Source of the DNA: Halorubrum ruber | GTDB taxonomy: Archaea > Halobacteriota > Halobacteria > Halobacteriales > Haloferacaceae | Assembly (NCBI RefSeq): GCF_018228765.1 | Contig: NZ_CP073695.1 | Coordinates: forward strand, 2,775,218-2,839,217 | Direction of reading: 5' to 3' | DNA: 64,000 nt | Shown: in pieces, positions 1 through 64,000 of the stretch | Position numbering within the stretch: the first letter of the stretch is position 1 | How the letters are laid out: each line of letters opens with the position of its first letter | The notes under the pieces: generated by a model | The model's database searches: none | What the model was told of the DNA's origin: nothing | Seen by the model: only the letters and a program-made list of their open reading frames with translations | Translations under genes and position numbers: made by a program

Positions 1-117
1 GATCGCCTGATCGTCGTGGACCGTCACGTCGCAGTCGTATACGGAACGCAGCGCACCGGAGGCCTCCCGTTTCACTCGGGGGGTGACCTCCCCGACCGGG
101 ACGATGTCCACGAGCAT
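1..117 (-). CDS. amzA: archaemetzincin, N-terminal fragment (window edge)
   Basis: The reverse strand reads from an ATG at 117 to the window edge without a stop, giving 39 residues that begin MLVDIVPVGEVTPRVKREAS and continue with a YDCDVTVHD segment. This is the typical N-terminus of archaemetzincins, zinc-dependent metalloproteases with an HExxHxxGxxH site. The catalytic part lies outside the window, so the metal site cannot be checked. It is divergent from the UPF0146 gene, with about 40 bp between the start codons. Family assignment rests on recalled similarity of the N-terminus. Confidence 0.75.
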   Translation of the reverse strand, partial: MLVDIVPVGEVTPRVKREASGALRSVYDCDVTVHDDQAI

Positions 118-156
118 GGAACCGCTTTTGACCGCCGCGGTCATAAAGGCCGCGCC

Positions 157-630
157 GTGGGCCAACCACCGCAGTCGGAACGCGCGCTCGTCGCCGCGCT
201 CGACCGACACGAACGGCTGATCGAGGTCGGCGTCGGGCGGCGTCCGGAGGTCGCTCGCGCCCTCGCCGAGCGCGGTCGCGAGGTCGTCGCGATCGACGTC
301 GAGGTGAGCGAGGCGGCGCGGGAGGCGTCGATGGAGCCCCGACCGTCGAGCGCGGGATCGCTCCGCGTCGTCACGGCGGACGTGACGGCACTGGCGAGCG
401 GCGGGGACGACCGGTCGATACGGGACGGGCTCGGTCTCGACGCGTCCGAGAACGGGTTCAACGCCGTGTACGCGCGGAACCTCCCCGCCGAACTCCAGCG
501 ACCGACCGTCGCGCTCGCGGAGCGACTCGACGCCGACTGTCTGTTCACCACGCTCGGCTTCGAGGAGCCGGTCGTCGACGTCCGGCGTCGGTCGGAGGAG
601 TCGGGGACCATCGTGTACGTGGCGCGATGA
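157..630 (+). CDS. UPF0146 family protein
   Basis: A 157-residue protein of the archaeal UPF0146 family, whose function is unknown. It has a Rossmann-like start (LIEVGVGRRPEVARALAERG), an acidic strand end (VVAIDVEV) resembling a class I methyltransferase nucleotide-binding edge, and the family segment AVYARNLPAELQRP near the C-terminus. I chose the GTG at 157 over the longer frame from 16 because upstream codons overlap the divergent archaemetzincin gene and do not look like this family. An AT-rich stretch (tcataaa, 141-147) precedes it. The HAD phosphatase gene follows after 66 bp. Confidence 0.8.
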   Translation: MGQPPQSERALVAALDRHERLIEVGVGRRPEVARALAERGREVVAIDVEVSEAAREASMEPRPSSAGSLRVVTADVTALASGGDDRSIRDGLGLDASENGFNAVYARNLPAELQRPTVALAERLDADCLFTTLGFEEPVVDVRRRSEESGTIVYVAR

Positions 631-696
631 CGAAGCGAACCGGCGACGCCGGCCGCGAACCCGAACGTTCATTCCGCCCCCAGCCGGGGTTGCGGT

Positions 697-1560
697 ATGC
701 AGGTCGACGCAGCCGTCCTCGACATCGACGGGGTGTTGGTCGACGTGGCGGACTCCTACCGTCGGGCGATCCTCGAATCGGTCGACCGCGTCTGCGGCAA
801 GCCGATCGACCGCGACGCGGTCCAGGCGTTCAAGGACGCCGGCGGGTTCAACAACGACTGGGAGCTGACGGACGCGGCCGCGCTGTTCGTGTTGGCCCGC
901 CGCGAGGGGCTCCGGATGGACGTCGACGAGTTCACCGACCGCGTCAGCGAACTCGGCGGCGGCCTCGACGCGGCCAAGGAGGTCGTCGGCGACCTCCCGC
1001 GGGTCGCGCAGGCCCGCGTCCGCGACCAGTGGGACCGGGACGCGCTCCGCGAGACGTTCCAGGCGCTGTACCTCGGCGCGGAGCTGTACCGCGAGTTAGA
1101 GGGCGGCGAGCCGCCGATCGAGGCGGAGGGGTACATCCACGACGAGCCGACGCTCGTCGACCCCGAGACGATCGCCGACCTCACCGAGCGGTTCGACGTG
1201 GGCGTTCTCACCGGGCGCCCGGCCGCGGAGGCGGAGATCGCCTTAGAGCGCGTCGGGCTCGACGTGCCCGAGGAGCGACGCTTCACGATGGACGACTGGG
1301 AGGAGGGGAAACCGCACCCCAGAGCGCTCGTCGAGCTCGCCGAGCGGTTCGACGTCGAGCGCGTCGCGTTCGCGGGCGACACCCTCGACGACGTGCGGAC
1401 CGCGCGCAACGCCGACGAGACCGACGAGACGCGCGTCTACTACGGTATCGGCGTGCTGACGGGCGGGCTGACCGGCGAGGAAGGCCGCGAGAAGTTCGCA
1501 AACGCCGGGGCCGACGCGGTGATCGACGACGTGAACGAGCTGGTGGAACTGCTGGAGTAG
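697..1560 (+). CDS. HAD-superfamily phosphatase, TIGR01548-like
   Basis: A 287-residue haloacid dehalogenase-type hydrolase. Motif I is LDIDG with the nucleophile Asp9 and general acid Asp11; the motif III lysine lies in [10 protein letters not shown]; motif IV is GDTLDD (Asp228, Asp231, Asp232), so the phosphatase machinery is complete. A helical cap of about 150 residues sits between motifs I and II. In Halobacteria this family (called HAD hydrolase, family IA, hypothetical 1) has no settled substrate. The start ATG follows a short AT-containing leader. A tRNA gene begins 45 bp downstream on the opposite strand. Confidence 0.85.
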
Positions 1561-1605
1561 TGCTCTCGTGTGTCCGTTCTCGCAGAAGTACTCGCCGCGG
1601 GAGAA

Positions 1606-1681
1606 TGGGCCCTGCCGGATTTGAACCAGCGGTCTATCCGTTATGAGCGGAACGCTTTAAACCAGACTAAGCTAAGGGCCC
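1606..1681 (-). tRNA. tRNA with CAU anticodon (elongator Met or Ile2)
   Basis: A 76-nt cloverleaf on the reverse strand with acceptor arms GGGCCCT/AGGGCCC and A73, D stem GCTT/AAGC, anticodon stem TTCCG/CGGAT (one terminal U-U mismatch), loop CTCATAA with anticodon CAU, and T arm GCTGG-TTCAAAT-CCGGC. No intron. Elongator Met and agmatidine-modified Ile2 tRNAs share the CAU anticodon; the sequence alone did not let me decide. CCA is not encoded, consistent with the CCA-adding enzyme nearby. Confidence 0.93.
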
Positions 1682-1711
1682 GCTCATACCGATTTCTTTC
1701 TCGGTTCCTCT

Positions 1712-2188
1712 TTATGTTGTCGGGTTGGAACTGAGTGAGGGCAGTACCTCGTCAAGGAGGTAGTTTTCGTGCCAGTTGATGTTTTTCACGTTGCCGTTTT
1801 TCGGACGTTCGTACCGAATTGTCATTTGTGTTTTAGCGGTCTCTTCGATGGGAATCAGATACGTTTCATCACACGTTGGAGCGTAGACGGCGAAGAGGTC
1901 AATGGACCCTCCGTATCCTTCCCGCTCGTACCCTGAGCTCTTCGTCCGAGTACTCCGTGTTCGGAATCGTACCGCGCCGTTAGTCGTCGCTTCGAATGCG
2001 GTTTTTATTTGAATTCGGTAGAACGAATCGTCAATCTCGGCGACAATATCGTACGGTTCATTGTCGTAATCAGGGGTCAGAACAGAGATCCCGCGGCTCA
2101 CAAGTTCCGATTTTACGATCGCTTCTGCTGCTTGGCCGCGCTTCTGTGGCTCTTCGAGTGAAGCAAATCGTTCGCACCGATTCGACAT
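1712..2188 (-). CDS. PD-(D/E)XK nuclease-like protein (PDDEXK_5 type)
   Basis: A 158-residue protein resembling the group I intron-associated PD-(D/E)XK family. Visible features: an N-terminal helix GQAAEAIVKSELVSRG, then NEPYDIVAEIDDSFYRIQIKTA, in which the Asp of YDIV and the Q-I-K triad fit the nuclease core, followed by a DLFAVYAP strand. The start at 2188 excludes an upstream extension that would run into the neighbouring tRNA. The gene is visibly AT-richer than its neighbours and lies alone between two same-strand tRNA genes, which suggests acquisition by transfer. No integrase or duplicated tRNA end was found. Its role is unknown. Confidence 0.7.
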   Translation of the reverse strand: MSNRCERFASLEEPQKRGQAAEAIVKSELVSRGISVLTPDYDNEPYDIVAEIDDSFYRIQIKTAFEATTNGAVRFRTRSTRTKSSGYEREGYGGSIDLFAVYAPTCDETYLIPIEETAKTQMTIRYERPKNGNVKNINWHENYLLDEVLPSLSSNPTT

Positions 2189-2262
2189 GTCTGAGACACC
2201 AGAAGTGACAGTAAAAAATAGGTCAGCCGCCGAGCGGAAGTGAATTTGAAGTGGAAGAGGGA

Positions 2263-2371
2263 CGCCGAAGCCAGGACTCGAACCTGGGACCGCCTCGTGA
2301 CTGTGACGGCCGGGGGAAGTTCCGCCGAACGTCGTAACAGCGAGGCGCTCTACCAACTGAGCTACTTCGGC
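2263..2371 (-). tRNA. tRNA-Asn (GUU) with 36-nt intron
   Basis: Acceptor GCCGAAG/CTTCGGC with G73 (the Asn discriminator), D arm GCTC/GAGC, anticodon stem CCTCG/CGAGG, T arm CCAGG-TTCGAGT-CCTGG. The anticodon loop reads CTGTTA and is interrupted after position 37. Exon 1 is 2335-2371, the inferred intron is 2299-2334, exon 2 is 2263-2298, giving a 73-nt mature tRNA. Position 37/38 is the canonical site for archaeal bulge-helix-bulge introns removed by the splicing endonuclease. Confidence 0.9.
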
Positions 2372-2530
2372 TCACTTCCGGGTACTCGCGTCGTTTTGAT
2401 ATGGCTTTCGTTTCCGCCCGACGGAGTGGGATCCGGAGGACACGAGGGGTTCGAAACGATGCCGCGAAGGCCACGCTCGCGCCGCCGATCCGACCGACAC
2501 GTTTTCGGCCGGACCGCGAGACCGTTCGGT

Positions 2531-3970
2531 ATGGACGAGTTGGAGGCGGTGCTGTCGCGGGTCCGCGAGCGGGTCCTCCCGGAGCCCGAGGAGCGCGAGC
2601 GGCTGCGCGAGACGGCCGCGACGCTGACCGAGCGGGCCCGCGAGGCGATCGCCGACCTCCCGGTCGAGGCCGACGTGGTCCAGGTCGGGTCGACCGCGCG
2701 CGGCACGTGGGTCGCCGGCGACCGCGACATCGACCTGTTCGTCCGGTTCGACGTGGACCTCGACCGTGCCGAGTTAGAGGAGTACGGCCTCGACGTCGGC
2801 CACGCGGTCCTCCCCGACGGCCACGAGGAGTTCGCCGAACACCCGTACGTGAAGGGGAGCTACGAGGGGTTCGACGTCGACCTCGTCCCCTGTCATGACG
2901 TTGAGAGGGCCGCCGAGCTGGTCTCCGCCGTCGACCGCACGCCGTTCCACGACGCGTACCTCTCCGCGCGGCTCGACGACGACCTCGCCGCGGACGTGGT
3001 GCTGGCGAAGGCGTTCCTGAAGGGGATCGGCGCGTACGGGAGCGACCTCCGCACCGAGGGGTTCTCGGGATACCTCACGGAGCTACTCGTGTTGGAGCTC
3101 GGCGGGTTCGTCCCGCTGGTCGAGTCGGCGCGGAGCTGGCACCCGCCGGTGGAGTTCGACCCCGAGGGGCACGCCGAGCACACGTTCGAGGACCCGCTCG
3201 TCGTCGTCGACCCCACCGACCCGACGCGGAACGTCGCGGCGGTGCTGTCGGCGGCGAACCTCGCGCGGTTCCAGCACTACGCGCGGGAGCTGCTCGCGGC
3301 GCCGAGCGAGGCGCTCTTCGAGCCCGACGACCCCGAACCGCTCGACTCCAGAGAGGTCCGCGCCCACCTCGACCGGCGGGGGACGACCCCGGTCGCGGTC
3401 GTCTTCGACGCGCCCGACGTGGTCGACGACCAGCTGTGGCCGCAGCTCCGGCGCTCGCTGGACGGGATCGTCGGGGGTCTCAACGAGCGCGGCTTCGACG
3501 TTCTCCGGGCGCGAGCGATGACGGACGCGGCGGGAGCGGCGGGTGCGGCGGGCACCCCCGAGACGAGCGACGCCGAGGAGACGGCCGAGCGCGACGGAGC
3601 CGACGAGCCGACGCGGGCCGCGCTGTACGCCGAATTAGAGGTGACCGAGCGCCCGACCGTGGAGCGCCACGAGGGGCCGCCGGTCGCGGTCCGGAAGCAC
3701 GCCGCGAGCTTCTACGAGTCGTACGTTGACGACGTCGACCCGGACACGTACGGACCCTTCATCGACGGAGACCGGTACGTCGTCGAGCGGGAGCGGGAGT
3801 TCGCAACCGTCCGGGAGTACTTGGAGAGCGACGCCGCGAGCGACGTCGCGCTCGGGGCGCAGGTGGAGCCGGCGTTCGACGACCGCGATGTGTTGGTCGG
3901 GGAGGCGGTCGCCACGCTCGCGCCCGCGTTCGGCCGGCCGCTCCGGGAGTTCTACGAGCCGCGACCGTGA
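2531..3970 (+). CDS. cca: CCA tRNA nucleotidyltransferase (archaeal class I)
   Basis: A 479-residue archaeal CCA-adding enzyme, which adds or repairs the 3' CCA of tRNAs using CTP and ATP. The nucleotidyltransferase motif is GSTARGTW at residues 53-60, followed by the metal-binding pair Asp66/Asp68 in GDRDIDLFVRF; DVDLVP supplies the third carboxylate. The downstream KAFLKGIGAYGSDLRTEGFSG segment is typical of the archaeal class. Start at 2531 leaves 159 bp to the tRNA-Asn gene on the other strand. An Ala/Gly/Glu-rich insertion near residues 335-360 is probably a halophilic surface loop. Confidence 0.95.
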   Translation: MDELEAVLSRVRERVLPEPEERERLRETAATLTERAREAIADLPVEADVVQVGSTARGTWVAGDRDIDLFVRFDVDLDRAELEEYGLDVGHAVLPDGHEEFAEHPYVKGSYEGFDVDLVPCHDVERAAELVSAVDRTPFHDAYLSARLDDDLAADVVLAKAFLKGIGAYGSDLRTEGFSGYLTELLVLELGGFVPLVESARSWHPPVEFDPEGHAEHTFEDPLVVVDPTDPTRNVAAVLSAANLARFQHYARELLAAPSEALFEPDDPEPLDSREVRAHLDRRGTTPVAVVFDAPDVVDDQLWPQLRRSLDGIVGGLNERGFDVLRARAMTDAAGAAGAAGTPETSDAEETAERDGADEPTRAALYAELEVTERPTVERHEGPPVAVRKHAASFYESYVDDVDPDTYGPFIDGDRYVVEREREFATVREYLESDAASDVALGAQVEPAFDDRDVLVGEAVATLAPAFGRPLREFYEPRP

Positions 3971-3995
3971 GCGCCGTCGGCGAGAACGTCGGTCG

Positions 3996-4325
3996 TCATC
4001 CGGAGACGCGGTCGAGGAGCCGGTAGACGAGCGCGGCGACGGCGGCGACGATCAGCGCGACCGCCGAGAGGAGGCCGGCGGCGCGGGGGAACGACAGCCA
4101 GAACGCGGCGTAGAAGGCGAGCGCGAACGCGAACAGGCCGACGACCAGCAGTCCGCGAGAGGGGTTCTGCGCGGCGGCGACGAACGCGCGCTGGGGGATC
4201 GAGAGGTCGCCGAACTCGGAGACGTCGTCGGGGTCGACGTCTCCGGGATCCGGATCGTCGGAGAGCGGCCCCGAATCGGCCGGGTCCCCCGACTCGGCGT
4301 CGACGGAGCGGTCGGTGTCGGTCAC
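3996..4325 (-). CDS. conserved haloarchaeal membrane protein, function unknown
   Basis: A 109-residue protein with an acidic, disordered N-terminal half (about 50 residues, rich in Asp, Pro and Ser) and two hydrophobic segments (GLLVVGLFAFALAFYAAFWL and GLLSAVALIVAAVAALVYRLL) that should form a membrane hairpin. A short amphipathic stretch, IPQRAFVAAAQNPSRG, precedes the first segment. I recognise no named family. It is transcribed in the same direction as the two crcB genes and lies 69 bp downstream of them, so it may share their transcript. Confidence 0.65.
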   Translation of the reverse strand: MTDTDRSVDAESGDPADSGPLSDDPDPGDVDPDDVSEFGDLSIPQRAFVAAAQNPSRGLLVVGLFAFALAFYAAFWLSFPRAAGLLSAVALIVAAVAALVYRLLDRVSG

Positions 4326-4394
4326 GGACGTGGATACGGGCCGGAGGATGCTGTACCTATCGCTTGTCGGGCAGACGCCGAGCGTCGGCGCCCG

Positions 4395-4754
4395 TCAGAG
4401 GAGCCGTCCGGTGAGGAGCGTTCCGAGGAGAAACGCCGCCAGCGCGGCCGCGAGGTTCGACGCCGCGATCCCCGCGGCGGCGCGCGCGCCCGTCTCGCTC
4501 GCCGCCCGAACGGTCCCGACGGCGAACGAGGAGAACGTCGTGAACGCGCCGCAGAAGCCGACACCGAGGAGCAGCGTAGCCGTCGACCCGATCGGCGCGG
4601 CGGAGACGGCGCCGAGGGCGAAGCTTCCGAGCGCGTTGACGACGAGGACCGACCGTCGTCCCTCGACGTGGAGCCCAACTACGTGCCGAAAGACGGCACC
4701 GAGCGCGCCGCCGACGCCGACGAGGGCCGTCGCGAGGAGCGGCTGGACCGTCAT
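4395..4754 (-). CDS. crcB: CrcB/Fluc fluoride channel subunit 2
   Basis: A 119-residue, four-helix protein of the CrcB/Fluc family, dual-topology channels that expel fluoride. Family signatures: GVGGALGAVFRH at the start, VNALGSFALG in helix 2, and GFCGAFTTFSSFA in helix 3, which contains the Phe and Thr residues lining the pore. It overlaps the upstream crcB copy by 4 bp, the usual arrangement where two unequal subunits form a heterodimer of fixed, opposite orientation. No fluoride riboswitch motif was seen upstream of the pair. Confidence 0.93.
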   Translation of the reverse strand: MTVQPLLATALVGVGGALGAVFRHVVGLHVEGRRSVLVVNALGSFALGAVSAAPIGSTATLLLGVGFCGAFTTFSSFAVGTVRAASETGARAAAGIAASNLAAALAAFLLGTLLTGRLL

Positions 4755-5155
4755 CGGCGGTCCCGCCCTCCGAGCGCGAGGCCGAGCGCGGCCGCGGCGA
4801 ACCCGGTCGCGTAGCTGGCGGCGACGTACCAGGCGCCGGCCAGCGACCCGAGCGCGACCGCGTCGGCGACGAACGTGCTGTACGTCGTGAACGACGAGAG
4901 CGCGCCGGTGCCGACGAACAGCCGGGTCTGGTCGCTCGACGCGCGGGTCAACAGGAGCCCGAGCGCGAACGACCCGGCGACGTTCGCGACGAGCGTCCCC
5001 GCGCCGGTCGGAGCGCCGCCGAGGCCCCCGAGACCGGTTTCGGCGGCGCCCGCGGCGAGGGCCCGACCGACCCCGACGTCGACCGCGTGTCTGGCGACCG
5101 CACCGAGGAACCCGCCGAGCGCGACGAGCAGGAACCCGTACGGCGTCCGTTCCAT
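4751..5155 (-). CDS. crcB: CrcB/Fluc fluoride channel subunit 1
   Basis: A 134-residue paralogue of the adjacent CrcB protein, first gene of the pair. Signatures: GGFLGAVARHAVDV, VANVAGSFALGLLL, and GALSSFTTYSTFVADA. It carries a longer loop with Gly-rich sequence (about residues 38-55) between helices 1 and 2. Its stop overlaps the start of the second crcB, implying translational coupling and equal expression of the two halves of a heterodimeric fluoride channel. Confidence 0.93.
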   Translation of the reverse strand: MERTPYGFLLVALGGFLGAVARHAVDVGVGRALAAGAAETGLGGLGGAPTGAGTLVANVAGSFALGLLLTRASSDQTRLFVGTGALSSFTTYSTFVADAVALGSLAGAWYVAASYATGFAAAALGLALGGRDRR

Positions 5156-5198
5156 GCGCGTGAGTGAGGCCGGGACGGCTTGTGCGTTCTGGACCGCG

Positions 5199-6323
5199 TT
5201 ACTGTCGCTCCGCGTCCGACAGCCGGCGAGCGCGCGGACTCTCCCCTTCGTGCGGCGTCCGCCGCTCTCTGATCCGGACCGTGTGGGCCGTCTCGGTGGC
5301 GTCGTCGACCACGAGCGCCTCGCCGACGCCCTCGGGGAGCCGCGAGGCGAGGTCGCCAGCGAGGTACGTCGCCTCCGCTTCGGCCAAGCGGTCGACGTCG
5401 CGCGCGGCCGTCAGCCGGTGCGAGACGAGGAGGTCGGACTGGGAGACGGCGACGCTCGGCAGCGCGGCCGGGCGCTGCGTCGCACAGACCAGCGAGACGC
5501 CGGGCGCGCGCCCCCGAGTGAGGATCGTCCGGAGCGCCGGCTCGGCGACCCCGTCGAAGAAGGCGTGCGCCTCGTCGACGAGCAGCCACGGGAGCCGCGT
5601 GAGATCCTCGGCGATTCGCGCGTCGTAGAGGCCACGAGCGACCGCGCGGACGACGGCCGACGCGGCGGCGTCCGGAACCCCGGCGAGGTCGAGGACGACT
5701 GGGTCGCCGTCGGCCGCGAGGGACGCGACCGGCGGCGTGTCGGCGTCGAAGACGCCCCACGAGGCCGCCAGCCGGAGGTGGTTCGCCGCTGCGCGCCGCG
5801 TCTCCGCCGGTGCGTCGGCGCCGGCGACCGCCTCGCGGAGCGTCGCGAGCGAGGGCGAGGAGCCGCCGTCGACCGCGTCCGCGACGATGCGCCAGACGAG
5901 ACTTCCCGGCCCGCTCGCCGGGTCGAGCCCGAGCAGGTCCGGCCACGTCGAGGGCGGTATCGAAGCGGGGCGGACCGCGGGGTCGACGACGCGGCCGCCG
6001 GCCGCTTCGAGGCCGCCGAAGACGCCCATCGGGTCGACGACGACCGGAACGACGCCGTCGGCGTCGGCGATTTCCTCCGCGAGGACACCGAGCGTGTACG
6101 ACTTCCCGGTCCCGCGTTTCCCGAACACGACCCCCGCGTGCGGCCGGTCGAGGTCGACGCCGACCGTCGCGCCGGCGCTCCCGTCGCGAGCGAGGAAGGA
6201 TCCGATCCGTGCGGTGTGCGGGGGACGGTGGGCGTTACTTACGTCGTCGCGGTCGCTCACGCCGTCGCGGCTGGTCTCTCCGTCGCTGTCGGAGCCCGTC
6301 TCGTCGCGGCCGAGTACGTACAC
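5199..6323 (-). CDS. HerA/FtsK-like ATP-binding protein
   Basis: A 374-residue P-loop ATPase. Walker A is GKRGTGKS at residues 68-75; Walker B is LLVDEAHAFF starting near 247; a sensor-like CATQRPAALPSVAVSQSDLL follows, as in HerA/DUF87 DNA-translocase ATPases. The N-terminal 35 residues are acidic and probably disordered. HerA-type proteins pump DNA or reorganise it, often with NurA nuclease, but no NurA gene is adjacent here, so the partner is unknown. On the reverse strand a TTTTAT box at 6349-6354 lies 26-31 nt upstream of the ATG, implying a leaderless transcript. Confidence 0.8.
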   Translation of the reverse strand: MYVLGRDETGSDSDGETSRDGVSDRDDVSNAHRPPHTARIGSFLARDGSAGATVGVDLDRPHAGVVFGKRGTGKSYTLGVLAEEIADADGVVPVVVDPMGVFGGLEAAGGRVVDPAVRPASIPPSTWPDLLGLDPASGPGSLVWRIVADAVDGGSSPSLATLREAVAGADAPAETRRAAANHLRLAASWGVFDADTPPVASLAADGDPVVLDLAGVPDAAASAVVRAVARGLYDARIAEDLTRLPWLLVDEAHAFFDGVAEPALRTILTRGRAPGVSLVCATQRPAALPSVAVSQSDLLVSHRLTAARDVDRLAEAEATYLAGDLASRLPEGVGEALVVDDATETAHTVRIRERRTPHEGESPRARRLSDAERQ

Positions 6324-6433
6324 GCGGCCGGGTGGCCTCGGTATCGGATAAAAACGGTCGGGCCGCCCGAACTCCTCAACGTCGAACGCGTCTCGCGGGC
6401 GCCCGGTTCGGCGCCGGCCGGTCCGTCCGACTC

Positions 6434-6441
6434 TTTATAAG
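6434..6441 (+). promoter_or_regulatory. TATA box for the 6465 gene
   Basis: TTTATAAG centred about 27 nt before the ATG at 6465, the normal archaeal TATA-to-start distance. This placement makes the transcript leaderless and decides the start at 6465 against an upstream ATG at 6444, which would fall before the expected transcription start. Confidence 0.75.
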
Positions 6442-6464
6442 CAATGCCGCGGCCAGCGGGCCGT

Positions 6465-6941
6465 ATGTCCGATCGAACACACGACTCGCGCACCGCCAAC
6501 CGCCGGACGTTCAGCACCGACACCCGCGCGATCGAGGGGCTCCCGGTCCGGCTCGTCATCGCGCTCGTCGTCGGCGTCGCCAGCCTCAGCGTGATGATGG
6601 GGATGATCGGCGACATCGACGGCTTAGCCGCGACCGAGCTCGACGCGCAGCCGCAGCCGGAGGTGACCACGCCCGGCGACCAGTCGATCGACGTCGCGGT
6701 CGTCGATCCCGACGGCTCCCGCGTCGCGGACGCGACGGTCATCGTCCGCGGCGGCTCCGCACAGATCGACGGCGTCGTCACCGCGAAGACGAACGGCGAA
6801 GGGGTCGCCACGGTCGACGTCGACCCCGAGCTCGGACCGAATCAGGCCGACGGGACGCTCACGATCGACATCAAACCGCCGGCGGAGGGCGACTTCGTCG
6901 ACGAGCGGGGGAACACCGAGGTGCTCGTCGTCGAGGAGTGA
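6465..6941 (+). CDS. single-span membrane protein with Ig/CarboxypepD_reg-like domain
   Basis: A 158-residue protein conserved in Halobacteria. After about 35 polar residues there is one hydrophobic segment (LPVRLVIALVVGVASLSVMM, about 26-46) resembling the signal helix of archaeal pilin-like proteins, although a clear pilin peptidase site is not evident. The outer part (about 65-158) is a beta-rich domain, IDVAVVDPDGSRVADATVIV and onward, resembling a carboxypeptidase regulatory-like or Ig-like fold. Probably anchored with the domain outside. No function can be assigned. Confidence 0.7.
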   Translation: MSDRTHDSRTANRRTFSTDTRAIEGLPVRLVIALVVGVASLSVMMGMIGDIDGLAATELDAQPQPEVTTPGDQSIDVAVVDPDGSRVADATVIVRGGSAQIDGVVTAKTNGEGVATVDVDPELGPNQADGTLTIDIKPPAEGDFVDERGNTEVLVVEE

Positions 6942-6969
6942 CGCAGCGGGCGACGCGGGCGAGAGATTT

Positions 6970-7737
6970 TCAGAGCCGCTTGTCCCAGTCGATCCAGTCC
7001 TGCTCCCAGCCGTGCCGACGCTGACGCCCGCGTTCGGCGCGTTCGGCGTCCTCCCGACGGGTCCGGTTCCGTTCCGCCCCGGGCTGCTCGCCGTCGACGA
7101 GCATCGGCTGGAGCCGCGCCGGCCCGTGCGTCTCGACCGTCTCGAACCCCGCCGGCGCCGGGTCTTCGTCCGGAGCGGAGTCGGCGGGGGACGGCTCGAT
7201 CGCCGCGACCGTCTGAACGCCCGCGCCGCGCGGATAGACGATCCGGCCGCCGGACGCTAGCTGTTCTCGGAGGGAGCGCGGCGGCTCGACGACGGCGGTT
7301 TCGAGGAGGATCCGGTCGTAGGGTGCGTACGCGGGGAGCCCGTCGGCGCCGTCCGCGCGGTCGACGAGGACCGCCCCGTAGCCGGCCGCGTCGAGGTTCG
7401 ACCGCGCGGCGTGGACGGCGGCGCGGTCGATGTCGACCGCGTGGACGCGGCGCGCGCCGGCGATCTCTGCGAGCATCGCGACCGAGTAGCCGACCCCCGC
7501 GCCGACGACGAGGACCGAGTCGCCCTCCTCGGCGTCGAGCGCGGTGACCAGCCGGACCAGCGTCGGGAGGGAAAGCGAGTGTGGGTCGTCGCCGTCGATG
7601 CCGTCGCGGGGCGAGTCGTCGACGAAGTGGTCGCGCGGGACGCGCTGGAGGGCGGTCAACACGGGCGGCTCGATGGGCTCGCCGATCTGGTGTTCGAGCC
7701 CCTCGATCATGTCCGCCCTGAGCGACGCGTCGTCCAT
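6970..7737 (-). CDS. protein-L-isoaspartate methyltransferase family, divergent copy
   Basis: A 255-residue SAM-dependent methyltransferase of the Pcm family. SAM motif I is VLVVGAGVGY at about residues 75-84, followed by the acidic strand end VHAVDID. The substrate-binding block, normally S-x-P-x-x-V, reads SLPTLVRLV here, and the last 50 residues are charged and Trp-containing, unlike the housekeeping copy. True isoaspartyl repair activity is therefore less certain than for its neighbour. It lies 76 bp downstream of the canonical pcm in the same direction. Confidence 0.78.
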   Translation of the reverse strand: MDDASLRADMIEGLEHQIGEPIEPPVLTALQRVPRDHFVDDSPRDGIDGDDPHSLSLPTLVRLVTALDAEEGDSVLVVGAGVGYSVAMLAEIAGARRVHAVDIDRAAVHAARSNLDAAGYGAVLVDRADGADGLPAYAPYDRILLETAVVEPPRSLREQLASGGRIVYPRGAGVQTVAAIEPSPADSAPDEDPAPAGFETVETHGPARLQPMLVDGEQPGAERNRTRREDAERAERGRQRRHGWEQDWIDWDKRL

Positions 7738-7813
7738 GACCGGTCTCGGGGCTCGGTCCTCTAAAACTGTGCGTTCGGCGGGCCGGGGACGGACACCCGG
7801 GCAGCGAACTCGG

Positions 7814-8446
7814 TTACCGCATCGGGACGAACCGCACGCCGCCGTGGTCCTCCCGGTCGATACCGTCCTCGCGGACGGTGAGCCGGACGAGGCGTTGGCG
7901 GCCGTCCTCGCGGACGGGAGCGACGACGCGACCGCCCGTCCGGACGCGGTCGACGATCGCGTCCGGGACCGACTCGGGCGCTGCGCAGGTGAGGTACGCC
8001 GCGTCGAACGGCGCCTCGTCGGCGAACGCCTCGCGGCCGTCCCCGGCCGCGACTGTCACGTCGTAGCCGAGGCGATCGAGTCGTTCGCGGGCGTCGGCGG
8101 CCAGTTCCGGGACGCGCTCGGCCGAGAACACGTTCCCCGGACCGACGACCTCGGCGACGACGGCGGCGTGGTAGCCGCAGCCGGTTCCCACCTCGAACAC
8201 GCGGTCGCCGCGCTCGATTTCGAGCAGGTCGGTCATCATCGCGACCATGTGCGGCGCGCTGACGGTCTGATCGTGGCCGATCGGGAGCGGTCGGTCGGCG
8301 TACGCCGACGCGCGCTGCGGTTCCGGGACGAACTCGTGGCGCGGGACGGCGCCGATCGCCGACAGCGTCCGCTCGCTCGCGTCGAGGCGATCGCGGAGCG
8401 CGTTCACCAGCTCGCGCCTGACGGCCGCGTGGTCGGCGTCGCTCAT
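7814..8446 (-). CDS. pcm: protein-L-isoaspartate O-methyltransferase
   Basis: A 210-residue repair enzyme that methylates L-isoaspartyl residues in damaged proteins so they can revert to aspartate. The family's TVSAPHM substrate motif is at 61-67 and SAM motif I, VGTGCGY, at 86-92. The ATG at 8446 gives the usual family length; the longer open frame upstream overlaps the Hsp20 gene and is rejected. With the divergent copy downstream it forms a tandem pair close to two small heat-shock genes, a grouping around protein quality control. Confidence 0.92.
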   Translation of the reverse strand: MSDADHAAVRRELVNALRDRLDASERTLSAIGAVPRHEFVPEPQRASAYADRPLPIGHDQTVSAPHMVAMMTDLLEIERGDRVFEVGTGCGYHAAVVAEVVGPGNVFSAERVPELAADARERLDRLGYDVTVAAGDGREAFADEAPFDAAYLTCAAPESVPDAIVDRVRTGGRVVAPVREDGRQRLVRLTVREDGIDREDHGGVRFVPMR

Positions 8447-8499
8447 GCGGGTAGTTAGCACGGGGAGCGTGGAGAAAGCACCGGCCAGAGAGGAAGGGA

Positions 8500-8913
8500 T
8501 TAGTTCACGTCGATCCGGTGTCCCTCGTCGGCGTCGACGGCGTCGAGCGGGACCGTCACGGTGAGCACGCCGTTCCGGTACGTCGCGGACGCGTCTCCGG
8601 TGCGGGCGGTCGCAGGGAGGTCGATAGTGCGGGTGACGGACTCGTGGCGCCGCTCGCGTCGGAGGTACCGCCGGTCGGCGTCCTCGCGCTCCGCGTCGCG
8701 CTCGGCCGCGATCGTGAGCCGGTCGTCGTCGACGCGGACGTCGATTCCGTCGCGGTCGAACCCCGGCAGGTCGGCGGTGACGACGAACTCGTCGTCGTAC
8801 TCGGCGACGTCGACGTCGGCGGTCCGGAGGTCGCGGCCCCAAGCCCGCTCGCCCGCGAAGGGGGTGCGGCCGAGGAACTGCTCGATCTCGTCGAAGGGAT
8901 TCGTCGTGTTCAT
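8500..8913 (-). CDS. Hsp20/alpha-crystallin small heat-shock protein
   Basis: A 137-residue small heat-shock protein, an ATP-independent holdase. The alpha-crystallin domain starts at VDVAEYDDEFVVTADLPGFD (about 33-52) and ends with the GVLTV strand motif, followed by a short C-terminal tail. The tail lacks a clear I-x-I anchor, so oligomer size is uncertain. It starts with the short N-terminus MNTTNPFDEIEQFLGR, which is shared in outline with the neighbouring Hsp20 (RDPFDEIEDLLER), pointing to a tandem duplication. Confidence 0.9.
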   Translation of the reverse strand: MNTTNPFDEIEQFLGRTPFAGERAWGRDLRTADVDVAEYDDEFVVTADLPGFDRDGIDVRVDDDRLTIAAERDAEREDADRRYLRRERRHESVTRTIDLPATARTGDASATYRNGVLTVTVPLDAVDADEGHRIDVN

Positions 8914-9028
8914 ACCAACAGGAAGGCGCCGCGAGGTATTAAACAGCGAGTGACGCGTGCTATCTCGCGGTCGCGGTGGTGATCGTCGCCCGGCGACGCG
9001 TAGGGTGTCAGTCGAACGCGTCCGAGGC

Positions 9029-9565
9029 TCAGCTGACGTCGATCGTGTGTCCGCGGTCGTCGTCGGGCGAGCGCTTGGGGAGCGTGACGGTGAGCACGCC
9101 GGCGTCGAACGAAGCCGTCGCCGCGTCGGCCTCGACCGGTTCCGGGATCGGGACCCGTCGGGAGACGGACCGGAGGCGGCGTTCGCGCCGGTGGTAGCGG
9201 ACCTCGTCGTCCTCGTGTGCGCCGTCGGCGGCGTCGGCCGCGGCGTCCGCGTCGGCCTCGTTGTCGTCGCCGTCGTCGCCCGCGTCCGCGACGTCGAACT
9301 CGCTCGACTCCTCGCGGGAGCCGGTGATTACGAGCGCGTCGTCGCGGAACTCGACGTCGACGTCGTCGGCGTCGAACCCGGGGAGATCGGCGACGACCGT
9401 GACTGCCTCGTCGTCCTCGATCACGTCGACGTCGACGTCGCGGGCGCCGGGGAAGCGCGGGACGTCGGGACCGCTCCCCTCCAGCGTGCCGCCGAGCTCC
9501 TCGAACTCACGGCCCATCCGTTCGAGCAGGTCCTCGATCTCGTCGAAGGGATCGCGTCGGGTCAT
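9029..9565 (-). CDS. Hsp20/alpha-crystallin small heat-shock protein, longer paralogue
   Basis: A 178-residue Hsp20. The N-terminus RDPFDEIEDLLERMGREF is amphipathic; the alpha-crystallin domain begins near VDVIEDDEAVTVVADLPGFD and ends with GVLTVTLPK. An acidic insertion of about 40 residues, very rich in Asp and Ala, interrupts the beta-sandwich loop; it accounts for the extra length compared with the downstream paralogue. The ATG at 9565 was chosen because the upstream codons overlap the photolyase gene region and are not Hsp20-like. Confidence 0.9.
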   Translation of the reverse strand: MTRRDPFDEIEDLLERMGREFEELGGTLEGSGPDVPRFPGARDVDVDVIEDDEAVTVVADLPGFDADDVDVEFRDDALVITGSREESSEFDVADAGDDGDDNEADADAAADAADGAHEDDEVRYHRRERRLRSVSRRVPIPEPVEADAATASFDAGVLTVTLPKRSPDDDRGHTIDVS

Positions 9566-9674
9566 ACGGGTCAGGATTCGGGACGGAGCGTCTTGAACGT
9601 ACTGGCGGAGAGGGAAGGTAGCGAGGTCCGAGACGCGGCGACAGACACTATCCGCTGGCGCCCCAGGCGATCGT

Positions 9675-11066
9675 ATGCGCCTGTTCTGGCACCGAGGCGA
9701 CGCGCGGACGCGGGACAACGCCGGCCTCGCGGCCGCGGCTCGGGAGGGAGAGGGAGCAGTGGTCCCAGCGTTCGTCTACGATTCCGACCTGCTCGCGACC
9801 GTCGGCGCGCGTCAGCGCGCCTTCTTCCTCCGACACGTGAAGCGACTGGAAGAGCGGTACCGCGAACTCGGGAGCGACCTGATCGTCCGCGCGGGCGACC
9901 CGGACGAGGTCCTCGTCGATCTCGCCGACGAGTACGACGCCGAGGCGGTGTACTACGACGAGCACTACCGGCCGGCGCGCCGGAATCGACAGCGTGCGGT
10001 CGAGGAGGCGCTCGCCGGCGCGGGCGTCGAGACGGACTCGCGGACCGACCTCGTGCTGGTGGACCCCGGGCGGTTAGAGGAGCGCTACCCGAACCACAGC
10101 CAGTTCCACGACGACTGGGAGGCGGTGCCGAAGCGCGGACCGTACGCCGAGCCGGAGCCCGACGACCTCGCCGACGTGCGCGACGGGAAGACGGTCCCCG
10201 AACCCGACGCCGACATCGACCTCCCGGACGCGGGGTACGAGGCCGCCCGCGAGCGGTTCGACGGCTTCCTCGAAGGAGGGATCGCCTCGTACAACGACAC
10301 TCGCGACGACCTCGCGCGGGCCGTGGAGGCGCCGACTCGCGCGGTCTCGCGGATGTCGCCGTACCTCGCGACGGGCGCGATCGGAATCCGAGAACTGTGG
10401 GCGGGCGCAGGCGACGCGTACGACGCCGCGACCGGCGGCGAGCGCCGCAACGTCGATAAGTACCGGTACGAGCTGTCGTGGCGCGAGCAGATGTACCACC
10501 TGCTGTACTACAACCCCGACCTCGCCGTCTCGAACTACAAGTCGTTCCCCAACGAGATCGCGTGGCGAGAGTCGGACGCGGAGTTCGAGGCGTGGGCGCG
10601 CGGCGAGACCGGCTACCCGCTCGTCGACGCCGGGATGCGACAGCTGAACACGGAGGGATATATTCACAACCGGCCGCGGCAGGTAGTCGCGAGCTTCCTC
10701 ACGAAACACCTCCTGATCGACTGGCGGCGCGGGGCGCGCTACTTCACCAAGCAGCTGATCGACCACGACTACGCCTCGAACCACGGCGCGTGGCAGTGGA
10801 CGGCCTCGACCGGCACCGACTCCGTCGACGTGCGCATCTTCGATCCGGTGAGCCAGATGAGCAAGTACGACGCGGACGCGCGCTTCGTGAAGGCGTACGT
10901 CCCGGAGCTCGCGGACGTGCCGGCAGACAAGGTCGTCGACTGGCCGACCCTCTCGCGGGCGGAGCGCGAGGAGCTGGCGCCCGACTACCCGAACCCGATC
11001 GTCGACCGGAACGAGGGGTACGAGCGCGCCCAGCGCGTCTTCGAGGAGGCGCTCGGGAAGCGCTGA
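9675..11066 (+). CDS. phr: deoxyribodipyrimidine photolyase (cryptochrome/photolyase family)
   Basis: A 463-residue FAD enzyme that reverses UV-induced pyrimidine dimers with light. The N-terminal alpha/beta antenna-cofactor domain starts RLFWHRGDARTRDNAGL. The C-terminal FAD domain shows YRYELSWREQMYHLL, TGYPLVDAGMRQL, the NRPRQVVASFLTKHLLIDWRRG helix and SNHGAWQWTASTGTD, all hallmarks of class I CPD photolyases. Conserved tryptophans for electron transfer are present. It is a free-standing gene between the Hsp20 pair and ilvA, in keeping with high solar exposure of salt-lake archaea. Confidence 0.93.
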   Translation: MRLFWHRGDARTRDNAGLAAAAREGEGAVVPAFVYDSDLLATVGARQRAFFLRHVKRLEERYRELGSDLIVRAGDPDEVLVDLADEYDAEAVYYDEHYRPARRNRQRAVEEALAGAGVETDSRTDLVLVDPGRLEERYPNHSQFHDDWEAVPKRGPYAEPEPDDLADVRDGKTVPEPDADIDLPDAGYEAARERFDGFLEGGIASYNDTRDDLARAVEAPTRAVSRMSPYLATGAIGIRELWAGAGDAYDAATGGERRNVDKYRYELSWREQMYHLLYYNPDLAVSNYKSFPNEIAWRESDAEFEAWARGETGYPLVDAGMRQLNTEGYIHNRPRQVVASFLTKHLLIDWRRGARYFTKQLIDHDYASNHGAWQWTASTGTDSVDVRIFDPVSQMSKYDADARFVKAYVPELADVPADKVVDWPTLSRAEREELAPDYPNPIVDRNEGYERAQRVFEEALGKR

Positions 11067-11141
11067 GCGGGGCGGAGAGCGAGGCGGGAACCGGGTTCCG
11101 TATCCGAGTTCTTATCACGCGACCGGGCGAAGGCCGAGGTC

Positions 11142-12404
11142 ATGTCCCCCGTCACGATCGACGACGTCGAGGCCGCCGCCGAGCGGCTCGCCGGCACCGA
11201 CATCGTCCAGCGAACGCCCGTCGAGCGGAGCCGGTCGCTGAGCGAGCGGTGCGGCGCCGACGTGCGCCTCAAGATGGAGCACCTCCAGCGCACCGGCTCG
11301 TTCAAGACGCGCGGCGCGTACAACGCGATCTCGCGGGCGGTCGCCGGCTCGGGTGCGGGGACCGACGAGCCCGCGATCGAGCGCGTCGTGGCCGCGAGCG
11401 CGGGCAACCACGCGCAGGGGGTGGCGCTGGCGGCCGCCGACGCCGGGATCGACGCGACGATCGTGATGCCGGAGTCGGCGCCCGCGGCGAAGATCGAGGC
11501 GACGCGCGCGTACGGCGCCGAGGTCGTCCTCCGCGGGAGCGCGTTCCCCGAGGCGATGGAACACGCCCGGACGCTGACCGACGAGCCCGGGACGCGGTTC
11601 GTCCACGCGTTCGACGACCCGGACGTGGTCGCCGGGCAGGGGACGCTCGGCTTGGAGGTGATAGATCAGGTGCCCGACGCCGACGCGGTCCTCGTCCCCG
11701 TGGGCGGCGGGGGGCTCGCGGGGGGCGTTGCGACCGCGGTGAAGGCGCGCTCGCCCGAGACGCGGGTGGTGGGCGTCCAGACCGAAGGGGCGTCGACGCT
11801 CTCGGAGAGCCTCGCGGCCGGCGAGCTGGTGACCCGCGAGGAGCCCGACACGATCGCGGACGGCATCGCAACCGGCGGGCTGAGCGACCTCACCTTCGAG
11901 CTGCTGGACGAACATCTCGACGAGACCGTCGTCGTGAGCGACGACGACGTGGCGAGCGCGATCCTGCTCCTCTTAGAGCGCGCGAAGCAGATGGTCGAGG
12001 GCGCGGGCGCGACCGCCGCGGCCGCCCTCTTAAATGACGACGCGGTCGACGAGCTCGACCTCGCCGGCGAGACGGTCGTCCCCCTCCTCTGCGGGGGCAA
12101 CATCGACGTGACGACGCTGAAGGAGGTCGTGACGCACGCGCTCGTCGACCGCGACCAGCTGATCGAGCTCTCCGTCCGCATCGACGACACGCCCGGGACG
12201 ATGGGCGAGATAGCCACCCTGATCGGCGGCGAGCGCGCGAACATCCGGACGGTGCGCCACGAGCGCAGCCGCCCGGACCTGCCGGTGGGCGACGCCGACC
12301 TCGTGTTCGAGGTGGAGACGAACGGCCCGGCCCACGTCGACCGCGTCCTGTCGGCGGTGCGCGAGGCAGGGTACGAGGTCGAGTGGACGACGCGAGAGGA
12401 GTGA
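11142..12404 (+). CDS. ilvA: threonine ammonia-lyase (threonine deaminase)
   Basis: A 420-residue PLP enzyme converting L-threonine to 2-oxobutanoate and ammonia. The PLP lysine is Lys55 in TGSFKTRGAY; ASAGNHAQGVALAA binds substrate and the glycine-rich GGGGLAGG loop holds the phosphate. A C-terminal ACT-like region (about 335-420, SVRIDDTPGTMGEIATLIGG) suggests allosteric control by an amino acid. It may serve isoleucine synthesis or threonine breakdown; no other isoleucine genes are nearby. Dispersed element copy A begins 16 bp after its stop. Confidence 0.92.
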   Translation: MSPVTIDDVEAAAERLAGTDIVQRTPVERSRSLSERCGADVRLKMEHLQRTGSFKTRGAYNAISRAVAGSGAGTDEPAIERVVAASAGNHAQGVALAAADAGIDATIVMPESAPAAKIEATRAYGAEVVLRGSAFPEAMEHARTLTDEPGTRFVHAFDDPDVVAGQGTLGLEVIDQVPDADAVLVPVGGGGLAGGVATAVKARSPETRVVGVQTEGASTLSESLAAGELVTREEPDTIADGIATGGLSDLTFELLDEHLDETVVVSDDDVASAILLLLERAKQMVEGAGATAAAALLNDDAVDELDLAGETVVPLLCGGNIDVTTLKEVVTHALVDRDQLIELSVRIDDTPGTMGEIATLIGGERANIRTVRHERSRPDLPVGDADLVFEVETNGPAHVDRVLSAVREAGYEVEWTTREE

Positions 12405-12420
12405 GAGTCAGCATCGGTGA

Positions 12421-12780
12421 TTTATAAATAAAACCGTGGTGGCGCGCGCCTCCGAGCGCCCGACGGGGCGCGAGGAGCGCGTGCGAGGGAGTCGGCCGGC
12501 CGGAGCGAAGCGGAGGCCGGCCGACGAGGCTGGGGAGGCGTGAGGCTGCGGTTGCTGTGCGGGGCGGGACTCAAAGGGGCAGCCGCGAGGGCGACGTAGG
12601 CGACGCAAGCACTGGAACGAGGGAGCGAACGCAGTGAGCGACCGAGTGAAGCGCGCAGCGAGCGTACGTCGCCCTCGCGGCTGGGGCTTTGGCGGCGTTC
12701 GCCGCCGATCCGTTATCGGCTATTTATAAACGAGCGGCTGGGCTTTGGCGGTGTTCGCCGTACCGCCTTGCCATTTATAT
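12421..12780 (+). repeat. dispersed structured element, copy A (with duplicated tail)
   Basis: Fills the gap between ilvA and the next gene. TTTATAAAT box at 12421-12429. Hairpin 1: 12442-12448 with 12478-12484 (one G-U), inner 12456-12461 with 12466-12471. Hairpin 2: 12491-12500 with 12516-12525, 10 perfect pairs around the constant loop CGGAGCGAAGCGGAG. Invariant block GGGACTCAAAGGGGCAG at 12566-12582. Long helix 3: 12580-12598 with 12665-12683, 19 perfect pairs. Tail CTGGGGCTTTGG starts at 12681 and ends at a TTTATAAA box (12723-12730); a diverged second tail follows from 12734, 57 bp after the first. Open frames inside it are not credible genes. I infer a structured RNA; transcription is unproven. 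Confidence 0.8.
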
Positions 12781-12887
12781 TCAGAAATTTCAAAAAGCAA
12801 AGAATGGGCCGGCCGTCTAGCTAAAACAATTCTCTGTCTTCGTGTTCCGTAGAAAACATTATCAGCGAAAAGTTACGTATTCCGCAT

Positions 12888-13268
12888 ATGGGTAACAGTT
12901 CCAAAACGGATCTACAGCGAGATATTCTCCTCACATGGTGGGAAAATCCGAATGCGACGAATCAGGAGATTGCGGACGCGTGTGACTGCTCCGCGTCGTA
13001 CGTCAGCCAGATCAAGAACCGGTTCGACAACTACAACGAGTTCGACGCGATGATGGACAGACAGGACGCCGAGTTAGAACGGATGTTCGGCGATGACATC
13101 TTCGAAAGCAGTGGAAAGACACCGGCGGCAGTAGAACCGGAGGGACCGGGGATCGCAGAGCAATGGGACGATATTCCGAACAACATCCCGGGGCTATTGA
13201 TAAAGGCCATTGTTGTGATGGTACTCGGCTACGCAGCAGTACAGATCGGGACAATTCTCTTTCTCTAA
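12888..13268 (+). CDS. HTH protein with C-terminal membrane anchor
   Basis: A 126-residue protein with an N-terminal winged-helix-like HTH (about residues 8-45: ILLTWWENPNATNQEIADAC, then SASYVSQIKNRF), an acidic linker, and a single hydrophobic C-terminal helix (LLIKAIVVMVLGYAAVQIGT, about 102-124). The layout is that of a membrane-tethered DNA-binding regulator. GC content is clearly below that of neighbours, and the gene stands alone after dispersed element copy A and before cysS. I cannot name a target or ligand. Confidence 0.75.
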   Translation: MGNSSKTDLQRDILLTWWENPNATNQEIADACDCSASYVSQIKNRFDNYNEFDAMMDRQDAELERMFGDDIFESSGKTPAAVEPEGPGIAEQWDDIPNNIPGLLIKAIVVMVLGYAAVQIGTILFL

Positions 13269-13325
13269 CTGCTTTTGAAGTGCGATTCAAGAGTCCAGGC
13301 GGAGTGATCTCGCCCAATCCGACGG

Positions 13326-13332
13326 TTTAAAA
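13326..13332 (+). promoter_or_regulatory. TATA box for cysS
   Basis: TTTAAAA centred about 29 nt upstream of the cysS ATG at 13358, giving a nearly leaderless transcript. Confidence 0.65.
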
Positions 13333-13357
13333 GGCTCACCTCGGCAACCACGTCGTA

Positions 13358-14839
13358 ATGAGTCTCGTCGTCACCGACACCCTGGAAGACGAGCGCGTCG
13401 AGTTCACCGCGGACGGCGACGTCACGCTGTACGTCTGCGGCCTGACGGTGTCGGACGACCCCCACCTCGGCCACGCCCGGCTGTGGTTCCACGCCGACGT
13501 CCTCCACCGGTGGCTCGAACACGAGGGGTACGACGTGCGCCACGTCGAGAACGTCACCGACGTCAACGAGAAGATCACCGCCCGCGTCGGGGAGCGCGAC
13601 GAGTGGGCCGCCGAGCGCGACGTGGCCGAGACGTTCACCGCGACCACCTTCGACGCGATGCGCGGGCTGAACCTCAAGCGCGCCGAGGTGTACCCGCGCG
13701 TTACCGAGCACGTCCCGGAGATACTCGACCTCGTCGAGACCCTGATCGAGAAGGGGTACGCCTACGAGGCGAACGGCTCCGTCTACTTCGACGTGACGCG
13801 GTTCGAGGAGTACGGGAAGCTCTCGAACCAAGACCTCAACGCGCTCGAAGCGCAGGGCGAGCCGGACGAGCGCTCGGAGAAGCGCAACCCGTCGGACTTC
13901 GCCCTCTGGAAGGCGGACGGCGTCAGCGAGACCGCGGCGCGCGAGCACGCGAAACACGACCACGGCGCGGAGACACCCGACGGCGAGACGTGGGAGTCGC
14001 CCTGGAGCGAGGGGCGGCCCGGCTGGCACGTGGAGTGCTCGGCGATGTCGACGACGCACCTCGGCGACACGCTCGATATTCACATGGGCGGCCGCGACCT
14101 CGTCTTCCCGCACCACGAAAACGAGATCGCGCAGTCGGAGGCCGCCACCGGCGAGGCGTTCGCGCGCCACTGGCTCCACGTCGGCTTACTGGAGATGGAC
14201 GGCGAGAAGATGTCATCCTCGATCGGCAACTTCTGGACCGTGCCGGACGCCTTAGAGGAGCTCGGCGTCAACGTGGTCCGGACCTTCTACGCCGGCGCCG
14301 CCTACCGCTCCGAGCAGGCGCTCACCGAGGAGACGATCGCCGAGGCCGAGGAGCGCTGGGAGCGCCTCTCGCGCACCTACGACCGCGCGGTCGAGGCGGT
14401 CGACTCGACCGACGCCCGCGCGAAGGCCGAAGACGAGGAACTCCGCGGCGCGGTCGAAGCCGCACGCGACGATTTCGCGGCCGCGATGAACGACGACCTC
14501 AACCTCCGGGAGGCGACCGCGGCCCTGCTGGACCTCACCGACGCGGTGAATCGGCACGTGGACGACAACAGCGACTCCGCCTACGACTACCGCGGCCTCC
14601 GCGAGGCGGTGGAGGCGTTCGAGGAGTTCGGCGGCGACGTGCTCGGCCTCCAGTTCGAATCCGAGAGCGACGGCGACGTGGATCTGGCCGGCGAGCTGGT
14701 CGAACTCGTCCTCGACGTGCGCGAGGCCGAGCGCGAGGCCGGCAACTACAAGCGCGCCGACGAGCTCCGCGACGCGCTTCGTGACGTTGGCGTTGAGATT
14801 GAAGATGGTCCAGACGGCGCGACGTACCGATTCGAATAG
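13358..14839 (+). CDS. cysS: cysteinyl-tRNA synthetase
   Basis: A 493-residue class I aminoacyl-tRNA synthetase charging tRNA-Cys. The zinc ligand Cys27 lies in YVCGLTVSDDPHLGHAR, which also carries the HIGH-type motif (HLGH, 36-39). A second zinc region is GWHVECSAMS, and the KMSSS motif starts at Lys284 (EKMSSSIG). A C-terminal DALR-type helical domain runs from about 335 and ends in a small tRNA-binding segment. It is monocistronic; dispersed element copy B follows its 3' end. Confidence 0.96.
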   Translation: MSLVVTDTLEDERVEFTADGDVTLYVCGLTVSDDPHLGHARLWFHADVLHRWLEHEGYDVRHVENVTDVNEKITARVGERDEWAAERDVAETFTATTFDAMRGLNLKRAEVYPRVTEHVPEILDLVETLIEKGYAYEANGSVYFDVTRFEEYGKLSNQDLNALEAQGEPDERSEKRNPSDFALWKADGVSETAAREHAKHDHGAETPDGETWESPWSEGRPGWHVECSAMSTTHLGDTLDIHMGGRDLVFPHHENEIAQSEAATGEAFARHWLHVGLLEMDGEKMSSSIGNFWTVPDALEELGVNVVRTFYAGAAYRSEQALTEETIAEAEERWERLSRTYDRAVEAVDSTDARAKAEDEELRGAVEAARDDFAAAMNDDLNLREATAALLDLTDAVNRHVDDNSDSAYDYRGLREAVEAFEEFGGDVLGLQFESESDGDVDLAGELVELVLDVREAEREAGNYKRADELRDALRDVGVEIEDGPDGATYRFE

Positions 14840-14925
14840 GACGCGTACACAAACTTTTCCGAGGCGGCCGGTAGTTAGGTGACGAGTGCCGGTGTTCGTG
14901 CGCGGCGTTTTGTTGTTCGCAGTGG

Positions 14926-15212
14926 CACGGAGAACACCTCCAAAGCCCCAGCCGCGAGGACTCGATGCGCTCGCTGCGGTCCTCGTCACTCGTTTCACTT
15001 GTTCCTGCGGTCCTTACGTCGCGCGTCTTCGTCCTCGCGGCTGCCCCTTTGAGTCCCGCCCCGCACAGCACCGCACCTCACACCTCCCCAGCCTCGTCGG
15101 CCTCCCTCCGCTTCGCTCCGGTCGGCCGACTCCCTCGCACGCGCTCCTCACGGCCGCCGACGGCGGCCGCTCAGAGGCGCGCGCCACCGCACCGCTGCGT
15201 TCATTTATAAAT
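14926..15212 (-). repeat. dispersed structured element, copy B
   Basis: Occupies the convergent gap between cysS and pheA, element orientation minus. TTTATAAAT box at 15204-15212. Hairpin 2 pairs 15124-15130 with 15096-15102 (7 bp) around the constant CGGAGCGAAGCGGAG sequence. Helix 3 pairs 14949-14961 with 15031-15043 (13 bp), then an internal loop and four more pairs (14967-14970 with 15021-15024). The invariant block GGGACTCAAAGGGGCAG is at 15041-15057. The tail hairpin reads GGAG-GTGTT-CTCC, where other copies have GGCG-GTGTT-CGCC: a two-sided change. This copy has a single tail and no tail-side TATA box. Confidence 0.78.
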
Positions 15213-15287
15213 AGTCGTCATCGTCGGATCTGATAATTTAAATATCTGATCGGCGGCGTTGAATCGTAATCTCCCGAAGTCGAGCCC

Positions 15288-16094
15288 TCAGTCCAATACG
15301 TGTTCGGTGTCGTACGAGCCGAGCACCTTTACCCACCCGTTGTCCGCGATGGCCTCGACGTCCTCGACCGCCTTCGCCATGTGGTCCTCGTAGAGGCCGG
15401 CGTCCACGTCGAAGTGGAACAGGTAGTCGCCGAGGCGCTCGCCGCTCGGGCGCGACTCGATCCGCGAGAGGTTGAGGTTGCGGTCGGCGAACGCCTCCAG
15501 CAGCTCCAAGAGGAGGCCGGGGTAGTTCGCGTTCGGGTAGACGATCAGCGTCGTCTTCCCGCCGGCGTCGGAGCGCGCGGACTCGGGCGCGACGACGAGG
15601 AACCGGGTCGCGTTCGAGGTTCGGTCTTGGATGTCCGCGGCGAGGATATCGAGATCGTCGCCGGCGTTGTCCGGGTGGCCGATGCCGGCGACGCGGGCGT
15701 CCTCGCGGGCGCGCTCGACCCCGCGGGCCGTGGAGGCGACCGCTTCGAGGCCGGCGTCCGGGTAGTTCGCCTCCAGCCAGTTCCGACACTGCGCGAGCGC
15801 CTGCGAGTGGCTCGCGACGACTTCGAACCCGTCGTCCTGCGCGAGGAGGGCGTGCCGGATCGGCGTGACGACCTCGCGGGTGACCGCCACGTCGTAGTCG
15901 GCGAGCGCGTCGAGGCTCTCCGTGACGGAGCCCTCGATGCTGTTCTCGATGGGGACGACCCCGCGCTCGAACTCGCCGCTCGCGACGGCGTCGACGATCG
16001 CGGTGACCGACTCTCGGAACGACACCTCGGCGGCGACGGAGCGAGCGGCGCGGTGCGAGTACGTGCCGGCGGGGCCCAGCGTGACGGCGTTCAT
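15288..16094 (-). CDS. pheA: prephenate dehydratase
   Basis: A 268-residue enzyme turning prephenate into phenylpyruvate for phenylalanine synthesis. The catalytic domain opens with VTLGPAGTYSHRAARSVA; VVPIENSIEGSVTESLD and the SNATRFLVV segment (containing the catalytic Thr) follow. The C-terminal ACT domain (about 190-268) carries the phenylalanine-binding ESRPSGERLGDYLFHFD motif, so feedback inhibition is expected. Usual length for a monofunctional archaeal enzyme without chorismate mutase. Confidence 0.95.
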   Translation of the reverse strand: MNAVTLGPAGTYSHRAARSVAAEVSFRESVTAIVDAVASGEFERGVVPIENSIEGSVTESLDALADYDVAVTREVVTPIRHALLAQDDGFEVVASHSQALAQCRNWLEANYPDAGLEAVASTARGVERAREDARVAGIGHPDNAGDDLDILAADIQDRTSNATRFLVVAPESARSDAGGKTTLIVYPNANYPGLLLELLEAFADRNLNLSRIESRPSGERLGDYLFHFDVDAGLYEDHMAKAVEDVEAIADNGWVKVLGSYDTEHVLD

Positions 16095-16179
16095 TACCCC
16101 ACCGTACCGGGGGCGGCGAGAAAAGCCTGCGGGGCGCGGCGATGTTTCCGGAGCGGTCAGGTCGGATCCGCGGAGGGGG

Positions 16180-17373
16180 TCACTCCTCGTCCGGCTCGGT
16201 CGGCACGCCGCCGAGGTTCCCCTCGTCGTCGAACAGCTTCGCTCGGAGGAACCGCGCGCGGTAGCGGTTCGCGCCCTCCTTCGTGTCCGCCTCGCGAATC
16301 TCGTCGGTCCGGCCGTCCGCGACCGCGTCGATGATATCCTCTACCTGCTCCTTCTCACTCGGCGTCAGCTCGAACTCGTACGTCCGGGGCTGTTCGCTCT
16401 CCAGCCGCGTCCACTTGCGCGCGGCCGACACGACCACGGAGCAGGGCTCGCGACAGGGGAAGACGCCGTCGCCGCCGTCGACGTCGAGGTCGGTCTCGTC
16501 GTCGTACTCCCACTCCCGGCGCTTGAGGCACTGGGAGTCGTCGCAGCACGCCTCCGCGACCCAGTTGACGTGCTCGTACCCCTCGCCGCGGTCCCACGTC
16601 TTCACGACGCCGTAGATGCCCGACTGGCGCTCCATCGTCTCGCGCCAGTGGGTCACGTCAAGCTCGCCCTCGCGCTCGCGGTGCCAGTTGGCGACCGTCG
16701 CGGGGTAGATCGTCTCCACCGTTTCGTAGAGGTCGCGCGGGCCGAGGTCGGGGAAGACCCAGCCGCCCGCCAGCGACGGCGCCGTCTTGAGCGGTCGGTA
16801 CCGGCCCTTCTCGTCGTACGTGACCAGCTCGCGCGCGTCGAGTGGGTCCTCGTGCGCGTCGAGCTCGTCGACCGGAACGCCGGCGTCGTCGGCGTGGCGC
16901 ACGTCGTAGCGGCGCTCGCCGCGGTCGGTGACCGTCGCCGTGATCTTCAGTTCACCCCACGCGCGCTCGATCCCCGCCGCGAGCGCGGCGTAGCGGGCCG
17001 CGACGGTCTCGCCGTCGGCGTCCTCGATCCAGCGGAGGAAGGCGCGGCGCGGACCGAACTCGCCGACAACCCGCTCGAAGGTGTACCAGTCCGTCACCGC
17101 GGGCGCGCGCTCCGCGAGCGCCTCGTGGAGCTCGCGCTCGGTCAGGGGCTTCGGGGGACTGTTCTCGACGAGGGCGTACGCCCCCTCGCCGTCGCGCGCG
17201 ACGCTGAATCCCTCGAAGCGGAGCGGGTCGCCCGGGTCGAGGTCGTCGAGCGCGTCGAGTACCGCGTCGAACGCCTCGCCCGGGAGGTCGATCTCGGGGG
17301 TCGCGGTCCCGTCGTCGCCCGCCTCGTCGCCGCCCGCCTCGCCCTCGTCGGTCGCGGAGGTGTGGTCGGCCAC
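16180..17373 (-). CDS. DR2241-like Fe-S protein paired with CbiX
   Basis: A 397-residue protein of the DR2241 family, found next to or fused with CbiX-type chelatases. An acidic N-terminal tail is followed by a mixed domain (about 30-230). The C-terminal half has four conserved cysteine positions in CCDDSQCLKRREWEYDD and FPCREPCSVVV, matching the predicted 4Fe-4S site of the family. The gene starts 2 bp after the cbiX stop, so the two are co-transcribed. The molecular role is not established; involvement in sirohydrochlorin metal insertion or redox support is inferred from context. Confidence 0.8.
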   Translation of the reverse strand: MADHTSATDEGEAGGDEAGDDGTATPEIDLPGEAFDAVLDALDDLDPGDPLRFEGFSVARDGEGAYALVENSPPKPLTERELHEALAERAPAVTDWYTFERVVGEFGPRRAFLRWIEDADGETVAARYAALAAGIERAWGELKITATVTDRGERRYDVRHADDAGVPVDELDAHEDPLDARELVTYDEKGRYRPLKTAPSLAGGWVFPDLGPRDLYETVETIYPATVANWHREREGELDVTHWRETMERQSGIYGVVKTWDRGEGYEHVNWVAEACCDDSQCLKRREWEYDDETDLDVDGGDGVFPCREPCSVVVSAARKWTRLESEQPRTYEFELTPSEKEQVEDIIDAVADGRTDEIREADTKEGANRYRARFLRAKLFDDEGNLGGVPTEPDEE

Positions 17374-17375
17374 GC

Positions 17376-18245
17376 TCAGTCCCCCGTGGCGACGCGGGTC
17401 GTCTCGCGCACGTCGTCGAGCGCGGTCCCGAGGTCGGCACCGGCGTCGGCGGCGCGCTCCAAGACCACGTCGGCCATGAGCGGCTCCGTCCCCACCGCGC
17501 CCGCGTACCAGATCCGGGTGCCGTCGACGGTCTCGGGCACGTCGTACCCCTCGGTGTGGTCCTCGCAGAGCCCCACGTCCTCCGGGATGTCCTCCTGGGT
17601 GTGGTAGCCGTCGGCGATGAAGAGGGGAACGAGGACGACGTCGTCGCTCTCGAAGTGCTCGGGGAGGTCGTCGACCTCCGGCTCCTCGTCCATGTACAGC
17701 GCCTTCACCTCGTCGAAGCGGTCGCGCTCGGCGATCCGGTCGGCGTGGTACTCGATCGCCTTCGCCGAGTTCTCGTTGCGCTCGGTGCCGTGGCCGACGA
17801 CCGCCAGCCCGAACCCGTCGCCGACATCCGGGTCATCCGTGACCGACTCCGCCCGCCTGACGATCACGTCGGTCATCGCGCGGTGGGTCCCGACCGGGCC
17901 GCAATAGTGGACCTCCCGATCGATGTCCTCGGCGATGAGGGTGGCCTGGTCGGCGGAGAGGCCGTCGGAGTCCCACTCGGAGACGTCCCAGCCGGCGAGC
18001 CGGAGCTCGCGGGGGATCACCTGCTCGGTGAAGTATCCCTCCGAGACGAACAGCGGGACGACGTATATCTCGTCGCCCTCGACGGTGCGGAGCACCTCTC
18101 GGAAGTGGGGCTCCTCCTTCCAGAACCCGGTGCGGACCTCGTCGAAGGCACCGGTGGCGCGGATCGTGTCGGCGTGGTCGTACGTCGGCGCGCTCGACTC
18201 GGGATTGAGGTGGGAGCCGTGCGCGACGATGACGAGCGACTGCAT
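17376..18245 (-). CDS. cbiX: sirohydrochlorin cobaltochelatase (tandem-domain CbiX)
   Basis: A 289-residue class II chelatase with two repeats of the CbiX fold: VIVAHGSHLN (His9) opens the first and AVVGHGTERNENS (about 149) the second. Each has a VVPLFVSEGYFT or LVPLFIADGYHT metal-site strand. It inserts cobalt (or possibly iron, for siroheme) into sirohydrochlorin. The ATG at 18245 is preferred over a GTG two codons earlier because VIVAHGS normally starts within ten residues. It leads a two-gene operon with the DR2241-like gene, away from the late cobalamin operon at 33.7 kb. Confidence 0.9.
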   Translation of the reverse strand: MQSLVIVAHGSHLNPESSAPTYDHADTIRATGAFDEVRTGFWKEEPHFREVLRTVEGDEIYVVPLFVSEGYFTEQVIPRELRLAGWDVSEWDSDGLSADQATLIAEDIDREVHYCGPVGTHRAMTDVIVRRAESVTDDPDVGDGFGLAVVGHGTERNENSAKAIEYHADRIAERDRFDEVKALYMDEEPEVDDLPEHFESDDVVLVPLFIADGYHTQEDIPEDVGLCEDHTEGYDVPETVDGTRIWYAGAVGTEPLMADVVLERAADAGADLGTALDDVRETTRVATGD

Positions 18246-18388
18246 ACCCACACTGGGGCCGCGCCGCTCTTAGGGACTTCGGAGGCTGCGGGGCGGCGGG
18301 AACTCGGTCCGTCGCCGGCGAGCGATCCGCGCGTTCCGGCGAACGCCCGACCGAAACGATCTTGCCCACCCGCCGCGCAGCCCCGCGC

Positions 18389-18940
18389 ATGTCGCTGGCA
18401 GCCGAGACGCGCGAGGCGGTCAGAGCGCACCCGTTCGTCCGCGACGCGCTCCGCGCCGGACTGGTGAACCACAGTGCCGCCGCGACCTGGCTCGCCGAGC
18501 AGGCCGACCTCGACGGCGACCCGGACGCGATCGCGGCCGCGCTCCGCCGGTTCCGGGAGGACCTGCCGGCCTACGAGACCGAGGCCCGGACCGCGAGCGT
18601 CACCATGCGGAGCGGCGTGGGCGTGGTCGACGACGCGGGAGACAGCGATTCCGCCGCGGGCGGCGGCGACTCCGGCGCGGTCGCCGCCGACCCCCTCCTC
18701 CGCGTCGGCGACGCGGCGGTCGTCGACGGCGGCGACCGCACGGCGATCCTCGCGACCGGCGACGTCGACACTGCGGTGCTGGCGGACGCACTCGGTCGGC
18801 TCGCCGCCGCGGACGTCGACGTCGCGGCCGCGGGCGTGGCGGGCGACGCGCTCGTCTGCGTCGTCCCGCGGCGCGACGGCGCGAGCGCGGTTCGGGTGGT
18901 CGAGGCGGCGCTGGAGGCGGTGCCGGTCGAGGAGAACTGA
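18389..18940 (+). CDS. conserved haloarchaeal protein, function unknown
   Basis: A 183-residue acidic protein. Residues 1-60 are helical (AVRAHPFVRDALRAGLVNHS, then ATWLAEQADLDG), like a small HTH or regulatory domain; a Ser/Gly/Asp-rich linker follows; the C-terminal part (about 105-180), with TAILATGDVDTAVLADALGR, resembles an ACT-like fold. The fold suggestion is mine from secondary-structure reading. The start at 18389 avoids a basic upstream extension. The next gene follows in the same direction. Confidence 0.7.
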   Translation: MSLAAETREAVRAHPFVRDALRAGLVNHSAAATWLAEQADLDGDPDAIAAALRRFREDLPAYETEARTASVTMRSGVGVVDDAGDSDSAAGGGDSGAVAADPLLRVGDAAVVDGGDRTAILATGDVDTAVLADALGRLAAADVDVAAAGVAGDALVCVVPRRDGASAVRVVEAALEAVPVEEN

Positions 18941-19009
18941 CCGCCCACCGCGACCGAACCGATCCTGTCCGGGACGGCCTTTTTGCCGCTCTCGGTCCCA
19001 GCCGATCGC

Positions 19010-19534
19010 GTGTTGCTCACGACCGCCTTCGTCCTCCACGTGCTCTCCGGCGCGCTGTGGACCGGCGCGACGCTGTACGTCGTCTACGCGACCCTGCCGC
19101 GGGCGACCGACGGGACGCTCGGCCGCGCCGCGTTCGTCGACGCCGCGCACCGCCTCCTCATGATCACGCGCTGGACCGGCGTGATCCTCCCGGTCACCGG
19201 TGCGTACATGGCCTGGCGGCTGTACACGCCGCTGGAGGCCCTCGTGACGACCCCGAGAGGATGGGCCGTCCTCGCGATGCTGTCGCTGTGGGGCGTCATG
19301 AACGGGCTCGTCGAGCTCGGCGTCCTCCGGATGCGCCGCGAGGTCGACCCCGACCTCGGCTGGGGGCGCTACATGGCCGAGGGATTCCCGGTCGACGCGC
19401 TCGCCGGCGTCGGGGGCGTCCCCGGGTCCGCCCGGTTGGCGTCCGTCGCCCGCCCCTATCTGCTGGCGAGCGGCGGCCTCGCCGTCCTGCTGCTCGTCGA
19501 CGCCGCGCTCCTCGCCGGCGGGGTTCCGGGGTGA
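19010..19534 (+). CDS. integral membrane protein, CopD/DUF-like
   Basis: A 174-residue protein with four hydrophobic helices: LLTTAFVLHVLSGALWTGAT, ITRWTGVILPVTGAYMAWRL, GWAVLAMLSLWGVMNGLVEL and LLASGGLAVLLLVDAALLAG. The first helix has the H-x(3)-G-x(2)-W-x-G spacing seen in CopD-like and related haem or copper membrane proteins, and a conserved Arg-Trp pair opens the second. The GTG at 19010 places the first helix directly at the N-terminus; a TTG at 18983 is a weaker alternative. Function is unknown. Confidence 0.68.
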   Translation: MLLTTAFVLHVLSGALWTGATLYVVYATLPRATDGTLGRAAFVDAAHRLLMITRWTGVILPVTGAYMAWRLYTPLEALVTTPRGWAVLAMLSLWGVMNGLVELGVLRMRREVDPDLGWGRYMAEGFPVDALAGVGGVPGSARLASVARPYLLASGGLAVLLLVDAALLAGGVPG

Positions 19535-19553
19535 CGAGCCGCCGCAGAAGAAG

Positions 19554-19632
19554 TATATAAACGAGGGCGAAACGGCGTTCTCGAACCAAAATAGATCAAT
19601 GCTAACTCCCCGCATGACTTAGGATCTATCAC
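19554..19632 (+). ncRNA. candidate small RNA with TATA box and nested hairpin
   Basis: A TATATAAA box at 19554-19561 has no downstream coding start. About 30-37 nt later a nested hairpin forms: outer arms 19591-19597 with 19623-19629 (ATAGATC/GATCTAT) and inner arms 19599-19602 with 19612-19615. The stretch is AT-richer than its surroundings. Expected transcription start is near 19584. This is a prediction only; there is no similarity to a known RNA that I can name. Confidence 0.35.
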
Positions 19633-19705
19633 CGCGGTGTCGTGCGGTTTTCTTCGAGAGACGCCGGCGAGGGCCGATCGCGTCCGGCCGCCCCTCACCG
19701 AGAGG

Positions 19706-19713
19706 TTTATATA
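19706..19713 (+). promoter_or_regulatory. strong TATA box for the thermosome gene
   Basis: TTTATATA, a near-consensus archaeal TATA box centred 28 nt before the ATG at 19738. Transcription should begin within a few bases of the start codon. This placement excludes the longer open frame starting at 19642. Confidence 0.8.
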
Positions 19714-19737
19714 GAATCACAATCAATCAAACGCTGT

Positions 19738-21396
19738 ATGAGTCAGCGAATGCAGCAGGGCCAGCCGATGATCATCATGGGCGAGGACGCCCAGCGCGTC
19801 CAGGACAAGGACGCTCAGGAGTACAACATCTCCGCGGCGCGCGGCGTCGCCGAGTCGGTCCGATCGACGCTCGGACCGAAGGGGATGGACAAGATGCTCG
19901 TCAACTCGATGGGCGACGTCACCATCACCAACGACGGCGTCACCATCCTCCAGGAGATGGACATCGACAACCCGACCGCCGAGATGGTCGTCGAGGTCGC
20001 CGAGACCCAGGAGGACGAGGCCGGCGACGGGACGACCAGCGCGGTCGCCATCGCGGGCGAGCTGCTGAAGAACGCGCAGGACCTCCTCGAACAGGACATC
20101 CACCCGACCGCGGTGATCAAAGGGTTCAACCTCGCGAGCGAGTACGCCCGCGAGCAGGTCGACGAGGTCGCGACCGCCGTCGACCCCGACGACACGGAGA
20201 CGCTGCGTAACGTCGCCGAGACGTCGATGACCGGGAAGGGCGCCGAGCTCGACAAGGAGACGCTCGCCGACCTCGTCGTCCGCGCGGTACAGGGCGTCAC
20301 CGTCGAGGCCGACGACGGCTCCCACGTGGTCGACCTCGCGAACCTCAACATCGAGACGCGCACCGGCCGCGCGGCGGGCGAGTCCCGCCTGCTCTCCGGC
20401 GCGGCGATCGACAAGGACGCGGTCCACGAGGACATGCCGACCGACTTCGAGTCGGCGAACGTCCTCCTCCTCAACGACCCGATCGAGGTCGAGGAGGCGG
20501 ACGTCGACACCTCCGTCAACGTCGACTCCCCGGACCAGCTCCAGAAGTTCCTCGACCAGGAGGAAGAGCAGCTCCGCGAGAAGGTCGATCAGATCGTCGA
20601 GAGCGGCGCCGACGTCGTCTTCTGCCAGAAGGGCATCGACGACCTCGCGCAGCATTACCTCGCGAAGGAGGGCATCCTCGCGGTCCGCCGCACGAAGAAG
20701 TCCGACCTGACGTTCCTGAAGAACGTCCTCGGCGCGCCGATCGTCACCGACCTCGACTCGCTCACCGCAGACGACCTCGCGGTCGGCTCCGTCACGCGCG
20801 ACGACGACGAGGAGCTGTTCTACGTCGAGGGCGAGGACGCCCACGGCGTCACGCTCCTCCTGTACGGCACCACCGACCACGTCGTCGACGAGCTCGAACG
20901 CGGCATTCAGGACGCGCTCGACGTGGTCTCGACGACCGTCTCCGACGGGCGAACCCTGCCCGGCGGCGGCGCGGTCGAGGTCGAGATCGCGCGTCGCCTG
21001 CGCGACTACGCCGACTCCGTCGAGGGCCGCGAGCAGCTCGCGGTCGAGGCGTTCGCCGACTCCCTCGAACTGATTCCGCGCGTGCTCGCCGAGAACGCGG
21101 GCCTCGACGCGATCGACCTGCTGGTCGATCTGCGCGCGGCCCACGAGGCGGGCGACCAGAACGCCGGGCTCGACGTGTTCGCCGGCGAGGTCGTCAACAC
21201 GGCCGACGCGGGCGTCGTCGAGACAGCCCACGCGAAGGAGCAGGCGATCTCGTCCGCGGCCGAGGCGGCGAACCTCGTGCTGAAAATCGACGACATCATC
21301 TCGGCGGGCGACCTCTCGACGTCGGGCGGCGACGACGAGGGCGGCGCCCCCGGCGGCGGCATGGGCGGTATGGGTGGCATGGGCGGCGCGATGTAA
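19738..21396 (+). CDS. thermosome subunit (group II chaperonin)
   Basis: A 552-residue group II chaperonin subunit that forms a double-ring ATP-driven protein-folding chamber. The nucleotide site shows LGPKGMDKMLV and EDEAGDGTTSAVAIAG; the apical domain is central; the C-terminal half has TLPGGGAVEVEIARRLRDYA. The C-terminus is a GGMGGM-type repeat tail that projects into the cavity. Start at 19738 (MSQRMQQGQPMIIM) is fixed by the TATA box. A hairpin directly behind the stop is a probable terminator. Haloarchaea usually carry two or three paralogues; which one this is cannot be told. Confidence 0.96.
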   Translation: MSQRMQQGQPMIIMGEDAQRVQDKDAQEYNISAARGVAESVRSTLGPKGMDKMLVNSMGDVTITNDGVTILQEMDIDNPTAEMVVEVAETQEDEAGDGTTSAVAIAGELLKNAQDLLEQDIHPTAVIKGFNLASEYAREQVDEVATAVDPDDTETLRNVAETSMTGKGAELDKETLADLVVRAVQGVTVEADDGSHVVDLANLNIETRTGRAAGESRLLSGAAIDKDAVHEDMPTDFESANVLLLNDPIEVEEADVDTSVNVDSPDQLQKFLDQEEEQLREKVDQIVESGADVVFCQKGIDDLAQHYLAKEGILAVRRTKKSDLTFLKNVLGAPIVTDLDSLTADDLAVGSVTRDDDEELFYVEGEDAHGVTLLLYGTTDHVVDELERGIQDALDVVSTTVSDGRTLPGGGAVEVEIARRLRDYADSVEGREQLAVEAFADSLELIPRVLAENAGLDAIDLLVDLRAAHEAGDQNAGLDVFAGEVVNTADAGVVETAHAKEQAISSAAEAANLVLKIDDIISAGDLSTSGGDDEGGAPGGGMGGMGGMGGAM

Positions 21397-21397
21397 G

Positions 21398-21418
21398 CGA
21401 GGTTCTTTCAGAACCTCG
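21398..21418 (+). terminator. hairpin at the thermosome 3' end
   Basis: A perfect 9-bp inverted repeat with a 3-nt loop (arms 21398-21406 and 21410-21418), starting 2 nt after the stop codon. Archaeal termination mainly uses T tracts, and only TT follows, so this may rather stabilise the mRNA end. Confidence 0.45.
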
Positions 21419-21685
21419 TTGCCGAGCGGGGAGCGTACGCGACCCGCGAGGCGTGATCTCCGCGTAGGAGAACCGCCCCACCCACGCCGACCGCGACCGC
21501 TTCGACGACTGCCCCGTTCGAACGCTCCGATTTTCCCCCGTTTTCGCGCACCGTCCGATAGCGTCCTCCAGATCCGATCCGCGACCGAGACGATACGACC
21601 GCCGACGCGCCCGCCCCGGCCGCCCGTGCGCGCCGGACGCATCCGCGGCCGCACCTCTTTACGGGTCCAAGCCGTACACAGGGTG

Positions 21686-21940
21686 ATGGCAAACCTAACC
21701 CTCTACGAACTCGAAGGCTGTCCGTACTGCGCGAAGGTCAAGACGAAGCTGGCCGACCTCGACCTGGAGTACGAGTCGGTGATGGTGCCGCGCTCGCACG
21801 GCGAGCGCACCGAGGTCGAGGAGGTCTCCGGGCAGACCGGCGTCCCCGTCCTCGTCGACGAGGACCACGGGGTCGAGGGAATGGCCGAGAGCGACGACAT
21901 CGTCGAGTACCTCGAAGAGACGTACGGCGGCGCGAGCTAA
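21686..21940 (+). CDS. glutaredoxin-like protein
   Basis: An 84-residue thioredoxin-fold protein with the redox motif CPYC (ELEGCPYCAKVKTKL), the cis-proline segment TGVPVLVDE and the C-terminal ESDDIVEYLEETYG helix of the glutaredoxin/GST-N fold. Haloarchaea use gamma-glutamylcysteine in place of glutathione, so the physiological reductant is probably different from bacterial glutaredoxin; that is an inference from known biology of the group. It is a single gene, complete in length. Confidence 0.88.
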   Translation: MANLTLYELEGCPYCAKVKTKLADLDLEYESVMVPRSHGERTEVEEVSGQTGVPVLVDEDHGVEGMAESDDIVEYLEETYGGAS

Positions 21941-22019
21941 CCCCGCCGCGCTCGACGACACGCTCAGCGGCGCCGACCGAACGAGAGGCTATTTATCCGC
22001 TCGCGGCGAGACGGCGGGC

Positions 22020-22379
22020 GTGCGACTCGTCCACAGTCCGGAGCCGGGACGCGACGGAGGCGAGACCGTCCTCGCGAGCGACGTCGATGTCGCGCGCTCG
22101 ACGCTCGAACAGGCCCGCGGGCTGATGTTCCGGCGGTCGGTGCCGGACGACTACGCGCTGGTCTTCCCGTTCGACGAGGCCGACACGCAGTGGCTCCACA
22201 TGCTGTTCGTGCCGTTCGCGATCGACGCGGCCTGGCTCGTCGACGGCGAGGTGACGGCGAAAAAGCGGCTCGCGCCGTTCGTCGGGCTGGGCCGCGGCCG
22301 CGCCGACACCGTCGTCGAGCTGCCGGCGGGCGCGGCGGAGTCGGTTGCGGTCGGCGACGAACTGCGGCTGGTGGAGTGA
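22020..22379 (+). CDS. DUF192 family protein
   Basis: A 119-residue DUF192 protein. Family features: RSTLEQARGLMFRRSVPDDYALVF at the start, the QWLHMLFVPFAIDAAWL core strand and the closing VVELPAGAAESVAVGDELRL. DUF192 proteins form a small beta-sandwich, sometimes exported; no signal peptide is seen here. Translation starts at GTG 22020, preceded by TATTTATC (21991-21998), a TATA box about 25 nt away. Function is unknown. Confidence 0.85.
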   Translation: MRLVHSPEPGRDGGETVLASDVDVARSTLEQARGLMFRRSVPDDYALVFPFDEADTQWLHMLFVPFAIDAAWLVDGEVTAKKRLAPFVGLGRGRADTVVELPAGAAESVAVGDELRLVE

Positions 22380-22400
22380 CCGGGCGCCGCGCGACCCATC

Positions 22401-23933
22401 CTACGTGCCGCCTTCGACGTCGTCAAGCGTAAACAGCTCCGCATCCTCTGGCGGGTTCCCCTCGGCGGCGCGTAGCGACAGCTCGATCCGGCTGCCGCCG
22501 GCCTTGCTCTCGGCGATGTCGAGGCTCCCGCCGCCCGCGGTGACGATCCAGTTCACGTACCAGAGGCCGAGTCCGCTCGCGTGTTCGAGCGGTGTCTCCT
22601 CGCCGGTGAGGACGGCCCGCTCGGCGGGCGGGATCCCCGGCCCGTTGTCGGCGACGACGAGCGAGGTCCACGACTCGCTGGGCAGCTCCGCGGCCGAGAT
22701 ACGGACCCGCGGCTCGTCCGCGTCGTTGTGGCGGACCGCGTTGTCGACGAGCTCGGTGATCGCCTCGGGGAGGAACGCGACCGCGGAGACCGCGAGGTCC
22801 TCGGGGACGTCGACCTCGACGGTGGCCCGAGCCCGGACCGCCGGGTCGAGCGATTCGAGGGCCGCGTCGACCGCGGGCGCGAGCGCGACCGGCCGCGGCG
22901 AGGGGCGCTGTGAGAGCAGCCGCTCCACCTTCCGCGAGGTCTCGCCGAGGCGCAGCAGCCGCTCGGCGGTGTCGACGACCCGTTCGAGTTCAGCGACGAG
23001 GTCGGGGTCGTCGACCGCCTCGATCGCCCGCCCGGTGAACCCCGTGACCACGTTGAGGTCGTTCCGGAAGTTGTGGCGCAACACGCGGGTCAACACCGCG
23101 AGCCGCTCCTCCCGGAGCGACGCCTCCGTCAGGTCCTCGCCGACGCCGACCGCGCCCACGACCCTGTCGCCGTCGGTGACGGGCCCGAGCGAGAGCCGGT
23201 ACGGGACGCGCTCGCCGGAGCGGGTGAGCAGCTGCGCCTCGCAGGAGGCGGGTTCCCCCTCGCGGTACACCCTGGAGAGGGAGTCGCTCACGAGGCCGCT
23301 CGTCTCCTCGTCGAACAGCGAGGTGAGCGCTCGCCCCGAGAGCGATTCCGGCTCGTACCCGGTGTCCGACGACAGGCGACCGTTCCACCGGGAGAGCGTC
23401 CCCTCCTCGGTACAGCGGAACAGTGCGAGCGGGACGGTCTCGGCGAGCGCGTCGACGAGTCGGCGCTCGGCGTCGCGGTCGGTCTCGGCCGCGACGCGGC
23501 CCGTGACGTCCGAGAGCCCGACGACGAGCCACTCTTCGCCAGCGATCGTCGCCGCGCGGAGCGCCGCGTCGACCCGGAGACCGGGATCCCCCAGCCGGAT
23601 GTCCCACTCGAAGCGCTCGATCGGGCCGTCGGACCCGTCGGAAGCCGGAGGCGCCGCGGCCGACGCCGCGACGTCGGCGATCGACTCTCCGGAAACGGTG
23701 ACGTCGTTCTCACCGAGGTCCGGGAGGCCCATCAGCGTCAGCGTGCCGCGGTCGTGGCCGAGGAGGTCGGCCGCGGGCGCGTTCGCGGCGCGGATCGTCA
23801 GCGTCTCCGGATCGCAGACGAGCGTCGGGGTCGGGACCGCCTCGACGAACGCTCGGAGGATCCCGGTCGGGGCGGCGTCGCCGCTCGACGACTGTGGGTC
23901 GTCGGTCGACGATTCCCCTTTCCGGTCCCCCAT
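22401..23933 (-). CDS. PAS-domain histidine kinase
   Basis: A 510-residue soluble sensor kinase typical of Halobacteria. Two PAS domains lie at about 25-145 and 165-285 (the second with GTLSRWNGRLSSDTGY and VGAVGVGEDLTE). The phosphoacceptor helix is VLRHNFRNDLNVVTGF with His near 303. The ATPase domain has NAVRHND (N box), VADNGPGIPP (G1) and GLGLWYVNWIV (G2). There is no membrane segment and no adjacent response regulator, so the signal and partner are unknown. Confidence 0.9.
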   Translation of the reverse strand: MGDRKGESSTDDPQSSSGDAAPTGILRAFVEAVPTPTLVCDPETLTIRAANAPAADLLGHDRGTLTLMGLPDLGENDVTVSGESIADVAASAAAPPASDGSDGPIERFEWDIRLGDPGLRVDAALRAATIAGEEWLVVGLSDVTGRVAAETDRDAERRLVDALAETVPLALFRCTEEGTLSRWNGRLSSDTGYEPESLSGRALTSLFDEETSGLVSDSLSRVYREGEPASCEAQLLTRSGERVPYRLSLGPVTDGDRVVGAVGVGEDLTEASLREERLAVLTRVLRHNFRNDLNVVTGFTGRAIEAVDDPDLVAELERVVDTAERLLRLGETSRKVERLLSQRPSPRPVALAPAVDAALESLDPAVRARATVEVDVPEDLAVSAVAFLPEAITELVDNAVRHNDADEPRVRISAAELPSESWTSLVVADNGPGIPPAERAVLTGEETPLEHASGLGLWYVNWIVTAGGGSLDIAESKAGGSRIELSLRAAEGNPPEDAELFTLDDVEGGT

Positions 23934-24020
23934 CTGTCGATGATCGAGACACTCCGTGCATATGTGTTTATGGTTTTATGAGTCCTGTCGGTCCGGGAAC
24001 AGCTGTCGGGCCGAAACCGG

Positions 24021-26618
24021 TCAGTCGGCCTTGGCCTGCCAGTCGCGGACGGTGTCGGCGCCGACGCCGTCGACGTCGCTCGCGAGGTCGTCCGGGTCGG
24101 CTGACTTGAGCTCGTCAACGCCGTCGACGCCCGCGTCCTTCAGCTTCGCGGCGGTCTTCTCGCCGATCCCCTCGACCGCCTGGAGCTCCGACCCCTCCTG
24201 CCGGGCCGTGAACTCGCGGTAGTTACAGATCGGACAGCCCAGCTCCCACGGCTCGTCGCCGGAGTGGACACGGAGGTGCGGGAGGTCGTGTTCCTCGCAG
24301 GTCTCGTCGGTGATCTCGATCTCGCCGCGCCGGGGGAGCGGCAGCGAGTAGTCGCAGTCGGGGTAGCGCGTACAGCCGACGAGCCGGGAGCCGGAGCGGA
24401 GGCGCTTGATGGCCAGGTCCCCTCCGTGCTCCTCCCCGCACTCGGGGCACACGCCGATCACCTCGTCCTCCTGCTCGTCGGCCTCGTCCGCCTTACACTG
24501 CGGGCAGCCGTGGACGAACGTCTTCCGGCCGGCGAGCATCTTCACGTGCCGGAGGTCGTGCTCCTCGCAGGTCTCGTCGAGGATGAGCGGCTTCCCGGTC
24601 GAGGGGAGCGGCAGGGTGTACTCGCAGTCGGGGTAGCCGTCGCAGCCGACGAAGTACGACCCCTGTCGCGACTTCCGGACGAGGAGGTCCGCGCCGCACT
24701 CCGGGCACGGACCGAGCGTCTTGTCCGCCTTCAGCGAGTTCTGGAGGTGGTCGCCGACCGCCTCGCGCGACTCGGTGAGGTCGTCGAACACGCGCGAGAG
24801 CAGCTCGCGGGATGCCTCGGTCACCTCGTCGTACTCCTTCTCGCCGGCCGCGATGGCCGCCATGTCTTCTTCGAGCTGGGCGGTCATCTCCTCGCTGACG
24901 ATCCGGTCGGCGAACTCCTCGGCGGCCTCCACGACCGCCTCCGCGAGCCGCGTCGGTCGAGGCGGGTCGCTCTCGACGTAGTTGCGGTCGTACAGCTTCT
25001 CGATGGTCCGGTGGCGGGTCGCCTTCGTCCCCAGCTGGCGCTTCTCCATCTCCTCGATGAGCCGGGACTGGCCATAGCGGCGGGGCGGCTGGGTCTCCTT
25101 GCCCTCCGTGGCCCGGTCCGACAGCGACAGCGTCTCGCCGACCTCCACGTCCGGGACGATCCGCTCGTCGCTGGAGCGGTACGGGTAGACGTCGTGGTAG
25201 CCGGCCTCCAAGAGCCGCTTCCCGTTGGCCTTCAGCCGCAGGCCGCCGTCCGCGACGAGGTCGGCCGGCTTCGCCGCGTCGTCCGGATTTCGGAGGGCTG
25301 CGAGCCCGTCGGCACCCTCGGCGATCGGCGTCGCCTCGCCGTTCGCGAGCGCCACGACGCGGAGGCGCTCCCACGTCGCGGGGTCGGCGCAGGTCGCGAG
25401 GAACCGGCGGACGATCAGCTCGTACACCTCCCACTCGTCGTCGGAGAGGTCCGAGGCCGAGGGGAGCTCCCCCGTGGGGTGGATCGGGGGGTGGTCGGTC
25501 GTCTCCTCGTCGCCCTCGGTCGGCTCGATCTCCTCGTCGCCGTCGAGCAGGCTCGCGGCGTCTTTCCCGAACGTCGAGGCCGCCGAGAGCTCCTCGATCA
25601 GCTCCTCGGGCTCCAGATCCTCGGGATACACCGTGTTGTCCGTCCGCGGGTAGGTGACGTAGCCGGCGGTGTAGAGGTCCTCCGCGAGCGACATGGCGCG
25701 CTGCGCGGAGTAGCCGAGCGAGCCGGCCGCGCGGATGAACGCGGTGGTGTTGAACGGCGTCGGCGGGTCGTCGGTCTGCGTCCGGCGCGTGACGTCGTCG
25801 ACGGTCGCCTCGTCGGCGGCGGCGAGCGCCTCGGTGAGCACCTCCGCGACATCGCCGTCCCAGACGCGCTCGCGCTCGTTGCCCTCGTCGTTGAGATAGA
25901 AGTAGCGCGCCTCGAAGGGGTCGCCGCCGGCCTTCGCTAACTCGCCCGTCAGCTCCCAGTAGGACTCGGGGTCGAACGCCTGGATCTCGCGCTCGCGGTC
26001 GACGATCAGCTTGAGCGTCGGGCCCTGGACCCGGCCGACGGAGATGAAGTCGTCGCCCATCTGTCGGGCCGAGAGGGAGAGGAACCGGGTCAAGGCGGCG
26101 CCCCACGTGAGGTCGATCGTCTGTCGGGCCTCCCCCGCGGCCGCCAGCTCGAAGTCGAGGTCGTCGGGGTTCGCGAACGCCTCCTGCACCTCGTTTTCGG
26201 TGATCGAGGAGAAGCGCACGCGGTCGACGGGCACGTCCTCGTTCACCTCGCGCACCAGCTCGTACGCCTCCTTGCCGATCAGTTCGCCCTCGCGGTCGTA
26301 GTCGGTCGCGATGACGACGCGGGAGGCGTTGCGCGCGAGCCGGCGCAGCGCGGCGACGATCCCCTCCTGCGTCGGCGTCTTCGTGACCGGCGCGTCGATC
26401 AGCTCGACCGGCTCGACGTCGCGCCAGTCGTTGTACTCGGCGGGGAAGTCGACGCTGACGACGTGGCCGGAGAGCCCGATGCACCGCTTGCCGCCCCACT
26501 CGTAGACGTTGACGTCGTTCATCCGCTCCGCGGTCGCGGACTCGCCGCTCAGGATGTCGGCGATGCGCCGCGCAGCGTTGTCCTTCTCCGTGATTATCAG
26601 CTCGGGCCCGCGACTCAT
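24021..26618 (-). CDS. topA: DNA topoisomerase I (type IA)
   Basis: An 865-residue type IA topoisomerase relaxing negative supercoils. The Toprim domain begins ELIITEKDNAARRIADIL; the catalytic tyrosine is Tyr323 in VTYPRTDN. Two or three C-terminal zinc ribbons follow (CPECGADLLV, CPQCKADEADEQEDEVIGVC), and the last 55 residues form a helix-hairpin-helix domain (VEGIGEKTAAKLKDAGVDGV) used for DNA contact. Length fits the haloarchaeal enzyme. It is monocistronic. Confidence 0.95.
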   Translation of the reverse strand: MSRGPELIITEKDNAARRIADILSGESATAERMNDVNVYEWGGKRCIGLSGHVVSVDFPAEYNDWRDVEPVELIDAPVTKTPTQEGIVAALRRLARNASRVVIATDYDREGELIGKEAYELVREVNEDVPVDRVRFSSITENEVQEAFANPDDLDFELAAAGEARQTIDLTWGAALTRFLSLSARQMGDDFISVGRVQGPTLKLIVDREREIQAFDPESYWELTGELAKAGGDPFEARYFYLNDEGNERERVWDGDVAEVLTEALAAADEATVDDVTRRTQTDDPPTPFNTTAFIRAAGSLGYSAQRAMSLAEDLYTAGYVTYPRTDNTVYPEDLEPEELIEELSAASTFGKDAASLLDGDEEIEPTEGDEETTDHPPIHPTGELPSASDLSDDEWEVYELIVRRFLATCADPATWERLRVVALANGEATPIAEGADGLAALRNPDDAAKPADLVADGGLRLKANGKRLLEAGYHDVYPYRSSDERIVPDVEVGETLSLSDRATEGKETQPPRRYGQSRLIEEMEKRQLGTKATRHRTIEKLYDRNYVESDPPRPTRLAEAVVEAAEEFADRIVSEEMTAQLEEDMAAIAAGEKEYDEVTEASRELLSRVFDDLTESREAVGDHLQNSLKADKTLGPCPECGADLLVRKSRQGSYFVGCDGYPDCEYTLPLPSTGKPLILDETCEEHDLRHVKMLAGRKTFVHGCPQCKADEADEQEDEVIGVCPECGEEHGGDLAIKRLRSGSRLVGCTRYPDCDYSLPLPRRGEIEITDETCEEHDLPHLRVHSGDEPWELGCPICNYREFTARQEGSELQAVEGIGEKTAAKLKDAGVDGVDELKSADPDDLASDVDGVGADTVRDWQAKAD

Positions 26619-26720
26619 TGCGCCGAGATACGCCGCTCCCGGGTCTAAAGCTTTCGCGACGCGAGATTGCGGGCAGGCTCGGAGACGGACGGCCTCAGAA
26701 AACGAATCGGAGCGCGACCG

Positions 26721-26888
26721 TCACCGGGCCGCGTCGTCGGACTCGGCGAGGAACTCCGCGTCGGTGGCCTCCCGGTACGGTTCCGGCGGTTCGTCGTCCG
26801 CGTCGAGTTCGCGCCGTGCGAGGTGGTTCTCGAGTTGGCGGCGCTTGTTCCTCCCTTTCCGCTCGCGGCCCGATTTCGTGTCTGGCAT
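26721..26888 (-). CDS. small charged haloarchaeal protein
   Basis: A 55-residue protein starting MPDTKSGRERKGRNKRRQLE, with a strongly basic N-terminal half and a strongly acidic C-terminal half (ELDADDEPPEPYREATDAEF). Small proteins of this layout recur next to topA in Halobacteria as far as I recall. The basic half could contact nucleic acid. The ATG at 26888 is chosen because upstream codons read like random high-GC sequence. No function is known. Confidence 0.65.
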   Translation of the reverse strand: MPDTKSGRERKGRNKRRQLENHLARRELDADDEPPEPYREATDAEFLAESDDAAR

Positions 26889-27037
26889 CGTCACCCGTGA
26901 CAACACTTCCCACACATATGAATCTTGTGTCGGTATGCGGACGTATCCGCGAGCGGCGGGAGGGGACGCCGTCGAAGCAGCGCAGCCCGGCGACAACAGC
27001 TGAATATTTAAATATCGACAGCCGGCAGCGACGATTA

Positions 27038-27342
27038 CTTATAAATAGACAAGGCGGTGGCGCGTGCCTCCGAGCGCCCAACGGGCGCGAGGAGCACGCG
27101 CGAGGGAGTCAGTCGCCGGAGCGAAGCGGAGGCGACTGACGAGGCTGGGGAGGCGTGAGGCTGCGGTGCTGTGCGGTGCGGGGTGGGACTCAAAGGGGCA
27201 GCCGTGAGGAGTTCGGAGGCGACGCAAGCACCGCAGCGAAGGAGCGGAGCGACTGAGCGAGGAGCACAGCGAGCGTCCGAACTCCTCACGGCTGGGGCTT
27301 TGGCGGTGTTCGCCGCCGATCCGTAGTCAACTGTTTATAAAT
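27038..27342 (+). repeat. dispersed structured element, copy C
   Basis: Lies in the gap between the small charged protein gene and tRNA-Ser. TATA-like box CTTATAAAT at 27038-27046. Hairpin 1: 27060-27066 with 27095-27101, inner 27074-27079 with 27083-27088. Hairpin 2: 27108-27116 with 27132-27140, 9 perfect pairs, constant loop CGGAGCGAAGCGGAG at 27117-27131. Invariant block GGGACTCAAAGGGGCAG at 27185-27201. Helix 3: 27199-27217 with 27276-27294, 19 perfect pairs with a sequence unlike copies A, D and E. Single tail ending in a TTTATAAAT box at 27334-27342. Another TTATAAAT box stands free at 27369-27376. Confidence 0.8.
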
Positions 27343-27451
27343 AATCACCAGCGACGTCACTCGGTCTCTTATAAATAGGCAGTTAGACAGGAGCGTCGAC
27401 GCCGAACTCGCTCGTCGCCGTCGCTCCTCGCTCGTTGTTGCGACAGCGAAG

Positions 27452-27533
27452 CGCCAGGAGAGGGATTTGAACCCCCGATCCCGGATGGGAACACGCTTTC
27501 CAGGCGTGCGCCTTACCACTCGGCCATCCTGGC
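27452..27533 (-). tRNA. tRNA-Ser (GGA)
   Basis: An 82-nt class II tRNA. Acceptor GCCAGGA/TCCTGGC with G73 (the Ser discriminator), anticodon stem ACGCC/GGCGT-type with loop CTGGAAA and anticodon GGA, a long variable arm with a GTTCCCATCCGGGATC-like hairpin, and T arm GGGGG-TTCAAAT-CCCTC. No intron, CCA not encoded. Confidence 0.94.
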
Positions 27534-27560
27534 TCACGCGGAGATAATCCGGTGCGACTG

Positions 27561-27854
27561 TTAAGTCCTTCTTTTCGCACGCACCCGGGCCTCGGCGAGG
27601 TACGTAAGACCGGCCGACGCGACCGCCACCGCGACCGCGACGAGCGCCAACCCGCCGAACCCGACCGGCAGCGATCCGGGACCGAGGAGCCGGTATCCCT
27701 GCGCGAGCACGAGGAAGGCGAACCCGCCGACGATACCCCACAGCGCCGCGGAGCGCGCTCGGGCGCGCGGGGTGGCCGCCGCGCCGGGCGCGGGGACGGA
27801 CCCGTCGGTCGCGGCGTCCGACTCGCTCTCCGACCTCTCCTCGCCGTCGACCAT
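27561..27854 (-). CDS. small two-helix membrane protein
   Basis: A 97-residue protein with an acidic N-terminal 30 residues, two hydrophobic segments (AALWGIVGGFAFLVLAQGY and GGLALVAVAVAVASAGLTYL) and a basic end (EARVRAKRRT), giving a membrane hairpin. Its ATG directly abuts the ridA stop, so it is the second gene of that operon. I recognise no family; the link with RidA is only positional. Confidence 0.65.
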   Translation of the reverse strand: MVDGEERSESESDAATDGSVPAPGAAATPRARARSAALWGIVGGFAFLVLAQGYRLLGPGSLPVGFGGLALVAVAVAVASAGLTYLAEARVRAKRRT

Positions 27855-28235
27855 CTACTCGACGACGGCGACCGCCTCGATCTCGACGCCGGCGCCCTTC
27901 GGGAGCGCGCCCGCCTGAACCGCGGAGCGGGCCGGCGGCGACTCGTCGAAGTAGTCGGCGTACGTCTCGTTCATCTCGTCGAAGTCGTCGATGTCGGCCA
28001 TGAACACCGTCGTCTTGAGCACGTCCTCGGGCCCGGCACCCGCCTCCGCTAACACCGCGAGGAGGTTGTCGAGCGCCTGCTCCGTCTGGACCGCGATCGG
28101 CGCGTCGTCAAGCAGGTCGCCCTCGGGCGTCAGCGGGATCTGCCCGGCCGTGAACACGAGGTCCCCGTCGGTCGTCGCCTGGCTGTACGCGCCCACCGCC
28201 GCCGGCGCGTCGTCGGTGTGAATGGTCTCCTTCAT
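27855..28235 (-). CDS. ridA: RidA/YjgF-type enamine deaminase
   Basis: A 126-residue RidA family protein that hydrolyses reactive enamine/imine intermediates such as 2-aminoacrylate released by PLP enzymes including threonine dehydratase. Family marks: GAYSQATTDGDLVFTAGQIP, then DVLKTTVFMADIDDFDEMN and PPARSAVQAGALPKGAGVEIE, with the conserved Arg of the PPARS segment that binds the substrate carboxylate. The ATG at 28235 gives the family length; the longer frame is rejected. An ilvA gene lies 15 kb away in the window. Confidence 0.93.
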   Translation of the reverse strand: MKETIHTDDAPAAVGAYSQATTDGDLVFTAGQIPLTPEGDLLDDAPIAVQTEQALDNLLAVLAEAGAGPEDVLKTTVFMADIDDFDEMNETYADYFDESPPARSAVQAGALPKGAGVEIEAVAVVE

Positions 28236-28391
28236 GCGGGTGCGCCTTCGACCGGCGGCCTCAAGAGTACTCTGGAGCGGCACGCCCGACCCCGGCCGAG
28301 GAGACCCCTGGACTCGGCGGAACGAGATCGCCGAACTGGCCGACCTGTCCCACCGCCAGACACAAAACGCTGGGATGGTAACATTACGCAC

Positions 28392-28799
28392 ATGACGGGT
28401 GATCAGCTCCTCCCGCTCGCCGCGATCTTCGCCGGCGTGGCCGCGCTCAACCTCGCGGTGACGTGGTTCCTCGTCCGGCGGAACCGCGACCCTGCGGAGC
28501 TGTTCGGCTCGGTCGCGACCCGGTCGTCGGACGGCGACGGTGAGGGCGTTGGGCCGACGCTCGCGCTCGACGGCGACTCGGACGCCGATCCGACGGTCGA
28601 GGCGGGCGAGACGAGCGACGGCGGCAGTGGAGACGGTCCCCCGCCGCTCGACGCCGACGGGGAGACGGTCGTCTGCCGGCACTGCGGCGCGGAGAACCGG
28701 GCGGGATATCAGTACTGCCGGTGGTGTATCCGGTCGGGGTTCGTCGACGAGGACGCGGGCGTCACCGCGGGGAGCGCGATGGCCGACCGGTCGCTGTGA
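28392..28799 (+). CDS. membrane-anchored zinc-ribbon protein
   Basis: A 135-residue protein with one N-terminal membrane helix (LLPLAAIFAGVAALNLAVTW), a long acidic Gly/Asp/Ser linker, and a C-terminal zinc ribbon: VVCRHCGAEN and YQYCRWC supply two C-x2-C pairs. The helix orientation and the ribbon suggest a cytoplasmic zinc finger tethered to the membrane. An AT-bearing stretch (acattacgcac) precedes the ATG. Function is unknown. Confidence 0.75.
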   Translation: MTGDQLLPLAAIFAGVAALNLAVTWFLVRRNRDPAELFGSVATRSSDGDGEGVGPTLALDGDSDADPTVEAGETSDGGSGDGPPPLDADGETVVCRHCGAENRAGYQYCRWCIRSGFVDEDAGVTAGSAMADRSL

Positions 28800-28839
28800 G
28801 CGTTCGCGGCGGGTCGGCGAGGACGCCAGCCCGACCGAA

Positions 28840-29652
28840 TCAGGCCGCGTCGATCTGACAGCCGGCCGCGTAGTCGATACCCTCGATGGTGTCGATCCCG
28901 TCGTCGCCGCACACCGGGCAGTCCGGGTTGCGCGCGTACGGCACCGTCTCGAACGAGAGGTCCATCGCGTCGTAAAACAGCATCCGACCGACGAGCGGCT
29001 CGCCAACGTCCATGATCAGCTTCACCGCCTCCGTCGCCTGAAGACAGCCGACCGTCCCGGGGAGGACGCCGAGGACGCCCGTGCTGGCGCAGTCGGGCAC
29101 CGTTCCCGGCTCCGGCGGCTCCGGGAACAGGCAGCGGTAGCAGGGTCCGTCGGGCGACAGCGTCGTCACCTGCCCCTCGAACTTGTAGATGGCGCCGTGC
29201 GACACCGGCACGCCCTCGATCCGGGCGGCGTCGTTCACAACGTAGCGAGTGGCGAAGTTGTCGGAGCAGCCGACGACGACATCGTAGTCCGCGATCAGCT
29301 CGCGGGCGTTGCCCGCGTCGAGCCGCAGCTCGTGGCGCTCGACGTCGACGTCGGGGTTGAGGTCGGCGACGAACTCCGCGGCCGAGTCGACCTTCTTTCG
29401 CCCCACGTCGCCGTCGCCGTGGATCACCTGTCGCTGGAGGTTCGACCGCTCGACGACGTCGTCGTCGACGATCCCGATCGTCCCGACGCCCGCGGCCGCG
29501 AGGTACTGGATCGCCGGCGCGCCGAGCCCGCCCGCGCCGACGACGAGGACGCGGGCGTCGAGCAGCCGCTTTTGCCCCTCCGGGCCGACGTCGTCGAGGA
29601 TGACGTGCCGGGAGTAGCGGTCGAGTTGGGTTGCGTCGAGCGAGAGACTCAT
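28840..29652 (-). CDS. ubaA: E1-like ubiquitin/SAMP-activating enzyme (UbaA/MoeB type)
   Basis: A 270-residue ThiF/MoeB family enzyme that adenylates ubiquitin-like SAMPs for protein conjugation and for sulfur transfer to molybdopterin and thiolated tRNA. The nucleotide site is VVGAGGLGAPAIQYLAAAGV with the SNLQRQVIH loop. Two C-x2-C zinc pairs are CYRC and CPVC. The ATG sits about 28 nt downstream of a reverse-strand TTATATC box near 29675. In Haloferax volcanii the single E1 enzyme is UbaA; the name is carried over by family and organism group. Confidence 0.88.
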   Translation of the reverse strand: MSLSLDATQLDRYSRHVILDDVGPEGQKRLLDARVLVVGAGGLGAPAIQYLAAAGVGTIGIVDDDVVERSNLQRQVIHGDGDVGRKKVDSAAEFVADLNPDVDVERHELRLDAGNARELIADYDVVVGCSDNFATRYVVNDAARIEGVPVSHGAIYKFEGQVTTLSPDGPCYRCLFPEPPEPGTVPDCASTGVLGVLPGTVGCLQATEAVKLIMDVGEPLVGRMLFYDAMDLSFETVPYARNPDCPVCGDDGIDTIEGIDYAAGCQIDAA

Positions 29653-29768
29653 GTCCGCAATCAGTGCCGGCGCGGATATAATCGTGTTCCCGGGCTGCGG
29701 CAGGAACCGGCGACCCGCGAACGCCCCCGACGCGAACCACTGAAGGGGGCGAGCCCTGAAGTCGAGGC

Positions 29769-30902
29769 ATGTACTTCCCCGACGCGGACGAGTGGGAACG
29801 GCGCGACCCCGAGGCGGTCGGGCTCGACCCGGCGGCGGTCGAGGCCGCGGTCGACTACCACAAGCTGAACGGCACGCCGCGCGAGCAGATCAACTACGAC
29901 TTCGCGGACCACGAGACGTGGGACGAGGCGGAAGGCGATCACGGGCAACGGATCGGACCGCATCCGGCGCGCCGCGGCGGCCCCGCGGGGGTCGTGCTCA
30001 AGGACGGCTACCTCGTCGCGGAGTGGGGCGACACCCACCGCGCGGATCAGGCGTTCAGCGTCGCCAAGAGCTTCCTCTCGGTCGTCGCGGGCGTCGCGTG
30101 GGACCGCGGCGAGATCGATTCCGTCGACGACCCCGTCCGCGAGTACGTCGACGGCGGGTTCGAGGGCGACCACAACGGGGCGATCACGTGGCGGCACCTG
30201 CTCCAGCAGACCAGCGAGTGGGAGGGGACGCTGTTCGGCAAGCCCGACGCCGTCGACCGGAACCGAGCGGTCGGGAAGGACGGCGAGGCGCTCGACAAGT
30301 CGGAGACGCGGACGCTCCGCGAGCCCGGGACCTTCTGGGAGTACAACGACGTGCGGATCAACCGCCTCTCGCTCGCGCTGCTGCGGACGATCGGCCGGCC
30401 CCTTCCCCGCGTGCTCGCGGAGAACGTCACGGAGCCGATCGGCGCCACGGACACCTGGGAGTGGCACGGCTACTACAACTCGACGGTCGACGTGGACGGA
30501 ACGGCGATGAAGAGCGTCTCGGGCGGCGGCCACTGGGGCGGCGGGCTGTGGATCTCCGCCCGCGACCTCGCGCGCGTCGGCCTGCTGTACCTCAACGACG
30601 GGGCGTGGGACGGGAACCGACTGCTCTCGGAGGCGTGGGTCGACGCGTCGACCGAGCCGTGCGACGTCAACGAGGGGTACGGCTACCTGTGGTGGCTCAA
30701 CGAGAACCGGACGCTGTGGCCGAGCGCACCCGAGTCGGCGTACGCCGCGCTCGGCCACGGGCAGAACACCGTCTGGGTCGACCCCGAACACGACCTCGTC
30801 GTCGTGCTCCGCTGGCTCCGGTACGACGAGGACGCCGAGGAGACGGACGCGCGGACCGAGCAGGACCGGTTCTACGCGAAGCTGCTGGAAGGGCTCGACT
30901 AG
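29769..30902 (+). CDS. serine hydrolase, class C beta-lactamase fold
   Basis: A 377-residue serine hydrolase. The catalytic S-x-x-K is SVAK with Ser97 and Lys100 in QAFSVAKSFLSVV; the tyrosine motif is WEYNDVRIN; the third motif region is ALGHGQNTVWVDPEHDLVVVL. This fold covers esterases, D-aminopeptidases and beta-lactamases; in an archaeon without peptidoglycan an esterase or peptidase role is likelier. No signal peptide is seen, so it should be cytoplasmic. Substrate unknown. Confidence 0.85.
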   Translation: MYFPDADEWERRDPEAVGLDPAAVEAAVDYHKLNGTPREQINYDFADHETWDEAEGDHGQRIGPHPARRGGPAGVVLKDGYLVAEWGDTHRADQAFSVAKSFLSVVAGVAWDRGEIDSVDDPVREYVDGGFEGDHNGAITWRHLLQQTSEWEGTLFGKPDAVDRNRAVGKDGEALDKSETRTLREPGTFWEYNDVRINRLSLALLRTIGRPLPRVLAENVTEPIGATDTWEWHGYYNSTVDVDGTAMKSVSGGGHWGGGLWISARDLARVGLLYLNDGAWDGNRLLSEAWVDASTEPCDVNEGYGYLWWLNENRTLWPSAPESAYAALGHGQNTVWVDPEHDLVVVLRWLRYDEDAEETDARTEQDRFYAKLLEGLD

Positions 30903-30962
30903 CGCGCCGCCTCACCCGGACGGCGGCACCTCGTTGCGACGCCTTCTCACTTGGACGACGCC

Positions 30963-32366
30963 TCACTCCGTCGACGCCGCCACGGCGTCGGTCATCCAGC
31001 AGTCGTCCACGTCCCCGAGGGAGCTGTCCGACTCCCCGGTCCCGCCGCCGACCCGCACCAGCCGGAACTCGTACCGCCCGGTCACGCTGCCGTTCTCCCG
31101 GGTGACGACCTCGACAGAGGCGGCCCCGTCGGCGATCTCGGGAACCGAGTACTCGGCGGTGTCGTACGTAAGCATCGGCGCGTACAGCGGCGTCTCGAAC
31201 AGCTCGACGTACTCGCCGGTGGAGCCGACGAGCTCCTTGTTCCGCGGCGACGCGAACGCCCGCAGGGTCCGGATGCCGTCGTTGGTCTCGTTGTCGTTGT
31301 AACGGAGCGCGTTCATCTGGATCTGGACGACCTGAAGCGCGGACCGCTCGCAGGTGGGAGACAGCGCCGTGTTCCGTTCGGCCTCGCCGGTCGGATCGCC
31401 GTCCGCGACGGAGACGGTATTCCCGGTGTCGCCGTCCTCGGTCGACGCCTCGCTCCCGTCGTCGCTGCCGTTCGTCGACCCGGTCCCGTCCGAATCCGTC
31501 GCCGCCGGGTCGGTCGGTCCGCCGTCCCCGACGCCGGCGACGCCGCCGAGTCCACCGATTCCGGCGGTGCCGGCGGCGAATCCGGCCCCGGCCGCCGCGA
31601 CGAGGAGCGCGACGACGGCGACGGCCGCGAGGACGGTCCGGGGAGACCGCCGATCGCTCGGCGCGTCGGCGGTGGCGGCCTCGGTCGCCGTCGCCTCACC
31701 GCTCGGAGCGGACCCGGCGGCGGCGTCGCTCGGTCGGTCGAGAGTCCGCGAATCGCCGGCCGAGTCGCCTGCGGTCCGGTCGGTGGGTGAAGGAGCGGTA
31801 TCGGCGTCCGTCACGCCCGCCGCGACGGCGCCCGTCGCCGCGCCGTCTTCGGCCGCCGCTCCGTCGCCGCCCGACTCGTCGCCGTCAATATCGGTCTCAC
31901 CGTCGCCTTCGTCGTCCGCCGCGTCGCTCTCCGCGGTGCCGGCGTCAGAACCCGCCGCGTCGTACGCTTCGGATCGAACCGGGACGCCGAGGAGTCGGTC
32001 GGCGATGGCGTTCGCATCCGCCGGCGGGACGGCGTAGAGGAGACGTTCTCGGAGGTCCGCCGGCGTCACTCGGTCGGCGTCGAGTTCGGACCCGAGGCCG
32101 TCGAGCGAGTCGCTCGCGACGACGACCGCGTCGACGGGGAAATTAGGATCGTCCGAGACGTCGGGGACGCCTCGGTCCCCGGCGGCGACGGCGAGCAGTT
32201 CGGTCCGGCGGTTCCCCTCCGACACCGTGACGCGCGGGCCGTCGACCTCAACGCCGTCGGCGGTCGCCGCGTACGTCTCGGCGACGAGCGCCGCGAACGC
32301 GTCGCTGTCGAACGACTCGAGTTCTGTCGCGAACGCGTCGAGGGGGATGGGGCTGCTCGCGGTCAC
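30963..32366 (-). CDS. single-span protein with C-terminal DUF4864-like domain
   Basis: A 467-residue modular protein. Residues 1-130 form a compact domain with RRTELLAVAAGDRGVPDV and FPVDAVVVASDSLDG, of unknown type. Then about 105 residues of Asp/Ala/Ser-rich linker, one membrane helix (about 243-266), a second acidic linker, and a domain at about 335-467 (ALQVVQIQMNALRYND to VDDCWMTDAV) resembling DUF4864. The expected topology puts the C-terminal domain outside the cell. Function is unknown; it may couple an external sensor to an internal domain. Confidence 0.65.
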   Translation of the reverse strand: MTASSPIPLDAFATELESFDSDAFAALVAETYAATADGVEVDGPRVTVSEGNRRTELLAVAAGDRGVPDVSDDPNFPVDAVVVASDSLDGLGSELDADRVTPADLRERLLYAVPPADANAIADRLLGVPVRSEAYDAAGSDAGTAESDAADDEGDGETDIDGDESGGDGAAAEDGAATGAVAAGVTDADTAPSPTDRTAGDSAGDSRTLDRPSDAAAGSAPSGEATATEAATADAPSDRRSPRTVLAAVAVVALLVAAAGAGFAAGTAGIGGLGGVAGVGDGGPTDPAATDSDGTGSTNGSDDGSEASTEDGDTGNTVSVADGDPTGEAERNTALSPTCERSALQVVQIQMNALRYNDNETNDGIRTLRAFASPRNKELVGSTGEYVELFETPLYAPMLTYDTAEYSVPEIADGAASVEVVTRENGSVTGRYEFRLVRVGGGTGESDSSLGDVDDCWMTDAVAASTE

Positions 32367-32492
32367 TTGGCGATCGCCACGTACGGTTGGGAGTATGTGA
32401 CGCGGTCTCTTTGCTCTTGCGTCGAAGAGAAACGGCGCGGCGGCTCACCGGGAAAGCGGACCGCGAGTAAAACGTCGGAGCGGTCGAGGGCG

Positions 32493-33083
32493 TTACTTGC
32501 CCTGCCGGTCGTTACCGGTGACGCTCGGGCGCGTCTTCTCGGTGCCCTTGCCGCGCTTGCGCTGGCCGCGGCCCTTGGTGCCGGCCGAGGTGAGGCCGCG
32601 GTACGCGCGGCCCTTGTGGTCGTCCGAGCAGATCCAGTTCAGCTGGTCGTCGTTCTCGATCGCGGGGTGGGCGGGGTCCACGAGGATGACCTCGTGCCAC
32701 TTCTGGGAGCCGTCCTCACCGACCCAGTAGGAGTTGAGCACGCGCAGGTTGCGGTACTTCCGCGAGGCGCGCTCCTCGGCGATGCGCTGGATCGACTTGC
32801 GCCGCGAGACGCGGTTGACGCCCTGGCGCTTCGAGCGGCGGCCCGCCTTGAAGCGCTGCTTGCGCGAGCCGCCCTTCCGGACGCTCACGCGGGCGACGAT
32901 GACGCCCTGCTTGGCCTTGTAGCCCAGTTCGCGGGCCTTGTCAAGCCGGGTGGGGCGCTCGATGCGCTCGATGGCGCCTTGGTCGCGCCACTCCTGTTTG
33001 CGCTGCCACTGCAGCTCCGCTAGTTTCCCCTCCTTGGGGGACCGCCACGCCTCCTTGATGTGCGAGTAGAAACTTCGTGCCAT
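32493..33083 (-). CDS. rpl15e: 50S ribosomal protein L15e
   Basis: A 196-residue eukaryote/archaea-type L15e of the large subunit. It starts MARSFYSHIKEAWRSPKEGK, contains the basic RKGGSRKQRFKAGRRSKRQG segment and VLNSYWVGEDGSQKWHEVIL, and ends with a basic tail. Full family length. A TTAAGGGC stretch on the reverse strand near 33228-33238 could be its TATA box, implying a leader of more than 100 nt, unusual for a haloarchaeal gene. Confidence 0.97.
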   Translation of the reverse strand: MARSFYSHIKEAWRSPKEGKLAELQWQRKQEWRDQGAIERIERPTRLDKARELGYKAKQGVIVARVSVRKGGSRKQRFKAGRRSKRQGVNRVSRRKSIQRIAEERASRKYRNLRVLNSYWVGEDGSQKWHEVILVDPAHPAIENDDQLNWICSDDHKGRAYRGLTSAGTKGRGQRKRGKGTEKTRPSVTGNDRQGK

Positions 33084-33698
33084 TGTGTGTCCGCGGACGG
33101 TTGCGATTCAGCCGCGAGGGGCCACATGTCGTCTCGTCCCGGGGCGTGCGGCGGTCGGTCCGGCCGCGGCCCCGGCGGCGAGTGCCCGCTGTGTCCGCAC
33201 CAGCGAGTTGGCAGAAATACCCGCGGTCCGCCCTTAACCGCTTCGCTCCGCGGGTCGCGTGGGGAACCGTAACAGGGGACGAGCGGACCGGCGCGTGTTC
33301 GGCGACCGCTGTCGGCAGTTCCGCGCCCGCTATCGCCGCGGTCGGACGCGCCGTCCGCCCACGCGCGCCTGACTTATCCGTCGAGGACCGCGACGGATCC
33401 GTGGGCGCGGGCGTTCGTATCCGCCGGAGTCCGGCCGAGCGCTCGTCCGCGCCGGGCCGCGCCGACCGCCGAGCGTTCCCCCGGGCGGTCGGCCCGCGAC
33501 CCGAGAGAGACAGAGGCACACGCCGCGGCCCCGGACGGGGGCGAGAGGCGCGAGCCCTTACCCTCCGAACGAGCCGCGGTCCGCACGCTCCCGACCGGCG
33601 CGCGTCGATCGATTAAAGTTCACTTGTATCGATGAACCGCCAGTGGTACACACCGACGCCGCACCGGGAGGCCGCGGGCTCGACGGAGGGGGTTCCGG
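33084..33698. other. 615-bp intergenic region without a recognised gene
   Basis: Divergent gap between rpl15e and the cobalamin operon. Open frames here are overlapping, Arg/Pro-rich and look random. I searched by eye for SRP RNA (GGAAG with AGCA) and RNase P RNA (GAGGAAAGTCC) signatures and saw neither. Candidate TATA boxes are near 33228-33238 (minus) and GATTAAAG at 33611-33618 (plus), the latter about 85 nt before the first cobalamin gene. Confidence 0.6.
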
Positions 33699-34808
33699 AT
33701 GGGCGACGTGAGGCTCGTCGTCGTCGCCGGAACGACCGAGACGGCCGCCATCGACGGGATCAGCGCGGCGGGCGCCGACCCTGAGATCCGCGTCCACACG
33801 CCGAGCGCCGACCTCGAGATCGTCGAGGCGGGGCGCCCCGCGCCGGGTTCGCCCGTGCCGGTGAGCCCGGGCGGCTGCCCGACGCCCGCGGTCGTCACCC
33901 GGGCGGTCCGCGAACTGCTCGGCCCCGAGTCGCTCCCCGTCGAGTTTCTCGACGCCGGACTGGAAGCGCCGACCGCGGCGACGGTCCGCGACGCCGGCGC
34001 CGCCCCGGGCGGCGACGTCCGCGACCCGGAACCGGTCCCGGAGGCCGCGGCGGTCTTCGAGCGAGCCCGAGAGTTAGCCCCCGAACTGGCCGAATTCGGT
34101 GACGAGGTCGACCCCGGGAGCGACGGTGACAACGAATCCGCTGAACTCCTCGTCGCCGAGACGATCCCCGGCGGGACGACGACCGCGCTCGGCGCGTTGA
34201 CCGCGCTCGGCGAGCGCGCCGCCGTCTCCTCGTCGCTGCCGGCGAACCCGATCGAGCGCAAGCGCCGCGTCGTCGCCGAGGGGCTGGACGCGAGCGGTAT
34301 CGACCCGGGCGACGCGGCCGGCGACCCGATCGAGGCGGTCCGACTGGCGGGCGACCCCGTCCTCGCCGCCGTCGCCGGACTGATCGTCGGCTGCGCGGAC
34401 ACCGAAGTCGACGTCACCCTCGCGGGCGGCACCCAGCTCGCGGCCGCGACGGCCCTCGCCCGGCACGCAGGCGTCGACCGCCCGCTCCCGCTGGCGACCA
34501 CGTCGCTCGTCGCCGACGACCCGACCGCCGACCTCCCCGCCCTCGCCGATGACCTCGACCTGACGCTGTCGGCCGCCGACCCCGGATTCGCCGAGGGCGA
34601 CCACCCCGCGCTGGCGGCGTACGCCCGCGGCGAGGCGAAGGAAGGCGTCGGCATGGGCGGAGCGCTCGCGCTCGCGGAGCGTGCCGGCGTCGCCGACGCC
34701 GCCATCCGCGACCGGATCGCCGCCGTGACCGACCGCCTGCTCGCCGACCGCGCTGGAACCGAGGAGGAGGAGGAAGCCCCCGCCGCGAACGGAGGCGACG
34801 CGCGGTGA
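33699..34808 (+). CDS. CobT-like nicotinate-nucleotide-dimethylbenzimidazole phosphoribosyltransferase (UPF0284)
   Basis: A 369-residue protein of the archaeal CobT-related UPF0284 family, first gene of the cobalamin operon. Signatures: VPVSPGGCPTPAVVTRAV, AETIPGGTTTALGALTALGE and DVTLAGGTQLAAATAL, which form the CobT phosphate- and base-binding sites. It should activate the lower-ligand base (alpha-ribazole phosphate synthesis) for the last step of cobamide assembly. Archaeal versions are diverged and the base used here is not known. It overlaps the next gene by 4 bp. Confidence 0.85.
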   Translation: MGDVRLVVVAGTTETAAIDGISAAGADPEIRVHTPSADLEIVEAGRPAPGSPVPVSPGGCPTPAVVTRAVRELLGPESLPVEFLDAGLEAPTAATVRDAGAAPGGDVRDPEPVPEAAAVFERARELAPELAEFGDEVDPGSDGDNESAELLVAETIPGGTTTALGALTALGERAAVSSSLPANPIERKRRVVAEGLDASGIDPGDAAGDPIEAVRLAGDPVLAAVAGLIVGCADTEVDVTLAGGTQLAAATALARHAGVDRPLPLATTSLVADDPTADLPALADDLDLTLSAADPGFAEGDHPALAAYARGEAKEGVGMGGALALAERAGVADAAIRDRIAAVTDRLLADRAGTEEEEEAPAANGGDAR

Positions 34809-36133
34809 GGGGGCTCGTCCTCGGCGGAACGGCCTCCGGCGTCGGCAAGACGGTCGCGACGCTCGCGACGCTGCGCGCGTTCGAGAACGCGGGGCGGACC
34901 GCGCAGCCCGCGAAGGCGGGCCCGGACTTCATCGATCCCAGCCACCACGCCCGGGTCGCCGGGCGCCCGTCGCGGACGCTCGACCCGTGGCTTCAGGGGG
35001 AAGACGGGCTCCGACGCAACTACGCCCGCGGCGACGGCGACGTCTGCGTCGTCGAGGGGATGATGGGGTTATACGACGGCAGCGCCGCCAGCACGGCCGG
35101 GGTCGCCGCCGCGCTCGACCTCCCGGTCGTCCTCGTCGTCGACGCGAGCGCCGGGATGGAGAGCGTCGCGGCGACCGCGCTCGGCTTCGCGACGTACGCC
35201 GACCGGACGTCCCACGACGTCGACGTGGCCGGCGTGATCGCCCAGCGGGCGTACGGCGGCCGCCACGAGGACGGGATCCGCGAGGCGCTCCCCGACGAGC
35301 TCGCCTACTGCGGCCGGATCCCGCCCCGCGAGGACCTGGAGATCCCCGAACGTCACCTCGGGCTCCGAATGGGCGAGGAAGCCCCGCTCGACGACGCGAC
35401 GCTCGACGCGGCCGCCGAGACGCTCCGGACCGACCGCCTGCTCGACCTCGCTCGGGAGCCGACGCCGGCCGCGGAGGCGACGACCGAGCCGTCCGCCGGG
35501 AACTCCCCGGAGAGCGGCGACCGCCCGCGGGTCGCGGTCGCCGACGACGAGGCCTTCCGGTTCGTCTACCCGGCGACCCGCGAGCGCCTCCGCGAGCGCG
35601 CGACCGTCGCCCCGTTCGCGCCCGCGGCCGGCGACGACCTCCCGCCCTGCGACGGCGTCTACCTCCCCGGCGGCTACCCGGAGCTCCACGCCGAGGCGCT
35701 GGCCGCGGGCCCCGCGCTCGGATCGATCGCGGACGCCGCCGCCGAGGGGACGCCCGTCCTCGGCGAGTGCGGCGGGCTGATGGCGCTCGCCGAGACGCTG
35801 ACGACGGTCGACGGCGACACCCACGAGATGGCGGGCGTCCTCCCCGCGACCGTCGAGCGCCGCGAGCGGTACCAGGCGCTCGATCACGTCGAACTGCGCG
35901 CCCGGAGCGATACGCTCACGGCGAGCGCCGGCGAGCGGCTCCGCGGCCACGAGTTCCACTACTCCGCGGCCGACGTCGCCGCCGACGCGCGGTTCGCCTT
36001 CGACGTGGAGCGCGGGACCGGGATCGACGGCGACCGGGAGGGACTGACCGAGTACCGGACCCTCGGGACGTACTGCCACGTCCACGCCGAGAGCGGCGCG
36101 TTCGACACGTTCCTCGACGAGGTGGAACGGTGA
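34805..36133 (+). CDS. cbiA: cobyrinate a,c-diamide synthase
   Basis: A 442-residue glutamine-dependent amidotransferase that amidates the a and c side chains of cobyrinate. The ATP-binding P-loop is GTASGVGKT at residues 6-14; the class I glutaminase domain at the C-terminus has nucleophile Cys322 in LGECGGLMALAE and a GHEFHYS histidine motif. Starts at GTG 34805 overlapping the previous stop; ends overlapping the next start, indicating translational coupling. Confidence 0.93.
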   Translation: MRGLVLGGTASGVGKTVATLATLRAFENAGRTAQPAKAGPDFIDPSHHARVAGRPSRTLDPWLQGEDGLRRNYARGDGDVCVVEGMMGLYDGSAASTAGVAAALDLPVVLVVDASAGMESVAATALGFATYADRTSHDVDVAGVIAQRAYGGRHEDGIREALPDELAYCGRIPPREDLEIPERHLGLRMGEEAPLDDATLDAAAETLRTDRLLDLAREPTPAAEATTEPSAGNSPESGDRPRVAVADDEAFRFVYPATRERLRERATVAPFAPAAGDDLPPCDGVYLPGGYPELHAEALAAGPALGSIADAAAEGTPVLGECGGLMALAETLTTVDGDTHEMAGVLPATVERRERYQALDHVELRARSDTLTASAGERLRGHEFHYSAADVAADARFAFDVERGTGIDGDREGLTEYRTLGTYCHVHAESGAFDTFLDEVER

Positions 36134-37149
36134 CGGGAGTCGGCTCCCTCTCGACCCCGGCCGTCACCCTGCTCGCTCCGCTTCTCATCGCCATCGGGCT
36201 GGACCTCGCGTTCGCGGAGCCGCCGCGGCGGATCCACCCGGTCGCGCTGTTCGGGAGCGTCGTCGCGCCCTTCGACCGAGAGTGGGGCCGTCCGGGGCTC
36301 GTCGGCGTCGCCGTCGCGGTCGCGCTTCCGCTCGCCGCGGCCGCGGTCTGCGGCGGGGGCGTCTGGCTCGCGGCCGCCCTCGGGCCGCGGGTGGGGGACG
36401 TGCCGGTCCTCGCCGTCGCCGTCGCGGCCGCCGTCCTCTTCTCGGCCGCGAGCCTGCGCATGCTGCTCGACGTGACGGGCGAGGTCGTCGCCGAGAGCGA
36501 GGCTGACCCGGACGCGGCCCGCGAGTCCGTCCGGGCGCTCGTCGGGCGCGACCCGGCCGACCTCTCGCCGGCCGACGTCCGGAGCGCCGCCGTCGAGAGC
36601 GCGGCCGAGAACCTCGCAGACGGGTTCGTCGCGCCGCTGCTCTGGTTCGCGATCGGGTCTGGGGCCGCTGTCGCACTCGCCGCGGTTTTCGGCGGGACCG
36701 CGGGAGCCGCGAGCGCGCTGGCCGCGGGCGTCGCGGCCGCGGGCTGGGCGAAGGGCGTGAACACGCTCGACTCGATGCTCGGCTACCGGTCGAAGCCCGT
36801 CGGCCGGGCGAGCGCCCGACTCGACGACGCGGTCATGTTCCTCCCGGCGCGGACCGCGGCGTGCTGTCTCGCCGTCGCGGCCCGGTCCCCCGGGAGTTTG
36901 CGGCGCGCGCGGCCGCTGGCCCGCGAGCCGGCCTCGCCGAACTCAGGGTGGCCGATGGCGACGGCCGCGGTCGCGCTCGGCGTCCGCTTGGAGAAGCCGG
37001 GGGCGTACGCCCTCGACGGCGGGGCGGCGCCGCCGACGCCCGCGGCCGCACGCGATGCCGTACGACTCGTCGGCGCGGCCGGCGGCGTCGCGCTCGCGGC
37101 CGCGGCGGGGTGGCTCCTCGCGCTCGCGGGGGTGATCGCGTGGTCCTGA
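36130..37149 (+). CDS. cbiB: adenosylcobinamide-phosphate synthase
   Basis: A 339-residue integral membrane enzyme attaching aminopropanol phosphate to adenosylcobyrate. Family marks: LDLAFAEPPRRIHPVALFG at the start, SAAVESAAENLADGFVAPLLWF and NTLDSMLGYRSKPVGRASARLDD. About five hydrophobic segments. The GTG at 36130 overlaps the cbiA stop. It uses the aminopropanol phosphate expected from the CobD-like decarboxylase further down the operon. Confidence 0.93.
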   Translation: MTGVGSLSTPAVTLLAPLLIAIGLDLAFAEPPRRIHPVALFGSVVAPFDREWGRPGLVGVAVAVALPLAAAAVCGGGVWLAAALGPRVGDVPVLAVAVAAAVLFSAASLRMLLDVTGEVVAESEADPDAARESVRALVGRDPADLSPADVRSAAVESAAENLADGFVAPLLWFAIGSGAAVALAAVFGGTAGAASALAAGVAAAGWAKGVNTLDSMLGYRSKPVGRASARLDDAVMFLPARTAACCLAVAARSPGSLRRARPLAREPASPNSGWPMATAAVALGVRLEKPGAYALDGGAAPPTPAAARDAVRLVGAAGGVALAAAAGWLLALAGVIAWS

Positions 37150-37967
37150 CGGTCGCCGCGCTCCGCGGCGCGCTCGGGTTCCTCTCTCGGATCCCCGTGG
37201 GCGGCGGCGAGGGCGACTGGGAGGCGTTCCGCCGGACGCCCGCGGCCATACCGGCGGTCGGGTATGCGGTCGGCGCCCTCCTCGCGCTTCCCGTCGCCGC
37301 CGCGACACTGCTACCGGTCCGGGTGCCGTCGCTCACGGTCGGGGTCGCGTTCGCCGCGTGGCTCTACCTCGTCACGGGAATCACCCACCTCGACGGCGTC
37401 GCGGACCTCGGCGACGCGGCGGTCGTCCACGGCGACACCGACCGGCGGCGCGAGGTCATGAAGGACTCCGCGCTCGGCGTCGGCGGAACGGTCGCGCTCG
37501 CGCTGGTCGTCGTCGGACTCGTGACCGCCGCGACGGTGATCGCGGACGTCGCCCGCCTCTCGCTCGTCGACGCGGTCGTTCTCGTCGTCGCCGCCGAGGT
37601 GGGCGCGAAGGCCGCGACGGCGACGCTCGTCTGCGTCGGCGACGCGGCGCACGAAGGACTCGGGTCCGCGCTGACCGAGGCGTCGGGGCCGCGCGCGCTG
37701 GGCGGCGTCGCGCTCGCGGCGGCGCCCGTACTGCTGCTCGGGTGGCCGGCCGTCCGTCCCAACGCCGTCGACCCTATCGCCGTCCGGCCCGGATCCGTCG
37801 CCCCGATCGCGGTCGTGCTCACCGCCGCCGGCGTCGCCGCCGCGCTCGTGTTCGCGTGGGCGCGCTCGCGCCTCGGCGGCGTCAGCGGCGACGTGCTCGG
37901 CGCGACGAACGAGCTCGCCCGCGTCGTCGGGCTCCACGCGGGGGTGATCGCGTGGACGCTCTCGTGA
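37140..37967 (+). CDS. cobS: adenosylcobinamide-GDP ribazoletransferase
   Basis: A 275-residue membrane enzyme joining adenosylcobinamide-GDP and alpha-ribazole phosphate in the final step. Signatures: LGFLSRIPVGGGE, the acidic active-site motif THLDGVADLGDA, and RRREVMKDSALGVGG. Several hydrophobic helices follow. The GTG at 37140 overlaps the cbiB end by 10 bp; the longer frame upstream of it is only shadow sequence inside cbiB. It overlaps cobY at its 3' end. Confidence 0.92.
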   Translation: MVLTVAALRGALGFLSRIPVGGGEGDWEAFRRTPAAIPAVGYAVGALLALPVAAATLLPVRVPSLTVGVAFAAWLYLVTGITHLDGVADLGDAAVVHGDTDRRREVMKDSALGVGGTVALALVVVGLVTAATVIADVARLSLVDAVVLVVAAEVGAKAATATLVCVGDAAHEGLGSALTEASGPRALGGVALAAAPVLLLGWPAVRPNAVDPIAVRPGSVAPIAVVLTAAGVAAALVFAWARSRLGGVSGDVLGATNELARVVGLHAGVIAWTLS

Positions 37968-38701
37968 TGTGCGGCGGCCGCGGCACGCGACTCGGCGACG
38001 GCGAGAAGCCGCTCGCGCCGGTCGCCGGGCGGCCGATGATCGACCGCGCCCTCGACGCCCTCGCCGCGAGCCGCGTCGAGACCGCGTACACGGCCGTCTC
38101 GCCGCACACCCCGCGGACGCGCGAGCGGCTGGTCGCGCGGCGGGACGGCGGGGCGTCGAGTTCGGCGGAGGCGTCGCTCGAACTCGTCGTCGTCGACACG
38201 CCGGGCGACGGCTACGTCGCGGATCTTCAAGCGGCGCTGACCGAGGGACCGACGGCGCCGACGCTCACCCTCGCGGTCGACCTCCCGCTGCTCGACGGGA
38301 CGGCGGTCGACGCCGTCCTCGACGCTCACGAGGCGACCGACGCCGACGCGCTGTCGGTCCGCGTGCCCGCGGCGCGCAAGCGGGAACTGGGCGCGAGCGC
38401 CGACGCCGCGACGCGGTACGACGAGGCGGAGGGCGGCGAGGCGGAGGGTGGCAACACGGCTGTCGACCGCGTCCCCGCGGGGGTCAACGTCGTCGGCGCG
38501 CTCGACGGCGCGGGCGACGAGGCCGTCCGCGCGACCCGCGACGCCCGCCTCGCGGTCAACGTCAACCGCCCAGAGGACCGCCGGCTGGCAGAGCGGATCC
38601 TCGCCGGCGACCGGGATGCGCCCGCGCTCCCGAGCGGCGGTGTCGACTGGCTCGACGCGGGCAACGTGGGCACGGGGTCGCCGGGAGGTGACCCCCCGTG
38701 A
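37952..38701 (+). CDS. cobY: GTP:adenosylcobinamide-phosphate guanylyltransferase
   Basis: A 249-residue nucleotidyltransferase, the archaeal substitute for bacterial CobU. The GTP-binding signature is ALVMCGGRGTRLGDGEKPLA, followed by VAGRPMIDRALDAL and the metal-site strand LAVDLPLLDG. A C-terminal part with LAVNVNRPEDRRLAERIL is family-typical. Starts at GTG 37952, overlapping cobS by 16 bp. Presence of cobY with cbiZ marks the archaeal salvage route. Confidence 0.9.
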   Translation: MDALVMCGGRGTRLGDGEKPLAPVAGRPMIDRALDALAASRVETAYTAVSPHTPRTRERLVARRDGGASSSAEASLELVVVDTPGDGYVADLQAALTEGPTAPTLTLAVDLPLLDGTAVDAVLDAHEATDADALSVRVPAARKRELGASADAATRYDEAEGGEAEGGNTAVDRVPAGVNVVGALDGAGDEAVRATRDARLAVNVNRPEDRRLAERILAGDRDAPALPSGGVDWLDAGNVGTGSPGGDPP

Positions 38702-39747
38702 ACCGCGAGCGCGCGGCGGCGCTCGGTCGCGAACCGCACGGGAGCAGCGACGACCCCGACCTGCTCGACTTCAGCGCGAACGCGAACCCCGAGGTCCCCG
38801 AGGGGGTCGAGCGCGTGTACCGGGCGGCGTTCGAGCGGGCGCGGACGTACCCGCCGGAGCCGCCGGCCGCGTTCCGGGCGGCCGCCGCCGACTACGTCGA
38901 CTGCGACCCGGAGTCGGTCGTCCCGACGCCGGGCGGGCTGGCGGCGATCCGGGCCGCTGTCGCGCTTGCGGTCGACGACAGCGACACTGCCCTGCTCCCG
39001 GCACCGAGCTTCGGCGAGTACGCCCGCGAGGTCCGGCTTCATGGCGGCGAGCCGTCGTTCGTCGACGCCGACCGCGTCCTCGACGCGGACCCGAGCGGCC
39101 ACGCGCTCGCGGTCGTCTGCACGCCGAACAACCCCACCGGGACCGGCTACGACCGCGACGCGCTGCTCGCGTTCGCGGCGCGCTGTCGGGCGGCCGGGAC
39201 CGTCCTGCTCGTCGACGAGGCGTTCCTCGGGTTCACCGAGCGCGAGTCCCTGGCGGGGACCGACGGCGTCGTCGTCGCGCGAGCGCTCACCAAGCTGTTC
39301 GGGCTGCCCGGGATCCGGACCGGCTTCGCGGTCGCGACGGGCGACCTCGTCGCGGCGCTGCGGGGCGCCCGCCGGACGTGGAACTTGGGCGCCCCGGCGC
39401 TCGCGACCGGCGAGTACTGCCTCCGGCAGGACGGGTTCGTCCGCGAGACCCGCGAGCGCGTTCGGCGGGAGCGCGAACAGATGCGGGCCGCGCTCGCCGA
39501 GGGGTACGACGTGGCGCCTTCGGAGGCGCCGTTCCTCCTCCTCGACGTCGGTGACCGCGACGTCGACCGCGTCATCGAGCGGGCCCGCGACCGTGGCGTC
39601 GCCGTCCGCGACGCGCGGTCGTTCCGCGGCCTCGACTCGCACGTTCGGGTCGCGGTGCGCCGCCCGGCGGAGAACGGCCGCCTGCTCGCGGCGCTGGGGG
39701 TCGATGCCGGCGGAGACGGGAACGGAGGTGAAGGCGCCGATGTTTGA
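38698..39747 (+). CDS. CobD-like threonine-phosphate decarboxylase (class I aminotransferase fold)
   Basis: A 349-residue PLP enzyme of the HisC/CobD group. DLLDFSANANPEVPEGV opens the fold, CTPNNPTGTGYD and LLVDEAFLGF line the cofactor, and the PLP lysine is Lys199 in ALTKLFGLPGIRTGF. In this operon it most likely makes aminopropanol phosphate from threonine phosphate for CbiB; by sequence alone a histidinol-phosphate aminotransferase role cannot be fully excluded. GTG start overlapping cobY by 4 bp. Confidence 0.85.
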   Translation: MNRERAAALGREPHGSSDDPDLLDFSANANPEVPEGVERVYRAAFERARTYPPEPPAAFRAAAADYVDCDPESVVPTPGGLAAIRAAVALAVDDSDTALLPAPSFGEYAREVRLHGGEPSFVDADRVLDADPSGHALAVVCTPNNPTGTGYDRDALLAFAARCRAAGTVLLVDEAFLGFTERESLAGTDGVVVARALTKLFGLPGIRTGFAVATGDLVAALRGARRTWNLGAPALATGEYCLRQDGFVRETRERVRREREQMRAALAEGYDVAPSEAPFLLLDVGDRDVDRVIERARDRGVAVRDARSFRGLDSHVRVAVRRPAENGRLLAALGVDAGGDGNGGEGADV

Positions 39748-40504
39748 GGCGACCGTCAGCGAGGGCGTCCTCCGGCTCAGACGGCCGGGGACGCGCTGGC
39801 TCTCGACCGGCTGGGACGGGGGCCGGTCGCGGGCGGCGACCGCGTACAACGTGACCGTTCCGGAGGGGTTCGACCGGACCGACCTCGCGGCGTACCGAGA
39901 GGAACGGCTGGCGCGGGCGGGGTTCGGCGCCGAGGGGAACGTAGAGGACGATCCCGACGCCGCCCCGACGCTGTTCACGGGCGTCTCGATGGACCACGCC
40001 CGGGGAGCGCGGCTCGGCTCGGTCGTCGCGTACGCGACGGTCGGGCTTTCGAACCCCGCGATGCTGCCGGTGGAGCGCGAGGCCGCGTCGACCGCGGGGA
40101 CGGCGGGCGCGACCGAGTTGCGCGAGGCGACGGGGCGTACCGAGACCCCGCCGGACCCCGGAACAGTCAACCTGATCGTCGGGACGACGCGGCGGCTCGC
40201 GCCCGGGGCCGCGGCGAACCTCGTCGCGGTCGCGGCCGAGGCGAAGGCGGCGACGCTGCTCGCGGCGGCGGGCGTCCCGGGAACGACGAGCGACGCCGTC
40301 GTCGTCGGCGACGACCCGGAGGGAGAGCCCGCCGAGTTCTCCGGCAGCGCCACGGCGGTCGGCGGGGCGGCCCGCGCCTGCGTCCGGGACGCGGTCCGCG
40401 CGAGCCTGCGGTCGCGGTACCCGGACGGCGACGTGCCCGGCCCGGTGGCCGACGCCGAACACGGCGTCGTCACCGACGAGCGGGCGGAGGTTTTCGACCC
40501 ATGA
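39740..40504 (+). CDS. cbiZ: adenosylcobinamide amidohydrolase
   Basis: A 254-residue CbiZ protein that cleaves the aminopropanol arm of adenosylcobinamide, returning it to adenosylcobyrate for salvage. Family segments: LSTGWDGGRSRAATAYNVTV, GVSMDHARGARLGSVVAYAT, VGLSNPAML and VNLIVGTTRRLAPGAAANLV. The ATG at 39740 overlaps the preceding gene by 8 bp. A GTG four codons earlier is an alternative start. Confidence 0.92.
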   Translation: MFEATVSEGVLRLRRPGTRWLSTGWDGGRSRAATAYNVTVPEGFDRTDLAAYREERLARAGFGAEGNVEDDPDAAPTLFTGVSMDHARGARLGSVVAYATVGLSNPAMLPVEREAASTAGTAGATELREATGRTETPPDPGTVNLIVGTTRRLAPGAAANLVAVAAEAKAATLLAAAGVPGTTSDAVVVGDDPEGEPAEFSGSATAVGGAARACVRDAVRASLRSRYPDGDVPGPVADAEHGVVTDERAEVFDP

Positions 40505-41250
40505 CGACGAACGACGACACCACCGACGGCGAGGTATCGAACGGCGAGAACGGAGAGCGCGACGAGGCCGATGAGACCGGGGCCGGCGACCGGAGCCGCA
40601 CGCCGGGCGGCGGCGAGGCGCCCGAGCCGGAGCCGATCGAACCGGCCGCGCCCGAGGAGTTCGGGCTGGTCCAGGCCTGGTGGGGCGGCGGCAAGGGGAA
40701 GACCACGGCGGCGATGGGGATGGGGTTCCGCGCGGCGGGCCACGGCCACCGCGTCCACATGCTCCAGTTCATGAAGGGGGGCGCCGACAGCGTCGAGGGC
40801 GTCCGCGGCGAGTACAACGCGATCGCGGCCGTGCCGGGGTTCTCCTACGAGAACGCCGGCCACTACGGCTGGCACGGCCTGCTGGACGGCTCGGCCGACG
40901 ACGAGCACGAGGCGAAGGCCGCGGCCGCCTTCGAGCGCGCGGAGGCGCTCGTCGCGGGCGCGGCCGAGGCGGACCTGACCGAACCGCTCCCGCTCGACGG
41001 CGAACCCGAGGAGGGCGTCCACATGCTGATACTCGACGAGCTGCTGTACGCGGCCGACCGCGGGCTCGTCGCGCCCGATGACGTCGTCGCGCTCGCCGAG
41101 TCGAAACCCGAGGACCTCGAACTCATCCTCACCGGGAGCCACGCCGAGCCCGAGTACCTCGACGGCGTCGCCGACCTGATCACGAACGTCCGCAAGGTCG
41201 CGCATCCGTTCGACGACGGGCAGCGCGCTCGCCGGGGGACGGAGTACTGA
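40501..41250 (+). CDS. cobA: cob(I)yrinic acid a,c-diamide adenosyltransferase (CobA/CobO type)
   Basis: A 249-residue ATP:corrinoid adenosyltransferase making the Co-C5' bond. The P-loop is [19 protein letters not shown], followed by HMLQFMKGG and [14 protein letters not shown], with [12 protein letters not shown] near the end. The first 50 residues are a Gly/Glu/Asp-rich extension not normally present in bacterial CobA. It overlaps cbiZ by 4 bp. Confidence 0.93.
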
Positions 41251-41269
41251 CCGTGCGATCTGGACCCGC

Positions 41270-42865
41270 ATGACCGACGCCGACGCGACGGAGGCCCGGG
41301 AAGACCGAGCCGACACCGTCCTGATCGCGGGCACCGCGAGCCACGTCGGCAAGAGCACGCTGGCGGCCGGGCTCTGCCGACTGCTCGCGCGGCGGGGCGT
41401 CTCGGTCGCCCCGTACAAGGCGCAGAACATGAGCAACAACGCGCGCGTCGCGCTGACGTCCGACGGCGAGTGGGGCGAGATCGGCGTCTCTCAACACGTC
41501 CAAGCGCGGGCGGCCGAGGTCCCGGCGACGACCGACATGAACCCCGTCCTGCTCAAGCCTCGCGGCGGCGGCGAGAGTCAGGTGATCGTCGACGGCGAGG
41601 CGGTCGCGAACGCCCCGGCGTCGGCGTACTACGACGACCACTGGGACGACGCTCGGAAGGCCGCGGTCGCGGCCCACGAGCGTCTCGCGGCCGAACACGA
41701 CGTGATCGTCGCGGAGGGGGCAGGGAGCATCGCGGAGATCAACCTCCACGACCGCGACCTCGCGAACGTCGAGTGCGCGCGGTTCGCGGACGCCCGGATA
41801 CTAGTCGCGGTCGACATCGAGCGCGGCGGCGCGTTCGCGAGCCTCTACGGGACCCTCGAACTGCTCCCCGACGACCTCCGCGAGCGCGTCGCTGGCGCCG
41901 TGATCACGAAATTCCGGGGCGACCCGGAGCTCCTCGAACCCGGGATCGCGGAGATCGAGGAGCGAACGGGGGTACCGATCGTCGGCGTCGTCCCGCACGA
42001 CGACCCGGGACTGCCGGCGGAGGACAGCCTCTCGCTGCCGGACGCGGAGCGGGCCGAGGACGGGAGCGACGGCGGTATTAGTGGCGAGGGCGGCGTCCTC
42101 GGCGATTACGACGGCGTCCCAGAGGACGCGAGCGTCCGGATCGGGGTCCCGCGGCTCCCGCGGATCTCCAACTTCACCGACTTGGAGCCGCTGGCGCGCG
42201 AGCCGGGCGTCCGCGTCGTCTACCTGCCGCTCGACGCCGCGCTCGACGGGGTCGACGCGGTCGTCCTCCCGGGCTCGAAGAACACCGTCGACGACCTGCT
42301 CGCGCTCCGCGAGGCGGGATTCGACGCGGCACTGCGCGCGTTCGACGGCCCCGTGGTCGGCGTCTGCGGCGGGTACCAGCTCCTCGGGGATCGGCTCGTC
42401 GACGCCGACGTCGAGGGCGTCGGCGACCGCGAGACGGTGCCTGGCGTCGGGCTCCTCCCCGTCGAGACCGAGTTCTCGACCGACAAGCGCGTCGAGCGCG
42501 TGACGTGCGCCGTCGACGGCGTCGGTCCGATCGCGGGCGCCGAGGGGCGCGCGACCGGGTACGAGATCCACGCGGGGCGGACGCGGCTCCTCGATGACGC
42601 CGCGAGCGGCGACTTAGCGACAGCGCCCCTCGGCGCGGAGAGCGTCGCCACCGAGCGAGTCCTCGGCACGTACCTCCACGGGCTCTTCGAGACGGCGGCG
42701 GTGCGAGACGCCTTCGTCGAGACGGTCTTCGCGAGCGCGGGCCGGGCGCGCCCGGACGCGACGGTCGCCGACCGCTCCCCGTACGAGCGGGCGGCCGACC
42801 TCGTCGCGGAGAACGTGGACCTGGCCGCGGTGGGTCTCGACGACCTCGTCGGGTCGGCGGAGTGA
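41270..42865 (+). CDS. cbiP: adenosylcobyric acid synthase
   Basis: A 531-residue glutamine amidotransferase that amidates the b, d, e and g side chains of the corrin ring. P-loop [10 protein letters not shown] near residue 22, the [11 protein letters not shown] signature, and a class I glutaminase domain with Cys366 in [14 protein letters not shown] variable acidic loop (about 255-285) is an insertion relative to bacterial CobQ. Last gene of the cobalamin operon, 19 bp after cobA. Confidence 0.94.
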
Positions 42866-42890
42866 GGTCAATCAGATCCGGAGGCGGAAA

Positions 42891-42898
42891 GTATATTG
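42891..42898 (+). promoter_or_regulatory. TATA box and overlapping inverted repeat upstream of the thioredoxin gene
   Basis: GTATATTG sits 24-31 nt before the ATG at 42922. The interval 42890-42916 begins AGTAT-A-TTG and ends CAATACT, an interrupted inverted repeat spanning the TATA box and the expected transcription start. Confidence 0.45.
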
Positions 42899-42921
42899 TT
42901 CCAAGTACCCAATACTGGTGT

Positions 42922-43410
42922 ATGAGCGACGCAGCCGACGCGAACGATTCGGCGGGGAACGACGCGAAAACGGAGCGCGAGCGCATCCGCGAACGGAAGC
43001 GACGGGAACTGGAAGCGCGTCTCGACGACGGAGAGTCGCTCGACGGCGGCGCCGGAACCGAGGCGGGCGACGGCAGCGGATCGGCGACTCCAAACGAGCC
43101 GATCCACGTGAACGGAACGGAGGAGCTCCAGCGGACGGTCGACGACCACGACGTCGTCCTCGTGGACTGTTACGCCGACTGGTGCGGCCCCTGTCAGATG
43201 ATGGAGCCGACGATCGAGGCGCTCGCGGCCGAGACCGACGCCGCGATCGCCAAGGTCGACGTGGACGCCAATCAGGCGGTCGCCCAGCAGCTGGGGGCGC
43301 GCAGCATCCCGACGCTCGTCCTGTACGCGGACGGCGAGGCGGTCGACCGGTTCGTCGGCGCGCAGGACCGCGCGACGCTCGAATCCGCGATCGACGAACA
43401 CGCCGCCTGA
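42922..43410 (+). CDS. trxA: thioredoxin with charged N-terminal extension
   Basis: A 162-residue thioredoxin. The redox motif is WCGPC (Trp87, Cys88, Cys91) in LVDCYADWCGPCQMMEP, and the cis-proline is in ARSIPTLVLYADGE. The first 60 residues are an extra charged region (KTERERIRERKRRELEARLD) likely to form a helix, making the protein longer than the usual 105-110 residues. The extension resembles basic-acidic helices that dock to partners, but this is a guess. The ATG is fixed by the TATA box. Confidence 0.9.
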   Translation: MSDAADANDSAGNDAKTERERIRERKRRELEARLDDGESLDGGAGTEAGDGSGSATPNEPIHVNGTEELQRTVDDHDVVLVDCYADWCGPCQMMEPTIEALAAETDAAIAKVDVDANQAVAQQLGARSIPTLVLYADGEAVDRFVGAQDRATLESAIDEHAA

Positions 43411-43430
43411 GACGGTGCGGAGCGGAGGGT

Positions 43431-44120
43431 TCAGTTCTTCGCGAGCGTCTCTTCGAGGAGCTTCCGCTGGGCCGTCGCGAGGTGCTCGGCGAACGTCGAG
43501 GGGGAGATGTCGAGCGCGTCGGCGACCGCGCTCGCGTTGGCGTCGCGGGGGCGCTCGAAGTAGCCCATGCGGTAGGCGGTCCGCAGCACCTCGCACTGGC
43601 GGTCGGTGAGCCGGCCGCGGTCGACGAGCGTCCGATCCGACACCTCGTCGCCGCGCGACGCGCCGTGGACGAGGTAGCGGACCTCGACGCGCTCCGCGGT
43701 CCCGTCGAGCGCCGAGACGATGTCGCGCAGCCGTTCGAGGTCGGGGAGGTGGAGCGTTAAGAGGAGGACCCCGTCCTCGGCCCGCGCGTCCGCGATCGGA
43801 CAGTCGAGCTCCTCGATGATCCGGCAGGCGCACTCCCCGTCGCGCGGGCGGTCGTACCGGTACACCCGCTCGTCGCCGAGGTCGACGACCGACTCGGGGT
43901 CCGGAATGCCTTCCGCGGCGTCGACCACGTCCGGGTGGCGGACGCGGAACTCCTCGGTGTGCGTGTCACCCGCGTGCGTCCAGTTGACGCCCGTGATCGG
44001 GCCGTCGTGGGCTGTCGATGCGTCGACCAGCGGGCAGTTCCCCGTCCCGTGGATCGCGATCCCCGCCCGAACGCCGTCGGGCGTCACGTGGTTACCGGCC
44101 GACTTCCCGTCGGTTCCCAT
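43431..44120 (-). CDS. Bat-type HTH_10 transcriptional regulator
   Basis: A 229-residue member of the bacterio-opsin activator-like family of Halobacteria. The C-terminal HTH_10 domain starts LTDRQCEVLRTAYRMGYFER and ends ISPSTFAEHLATAQRKLLEE. The N-terminal 165 residues are a beta-rich regulatory domain containing Cys29 in GNCPLV and Cys-x-Cys in GECACRIIEE. Signal and target unknown. It is convergent with the thioredoxin gene and divergent from the duplicated membrane protein gene, a plausible target. Confidence 0.85.
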   Translation of the reverse strand: MGTDGKSAGNHVTPDGVRAGIAIHGTGNCPLVDASTAHDGPITGVNWTHAGDTHTEEFRVRHPDVVDAAEGIPDPESVVDLGDERVYRYDRPRDGECACRIIEELDCPIADARAEDGVLLLTLHLPDLERLRDIVSALDGTAERVEVRYLVHGASRGDEVSDRTLVDRGRLTDRQCEVLRTAYRMGYFERPRDANASAVADALDISPSTFAEHLATAQRKLLEETLAKN

Positions 44121-44242
44121 CGAACGCGGGTTGGTGCGACGGACACAAAGGCCTGATCCCCAACGAACGGGACGTTCGCCCCCGAGAAGGCCCGCAGTAC
44201 TGAGGGTCGATCGGTATCGGTCCTCGGCTCGGAGTCGCGGCT

Positions 44243-45226
44243 GTGAACCGAGCGATTCACGCCGTCGGAGCGTTCGCCCTGGCCGGTGCCGGGGTCGGAA
44301 TGAGCGTCGCGGCGGCCGCCGGCTTGGCGTTCGGGACGGTCGGCGCTCCGGATCCGCTGATCGGAACGGTCGTCCTCGCCATCGCCGCGGTGAGCCTCGG
44401 CTACACCGCTGCGAAGGAGACCCGATACGCGCTGCGGACGGACGGCTTCAGCGTCACGCGGACCGACGCGGGCAACGCGGCCGCCGTGGCCGCCGCGGCG
44501 CCGGTCACCTACGCGCTCTCCGTCGAGGTGGGCGTCGGGCCGGTCGTGGCGTCGGCGCTCGTCGGACTCTGTGCGTTCCTCCTCTCGGAGACGTACGGCG
44601 CACCCGCGTACTGCGGCTCGTTCGTCGGGATGGTTACACCGGCGGCCGGCGCCGACATCGGACCGGTCGTCGCCGCGGGCCTCGCGGCCGCCGTCGCGTT
44701 CGTGGCCGCCAAGCGCGCGTTCAACGGGTTCGGCGGCAAGCTCGGGACGACGGCGTTCGTCGGCTGCCTGTCGGTGGCGGCGTTCGGCGGGCTGGCCCCC
44801 GGGACGGGGACGACCCCGGAGCCACGCGTCGCGGCGGGACTCGTCGTCGCGGCGGCCCTCGCTGCCGTCGCCACGTTCCTCGTGAGCGTCCGGCTCGACC
44901 ACGGTCCGGTCGTCGGATCCGCGGTCATCGGGCTCGCGGCCGGAGTCGTCTGCCCGCCGCTGTTCGCCGCGGGCGACGCGGTCGCGGCGGTCGCCTTCTG
45001 CGCGTCGTTCGCCGGGATGGCGACGCCGGAGCGGATCCCGGGGACCGGGCCGATGCTGCTGGCCGGCGGAGTCGCCGGCGTCGGGTTCGTCGGCGCGGCG
45101 CCGTACTTCGTCGGCTTCGGCGGGAAGCTCGGCACCATCGCGTTCACCGCCTGCCTCGTGACCTCGGGAGTCCTGTCGCTCGGCAGCCGCGTGGCGCCGG
45201 TCGGCGGCGACACCGTGACGGGGTGA
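44243..45226 (+). CDS. internally duplicated membrane protein, function unknown
   Basis: A 327-residue hydrophobic protein with about 9-10 membrane segments and a clear internal duplication. Around residues 122-180 and 252-312 the same pattern appears: YCGSFVGMVTP/FCASFAGMATP, then an alanine/glycine-rich helix, then FNGFGGKLGTTAF/FVGFGGKLGTIAF. The repeated GFGGKLGT loop suggests a two-fold pseudosymmetric channel or transporter. Starts at GTG 44243. I do not recognise the family. Neighbours are a Bat-type regulator (divergent) and a formate dehydrogenase-like gene (same direction). Confidence 0.75.
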   Translation: MNRAIHAVGAFALAGAGVGMSVAAAAGLAFGTVGAPDPLIGTVVLAIAAVSLGYTAAKETRYALRTDGFSVTRTDAGNAAAVAAAAPVTYALSVEVGVGPVVASALVGLCAFLLSETYGAPAYCGSFVGMVTPAAGADIGPVVAAGLAAAVAFVAAKRAFNGFGGKLGTTAFVGCLSVAAFGGLAPGTGTTPEPRVAAGLVVAAALAAVATFLVSVRLDHGPVVGSAVIGLAAGVVCPPLFAAGDAVAAVAFCASFAGMATPERIPGTGPMLLAGGVAGVGFVGAAPYFVGFGGKLGTIAFTACLVTSGVLSLGSRVAPVGGDTVTG

Positions 45227-45325
45227 TCGTCGCCGGGCGGGGCGCCACGGCGAGCGCGTGGCGTCTTAAAACACCACGCAACTCCGGTGGCACCGGGAGG
45301 GTCGTGGAGTCCCTATCGACGATCG

Positions 45326-47428
45326 ATGACCGACCCGACTGAGACCGACGAGCGGCGCTTCGAGTCGAACCCCACCGTCTGCCCGTTCTGCGGCGTCGGC
45401 TGTTCGATCGAGTACGCCGGGCGGGGAAGCGCGACCGGCGTCGAGGGACCGGTGAACGAGCGCGGCGAGATCTGCCCGAAGGGGGCGGCCGCGTTCGACG
45501 TGGTCGACAGCGACGACCGCCTGACGGAGCCGTTGGTCCGGCACGAGGGGCGGTTCGTCACGGCGCCGTGGGCGGAGGCGCTCGACCGCGCGGTCGACGG
45601 GATCGGGCGCGTGGTCGACGAGCACGGCCCGGACGCCGTCCAGTTCTTCGCGTCGTCGAACTGTACGAACGAGGAGAACTACGTCCTCCAGAAGCTCGCG
45701 CGGGTCCTCGGGACGAACAACGTGGACAACTGCGCGCGGCTCTGCCACGCCTCGACGGTCGCCGCGATGAGCGAGCGGCTCGGCGCGGGCGCGATGACGA
45801 ACACCTTAGACGACCTGAGCGAGGCCGACTGTCTCTTCGTCAACGGCGCCAACCCGGCCGAGCAACACCCCGTCGCGTTCCGGTCGTACCTCCTGCCGGC
45901 GGTCCGCGACGGCGCGACGCTGGTCCACGTCGACCCGCGCGCGAACGACACGACCGAGGTGGCCGACGTCCACCTCCCGCTGCGGCCCGGCACCGACATC
46001 GAGGTGGCGAACGCGATCGCCGCGGTCCTCGTGGAGGAAGATCTCGTCGACGAGGAGTTCCTCGCGGAGCGGACGACCGGGTTCGACCGGCTGCGCGAGC
46101 ACCTCGCCGAGGTCGACGTCGCCGCGAACGCCGAGGCGGCCGGGGTCGACCCGGAGGCGATCCGCGAGGCCGCGCGGGCGTACGGCGAGGCCGACCGCGC
46201 CGCGATCGTGACGGGGATGGGGACGAGCCAGCACCGCTGCGGCACCGACAACGTCCACGCCCTGCTCAACCTCGCGCTGCTGACCGGCAACGTCGGTCGC
46301 CCGGGGACCGGCGTGAACCCCCTCCGCGGACAGAACAACGTTCAGGGCGCGAGCGACGCCGGCGGGCTCCCGGGCGTGCTCCCCGGCTACGAGCCCGTGA
46401 CCGACCCGGACGCCAGAGAGCGCGTCGCCGCGGAATGGGGGGTCGAGCCGCCGGCGGAGCCCGGGTTGACCGAGGTAGAGGCGACGCACCGCTTCGGCGA
46501 CGACGTGCGCGCGGCGGTCGTCTTCGGGGAGAACCCGGCGGTCACCGAGCCGAACGCGACCGTGGTCGCGTCGGCGTTCAACGACCTTGACTTCTGCGTC
46601 GTCATCGATCTGTTCGAGACGCGGACGGCGGCGCACGCGGACGTGGTCCTCCCCGGGAGCGCGTGGGCCGAGAAGTCGGGCACGGTGACGAACACCGATC
46701 GGCGCGTGATGCGGATGCGGCCGAACGCCGACCTGCCGGGGAACGCCCGGCGCGACTTCGAGATCCTGACCGAGCTCGGTCAGCGGCTGACCGACCGTCC
46801 CGACGCGTTCGACTACGACGGCCCCGAGGACGCGTTCGACGAGCTGACCCGCGTCGCGCCGATCTACGAGGGGATGAGCTACGAGGGGATCGGCGACGGC
46901 TACCAGCGGTGGCCGTTCTCGGCCGCGGAGGGACGCGGCACCGACGTGTTACACGCCGAGACGTTCGCGACCGGCGACCGGACCGCCCCGCTCGCGGTCG
47001 TCGACCCCGTCCCGCCCGCGGACGATCTCGACGCCGACGAACTGGTCCTCACCACCGGGCGCGTGCTCCAGCACTTCAACAGCGGCGCGCTCAGCCGGCG
47101 CTCGGAGCGGCTCACCGCGATGCGGGGCGAGGACGTCCTCCAGATCCACCCGAGCGATGCGGCCGAGCGCGGCATCGAAGACGGCGACCGGGTGACCGTC
47201 TCGAACGAGCGCGGGACGGTCGAGGTCGCGGCCGACGTGACGCCGGCGGTGCGCGAGGGGGTGGCGTTCTGTACGTTCCACTACCCGGAGCCGCTCGCGA
47301 ACGCGCTGACGGGCGACGCGCTCGACCCGGAGGCGAAGATCCCCGAGTTCAAACACTCGGCGGTCGCCGTCGAGCCGGCCGCCACCGCCGGGGCGGCCGG
47401 CGGGAGCGAGGCGGCCGGCGACGACTGA
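45326..47428 (+). CDS. formate dehydrogenase-type molybdopterin oxidoreductase, alpha subunit
   Basis: A 700-residue bis-MGD enzyme. The 4Fe-4S cluster uses Cys19, Cys22, Cys26 and Cys50 (CPFCGVGC and GEICPKG). The metal ligand is Cys140 followed by His141 in CARLCHASTV, the position held by selenocysteine-His in E. coli FdhF. RGQNNVQGASDAG and the C-terminal TTGRVLQHFNSG/CTFHYPEPLAN blocks bind the pterin. No electron-transfer subunit, FdhD or cofactor gene is adjacent, so the physiological acceptor is unknown. Start at 45326 chosen for closeness to the Fe-S motif. Confidence 0.88.
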   Translation: MTDPTETDERRFESNPTVCPFCGVGCSIEYAGRGSATGVEGPVNERGEICPKGAAAFDVVDSDDRLTEPLVRHEGRFVTAPWAEALDRAVDGIGRVVDEHGPDAVQFFASSNCTNEENYVLQKLARVLGTNNVDNCARLCHASTVAAMSERLGAGAMTNTLDDLSEADCLFVNGANPAEQHPVAFRSYLLPAVRDGATLVHVDPRANDTTEVADVHLPLRPGTDIEVANAIAAVLVEEDLVDEEFLAERTTGFDRLREHLAEVDVAANAEAAGVDPEAIREAARAYGEADRAAIVTGMGTSQHRCGTDNVHALLNLALLTGNVGRPGTGVNPLRGQNNVQGASDAGGLPGVLPGYEPVTDPDARERVAAEWGVEPPAEPGLTEVEATHRFGDDVRAAVVFGENPAVTEPNATVVASAFNDLDFCVVIDLFETRTAAHADVVLPGSAWAEKSGTVTNTDRRVMRMRPNADLPGNARRDFEILTELGQRLTDRPDAFDYDGPEDAFDELTRVAPIYEGMSYEGIGDGYQRWPFSAAEGRGTDVLHAETFATGDRTAPLAVVDPVPPADDLDADELVLTTGRVLQHFNSGALSRRSERLTAMRGEDVLQIHPSDAAERGIEDGDRVTVSNERGTVEVAADVTPAVREGVAFCTFHYPEPLANALTGDALDPEAKIPEFKHSAVAVEPAATAGAAGGSEAAGDD

Positions 47429-47514
47429 ACCGCTGCCGACGCCGCGCGGCCGCTCGTCGGATCCGCCCACCGTCACGCGGTTCCGCTATCACTCGTGAGA
47501 CGCGGGAGTTGCCG

Positions 47515-47522
47515 TTTATATA
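47515..47522 (+). promoter_or_regulatory. TATA box for the HemAT-like gene
   Basis: TTTATATA centred about 27 nt before the ATG at 47545; predicts a leaderless mRNA. Confidence 0.8.
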
Positions 47523-47544
47523 ACCCAAGCGGAGAGCCTCCAGC

Positions 47545-49296
47545 ATGCCAACATCGGGAGAGTACGGCCGCGATGATTTCGGGCGGGGCGGTTTGAACGA
47601 CCGACTCGACGTTTCCGAGCTGGTCGACGAGATCGGGCTCGACGCCGACGAGATTGCGTGGCGGAAGGAGTTCGTCGGCTTCGACGAGGAGGACGAGCGG
47701 CGGCTGAGTCGGTACGAGGACGCGTTCGCGGAGAACGCGGACCAGATCGCGGACGACTTCTACGAGAACCTCACCGGCCACCAGCAGACGGTCGACGTGA
47801 TCGGCCGGTCGGAGAAGGGGCTCGAACAGCTCAAGCGGACGCAGTCGGCGTACCTGGTGACCCTCGCGGAGGGTGACTACGGGGAGGAGTACTTCGAGGA
47901 CCGGGCGCGGATCGGCAAGATCCACGACATGCTGGAGATGCCGATGAAACACTACCTCGGGCAGTACGGCGTGTACTACGATCTCATCCTCCCGCTCATC
48001 GGCGACCGCCTCACCGACTCGCTCACGGACCGGCTGGCTCCCGACGGCGTCGACGAGGAACTCGACGACGCGACCGCGGCGGCGGTCGAGGAGGAGGTCG
48101 ACGACGCGATCGAGGACCTGCTCTCCGTCCTCCGGATCGTCAACCTCGACATGCAGGTCGTCACGGACACGTACATCCACTCGTACAGCGAGAAGCTCAC
48201 GGAGGCGGTCGAGGAGAACGAGCGGCTGATGGCGGAGGTGGAAGACGAGGTCGAAGGGCCGATCGGCGACCTGCGCGAGTCGGCGGACGACGTCGCCGAC
48301 AGCGCCGCCGCGGTCGGCGACGCGGCCGAGGACCAGTCGGACCGAGTCGCCGAGATCTCCTCCGAGGTGGCGAACCTCTCGGCGACGGTCGAGGAGGTGG
48401 CGTCGACCGCCGACGAGGTCGAACGCACGAGCAGCCGGGCGGAGACGCTCGCGGAGGACGGCCGGGACGCGGCCGACGACGCCGCGGCCGCCATGGAGGA
48501 CATCGGCGACGCCGTCGACGAGGTGGCGGAGGACGTCGAGGCGCTCCAAGAGCGCGTCGAGGAGATAGACGAGTTCGTCGACGCGATCAACGGGATCGCC
48601 GACCAGACGAACCTGCTCGCCCTGAACGCCTCGATCGAGGCGGCGCGGGCCGGCGAGGCCGGCGCCGGGTTCGGCGTCGTCGCCGACGAGATCAAGTCGC
48701 TCGCGGAGGAGTCACAGGAACACGCGAGCGACATCGAGTCGATGGTCGACGGGATCCGCACCGACACCGAGGAGACGGTCGAGAGCCTCTCGGAGACGAC
48801 GGTGCGGGTCGACGAGGGGAGCGAGCGCGTCGCCGACGCGACGGAGAGCCTCACGGCCATCGCCGAGGCGGTGACGGAGACGGCGGACGGGATCGACGAG
48901 GTCTCGGACGTGACCGACGAGCAGGCCGCCGCCGCCGAGGAGATCGCCGCGACGATCGACGGGGTGGTCGAGCAGTCCAACCGGATCAGCGAAGAGATGC
49001 AGGAGTTAGCGGCCGAAAGCGAGCGCCAGTCGGCGGCGGTCGAGGAGGTGGAACGGACCGTGCGCCGGTTGGCCCTTGACGGCGGGACCGACGGCGGTGT
49101 CGGCAGGGCGTCTCTGACGGACGGCGGAACGCGGGTGAAGCGGGCGGACGCGGAGGCGCCTACGGAGGCGGAGAAAGGTCGGTCGCTGCCGGCCGGGATT
49201 CCCGAAGGAACGCCCCGGTTCGTGATCGACCGCCTCTCTGACGCGGAACTGCGTGCGATCGCCGACGGAGAGCTAGAGATGGACGATCTGCGGTGA
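47545..49296 (+). CDS. hemAT: globin-coupled aerotaxis transducer (HemAT family)
   Basis: A 583-residue soluble chemotaxis transducer. Residues about 25-190 form a globin sensor domain with proximal haem ligand His127 in RIGKIHDMLEMP. A coiled-coil signalling domain follows, with the conserved hairpin DQTNLLALNASIEAARAGEA then GFGVVADEIKSLAEES. There is no membrane segment. It senses oxygen and controls CheA. The C-terminal 90 residues are extra and acidic. No chemotaxis genes are adjacent. Confidence 0.93.
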   Translation: MPTSGEYGRDDFGRGGLNDRLDVSELVDEIGLDADEIAWRKEFVGFDEEDERRLSRYEDAFAENADQIADDFYENLTGHQQTVDVIGRSEKGLEQLKRTQSAYLVTLAEGDYGEEYFEDRARIGKIHDMLEMPMKHYLGQYGVYYDLILPLIGDRLTDSLTDRLAPDGVDEELDDATAAAVEEEVDDAIEDLLSVLRIVNLDMQVVTDTYIHSYSEKLTEAVEENERLMAEVEDEVEGPIGDLRESADDVADSAAAVGDAAEDQSDRVAEISSEVANLSATVEEVASTADEVERTSSRAETLAEDGRDAADDAAAAMEDIGDAVDEVAEDVEALQERVEEIDEFVDAINGIADQTNLLALNASIEAARAGEAGAGFGVVADEIKSLAEESQEHASDIESMVDGIRTDTEETVESLSETTVRVDEGSERVADATESLTAIAEAVTETADGIDEVSDVTDEQAAAAEEIAATIDGVVEQSNRISEEMQELAAESERQSAAVEEVERTVRRLALDGGTDGGVGRASLTDGGTRVKRADAEAPTEAEKGRSLPAGIPEGTPRFVIDRLSDAELRAIADGELEMDDLR

Positions 49297-49345
49297 GTCG
49301 ACGGGGCTGACCGCTCGACCCGCAGTCGGGGGACGCGGACAGAGA

Positions 49346-49516
49346 TCAGGGCGCGAAGTACGCGTCCGGTCCCCGAACCTCGGGGAGTTCGCGGAGCGCC
49401 CGGACGCCGCACCGGCCGCAGACGGTCGGCTCGTCGGGGTCGGCGGGCAGCGCGAACACCGTCTCGCAGGCGTCGCAGACGACGTAGCGGAGTGCGAGCG
49501 ACGGAGTCTCGGCCAT
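49346..49516 (-). CDS. small zinc-finger protein
   Basis: A 56-residue protein with two C-x2-C pairs (VVCDACE and TVCGRCG), forming a rubredoxin-like zinc knuckle, and a Pro/Glu-rich tail ending DAYFAP. Such micro-proteins are common in Halobacteria and mostly uncharacterised. The ATG at 49516 excludes an upstream Arg/Pro extension. Confidence 0.7.
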   Translation of the reverse strand: MAETPSLALRYVVCDACETVFALPADPDEPTVCGRCGVRALRELPEVRGPDAYFAP

Positions 49517-49574
49517 GGGTCGGGTAGGTGGCCGACGCACTTGAACCGACGCCTCGGGGCGTCGCCGCTACATC

Positions 49575-49666
49575 GAGCCGGCGTCGTCGGCCGGGTCGCT
49601 ATTGCCCGGAACCGGCGTCGCCGGCCGGGTCGCTACTGCCCCGAGCCGGCGTCGCCGGTCGACTCG
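49575..49666. repeat. 34-bp tandem repeat at the MazG-like gene 3' end
   Basis: Units at 49575-49608, 49609-49642 and a partial one at 49643-49666, each starting GA-CCGGCGTCG and containing GGGTCGCTA-TGCCC. The third unit is the coding end of the MazG-like gene (stop at 49633-49635), so the other two are downstream copies of its 3' end. Confidence 0.8.
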
Positions 49667-49938
49667 ATCCGCGCCTCGTACTTCGCCAGCGACTCGGAGA
49701 GCGCCGCGTCGGCGTCGACGTCGGCCGCCTCGGCGAGGGCGAGCAGCGCGAACAGCGCGTCGCCGATCTCGTCGGTCGCGATCGCGGCGGCCTCCGGATT
49801 CCGGCCGTAGTCGGTCGAGGTCGCCACTTCCTTCGCGACCTCGCCGACCTCGCTCTCCAAGTCGAGGACGCGGTAGGCGAGGTCGGTCTCTAACCCGTGC
49901 TCGGCGACGAACGCGGCCACGCGGTCCTGCTCGTCCAT
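49633..49938 (-). CDS. MazG-like nucleotide pyrophosphohydrolase
   Basis: A 101-residue MazG/all-alpha NTP-PPase. The metal-binding helices are LDLESEVGEVAKEVATSTDY (ExxE) and ATDEIGDALFALLALAEAAD (ExxD), both complete. These enzymes hydrolyse non-canonical or damaged NTPs. Start at 49938. The last nine residues, STGDAGSGQ, are encoded by the first unit of a tandem repeat that continues past the stop. Confidence 0.88.
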   Translation of the reverse strand: MDEQDRVAAFVAEHGLETDLAYRVLDLESEVGEVAKEVATSTDYGRNPEAAAIATDEIGDALFALLALAEAADVDADAALSESLAKYEARIESTGDAGSGQ

Positions 49939-50051
49939 GGGCGTCGCCTCCGCACGTTCCGTCAAAAGTGCCCCGCTCTACGGTCGCCTTCGACCGTGGC
50001 GAGGACGGCCGGTCACGCAACCCATAAGCCGCGAGCGACCCCACGGATCGT

Positions 50052-50720
50052 ATGAAAATCGCCATCTTGGGCGGCACCGGCGACATCGGTGAGGGACTCG
50101 CGCTGCGGCTGGCGGCGGACACGCCACACCGGGTCGCCGTCGGGTCGCGGGAGGCCGAGAAGGCCGAGAACAAGGCCGAGGAGTACACGACCGAGCTGGA
50201 GAGCCGCGGGCTCGACGCGACCGTCGCGGGCGGCGAAAACAGCGCGGTCGCCGCCGACGCCCGGATCGTCGTCCTCGCGGTCCCGCCGTACCACGTCGGC
50301 GACACCGTCGAGGCGGTGGCGGGGTCGCTGGAGGACGGCGACGTGCTGGTCTCGCCGGCGACGGGGATGAAACGCGACGACGAGGGGTTCCACTACCACA
50401 AGCCGGGCGCGGGATCGGTGACGGCGATCGTCGCGGACGCGGCGCCCGAGGGCGTCGACGTCGTCGGGGCGTTCCACAACCTCGCGGCCGCGCGGCTCGC
50501 GAACCTCGACGCCGACCTCGGGGTCGACACGCTCGTCATCGGCGACGACGGGGACGCGAAGCGGACGGTCGCGGACGTCGCCGAGGGGATCGAGGGGCTG
50601 CGCGCACTCGACGCCGGCGGGATCGCCAACGCACCCGAAATCGAGGGATTGACCCCGCTTTTGATCAACGTCGCCTCGAACAACGAGAAGCTCCACGACC
50701 TCGGCGTGCGGTTCCAATAA
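50052..50720 (+). CDS. npdG: F420H2:NADP oxidoreductase
   Basis: A 222-residue NADPH-dependent F420 reductase moving hydride between F420 and NADP. The dinucleotide fold is AILGGTGDIGEGLALRLA; VGSREAEKAENKAEEY binds the NADP phosphate; VVLAVPPYH, TGMKRDDEGFHY and VVGAFHNLAA are family-typical. Length is normal. The ATG at 50052 follows ACCCATAAGC, a TATA-like box about 28 nt upstream. Confidence 0.92.
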   Translation: MKIAILGGTGDIGEGLALRLAADTPHRVAVGSREAEKAENKAEEYTTELESRGLDATVAGGENSAVAADARIVVLAVPPYHVGDTVEAVAGSLEDGDVLVSPATGMKRDDEGFHYHKPGAGSVTAIVADAAPEGVDVVGAFHNLAAARLANLDADLGVDTLVIGDDGDAKRTVADVAEGIEGLRALDAGGIANAPEIEGLTPLLINVASNNEKLHDLGVRFQ

Positions 50721-50755
50721 ACGGACAGGCGCGAAGCCGACCGACCCGCGCACTA

Positions 50756-51062
50756 TTTATAAGTAATCGGGCGACCGGTCGGCGTCGTTTATCACTCGAA
50801 CCGAGCGGCGGCGACGGTCGCCGGTCCGGTTGTTGGTCGCTTATAAATAACTGACCGCGGATCCGCGGCGGACACCGCCAAATTTCCAGCTGCTCGCTTA
50901 TAAATAACCGATAGTAGCTCGGGAGGGGGGACTCCACCGAAGCCCCAGCCGCGAGGCTGTACGTATTCGCTTATAAATCGCAGAGCGACACGACCACCAC
51001 CGAAGCCCCAGCCGCGAGGCTGTACGTATTCGCTTATAAATCGCAGAGCGACACGACCACCA
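50756..51062 (-). repeat. array of element tails and TATA palindromes adjoining copy D
   Basis: Five TTATAAA-type boxes at 50756, 50840, 50897, 50970 and 51033. Two identical 63-bp tandem units (50937-50999 and 51000-51062) each contain the element tail in minus orientation (CTGGGGCTTCGGTGG when read on the minus strand) and one box. A degenerate tail is visible at about 50868-50890 (ggcggacaccgccaaatttc on plus). With copy D this fills the gap between npdG and the prenyl synthase gene. Confidence 0.75.
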
Positions 51063-51319
51063 CCGAAGCCCCAGCCGCGAGGCGGGCGCACGCTCGCTGC
51101 GCTCCTCGTCACTCGCTTCGCTCGTTCCTGCGGTGCTTACTTCACCTGCGCCCGCCTCGCGGCTGCCCCTTCGAGTCCCGCCCCCGCACCGCACAGCCCC
51201 GCACCTCACGCCTCCCCAGCCTCGTCGCTGGCGCCCTCCGCTTCGCTCCGGGAGCCAGCGACTCCCTCGCGCGTGCTCCTCGCGGCCGCCGAAGGCGGCC
51301 GCTCGCAGGCACGCGCCAC
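51063..51319 (-). repeat. dispersed structured element, copy D
   Basis: Orientation minus. Hairpin 1: 51310-51316 with 51269-51275, apical 51295-51302 with 51282-51289 (8 bp, loop CUUCG). Hairpin 2: 51254-51262 with 51224-51232. Helix 3: 51147-51165 with 51072-51090, 19 perfect pairs. The invariant block here reads GGGACTCGAAGGGGCAG and the tail CTGGGGCTTCGG; in every other copy these are CTCAAAG and GGCTTTGG, so the closing pair changed on both sides. No TTTATAAA box precedes hairpin 1, unlike copies A, B, C and E. Confidence 0.8.
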
Positions 51320-51420
51320 CGCAGTGAGCGGGGGCGAGCGAACGCCGTCGCGGTCGCCCGAATCGGCGTTCGGCGGGCGTTCCGTTAGGCCTTTGCGCGG
51401 CCGGTCCCTCCGGACGGTAG

Positions 51421-52263
51421 ATGGAGTACTTGCAGCGTCGGGTCGGGCTGGTCGAAGACCGGATCGAGTCGGTCATCGACGACGTCGAGCCCGACGAGCT
51501 GTCCGACGAGGTCGGCCACGTCGTCCTCGCGGGCGGCAAGCGGGTCCGGCCCGCGGTGACCGTCCTCGCCTGCGAGGCGTTCGACGGAGATCCCGAGCAG
51601 GCCGTCGACTTCGCGGCCGGCATCGAGTTCGTCCACAACGCCTCGCTCGTGATCGACGACATCATCGACCGCTCGGAGGTCCGACGCGGCACCGCGGCCG
51701 CGTGGGCGGAGTTCGGGTACGGCCCCGCGATCATCGCCAGCGACGGCCTGCTCGGCGAGGCGTTCGCGCTGTTCTCCGCCGAGCCGCGCGCGATGCGCAC
51801 CGTTGCCGAGGCGATGGTCGAGCTCGGCGAGGGCGAGGCGACTGAGCTCGCGGCGCGACCGACGAACGAGGCGGAGTACATGGAGTTAGCGCGCCGGAAG
51901 ACGGGCGCGCTGTTCCGCGCCGCGGCCGAGCTGGGCGCGGTCGCGGGCGGCGCGGAGCCGCACGCAATCGACTCGTTCGGCGAATACGCCGAGCGCGTCG
52001 GCGTCGCCTTCCAGATGCGCGACGACGTGTTAGACGCCACCGCCGACGCCGACGACCTCGGCAAGCCGACCGGGCAGGACGCCGAGATGGACCGCCCCTC
52101 GGTCCTCCAGGTCACGTCGCTGTCGCCCGAGGAGATCAACGAGCGCGCCCGGGCGGAGTCGGAGCGCGCGCTCGCCGCCCTCGACGACGCCGACCCCCCG
52201 GAGACCGAGGCGATCGAGTACCTCCGCGACCTCGCGGAGTTCGTCGTCGTCCGCGAGCGGTAA
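51421..52263 (+). CDS. polyprenyl diphosphate synthase family protein
   Basis: A 280-residue all-helical prenyltransferase. The two Asp-rich motifs are DDIID (residues 79-83) and DDVLD (201-205), with GGKRVRPAV for isopentenyl diphosphate binding and RRKTGALFRAA. It is shorter than the roughly 350-residue geranylgeranyl diphosphate synthase used for archaeal lipids, so product length is uncertain. Dispersed element copy D lies just upstream, and the ATG is about 100 bp past its end. Confidence 0.87.
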   Translation: MEYLQRRVGLVEDRIESVIDDVEPDELSDEVGHVVLAGGKRVRPAVTVLACEAFDGDPEQAVDFAAGIEFVHNASLVIDDIIDRSEVRRGTAAAWAEFGYGPAIIASDGLLGEAFALFSAEPRAMRTVAEAMVELGEGEATELAARPTNEAEYMELARRKTGALFRAAAELGAVAGGAEPHAIDSFGEYAERVGVAFQMRDDVLDATADADDLGKPTGQDAEMDRPSVLQVTSLSPEEINERARAESERALAALDDADPPETEAIEYLRDLAEFVVVRER

Positions 52264-52294
52264 GGGGAGAAGCCGGAAACCGTTTTTCAGCGTT

Positions 52295-53449
52295 TCAGAG
52301 TTCGTATCCCGCCTTCTCCATGAGGTCCGCGAACACGTCGGTCCCCATCGCCTGTTCGTAAACGACAGCGGTGAGCATGCCGCCGGGGTAGGAGCCGCCG
52401 TTCCGGACGTGGTCGACCTTGTGGCAGTGGATCGGGTAGATGCCGGGGTCGGCGTCCGCCTCGAACTCGACGGTGTGCCGCTCCGCGGGCGCGACGTTCA
52501 CCACGTCCTCCGGTAATTGCAATACCTCGGGGTACTCGGCGCCGTCCTTCTCGACGGTGCGGAACCGGTGGTTGTGCGTGTGTATCGGGTGCGACATGAA
52601 CCCAGCGTTGACTAAGTGGAGCCGCACCGTGTCGCCCTCGCTGACGACGACCGGCGAGCCGTGGTCGGGGTTGAACGTGTACGGCGCGACGCGCCCGTTG
52701 ATCGTGAACGCGTCCGGCCGCCGGTTCTGGAGGTCGTACGTCGCGTCCTCGCCGCCGTACGACCGAGAGAGCCGCGTGTCCCAGTCTTTCAGCGTCATGA
52801 ACTGCTCGACGTCGGCCGACTCGTACCCCTCGGGGTCGATGCGGAGGATCCCGTACATCCCCATGTCCATGTGCATCGGGGTATTGAAGTGACAGTGGTA
52901 GAGGTGGGTGCCGGGCACGTCCGCGCCGATCTCGTAGGTGTGTTTCTCGCCGGGCATCACGGTGATTCCCGTCGTCGACGGGACGCCGTCGTCCTTCCAC
53001 GACTTCGAGACGCCGTGGAAGTGGAGCGTGTGGGGCATCTCCGCGTCGGTGTTGTCGAGCGTGATCGAGAGGTCGTCGCCCTCCGTGGCCCGGAGTACCG
53101 GTCCGGGCACGCTCGGCGTGCCGTCGTCGGCCTGAAACGCCCACGTCACCGGCATCTCGACCGGCCCGCCGAGCGAGCTGCCGGGGTGGGCCGCGTGGCG
53201 GGCGTGGACCGAACGCAGCGTCACCTCGCGGCCGCGCTCGTCGAGGTCGACGACCTCCGGCGACCCCGTCTCGGGGAGCGCGGGCCCCTCGTCGTCGGTC
53301 TGGGCCGCGTCCGCGCCGTCGCCGGTCGCGGCGGTGTTGACCGTCTGGCTCATACAGCCCGCCAGCCCGGCGACGCCCGAGAGGCCCGCAGCCTGGAGGA
53401 TCGTTCGCCGCGCGAAGCCGCCGTCGGAACCGGAGTCGCTGTGCGTCAT
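52295..53449 (-). CDS. Tat-exported multicopper oxidase (lipoprotein)
   Basis: A 384-residue cupredoxin oxidase. Signal: FARRTILQAAGLSGVAGLAGC combines a twin-arginine and a lipobox, so it should be exported folded and lipid-anchored. Copper ligands are visible in HTLHFHGVSK, GTHLYHCHFNTPMHMDMGMYG, HPIHTHNHRF and PIHCHKVDHV. The middle H-C-H followed by M resembles a type 1 site as in two-domain oxidases or nitrite reductases. Substrate may be phenolics or Cu(I). Acidic linker after the lipid Cys. Confidence 0.88.
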   Translation of the reverse strand: MTHSDSGSDGGFARRTILQAAGLSGVAGLAGCMSQTVNTAATGDGADAAQTDDEGPALPETGSPEVVDLDERGREVTLRSVHARHAAHPGSSLGGPVEMPVTWAFQADDGTPSVPGPVLRATEGDDLSITLDNTDAEMPHTLHFHGVSKSWKDDGVPSTTGITVMPGEKHTYEIGADVPGTHLYHCHFNTPMHMDMGMYGILRIDPEGYESADVEQFMTLKDWDTRLSRSYGGEDATYDLQNRRPDAFTINGRVAPYTFNPDHGSPVVVSEGDTVRLHLVNAGFMSHPIHTHNHRFRTVEKDGAEYPEVLQLPEDVVNVAPAERHTVEFEADADPGIYPIHCHKVDHVRNGGSYPGGMLTAVVYEQAMGTDVFADLMEKAGYEL

Positions 53450-53602
53450 GTCTCAAGCGATGTGACGGGGACGAATAACCGGGGCGCGGCTTCCCACCGC
53501 GAGGTACGACTGACGAACCGGTTCGGGCCGTAGTATATAAAAGAATCAGCGGTCGCGGGGACCGTCGCCGCGACGGGGACGCGCGGCCGCCCGCGGGCAG
53601 GG

Positions 53603-54682
53603 TCAGTCGTCCGCCGGTTCGCCGGCGTCCGCCGCGTCCGACTCGTCGCTGGCCGCCGCATTCTCGCCGATCGGCTCGCTGTCCCAGTACGCGTGGTCGT
53701 CGTCCGTCCGGAAGCAGGTCGCCGTCCGGCCGTCGCCGACGTCGTATCCCGGCGGCGCCGACTCCCGGCAGGCCGCGCGCGCCTCCGGACAGCGCGTGTG
53801 GAACCGACAGCCCGCCGGCGGGTTCCGCGGCGAGGGCACGTCGCCGTGGAGCGTCTCGAACTCCTCGTCGCGCGCCTCCGTGCTCGCCCGCGGGACGCTC
53901 GACAGCAGCGCCTTCGTGTACGGGTGCGCGGGGTCGTCGAAGATCTCCTCGACCGGGCCGATCTCGACGATCTCCCCCAAGTACATCACCGCGACGCGGT
54001 CGCAGACGTGGCGGACCACGCCGAGGTTGTGCGCGATGAAGAGGAACGTGAGCCCGAAGTCCTCCTGCAGGTCTTCGAGCAGGTTGAGGATCTGCGCCTG
54101 AACGCTCACGTCGAGCGCCGACACCGGCTCATCGAGGACGACGAAGTCGGGGTCCAAGGCGAGCGCCCGCGCGATCCCGATCCGCTGGCGCTGACCCCCG
54201 GAGAACTCGTGCGGGTAGCGGTCGATCTGGTCGGCGGAGAGGCCGACGCGTTCCAGCAGATCCCGGGCCGTCTCGCGGCGCCCCTGCTTGTCCTCGATGT
54301 CGTGGATCCGGAGCCCCTCCGTGACGATGTCGCCGGTGGTCATCCGCGGGTCGAGGCTGGAGAACGGGTCCTGGAACACGATCTGCGCGCGCCGCCGGAA
54401 CTGGTTCAGCTCCGCGTCGGTCATCCCGCGGACGTCCGTCCCGTCGAAGGTGATCTCGCCCTCGGTCGGCTCGCGCAGCCGTAGCACCGTCTCGCCGGTC
54501 GTCGACTTCCCGCAGCCGGACTCGCCGACGAGCCCCAGCGTCTCGCCCTCCCGAACCTCGAAGGAGACGCCGTCGACCGCCTTCACGCTCTCTGACTCCT
54601 GGCCGAGCAGGCGGTCGACGAGCGACGGGTCGTCCGCGTAGTACTTCTTTAACCCCTCGACGGAGAGCAGCGGGTCGCTCAT
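53603..54682 (-). CDS. oppF: peptide ABC transporter ATP-binding protein (OppF type)
   Basis: A 359-residue ATPase of the oligopeptide/dipeptide importer family. Walker [13 protein letters not shown], signature [15 protein letters not shown], Walker [14 protein letters not shown], plus the C-terminal oligopeptide extension with C-x-n-C motif [14 protein letters not shown] that can bind an Fe-S cluster in this family. Final gene of a five-gene operon, overlapping oppD by 4 bp. The C-terminal 35 residues are acidic and variable. Confidence 0.92.
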
Positions 54683-55959
54683 TCCCCCTCACCCCCGTCG
54701 GTCGCGGCCGCGGCCCCGTCGTCGGGATCGGCTGCCTCGCCGGCCTCGCCGAAGTAGTCGTCCGGGAGCGCGTCGGCCGGGTCGTACTCGCGGTCCGCGA
54801 GGACGCACTTGGCGCCGTGGTCGGCGGCGGCGTCGACAGTCGCCTCGGGCGGCTTGTCGAGGCACGCGTCCATCGCCTTCGGACACCGGTCGGCGAAGTA
54901 ACACCGGTCGTCCATCTCGGCGTCGACCAGGCTCGGGACGTTGCCCGTGATCGGTTCGAGCCGTGCCTGCGGGTCGTCCACGTCCGGGATCGAGCCGAGT
55001 AACCCCTGCGTGTACGGGTGGACCGTGTCCTCGAACACCGAGTCGAGCGTGCCGCGCTCGACGACCTCGCCCGCGTACATCACGCAGACGCGGTCGCACA
55101 TCTCCGCGATCACGCCGAGGTCGTGGGTGATGAGTACGATGCTCATCCCGCGGTCGGCCTGGATCTCCTTCAGCAGGTTCAGGATCTGCGCCTGAATCGT
55201 CACGTCGAGCGCGGTCGTCGGCTCGTCGGCGATCAGCACGTCGGGCTCGCCGGCGAGTGCCTGCGCGATCATCGCGCGCTGGAGCATCCCGCCGGAGAAC
55301 TGCCCGGGGTACTCGTCGACGCGCTCCTCCGGGTCGGGGATCCCGACCTGTCCGAGCAGGTCGACCGCGCGCTCCATGCTCTCCTCGCTCGTGTAGTCGC
55401 GGCCGGGGACGAGCCCGTCGAGGAGGTACTTGCCGAGCCCGTACCCCTGCGTCCGCGAGCGCGTCGAGCGCGGGTTCGCCCGCGCCCGGCGCTGTACCTC
55501 GACCGCCTCGGCGATCTGCTCGCCGACTGTGATCGAGGGGTTGAAGCTGCTCATCGGGTCCTGGAAGATGACGCTGAACGAGGGACCACGCAGCGAGCGT
55601 CGGACGCGCGGCGGCACCGTCCGGAGGTCGACGTGGTCGCCGTCGACCCGCACGGCGTCGTTCCCGCGGAACTCCTCGGCGAGGTCTGGGTCGCGGTACC
55701 ACACCTCGCCGGCGGTGATCCGGCCGGGGGTCTCGACGAGGTCGACGAGCGACAGCGCGGTCACCGACTTGCCGGAGCCGGACTCGCCGACGACGCCGAG
55801 GATCTCGTCTTCCCGGAGGTCGAACGACACCGACTCCACCGCGTTGATCTGCCCCTCCTCGGTGAAAAAGCGGGTCGAGAGGTCGCGGACCGAGAGCACG
55901 TCGCCGGGCGCGGGCGCCCCCGTCGGGGCCGCGTCGCCGGTCTCGAAGGCGTCGCTCAT
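54679..55959 (-). CDS. oppD: peptide ABC transporter ATP-binding protein (OppD type)
   Basis: A 426-residue ATPase partner of OppF. Walker [13 protein letters not shown], signature [15 protein letters not shown], Walker [14 protein letters not shown], and the C-terminal [14 protein letters not shown] cysteine motif. About 80 residues longer than bacterial OppD because of a loop at about 130-180 and an acidic tail. Overlaps oppC and oppF by 4 bp each, consistent with one translationally coupled unit. Confidence 0.92.
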
Positions 55960-56975
55960 GCGGCACCCCCTTCGCCCTCGATGCCGGGGTCCAAGGCGTC
56001 ACGCAGCCAGTCGCCGAGCAGGTTGATCCCGATCACCGACAGCATGATCGCGAGCCCGGGGATCGAGGCGATCCACCACTGGCCGGAGGAGACGTAGTCG
56101 CGCCCCTGCGCGATGTCGAAGCCCCACGACAGCGTGGTCCCGGAGAAGCCGAGGAACGACAGCGAGCTCTCCAAGAGGATGATCGCCGCCACCTGCACCG
56201 TCCCGAGGACGATGATCGGCGTGACCGCGTTCGGGAGGATGTGCCGGAGGATGATCGTGTTGTCGTCGGCACCGAGCGCGCGCGACGCCTTCACGTACTC
56301 CTGCCCGCGCAGGGAGAGCGCCTCCCCGCGGGCGACGCGGGCGAACCACACCCAGTTGACGAGGCCGACGACGATCACCACCGTTATCGGCAACACGAAG
56401 CTCTCGGGCATCTCCGGCGCGAGGCCGGCGACGACGAACGGGTCGGGGATGTCCACCGCCGCCCGCCCCCACAGCCCGATCAGCGCGACCGCCAACACGA
56501 GCGAGGGGAACGCGAGGCTCACGTCCGCGATCCGCATCAGCGCGTCGTCGACGCGCCCGCGGTGATAGCCGGCGAGTAAGCCGACCGGCACGCCGATCGA
56601 CGCCGCCAGCAGCGTGCCAAGCACGCCGACGGCGAGCGATGTCCGAGCGCCGTACACCACCCGCGAGAACATGTCGCGACCAAGCCCGTCGGTGCCGAAC
56701 ACGTGGTCGGGGTCCGCGGTGATCTCCACCTCCTCGGTGACCGTCTGGATCTCGCCGTCGACCATCTGCGAAGAGGTCCGCTCTTCCGTCTGCGAGAAGC
56801 CGATCGGCGGCAGCTCGCTCTGGTTGAGCTGTTGGTCGGTCGGGTTGTGGGGCGCGATGAACGGGGCGAACACGGCGGTCAACACGATGACCACCACCAG
56901 CGCCAGCCCGAGCTTCGCGAGCCCGCTCTGTCTGAACTCCTTCTTGAGATTGCGTATGACACGTGAAGAGACCAT
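55956..56975 (-). CDS. oppC: peptide ABC transporter permease (OppC type)
   Basis: A 339-residue permease with an N-terminal helix (LGLALVVVIVLTAVFAPFIA), a large outer loop of about 70 residues, and five further helices. The EAA-type coupling motif is GQEYVKASRALGADDNTIILRHILPNA, which docks on the ATPases. The family segment HVFGTDGLGRDMFSRVVYGA confirms the DppC/OppC type. Separated from oppB by one base. Confidence 0.93.
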   Translation of the reverse strand: MVSSRVIRNLKKEFRQSGLAKLGLALVVVIVLTAVFAPFIAPHNPTDQQLNQSELPPIGFSQTEERTSSQMVDGEIQTVTEEVEITADPDHVFGTDGLGRDMFSRVVYGARTSLAVGVLGTLLAASIGVPVGLLAGYHRGRVDDALMRIADVSLAFPSLVLAVALIGLWGRAAVDIPDPFVVAGLAPEMPESFVLPITVVIVVGLVNWVWFARVARGEALSLRGQEYVKASRALGADDNTIILRHILPNAVTPIIVLGTVQVAAIILLESSLSFLGFSGTTLSWGFDIAQGRDYVSSGQWWIASIPGLAIMLSVIGINLLGDWLRDALDPGIEGEGGAA

Positions 56976-56976
56976 G

Positions 56977-57969
56977 TTAGTCGTTCACCACCTCCGGGTC
57001 GAGGTAGGCGTACACCACGTCGACGAGGATGTTGACGAGGACGAAGCTCGTCCCGATGACGATGAGACTGCCCTGTAGCGTCGGCCAGTCTCGGGTGTTG
57101 ATACTGTCGATGACGAGCGTGCCGAGTCCCGGCCACGAGAACACCGCCTCCGTGATGACGGCGCCGCCGATCAGCGTCCCGAGCTGGAGCCCGAGGACGG
57201 TGATCACGGGGATCAGCGTGTTCCGGAGCGCGTGCTTGTACCGGATCAGGGTCTGCGGGAGCCCCTTGGCCCGCGCGGCCTGAACGTACCCCTTGCTGAG
57301 CTCGTCGAGCATTCCCGACCGCGTCAGTCTGGTGATGAGCGCCATGAAGTACGTGCCGAGGGCGATCGCGGGCAGCGTGATGTACGCGAGCCACGTCAGC
57401 AGCGTCCCGACGAACGGTTCGGCGTTGACGACCGACAGCGCGACGTCGACGACGGTGGCCCCGCGGCCGCTGGTGTTGAAGATGTTGAACTCCACGGCGA
57501 ACACGAGGATGAGCATGATCCCGAGCCAGAAGTTCGGCGTCGAGATACCGCCGAGCGACAGCAGCGTCGCGCCGTAGTCGACCGGTTCGTTGCGCCGGGT
57601 GGCGCTGATCACGCCCAGCGGGATCGCGAGGACGATGGCGACGACGCTGGCGGCGACCGCCAGTTCGACCGTCGCGGGGAGGCGACCGAACACGAGCGTC
57701 GCGACGTCCTGGCCGCGGATGTAGGAGAACCCCATGTCGCCGCGAAGGAGGTCGAAGATGTACTGCCCGTACTGGACGTACAGCGGCTGGTCGAGCCCCA
57801 GCTCGGCGGCGATCGCCTGTCGCGTCTCCTGCGAAGCGTCGAGCGGTGCGACCGCGTTGATCGGGCTGCCGGGCGTGACGAACCGGAGCGCGAACACGAC
57901 GGTGACGACGCCCCAGACGACGCCGATCCCTTGGAGGCTTCTTTTGAGTGCGAATCTTCCGAGTGACAT
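56977..57969 (-). CDS. oppB: peptide ABC transporter permease (OppB type)
   Basis: A 330-residue permease with six predicted helices; the first is LQGIGVVWGVVTVVFALRFV. The coupling motif is GYVQAARAKGLPQTLIRYKHALRN and the end GTSFVLVNILVDVVYAYLDPEV is family-typical. Follows the binding-protein gene after 36 bp. Substrate may be peptides, nickel or other solutes since this family is broad. Confidence 0.93.
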   Translation of the reverse strand: MSLGRFALKRSLQGIGVVWGVVTVVFALRFVTPGSPINAVAPLDASQETRQAIAAELGLDQPLYVQYGQYIFDLLRGDMGFSYIRGQDVATLVFGRLPATVELAVAASVVAIVLAIPLGVISATRRNEPVDYGATLLSLGGISTPNFWLGIMLILVFAVEFNIFNTSGRGATVVDVALSVVNAEPFVGTLLTWLAYITLPAIALGTYFMALITRLTRSGMLDELSKGYVQAARAKGLPQTLIRYKHALRNTLIPVITVLGLQLGTLIGGAVITEAVFSWPGLGTLVIDSINTRDWPTLQGSLIVIGTSFVLVNILVDVVYAYLDPEVVND

Positions 57970-58005
57970 TAATAACGATGTAGAGCGGTGGGGGTAGGGG
58001 TCGCG

Positions 58006-59643
58006 TTACTGTTGCGTGGCGGTGTCCGGGTCGATGAACTCGTCGGCCCGCGGCTCCCAAGAGATATCGCTGGAGACGCCGTAGACGCTGAACTGCTGGT
58101 GCATGAACACCCACGGCGCGAGGTCGTGGGCGAGCTGGTTCGCCTCCTGAAGGATGTCGACCCGCTCGTCGGGATCCCGGGTCGACTCCGCCTCTTCGAG
58201 GAGCCCGTCGAGCTCGTCGTTCTTCAAGATCGTGAGCGCGCCCTCGGAGGAGAGCAACGGCGTCAGGGTCTGGCTCCCGTCGAACTCGGCGTTCCCCCAC
58301 CCGAGGAGGGTGAAGTGCGGGCGGTCCTCGATGTTCGGCGCGGTGACGTCCTGGACGAGCGAGGAGAACTCGCGCTGTTGCAGCTCACAGGAGACGTTCG
58401 ACAGCGAGTCGATCTGGTTGGCCGCCGCCTGCGCGATCTCGACGTCGCGGAGGTAGCGCCCGATCGGCGTCTGAAGCGTGATCTCCGCGCCGGCGTATCC
58501 CGACTCCTCGACGAGCCGCTCGGCCTCGGCGGGGTCGTACGGGTACGGCTCGATGTCGGGGTTGTAGCCGACGTGGCCCTCCAGCGTCGGCTGTCCGGTG
58601 ATGTTGCCGAAGCCGTTGAGCACGTTCTCGATGATGCTCCCGACGTCGACCGCGTGGTTCATCGCCTGCCGGAACTGCTGGCTGGAGAACGGCTCCACGT
58701 CGTAGCGCATCTGGAGGAAGATGATCCGCGCGCTCGCCACGGAGTTGATCGTCGCGACGTCGGAGCTGTTCACCCGAGAGACCTCGTTCGGCGGGACGTT
58801 CGTCACGATGTCCGTCTCCTCGGCGAGCAGCTGGTTGACCCGCGTGCTCGACTCGCTGGAGGCGGTCATGGAGAGTTCGTCGACCGCCGGCGCGCCGTCC
58901 CAGTAGTCCTCGTTCGGCCCGTAGCGGACCACGTTGCCAGACTGGTACTCGGTGAGACGGAACGGCCCCGTCCCGTTCGCGTTCCGGTTGATGTAGTCGG
59001 TGCCGTTCTCCTCGACCCACGACTGCTGCATGATGTCGCCGTTCGTCGCGAACAGCTGGAACGCGATCGGGTTGTACCCCTCGAAGGAGACCGTCACCTC
59101 CCCGTCGCCGGTCGTGACCTCCGAGACCGAGCCGAGGTCGTTCGTCTGCGGACTGACGATGCCGACGTCGTTGAAGACGATCCGGCGGATGCTGAACCGG
59201 ACGTCCTCCGCGGTCAGGTCGTCGCCGTTGTGGAACGTGACGCCGTCGCGCAGCACGAACCGGACGCTGCCGTCGTCCGTGCGCTCCCACTCGTTGGCGA
59301 GCCCGGCGATGATGCCGCCCTCCTTGTCGCGGTCGAGCAGGCCCTCGTACATCTGCCCGGTGATGATCTCGGTGTTCGTCTCGGCGTGGTCCTGCGGGTC
59401 GAGTCCGGAGTCCATCTGGCCCATGGTGACGCCGAGTTCGAACGCGTCGTCGCCCCCGTCGGAGCCGTCCTCGCCGTCCGAGCCGTCCCCGCCGTCCATA
59501 CCGTCCTCGCCGTCCGAGCCGTCCGAGCCGTCACCGCCGTCGCCGCCGTTTCCGGAACAGCCAGCGAGGCCGACCGCACCGGCCGTTCCCGCGTACTTGA
59601 GCACCGTCCGCCTGTCGACGTGATCGTCGTTGTCAGTAGGCAT
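58006..59643 (-). CDS. oppA: extracellular solute-binding lipoprotein, family 5
   Basis: A 545-residue periplasmic-type binding protein, first gene of the importer operon. The signal RRTVLKYAGTAGAVGLAGC is a Tat signal with lipobox. It is followed by about 38 residues of almost pure Gly/Asp/Ser/Glu linker built on GDGSDG-like repeats, then the SBP_bac_5 domain (GQMYEGLLDRDKEGGIIAGL and FVLRDGVTFHNGDDLTAEDV). The ATG at 59643 removes an Arg-rich upstream frame. Substrate not determined. Confidence 0.92.
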   Translation of the reverse strand: MPTDNDDHVDRRTVLKYAGTAGAVGLAGCSGNGGDGGDGSDGSDGEDGMDGGDGSDGEDGSDGGDDAFELGVTMGQMDSGLDPQDHAETNTEIITGQMYEGLLDRDKEGGIIAGLANEWERTDDGSVRFVLRDGVTFHNGDDLTAEDVRFSIRRIVFNDVGIVSPQTNDLGSVSEVTTGDGEVTVSFEGYNPIAFQLFATNGDIMQQSWVEENGTDYINRNANGTGPFRLTEYQSGNVVRYGPNEDYWDGAPAVDELSMTASSESSTRVNQLLAEETDIVTNVPPNEVSRVNSSDVATINSVASARIIFLQMRYDVEPFSSQQFRQAMNHAVDVGSIIENVLNGFGNITGQPTLEGHVGYNPDIEPYPYDPAEAERLVEESGYAGAEITLQTPIGRYLRDVEIAQAAANQIDSLSNVSCELQQREFSSLVQDVTAPNIEDRPHFTLLGWGNAEFDGSQTLTPLLSSEGALTILKNDELDGLLEEAESTRDPDERVDILQEANQLAHDLAPWVFMHQQFSVYGVSSDISWEPRADEFIDPDTATQQ

Positions 59644-59822
59644 AGGCGATACCAAACCATAGAGCGTTATGAACCTACCGGCAGAGGTCGCTCCTTTTTC
59701 GACCGGCCGCCGGAGACCGGTTGACGAAACGACGCACCGGAGTGCGGGTGTGAGGGGGAAAGCGGAAACCGACGCGAAGGGAAACCGACGCCTATGTAGG
59801 GGGCCGGCGGTAGACGAGCGGT

Positions 59823-60278
59823 ATGGACGCACCCGATCCCGGACCGCGGTGGGACGCGGTCGAGGAGGACGCGGAATCGACGGCGGCGGCGTACCGAGAG
59901 CGCGGCTGGACCGCGATCGCCGGGCACCCCGGACAGGTGAACCCCGTCGCGGACGCCGGCCGGATCGACGTACTCTTACCCGAGTCGGAGTTCGACGCGG
60001 CGCTTTCCGCTGTCGACGACGCCGCGATCGACGGCGTCGACGTGTACGCGGGCGCCGCCGACAGGGTCGCGTACCGGCTGGTGGTCGCGACCGACGAGGC
60101 GGCACAGGTGGCGCTGTGCGTGCCGACGTACCTCGCGAGCGACGACCTCGCCGCGCTGCGCGCGGCCGCCGAGGCGGCGGGGACGCTCACCGTGCGGCTG
60201 CGCCCCCTCGACGACCGCGACCACGTCGAGATCGCGATCGACGAGCCCGCCGTCTTCTTCGACGCGCCCGAGGCGTGA
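59823..60278 (+). CDS. conserved haloarchaeal protein, function unknown
   Basis: A 151-residue protein. N-terminal helix AVEEDAESTAAAYRERGWTA, then TAIAGHPGQVNPVADAGRID, and beta-rich core with DVYAGAADRVAYRLVVATDE and QVALCVPTYLASDDLAAL. No signal peptide or membrane segment. Likely a small soluble alpha/beta protein found only in Halobacteria. It is divergent from the importer operon and precedes the HTH-phosphoribosyltransferase gene by 117 bp. Confidence 0.7.
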   Translation: MDAPDPGPRWDAVEEDAESTAAAYRERGWTAIAGHPGQVNPVADAGRIDVLLPESEFDAALSAVDDAAIDGVDVYAGAADRVAYRLVVATDEAAQVALCVPTYLASDDLAALRAAAEAAGTLTVRLRPLDDRDHVEIAIDEPAVFFDAPEA

Positions 60279-60323
60279 GGCGGTCGCAGCGGTCGACACG
60301 AGTCCCGACCGCATCGCCCTGGG

Positions 60324-60339
60324 ACGCACGCTCGTGCGT
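60324..60339. promoter_or_regulatory. candidate operator 1 (6-4-6 inverted repeat)
   Basis: ACGCAC-GCTC-GTGCGT, a perfect 6-bp inverted repeat with a 4-nt spacer. It lies 25 nt upstream of the TATA-like box TATTCATA (60365-60372), which is itself about 27 nt before the ATG at 60396. A repeat of identical geometry and spacing is found upstream of the permease gene (61160-61175). Confidence 0.5.
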
Positions 60340-60395
60340 ATCGGCGCCACGATCGACTTCGACGTATTCATAGTTGTGCGATCGCGATCATTCCC

Positions 60396-61109
60396 ATGAA
60401 CCGCGCAGAGAAGGCGGCCCTCCAGCTACAGGCGGTCGCCGTGTTGCGGATGCTGAAGGAGACGCGAACGTACGAGGAGCTGTCGGAGGTGACCGGGCTG
60501 CCCGCGGGCGACCTGAACCGGTACGTGAACGGGCACGTGCTGCCCGGCACCGACCGCGCGAGCGAGGTCGTCGAGTCGGTCGGCCGCGAGGCGCTCGCCG
60601 ACGAGCTGGTCGCGCGCGTCGAGTTCGACGACGAGGGGTACGTGGACAACTCCGGCGTCGTCTTCGACCAGTCGTTCCTCGATCTGGTGGCGCCGGTCGC
60701 GGCGGAGACGTTCGAGTTCGAGTCGCCCGACGTGGTCCTGACTGCCGCGACCGACGGGATCACGCTCGGCGCGGCGATGGCCTCCTTCTTCGACGCGCGC
60801 TTGGCGTACGCGAAGAAGTCGAAAGAGACCGCCGTCGAGGAGTTCATCGAGTCGCGCCAGCGGCTCGCCTCCGGCATCGAGCTCACCTACTACCTCCCCG
60901 CGAGCGCGATCGACGCCGGCGACACGGTGTTAGTCGTCGACGACCTCATCCGCTCGGGCGAGACCCAAGAGCTCCTCTTGGACATCGCGCTCCAGGGCGA
61001 CGCCGACGTCACCGGCGTGTTCGCGCTCATCGCCGTCGGCGACGAGGGGATGGACCGCGCGCGAGCGATCACCGACGCGCCGGTCGGGGCGCTGACGACG
61101 TTCGAGTAG
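60396..61109 (+). CDS. HTH-phosphoribosyltransferase, probably purine-linked
   Basis: A 237-residue protein with an N-terminal helix-turn-helix (about 10-60: RMLKETRTYEELSEVTGLPA) and a type I phosphoribosyltransferase domain whose PRPP loop is VLVVDDLIRSGETQ near 180. This architecture matches archaeal PRTases that double as regulators, like bacterial PurR. The adjacent purine-type permease suggests purine salvage or its control; orotate or adenine as ligand cannot be excluded. It differs from the N-terminus I recall for the sugar regulator GfcR. Confidence 0.82.
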   Translation: MNRAEKAALQLQAVAVLRMLKETRTYEELSEVTGLPAGDLNRYVNGHVLPGTDRASEVVESVGREALADELVARVEFDDEGYVDNSGVVFDQSFLDLVAPVAAETFEFESPDVVLTAATDGITLGAAMASFFDARLAYAKKSKETAVEEFIESRQRLASGIELTYYLPASAIDAGDTVLVVDDLIRSGETQELLLDIALQGDADVTGVFALIAVGDEGMDRARAITDAPVGALTTFE

Positions 61110-61159
61110 CCACGTTCGCGCATACTATTTGTTCATAAACAGGAGATATCCCCTTTTCG

Positions 61160-61175
61160 ATCCACACTCGTGGAT
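61160..61175. promoter_or_regulatory. candidate operator 2 (6-4-6 inverted repeat)
   Basis: ATCCAC-ACTC-GTGGAT, a perfect 6-bp inverted repeat with a 4-nt spacer, sharing the core CAC-N-CTCGTG with candidate operator 1. It lies 24 nt upstream of the TATA-like box CTTATCAT (61200-61207) of the permease gene. Confidence 0.5.
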
Positions 61176-61235
61176 AACTAAGCGCGGCGTTCAGCAAGGC
61201 TTATCATCCGATCCCGGGGAACACTCACCCGTTCA

Positions 61236-62615
61236 ATGGGCCTTTCAGACACGCTGGCCGCGCGGTTCGACGTGGAGTCGCACGGGTCGGACGTTCGGAC
61301 GGAGATAATCGCCGGGCTCACGACGTTCCTCGCGATGTCGTACATCATCGTCGTGAACCCCGCCATCCTCTCGGAGGCGATCCAGATCGAGGGGTACGGG
61401 CAGGGAGAGGTGTTCCAGATGATTGCCATCGCGACGATCCTCTCGGCGGCGATCGCGACGGCCGTGATGGCGCTGTACGCGAACCGGCCGTTCGGGCTCG
61501 CGCCCGGGCTCGGGCTCAACGCCTTCTTCGCGTACACGGTCGTGCTGGGACTCGGCGTCCCGTGGCAGACGGCCCTCGCCGCCGTCTTCGTCGAGGGGGT
61601 CCTGTTCATGCTCCTGACCGCGGTCGGCGCACGAGAGTACGTCATCCGGCTGTTCCCCGAGCCGGTGAAGCGCTCCGTCGGCGCCGGTATCGGACTGTTC
61701 CTGCTGTTCATCGGCTTTCAGGAGCTCCAACTCGTCGTCCCCGACGACGCGACGCTCGTCACGCTCGGCGGGATCTTCGGGAATCCGTGGGCGATCCTCG
61801 GGCTGCTCGGGCTCGCGTTCACCTTCGCCCTCTGGGCGCGCGGGATCACGGGCTCGATCGTGATCGGCATCGTGACGACCTCGCTGGTCGGCTGGGGGCT
61901 CACCCTCGCCGGCGTCTTCGGGCGCGGCACGGTCACCCCGGAGTCGCTGCCGAGCGCGCAGTACGACATCACGCCGCTCGCGGGCGCGTTCGTCGACGGG
62001 CTGGGACAGATCGACCCGCTCACGTTCGTCCTCGTCGTGTTCACGTTCTTCTTCGTCGACTTCTTCGACACCGCCGGGACGCTCATCGGCGTCTCGCAGT
62101 TCGGTGACTTCCTCGACGAGGACGGCGACCTCCCGGACATGGACAAGCCGCTGATGGCCGACGCGGTGGGGACGACCGCCGGCGCGGTGCTCGGCACCTC
62201 CACGGTGACGACGTACATCGAGTCGTCGACCGGCGTCGAGGAGGGCGGCCGCACCGGCCTCACCGCCCTCGTCGTCGCGCTCCTCTTCCTCGCGTCGCTC
62301 GCGGTGATCCCCGTCGTCGCCGCCATCCCGGCGTACGCCTCCTTCATCGCGCTGATCGTCGTCGGCGTGATGATGCTCCAAGGGCTCGTCGAGGTCGACT
62401 GGCAGGACCCGGCGTGGGCCGTCTCCGCGGGGCTCACGGTCACCGTGATGCCGTTCGCCTACTCCATCGCCGACGGACTCGCGGCCGGCATCGTCGCCTA
62501 CCCGCTGATCAAGGTCGCGGTCGGCGAGTACGACGAGGTCGCGCTCGGGCAGTACGTCATCGCGGCGCTGCTCGCCGCCTACTACGTGCTCCAGACGCGC
62601 GGCGTCATCTTCTAA
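61236..62615 (+). CDS. NCS2-family purine permease (AzgA type)
   Basis: A 459-residue permease with about 12-14 helices. Family marks: EIIAGLTTFLAMSYIIVVNP at the start, NRPFGLAPGLGLNAFFAYTV (the substrate-site motif), FFFVDFFDTAGTLIGVSQ, and GTSTVTTYIESSTGVEEGGRTGLTA-type signature in two parts. AzgA-like proteins take up adenine, guanine or hypoxanthine. It follows the HTH-phosphoribosyltransferase by 126 bp with its own promoter and a matching candidate operator. Confidence 0.93.
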   Translation: MGLSDTLAARFDVESHGSDVRTEIIAGLTTFLAMSYIIVVNPAILSEAIQIEGYGQGEVFQMIAIATILSAAIATAVMALYANRPFGLAPGLGLNAFFAYTVVLGLGVPWQTALAAVFVEGVLFMLLTAVGAREYVIRLFPEPVKRSVGAGIGLFLLFIGFQELQLVVPDDATLVTLGGIFGNPWAILGLLGLAFTFALWARGITGSIVIGIVTTSLVGWGLTLAGVFGRGTVTPESLPSAQYDITPLAGAFVDGLGQIDPLTFVLVVFTFFFVDFFDTAGTLIGVSQFGDFLDEDGDLPDMDKPLMADAVGTTAGAVLGTSTVTTYIESSTGVEEGGRTGLTALVVALLFLASLAVIPVVAAIPAYASFIALIVVGVMMLQGLVEVDWQDPAWAVSAGLTVTVMPFAYSIADGLAAGIVAYPLIKVAVGEYDEVALGQYVIAALLAAYYVLQTRGVIF

Positions 62616-62692
62616 GGCGGTCGACGAGCCGCGACGGCCGTTCCGCACACCGTTTTTGAGCTTATAAAGATCCACGAGCGGGAGCGTCGGCA

Positions 62693-63053
62693 CTTATAAA
62701 AGACAGATGCGGTGGCGCGTGCCGACGAGCGGCCGACAGGCCGCGAGTCGCACGCGCGAGGGAGTCGGTGGTCCGGAGCGAAGCGGAGGACCACCGACGA
62801 GGCTGGGGAGGCGTGAGGCGCTGTGCGGTCGCGGTCGGGTGGGACTCAAAGGGGCAGTCGCGAGGACGGCGCAGACGACGTAAGCACCGCAGCGAGTGAG
62901 CGGAGCGAACGAGCGAGGAGCGCAACGAGTGTGCGCCGTCCTCGCGACTGGGGCTTTGGTGGTGTTCGCCGTCAGTCCGCTCTCAGCTATTTATAAACGA
63001 GCGACTGGGGCTTTGGTGGTGTTCGCCGTCAGTCCGCTCTCAGCTATTTATAA
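62693..63053 (+). repeat. dispersed structured element, copy E (with duplicated tail)
   Basis: Fills the gap between the permease and glycerate kinase genes. TATA-like box CTTATAAAA at 62693-62701. Hairpin 1: 62715-62721 with 62751-62757, middle 62723-62726 with 62747-62750 (CGAC/GTCG, replacing CTC/GAG of copies A and C), inner 62729-62734 with 62739-62744. Hairpin 2: 62764-62773 with 62789-62798, 10 perfect pairs. Invariant block GGGACTCAAAGGGGCAG at 62841-62857. Helix 3: 62855-62873 with 62932-62950, 19 perfect pairs. Two tails 57 bp apart are identical over 52 bp (62944-62995 and 63001-63052), each ending at a TATTTATAA box. Confidence 0.8.
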
Positions 63054-63107
63054 TGGCAGAACGCTCTTGAGCTGCCGGCACGCATCCCGACCGAGGCGAC
63101 CGAACCA

Positions 63108-64000
63108 ATGCCCGATCAGTCCGACGAGTTCCGCGTAACCGTCGCCGACCGGGAGCGACACGCGAGCGACCCGGCTCGCGAACTCGCGCTCGACTGCGTT
63201 ACCGCGGGGATCGAGGCGGCCCACCCGGAGCGAGTGGTCGCGGACGCGCTTTCTCTCGACGATGACATCCTGACGGTCACCGCCGTCGACGACACCTCGA
63301 CGACCGTTAACCTCGACGCGTACGATCGCGTCCTCGTCGTCGGCGCGGGCAACGCCGCGGGGCACTTCGCGGCCGCAGTCGAGCGCCTGCTCGGCGACCG
63401 GATCGACGGCGGCGCGGTCGTCACGGACGACCCCGTCGAGACCGATCGAGTCGCGGTCCTGGCCGGCGACCATCCCACCCCGAGCGAGACGGGCGTCGAG
63501 AGCGCCCGAGAGGTCCGCGAGGTCGCGGTCGACGCCGGCGAGGACGACCTCGTGATCGGCCTGATCACGGGCGGCGGGAGCGCGCTGCTGGCCGCGCCCG
63601 CCGAGGGAATCGGGCTCGACGACCTCCGCGAGACGACCGAGGCGCTGCTCGCGAGCGGCGCGACCATCGCGGAGATCAACGCGGTCCGGAAACACTGCTC
63701 GGCGGTGAAGGGCGGACGGCTCGCGCGGGCGGCCGCCCCCGCCGACGTCCTCGGCCTCGCGATAAGCGACGTCACCGGCGACGACCCGGCCGTGATCGCG
63801 AGCGGCCCCCTCTCGCCCGATCCGACGACGTACGCGGACGCGCTCGCGGTGCTCGACCGATACGGGATCGACGCCCCGGCCGCCGCGACCGACCGGCTCG
63901 AACGCGGTGCCGCGGGCGAGCTCGCGGAGACCCCGGGACCGGGCGATCCCCCGTTCGACGGCGACGGCGTCGACATCCGGATCGTCGCAAGCGCGCGCAC
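63108..64000 (+). CDS. glycerate 2-kinase (MOFRL family), cut by window end
   Basis: Open from ATG 63108 to the window edge without a stop, giving 297 residues of a glycerate kinase of the GckA/MOFRL type, which phosphorylates D-glycerate to 2-phosphoglycerate. Signatures: VLVVGAGNAAGHFAAAVERL, VLAGDHPTPSETGVESAREV, LITGGGSALLAAPAEGI, EINAVRKHCSAVKGGRLAR and LAISDVTGDDPAVIASGPLSPDPTTY. The first glycine loop has Asn where the family usually has Lys (GAGKAA). The promoter may be the last TATA box of element copy E (63046-63053), about 57 nt before the ATG. Confidence 0.88.
   Translation, partial: MPDQSDEFRVTVADRERHASDPARELALDCVTAGIEAAHPERVVADALSLDDDILTVTAVDDTSTTVNLDAYDRVLVVGAGNAAGHFAAAVERLLGDRIDGGAVVTDDPVETDRVAVLAGDHPTPSETGVESAREVREVAVDAGEDDLVIGLITGGGSALLAAPAEGIGLDDLRETTEALLASGATIAEINAVRKHCSAVKGGRLARAAAPADVLGLAISDVTGDDPAVIASGPLSPDPTTYADALAVLDRYGIDAPAAATDRLERGAAGELAETPGPGDPPFDGDGVDIRIVASAR

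Follow-up and report, generated by a model that had tools for sequence, protein, structure and literature searches.

The locus and its promoters

The analyzed window, a 64,000-nucleotide stretch of the Halorubrum ruber genome, contains a gene for an HTH-phosphoribosyltransferase (PRTase) followed by a gene for an NCS2-type permease, each preceded by a promoter with a TATA-like element and a pair of palindromic sites (Table 1). The initial annotation had described one inverted repeat upstream of each gene, 24 to 25 nucleotides before a TATA-like box; the coordinates of the two repeats are exact, and the measured distances agree. Both repeats are present as described, but the count of two is incomplete, with one additional site in each promoter. 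The resulting pairs are spaced 42 bp apart at the PRTase (60323/60365) and 52 bp apart at the permease (61107/61159). An RNA hairpin was set aside by reasoning, since transcription from these promoters probably starts downstream of the reported sites, which precede the TATA boxes.

Table 1. Features of the PRTase-permease locus, with positions in the window
Feature	Sequence	Position	Strand	Remarks
Distal operator, PRTase promoter	GACGCACGCTCGTGCGTA	60323..60340	.	First reported repeat (ACGCACGCTCGTGCGT, 60324-60339) extended to 18 bp; matrix score 15.4; position conserved in orthologous promoters
Proximal operator, PRTase promoter	TATTCATAGTTGTGCGAT	60365..60382	.	Score 10.1; 42 bp from distal site; overlaps TATA-like box
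TATA-like box, PRTase promoter	TATTCATA	60365-60372		25 nt after repeat
HTH-phosphoribosyltransferase (PRTase), 237 aa		60396..61109	+	NF006328/PRK08558; proposed purine regulator
Upstream operator, permease promoter	TAGCCACGTTCGCGCATA	61107..61124	.	Score 17.0; overlaps PRTase stop codon; also matched in genome-wide pattern scan
Main operator, permease promoter	GATCCACACTCGTGGATA	61159..61176	.	Second reported repeat (ATCCACACTCGTGGAT, 61160-61175) extended to 18 bp; score 20.0; rank 2 in genome-wide model search
TATA-like element, permease promoter	CTTATCAT (CTTATC at 61200)	61200..61207	+	24 nt after repeat; position conserved across orthologous promoters
NCS2-type permease (xanthine/uracil permease family, PF00860), 459 aa		61236..62615	+	3' neighbor of PRTase in most orthologous loci fetched

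The permease matches PF00860 with 130.5 bits (gathering cutoff, 27) over window positions 61236-62612. In Haloferax gibbonsii (locus L281, 2396-5316), the PRTase and permease genes follow pyrE, encoding the orotate PRTase; in Halorubrum, a DUF7529 gene holds that place. The apt3/ura2 pair of Haloferax volcanii near HVO_2248 (PMC7824242) was considered as an orthologue and rejected as probably another locus, the orthologue of H. gibbonsii adjoining pyrE.

The region downstream of the permease contains a perfect direct repeat of 53 nucleotides (window 62944-62996 and 63001-63053; 57 nucleotides from start to start), located before a DUF4147 (glycerate kinase-like) gene. GC-rich intergenic sequence, GAGGCTGGGGAGGCGTGAGGC ... 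GTGGGACTCAAAGGGGCAG, is similar at window positions ~62700-62950, after the permease, and at ~1570-1760 of locus L230, near purL, and is probably a dispersed repeat.

Conservation of the 18-bp palindrome

The core CAC-N-CTCGTG, first noted as common to both repeats, represents one version of the motif, the true unit being 18 bp with a variable center. The short core CACNCTCGTG is found twice in the window, compared to 0.98 matches expected, with 20 of 100 shuffles reaching this number, and 36 times in the whole genome. It was dropped as the motif owing to its lack of specificity when taken alone. Given this weak evidence, orthologous loci were collected and both promoters were read.

In many haloarchaeal genera, the PRTase and the NCS2 permease are each preceded, at a constant position, by an 18-bp palindrome of about TATNCACRNNYGTGNATA. 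With a palindromic 18-bp weight matrix trained on the distal zone, which replaced an earlier training with distal and proximal sites mixed, 80 of 90 PRTase promoters and 72 of 82 permease promoters show a site above the 95th percentile of shuffled sequences. The site center is mostly found 64 to 68 nucleotides (PRTase) or 66 to 72 nucleotides (permease) before the ATG. Sites with scores of at least 12 reach a density of 541 per 100 kb in the PRTase and permease promoters, training sites included, compared to 1.9 per 100 kb across the 411 kb around them. Phylogenetic footprinting, proposed in the initial annotation as a check, thus shows the repeats to be conserved. Its other concern, a frequent occurrence at random, applies to the short core alone and not to the full 18-bp motif.

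A predicted genome-wide purine regulon

Scanning the whole genome with a degenerate pattern allowing up to two mismatches yields ~30 places. Beyond the two in the window, six of these lie at purine promoters, namely, those of guaB, purF, purSQ, purD, purA, and the divergent purNH/purB pair, compared to a chance expectation of ~0.03 under the assumption of ~12 purine units of 300 bp. A sequence-only model, not very sensitive, gives 7 matches over the genome, including purS (rank 1), the permease (rank 2), purL, and guaB; its additions to the pattern scan are purL and a CNNM/CorC-type CBS membrane protein. The identity of every named purine gene is confirmed by NCBIfam. The search for repeats upstream of purine genes, as initially suggested, therefore recovers purF, purD, purL, purSQ, purNH/purB, purA, and guaB. 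The local regulon for purine uptake and salvage that had been envisaged is borne out as a purine regulon, but was drawn too narrowly: the set of targets is genome-wide and extends to de novo synthesis, guaB, and purA. The repeats are predicted control sites of a genome-wide haloarchaeal purine system.

Two of the matches outside the purine genes are of note. Upstream of the CNNM/CorC-type CBS membrane protein, two operator-like sites are found ~42 bp apart (L227, ~2956-3015; genome C1:316155-316215), without an evident link to the purine pathway; adenine nucleotides are possible ligands of CBS domains. The other is a site with a score of 19.8 just 5' of the ATG of a 229-residue protein without a Pfam match (L147, 1501-1518; genome C1:2305801), which may be due to chance.

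Paired operators and promoter architecture

Two sites with scores of at least 8 are found in 75 of 163 promoters, compared to 0.7 in shuffles. The spacings cluster at 42 to 43, 51 to 53, and 61 to 64 bp, equivalent to 4, 5, or 6 helical turns, and show a strong 10.5-bp periodicity, with a p value that is only indicative given the relatedness of the sequences. Most PRTase orthologues carry the second site 42 to 43 bp downstream of the first. At the PRTase, purD, and purSQ, the proximal site overlies the TATA box, and at purL, the start region; in other genera, the proximal site of the permease promoter overlies the TATA box or start region. Paired sites together with this overlap suggest repression by cooperating or bridging dimers, a reading based on the several promoters in which one site of the pair overlaps the TATA box or the start.

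At purA, guaB, and the permease of the window, the TATA box is preceded by both sites, and these promoters might be activated instead. With some pairs clear of the core promoter, repression is not certain everywhere. A rival reading, in which the PRTase binds the motif but mainly activates from sites 5' of the TATA box, being switched on when purines are scarce, appears unlikely. It agrees with the position of the most constant site, ~24 to 25 nucleotides upstream of the TATA box, and with the layout of the three promoters named above, and another haloarchaeal regulator, GfcR, is described as an activator (in the material cited through PMC11519228). Repression, however, fits those promoters in which a site covers the TATA box or start, namely, those of the PRTase, purD, purSQ, purL, and, in other genera, the permease.

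The HTH-PRTase and its co-occurrence with the motif

The PRTase contains an HTH at about residues 26 to 50 and a PRPP loop, VLVVDDLIRSGET, at residues 178 to 190. Both are nearly invariant among orthologues, and the PRPP loop is intact. The AF2 model (pLDDT of 91) shows a type I PRTase fold preceded by an N-terminal helical HTH. The protein matches NF006328 (PRK08558, "adenine phosphoribosyltransferase") over residues 1 to 236, practically its full length, with 354.9 bits compared to a cutoff of 184. The family is named for an enzyme but is not known to have been assayed for this activity, and the evidence presented here points to regulation; the annotation as adenine phosphoribosyltransferase may misdescribe the gene. 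Near-identical orthologues are found in named Halorubrum species. In a search of the phylum, the family cutoff was passed only by Halobacteria; 2 of the 14 named control genomes passed it.

Since sites at purF, guaB, and purA were absent from the training of the matrix, these promoters provide an independent test. The purF promoter contains a site in all 15 genomes with the PRTase (scores of 13.4 to 23.6) and in none of 15 without it (maximum score of 3.8; p=1.7e-6). The guaB promoter shows the same contrast (p=2e-5), with several weak sites, and the purA promoter contains a site in 15 of 19 genomes with the PRTase compared to 1 of 11 without it (p=2e-4), leaving four PRTase-bearing genomes with no purA site. 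The matrix scan found no site at permease homologues of PRTase-less genomes; these homologues may be paralogues, which applies less to purF and purA. Moderate scores of 9.8, 9.0, and 11.0 occur in a few promoters of genomes lacking the PRTase. PRTase-less genomes are found in several families that also include carriers, for which reason protein and motif were probably lost jointly more than once. In one genus that lacks the PRTase, the permease promoters (L134, L141, and L142) retain words resembling the operator, for example, CATCGACGTTCGTCCGTA near -68, which are possibly decayed relics.

The initial annotation named the HTH protein as the candidate binder of the operator, and this joint presence and absence supports it as an association. 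On comparative sequence grounds, the PRTase is the leading candidate binder of the motif owing to the contrast at purF, guaB, purA, and the permease, the sites at its own promoter, and the nearly invariant HTH. The common operator proposed for both promoters gains support from the footprint, from the purine genes elsewhere in the genome, and from the same co-occurrence.

The motif could also be a purine operator bound by another transcription factor, with the PRTase as a regulated salvage enzyme (APRT) whose HTH serves a different purpose. The enzyme name of NF006328 and a match far above its cutoff, the intact PRPP loop, and the presence of active APRT and XPRT among the fold matches of the AF2 model are in line with such a role. 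It is nevertheless improbable in view of the motif and the PRTase being present or absent together and of an HTH as invariant as expected for the reader of a fixed operator. In addition, the nearest solved relative by sequence is a repressor, PurR of Bacillus, the best PDB match of the PRTase domain (E value of 6e-13; the match excludes the HTH). Functionless inverted repeats arising by chance, an idea that the nonsignificant short core alone would allow, are refuted by the footprint and are exceedingly improbable given the conservation, the fixed position, the purine targets, and the absence of sites where the PRTase is absent.

Proposed mechanism

The preferred reading, held with considerable confidence, is that the repeats are operators of a purine regulon to which the HTH-PRTase binds, sensing purines and acting mainly as a repressor. 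The N-terminal HTH would bind the 18-bp palindrome, and the PRTase domain would sense the purine state by binding PRPP, a purine compound, or both. Dimers would occupy the same helical face at two sites separated by 4, 5, or 6 turns and would cooperate, probably by bridging these sites. With plentiful purines, the PRTase would thereby repress its own gene, the permease gene, purA, guaB, and the de novo genes purF, purD, purL, purSQ, purNH, and purB.

A more far-reaching form of this proposal is possible but rather doubtful. Here, the PRTase would be a trigger enzyme that combines PRPP-using salvage catalysis with the role of master purine repressor in haloarchaea. It would read the purine supply by catalysis and repress by bridging operator pairs placed around archaeal TATA/BRE promoters at spacings of 4, 5, or 6 helical turns.

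The analysis supplies a candidate protein, an operator, and a list of targets for a whole archaeal class. It suggests that archaea, like bacteria, use a PRTase-based purine sensor fused with a DNA-binding domain and that archaeal promoters can carry operator pairs in helical phase.

Comparison with known systems

Searches of open-access papers turned up no description of the motif or of a regulator acting on it. In Halobacterium salinarum, the expression of purine genes falls as purines rise, through a factor other than TrmB, and the trmB mutant shows increased expression of purine genes at a PRPP level inferred to be low (PMC4540570). According to another paper from this group, no PurR homologue could be identified (PMC3794607). 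Judged from sequence comparisons, the PRTase is very probably the purine regulator inferred, but not named, in this published work. Provided that H. salinarum uses the PRTase, the data on the trmB mutant argue against PRPP as the only inducer.

Among haloarchaeal proteins, GfcR offers a similar build, an HTH with a domain of the PRTase fold, in keeping with its former name. It is a transcription regulator, formerly pyrE1, that activates sugar catabolism (Johnsen et al. 2023, cited through PMC11519228), in contrast to the purine targets here. With 20 bits compared to a cutoff of 115, the PRTase lies outside NF002620 (GfcR/OPRT-like).

PurR of Escherichia coli, a LacI-type protein, binds palindromic operators over purine genes and exerts purine-dependent repression. 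The operator type and the purine targets are alike in the two systems, whereas the protein families are unrelated.

The closest parallel is found in Bacillus, where PurR controls genes of purine synthesis and uptake; the operators predicted here likewise lie at purine synthesis and transport genes. Bacillus subtilis PurR (TIGR01743; 1o57, 1p4a, and 7rmw) shares with the haloarchaeal protein the build of an N-terminal DNA-binding domain and a type I PRTase domain, and PurR chains align with the AF2 model over residues 1 to 237 (Z of 19 to 20; rmsd of 3.6 to 3.7). The match to TIGR01743 covers the PRTase part only and, with 41.1 bits, falls far below the cutoff of 258.7, so the haloarchaeal PRTase is not filed as PurR. 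The haloarchaeal system further differs in its operator, a different palindrome arranged in pairs 4 to 6 helical turns apart at archaeal TATA/BRE promoters.
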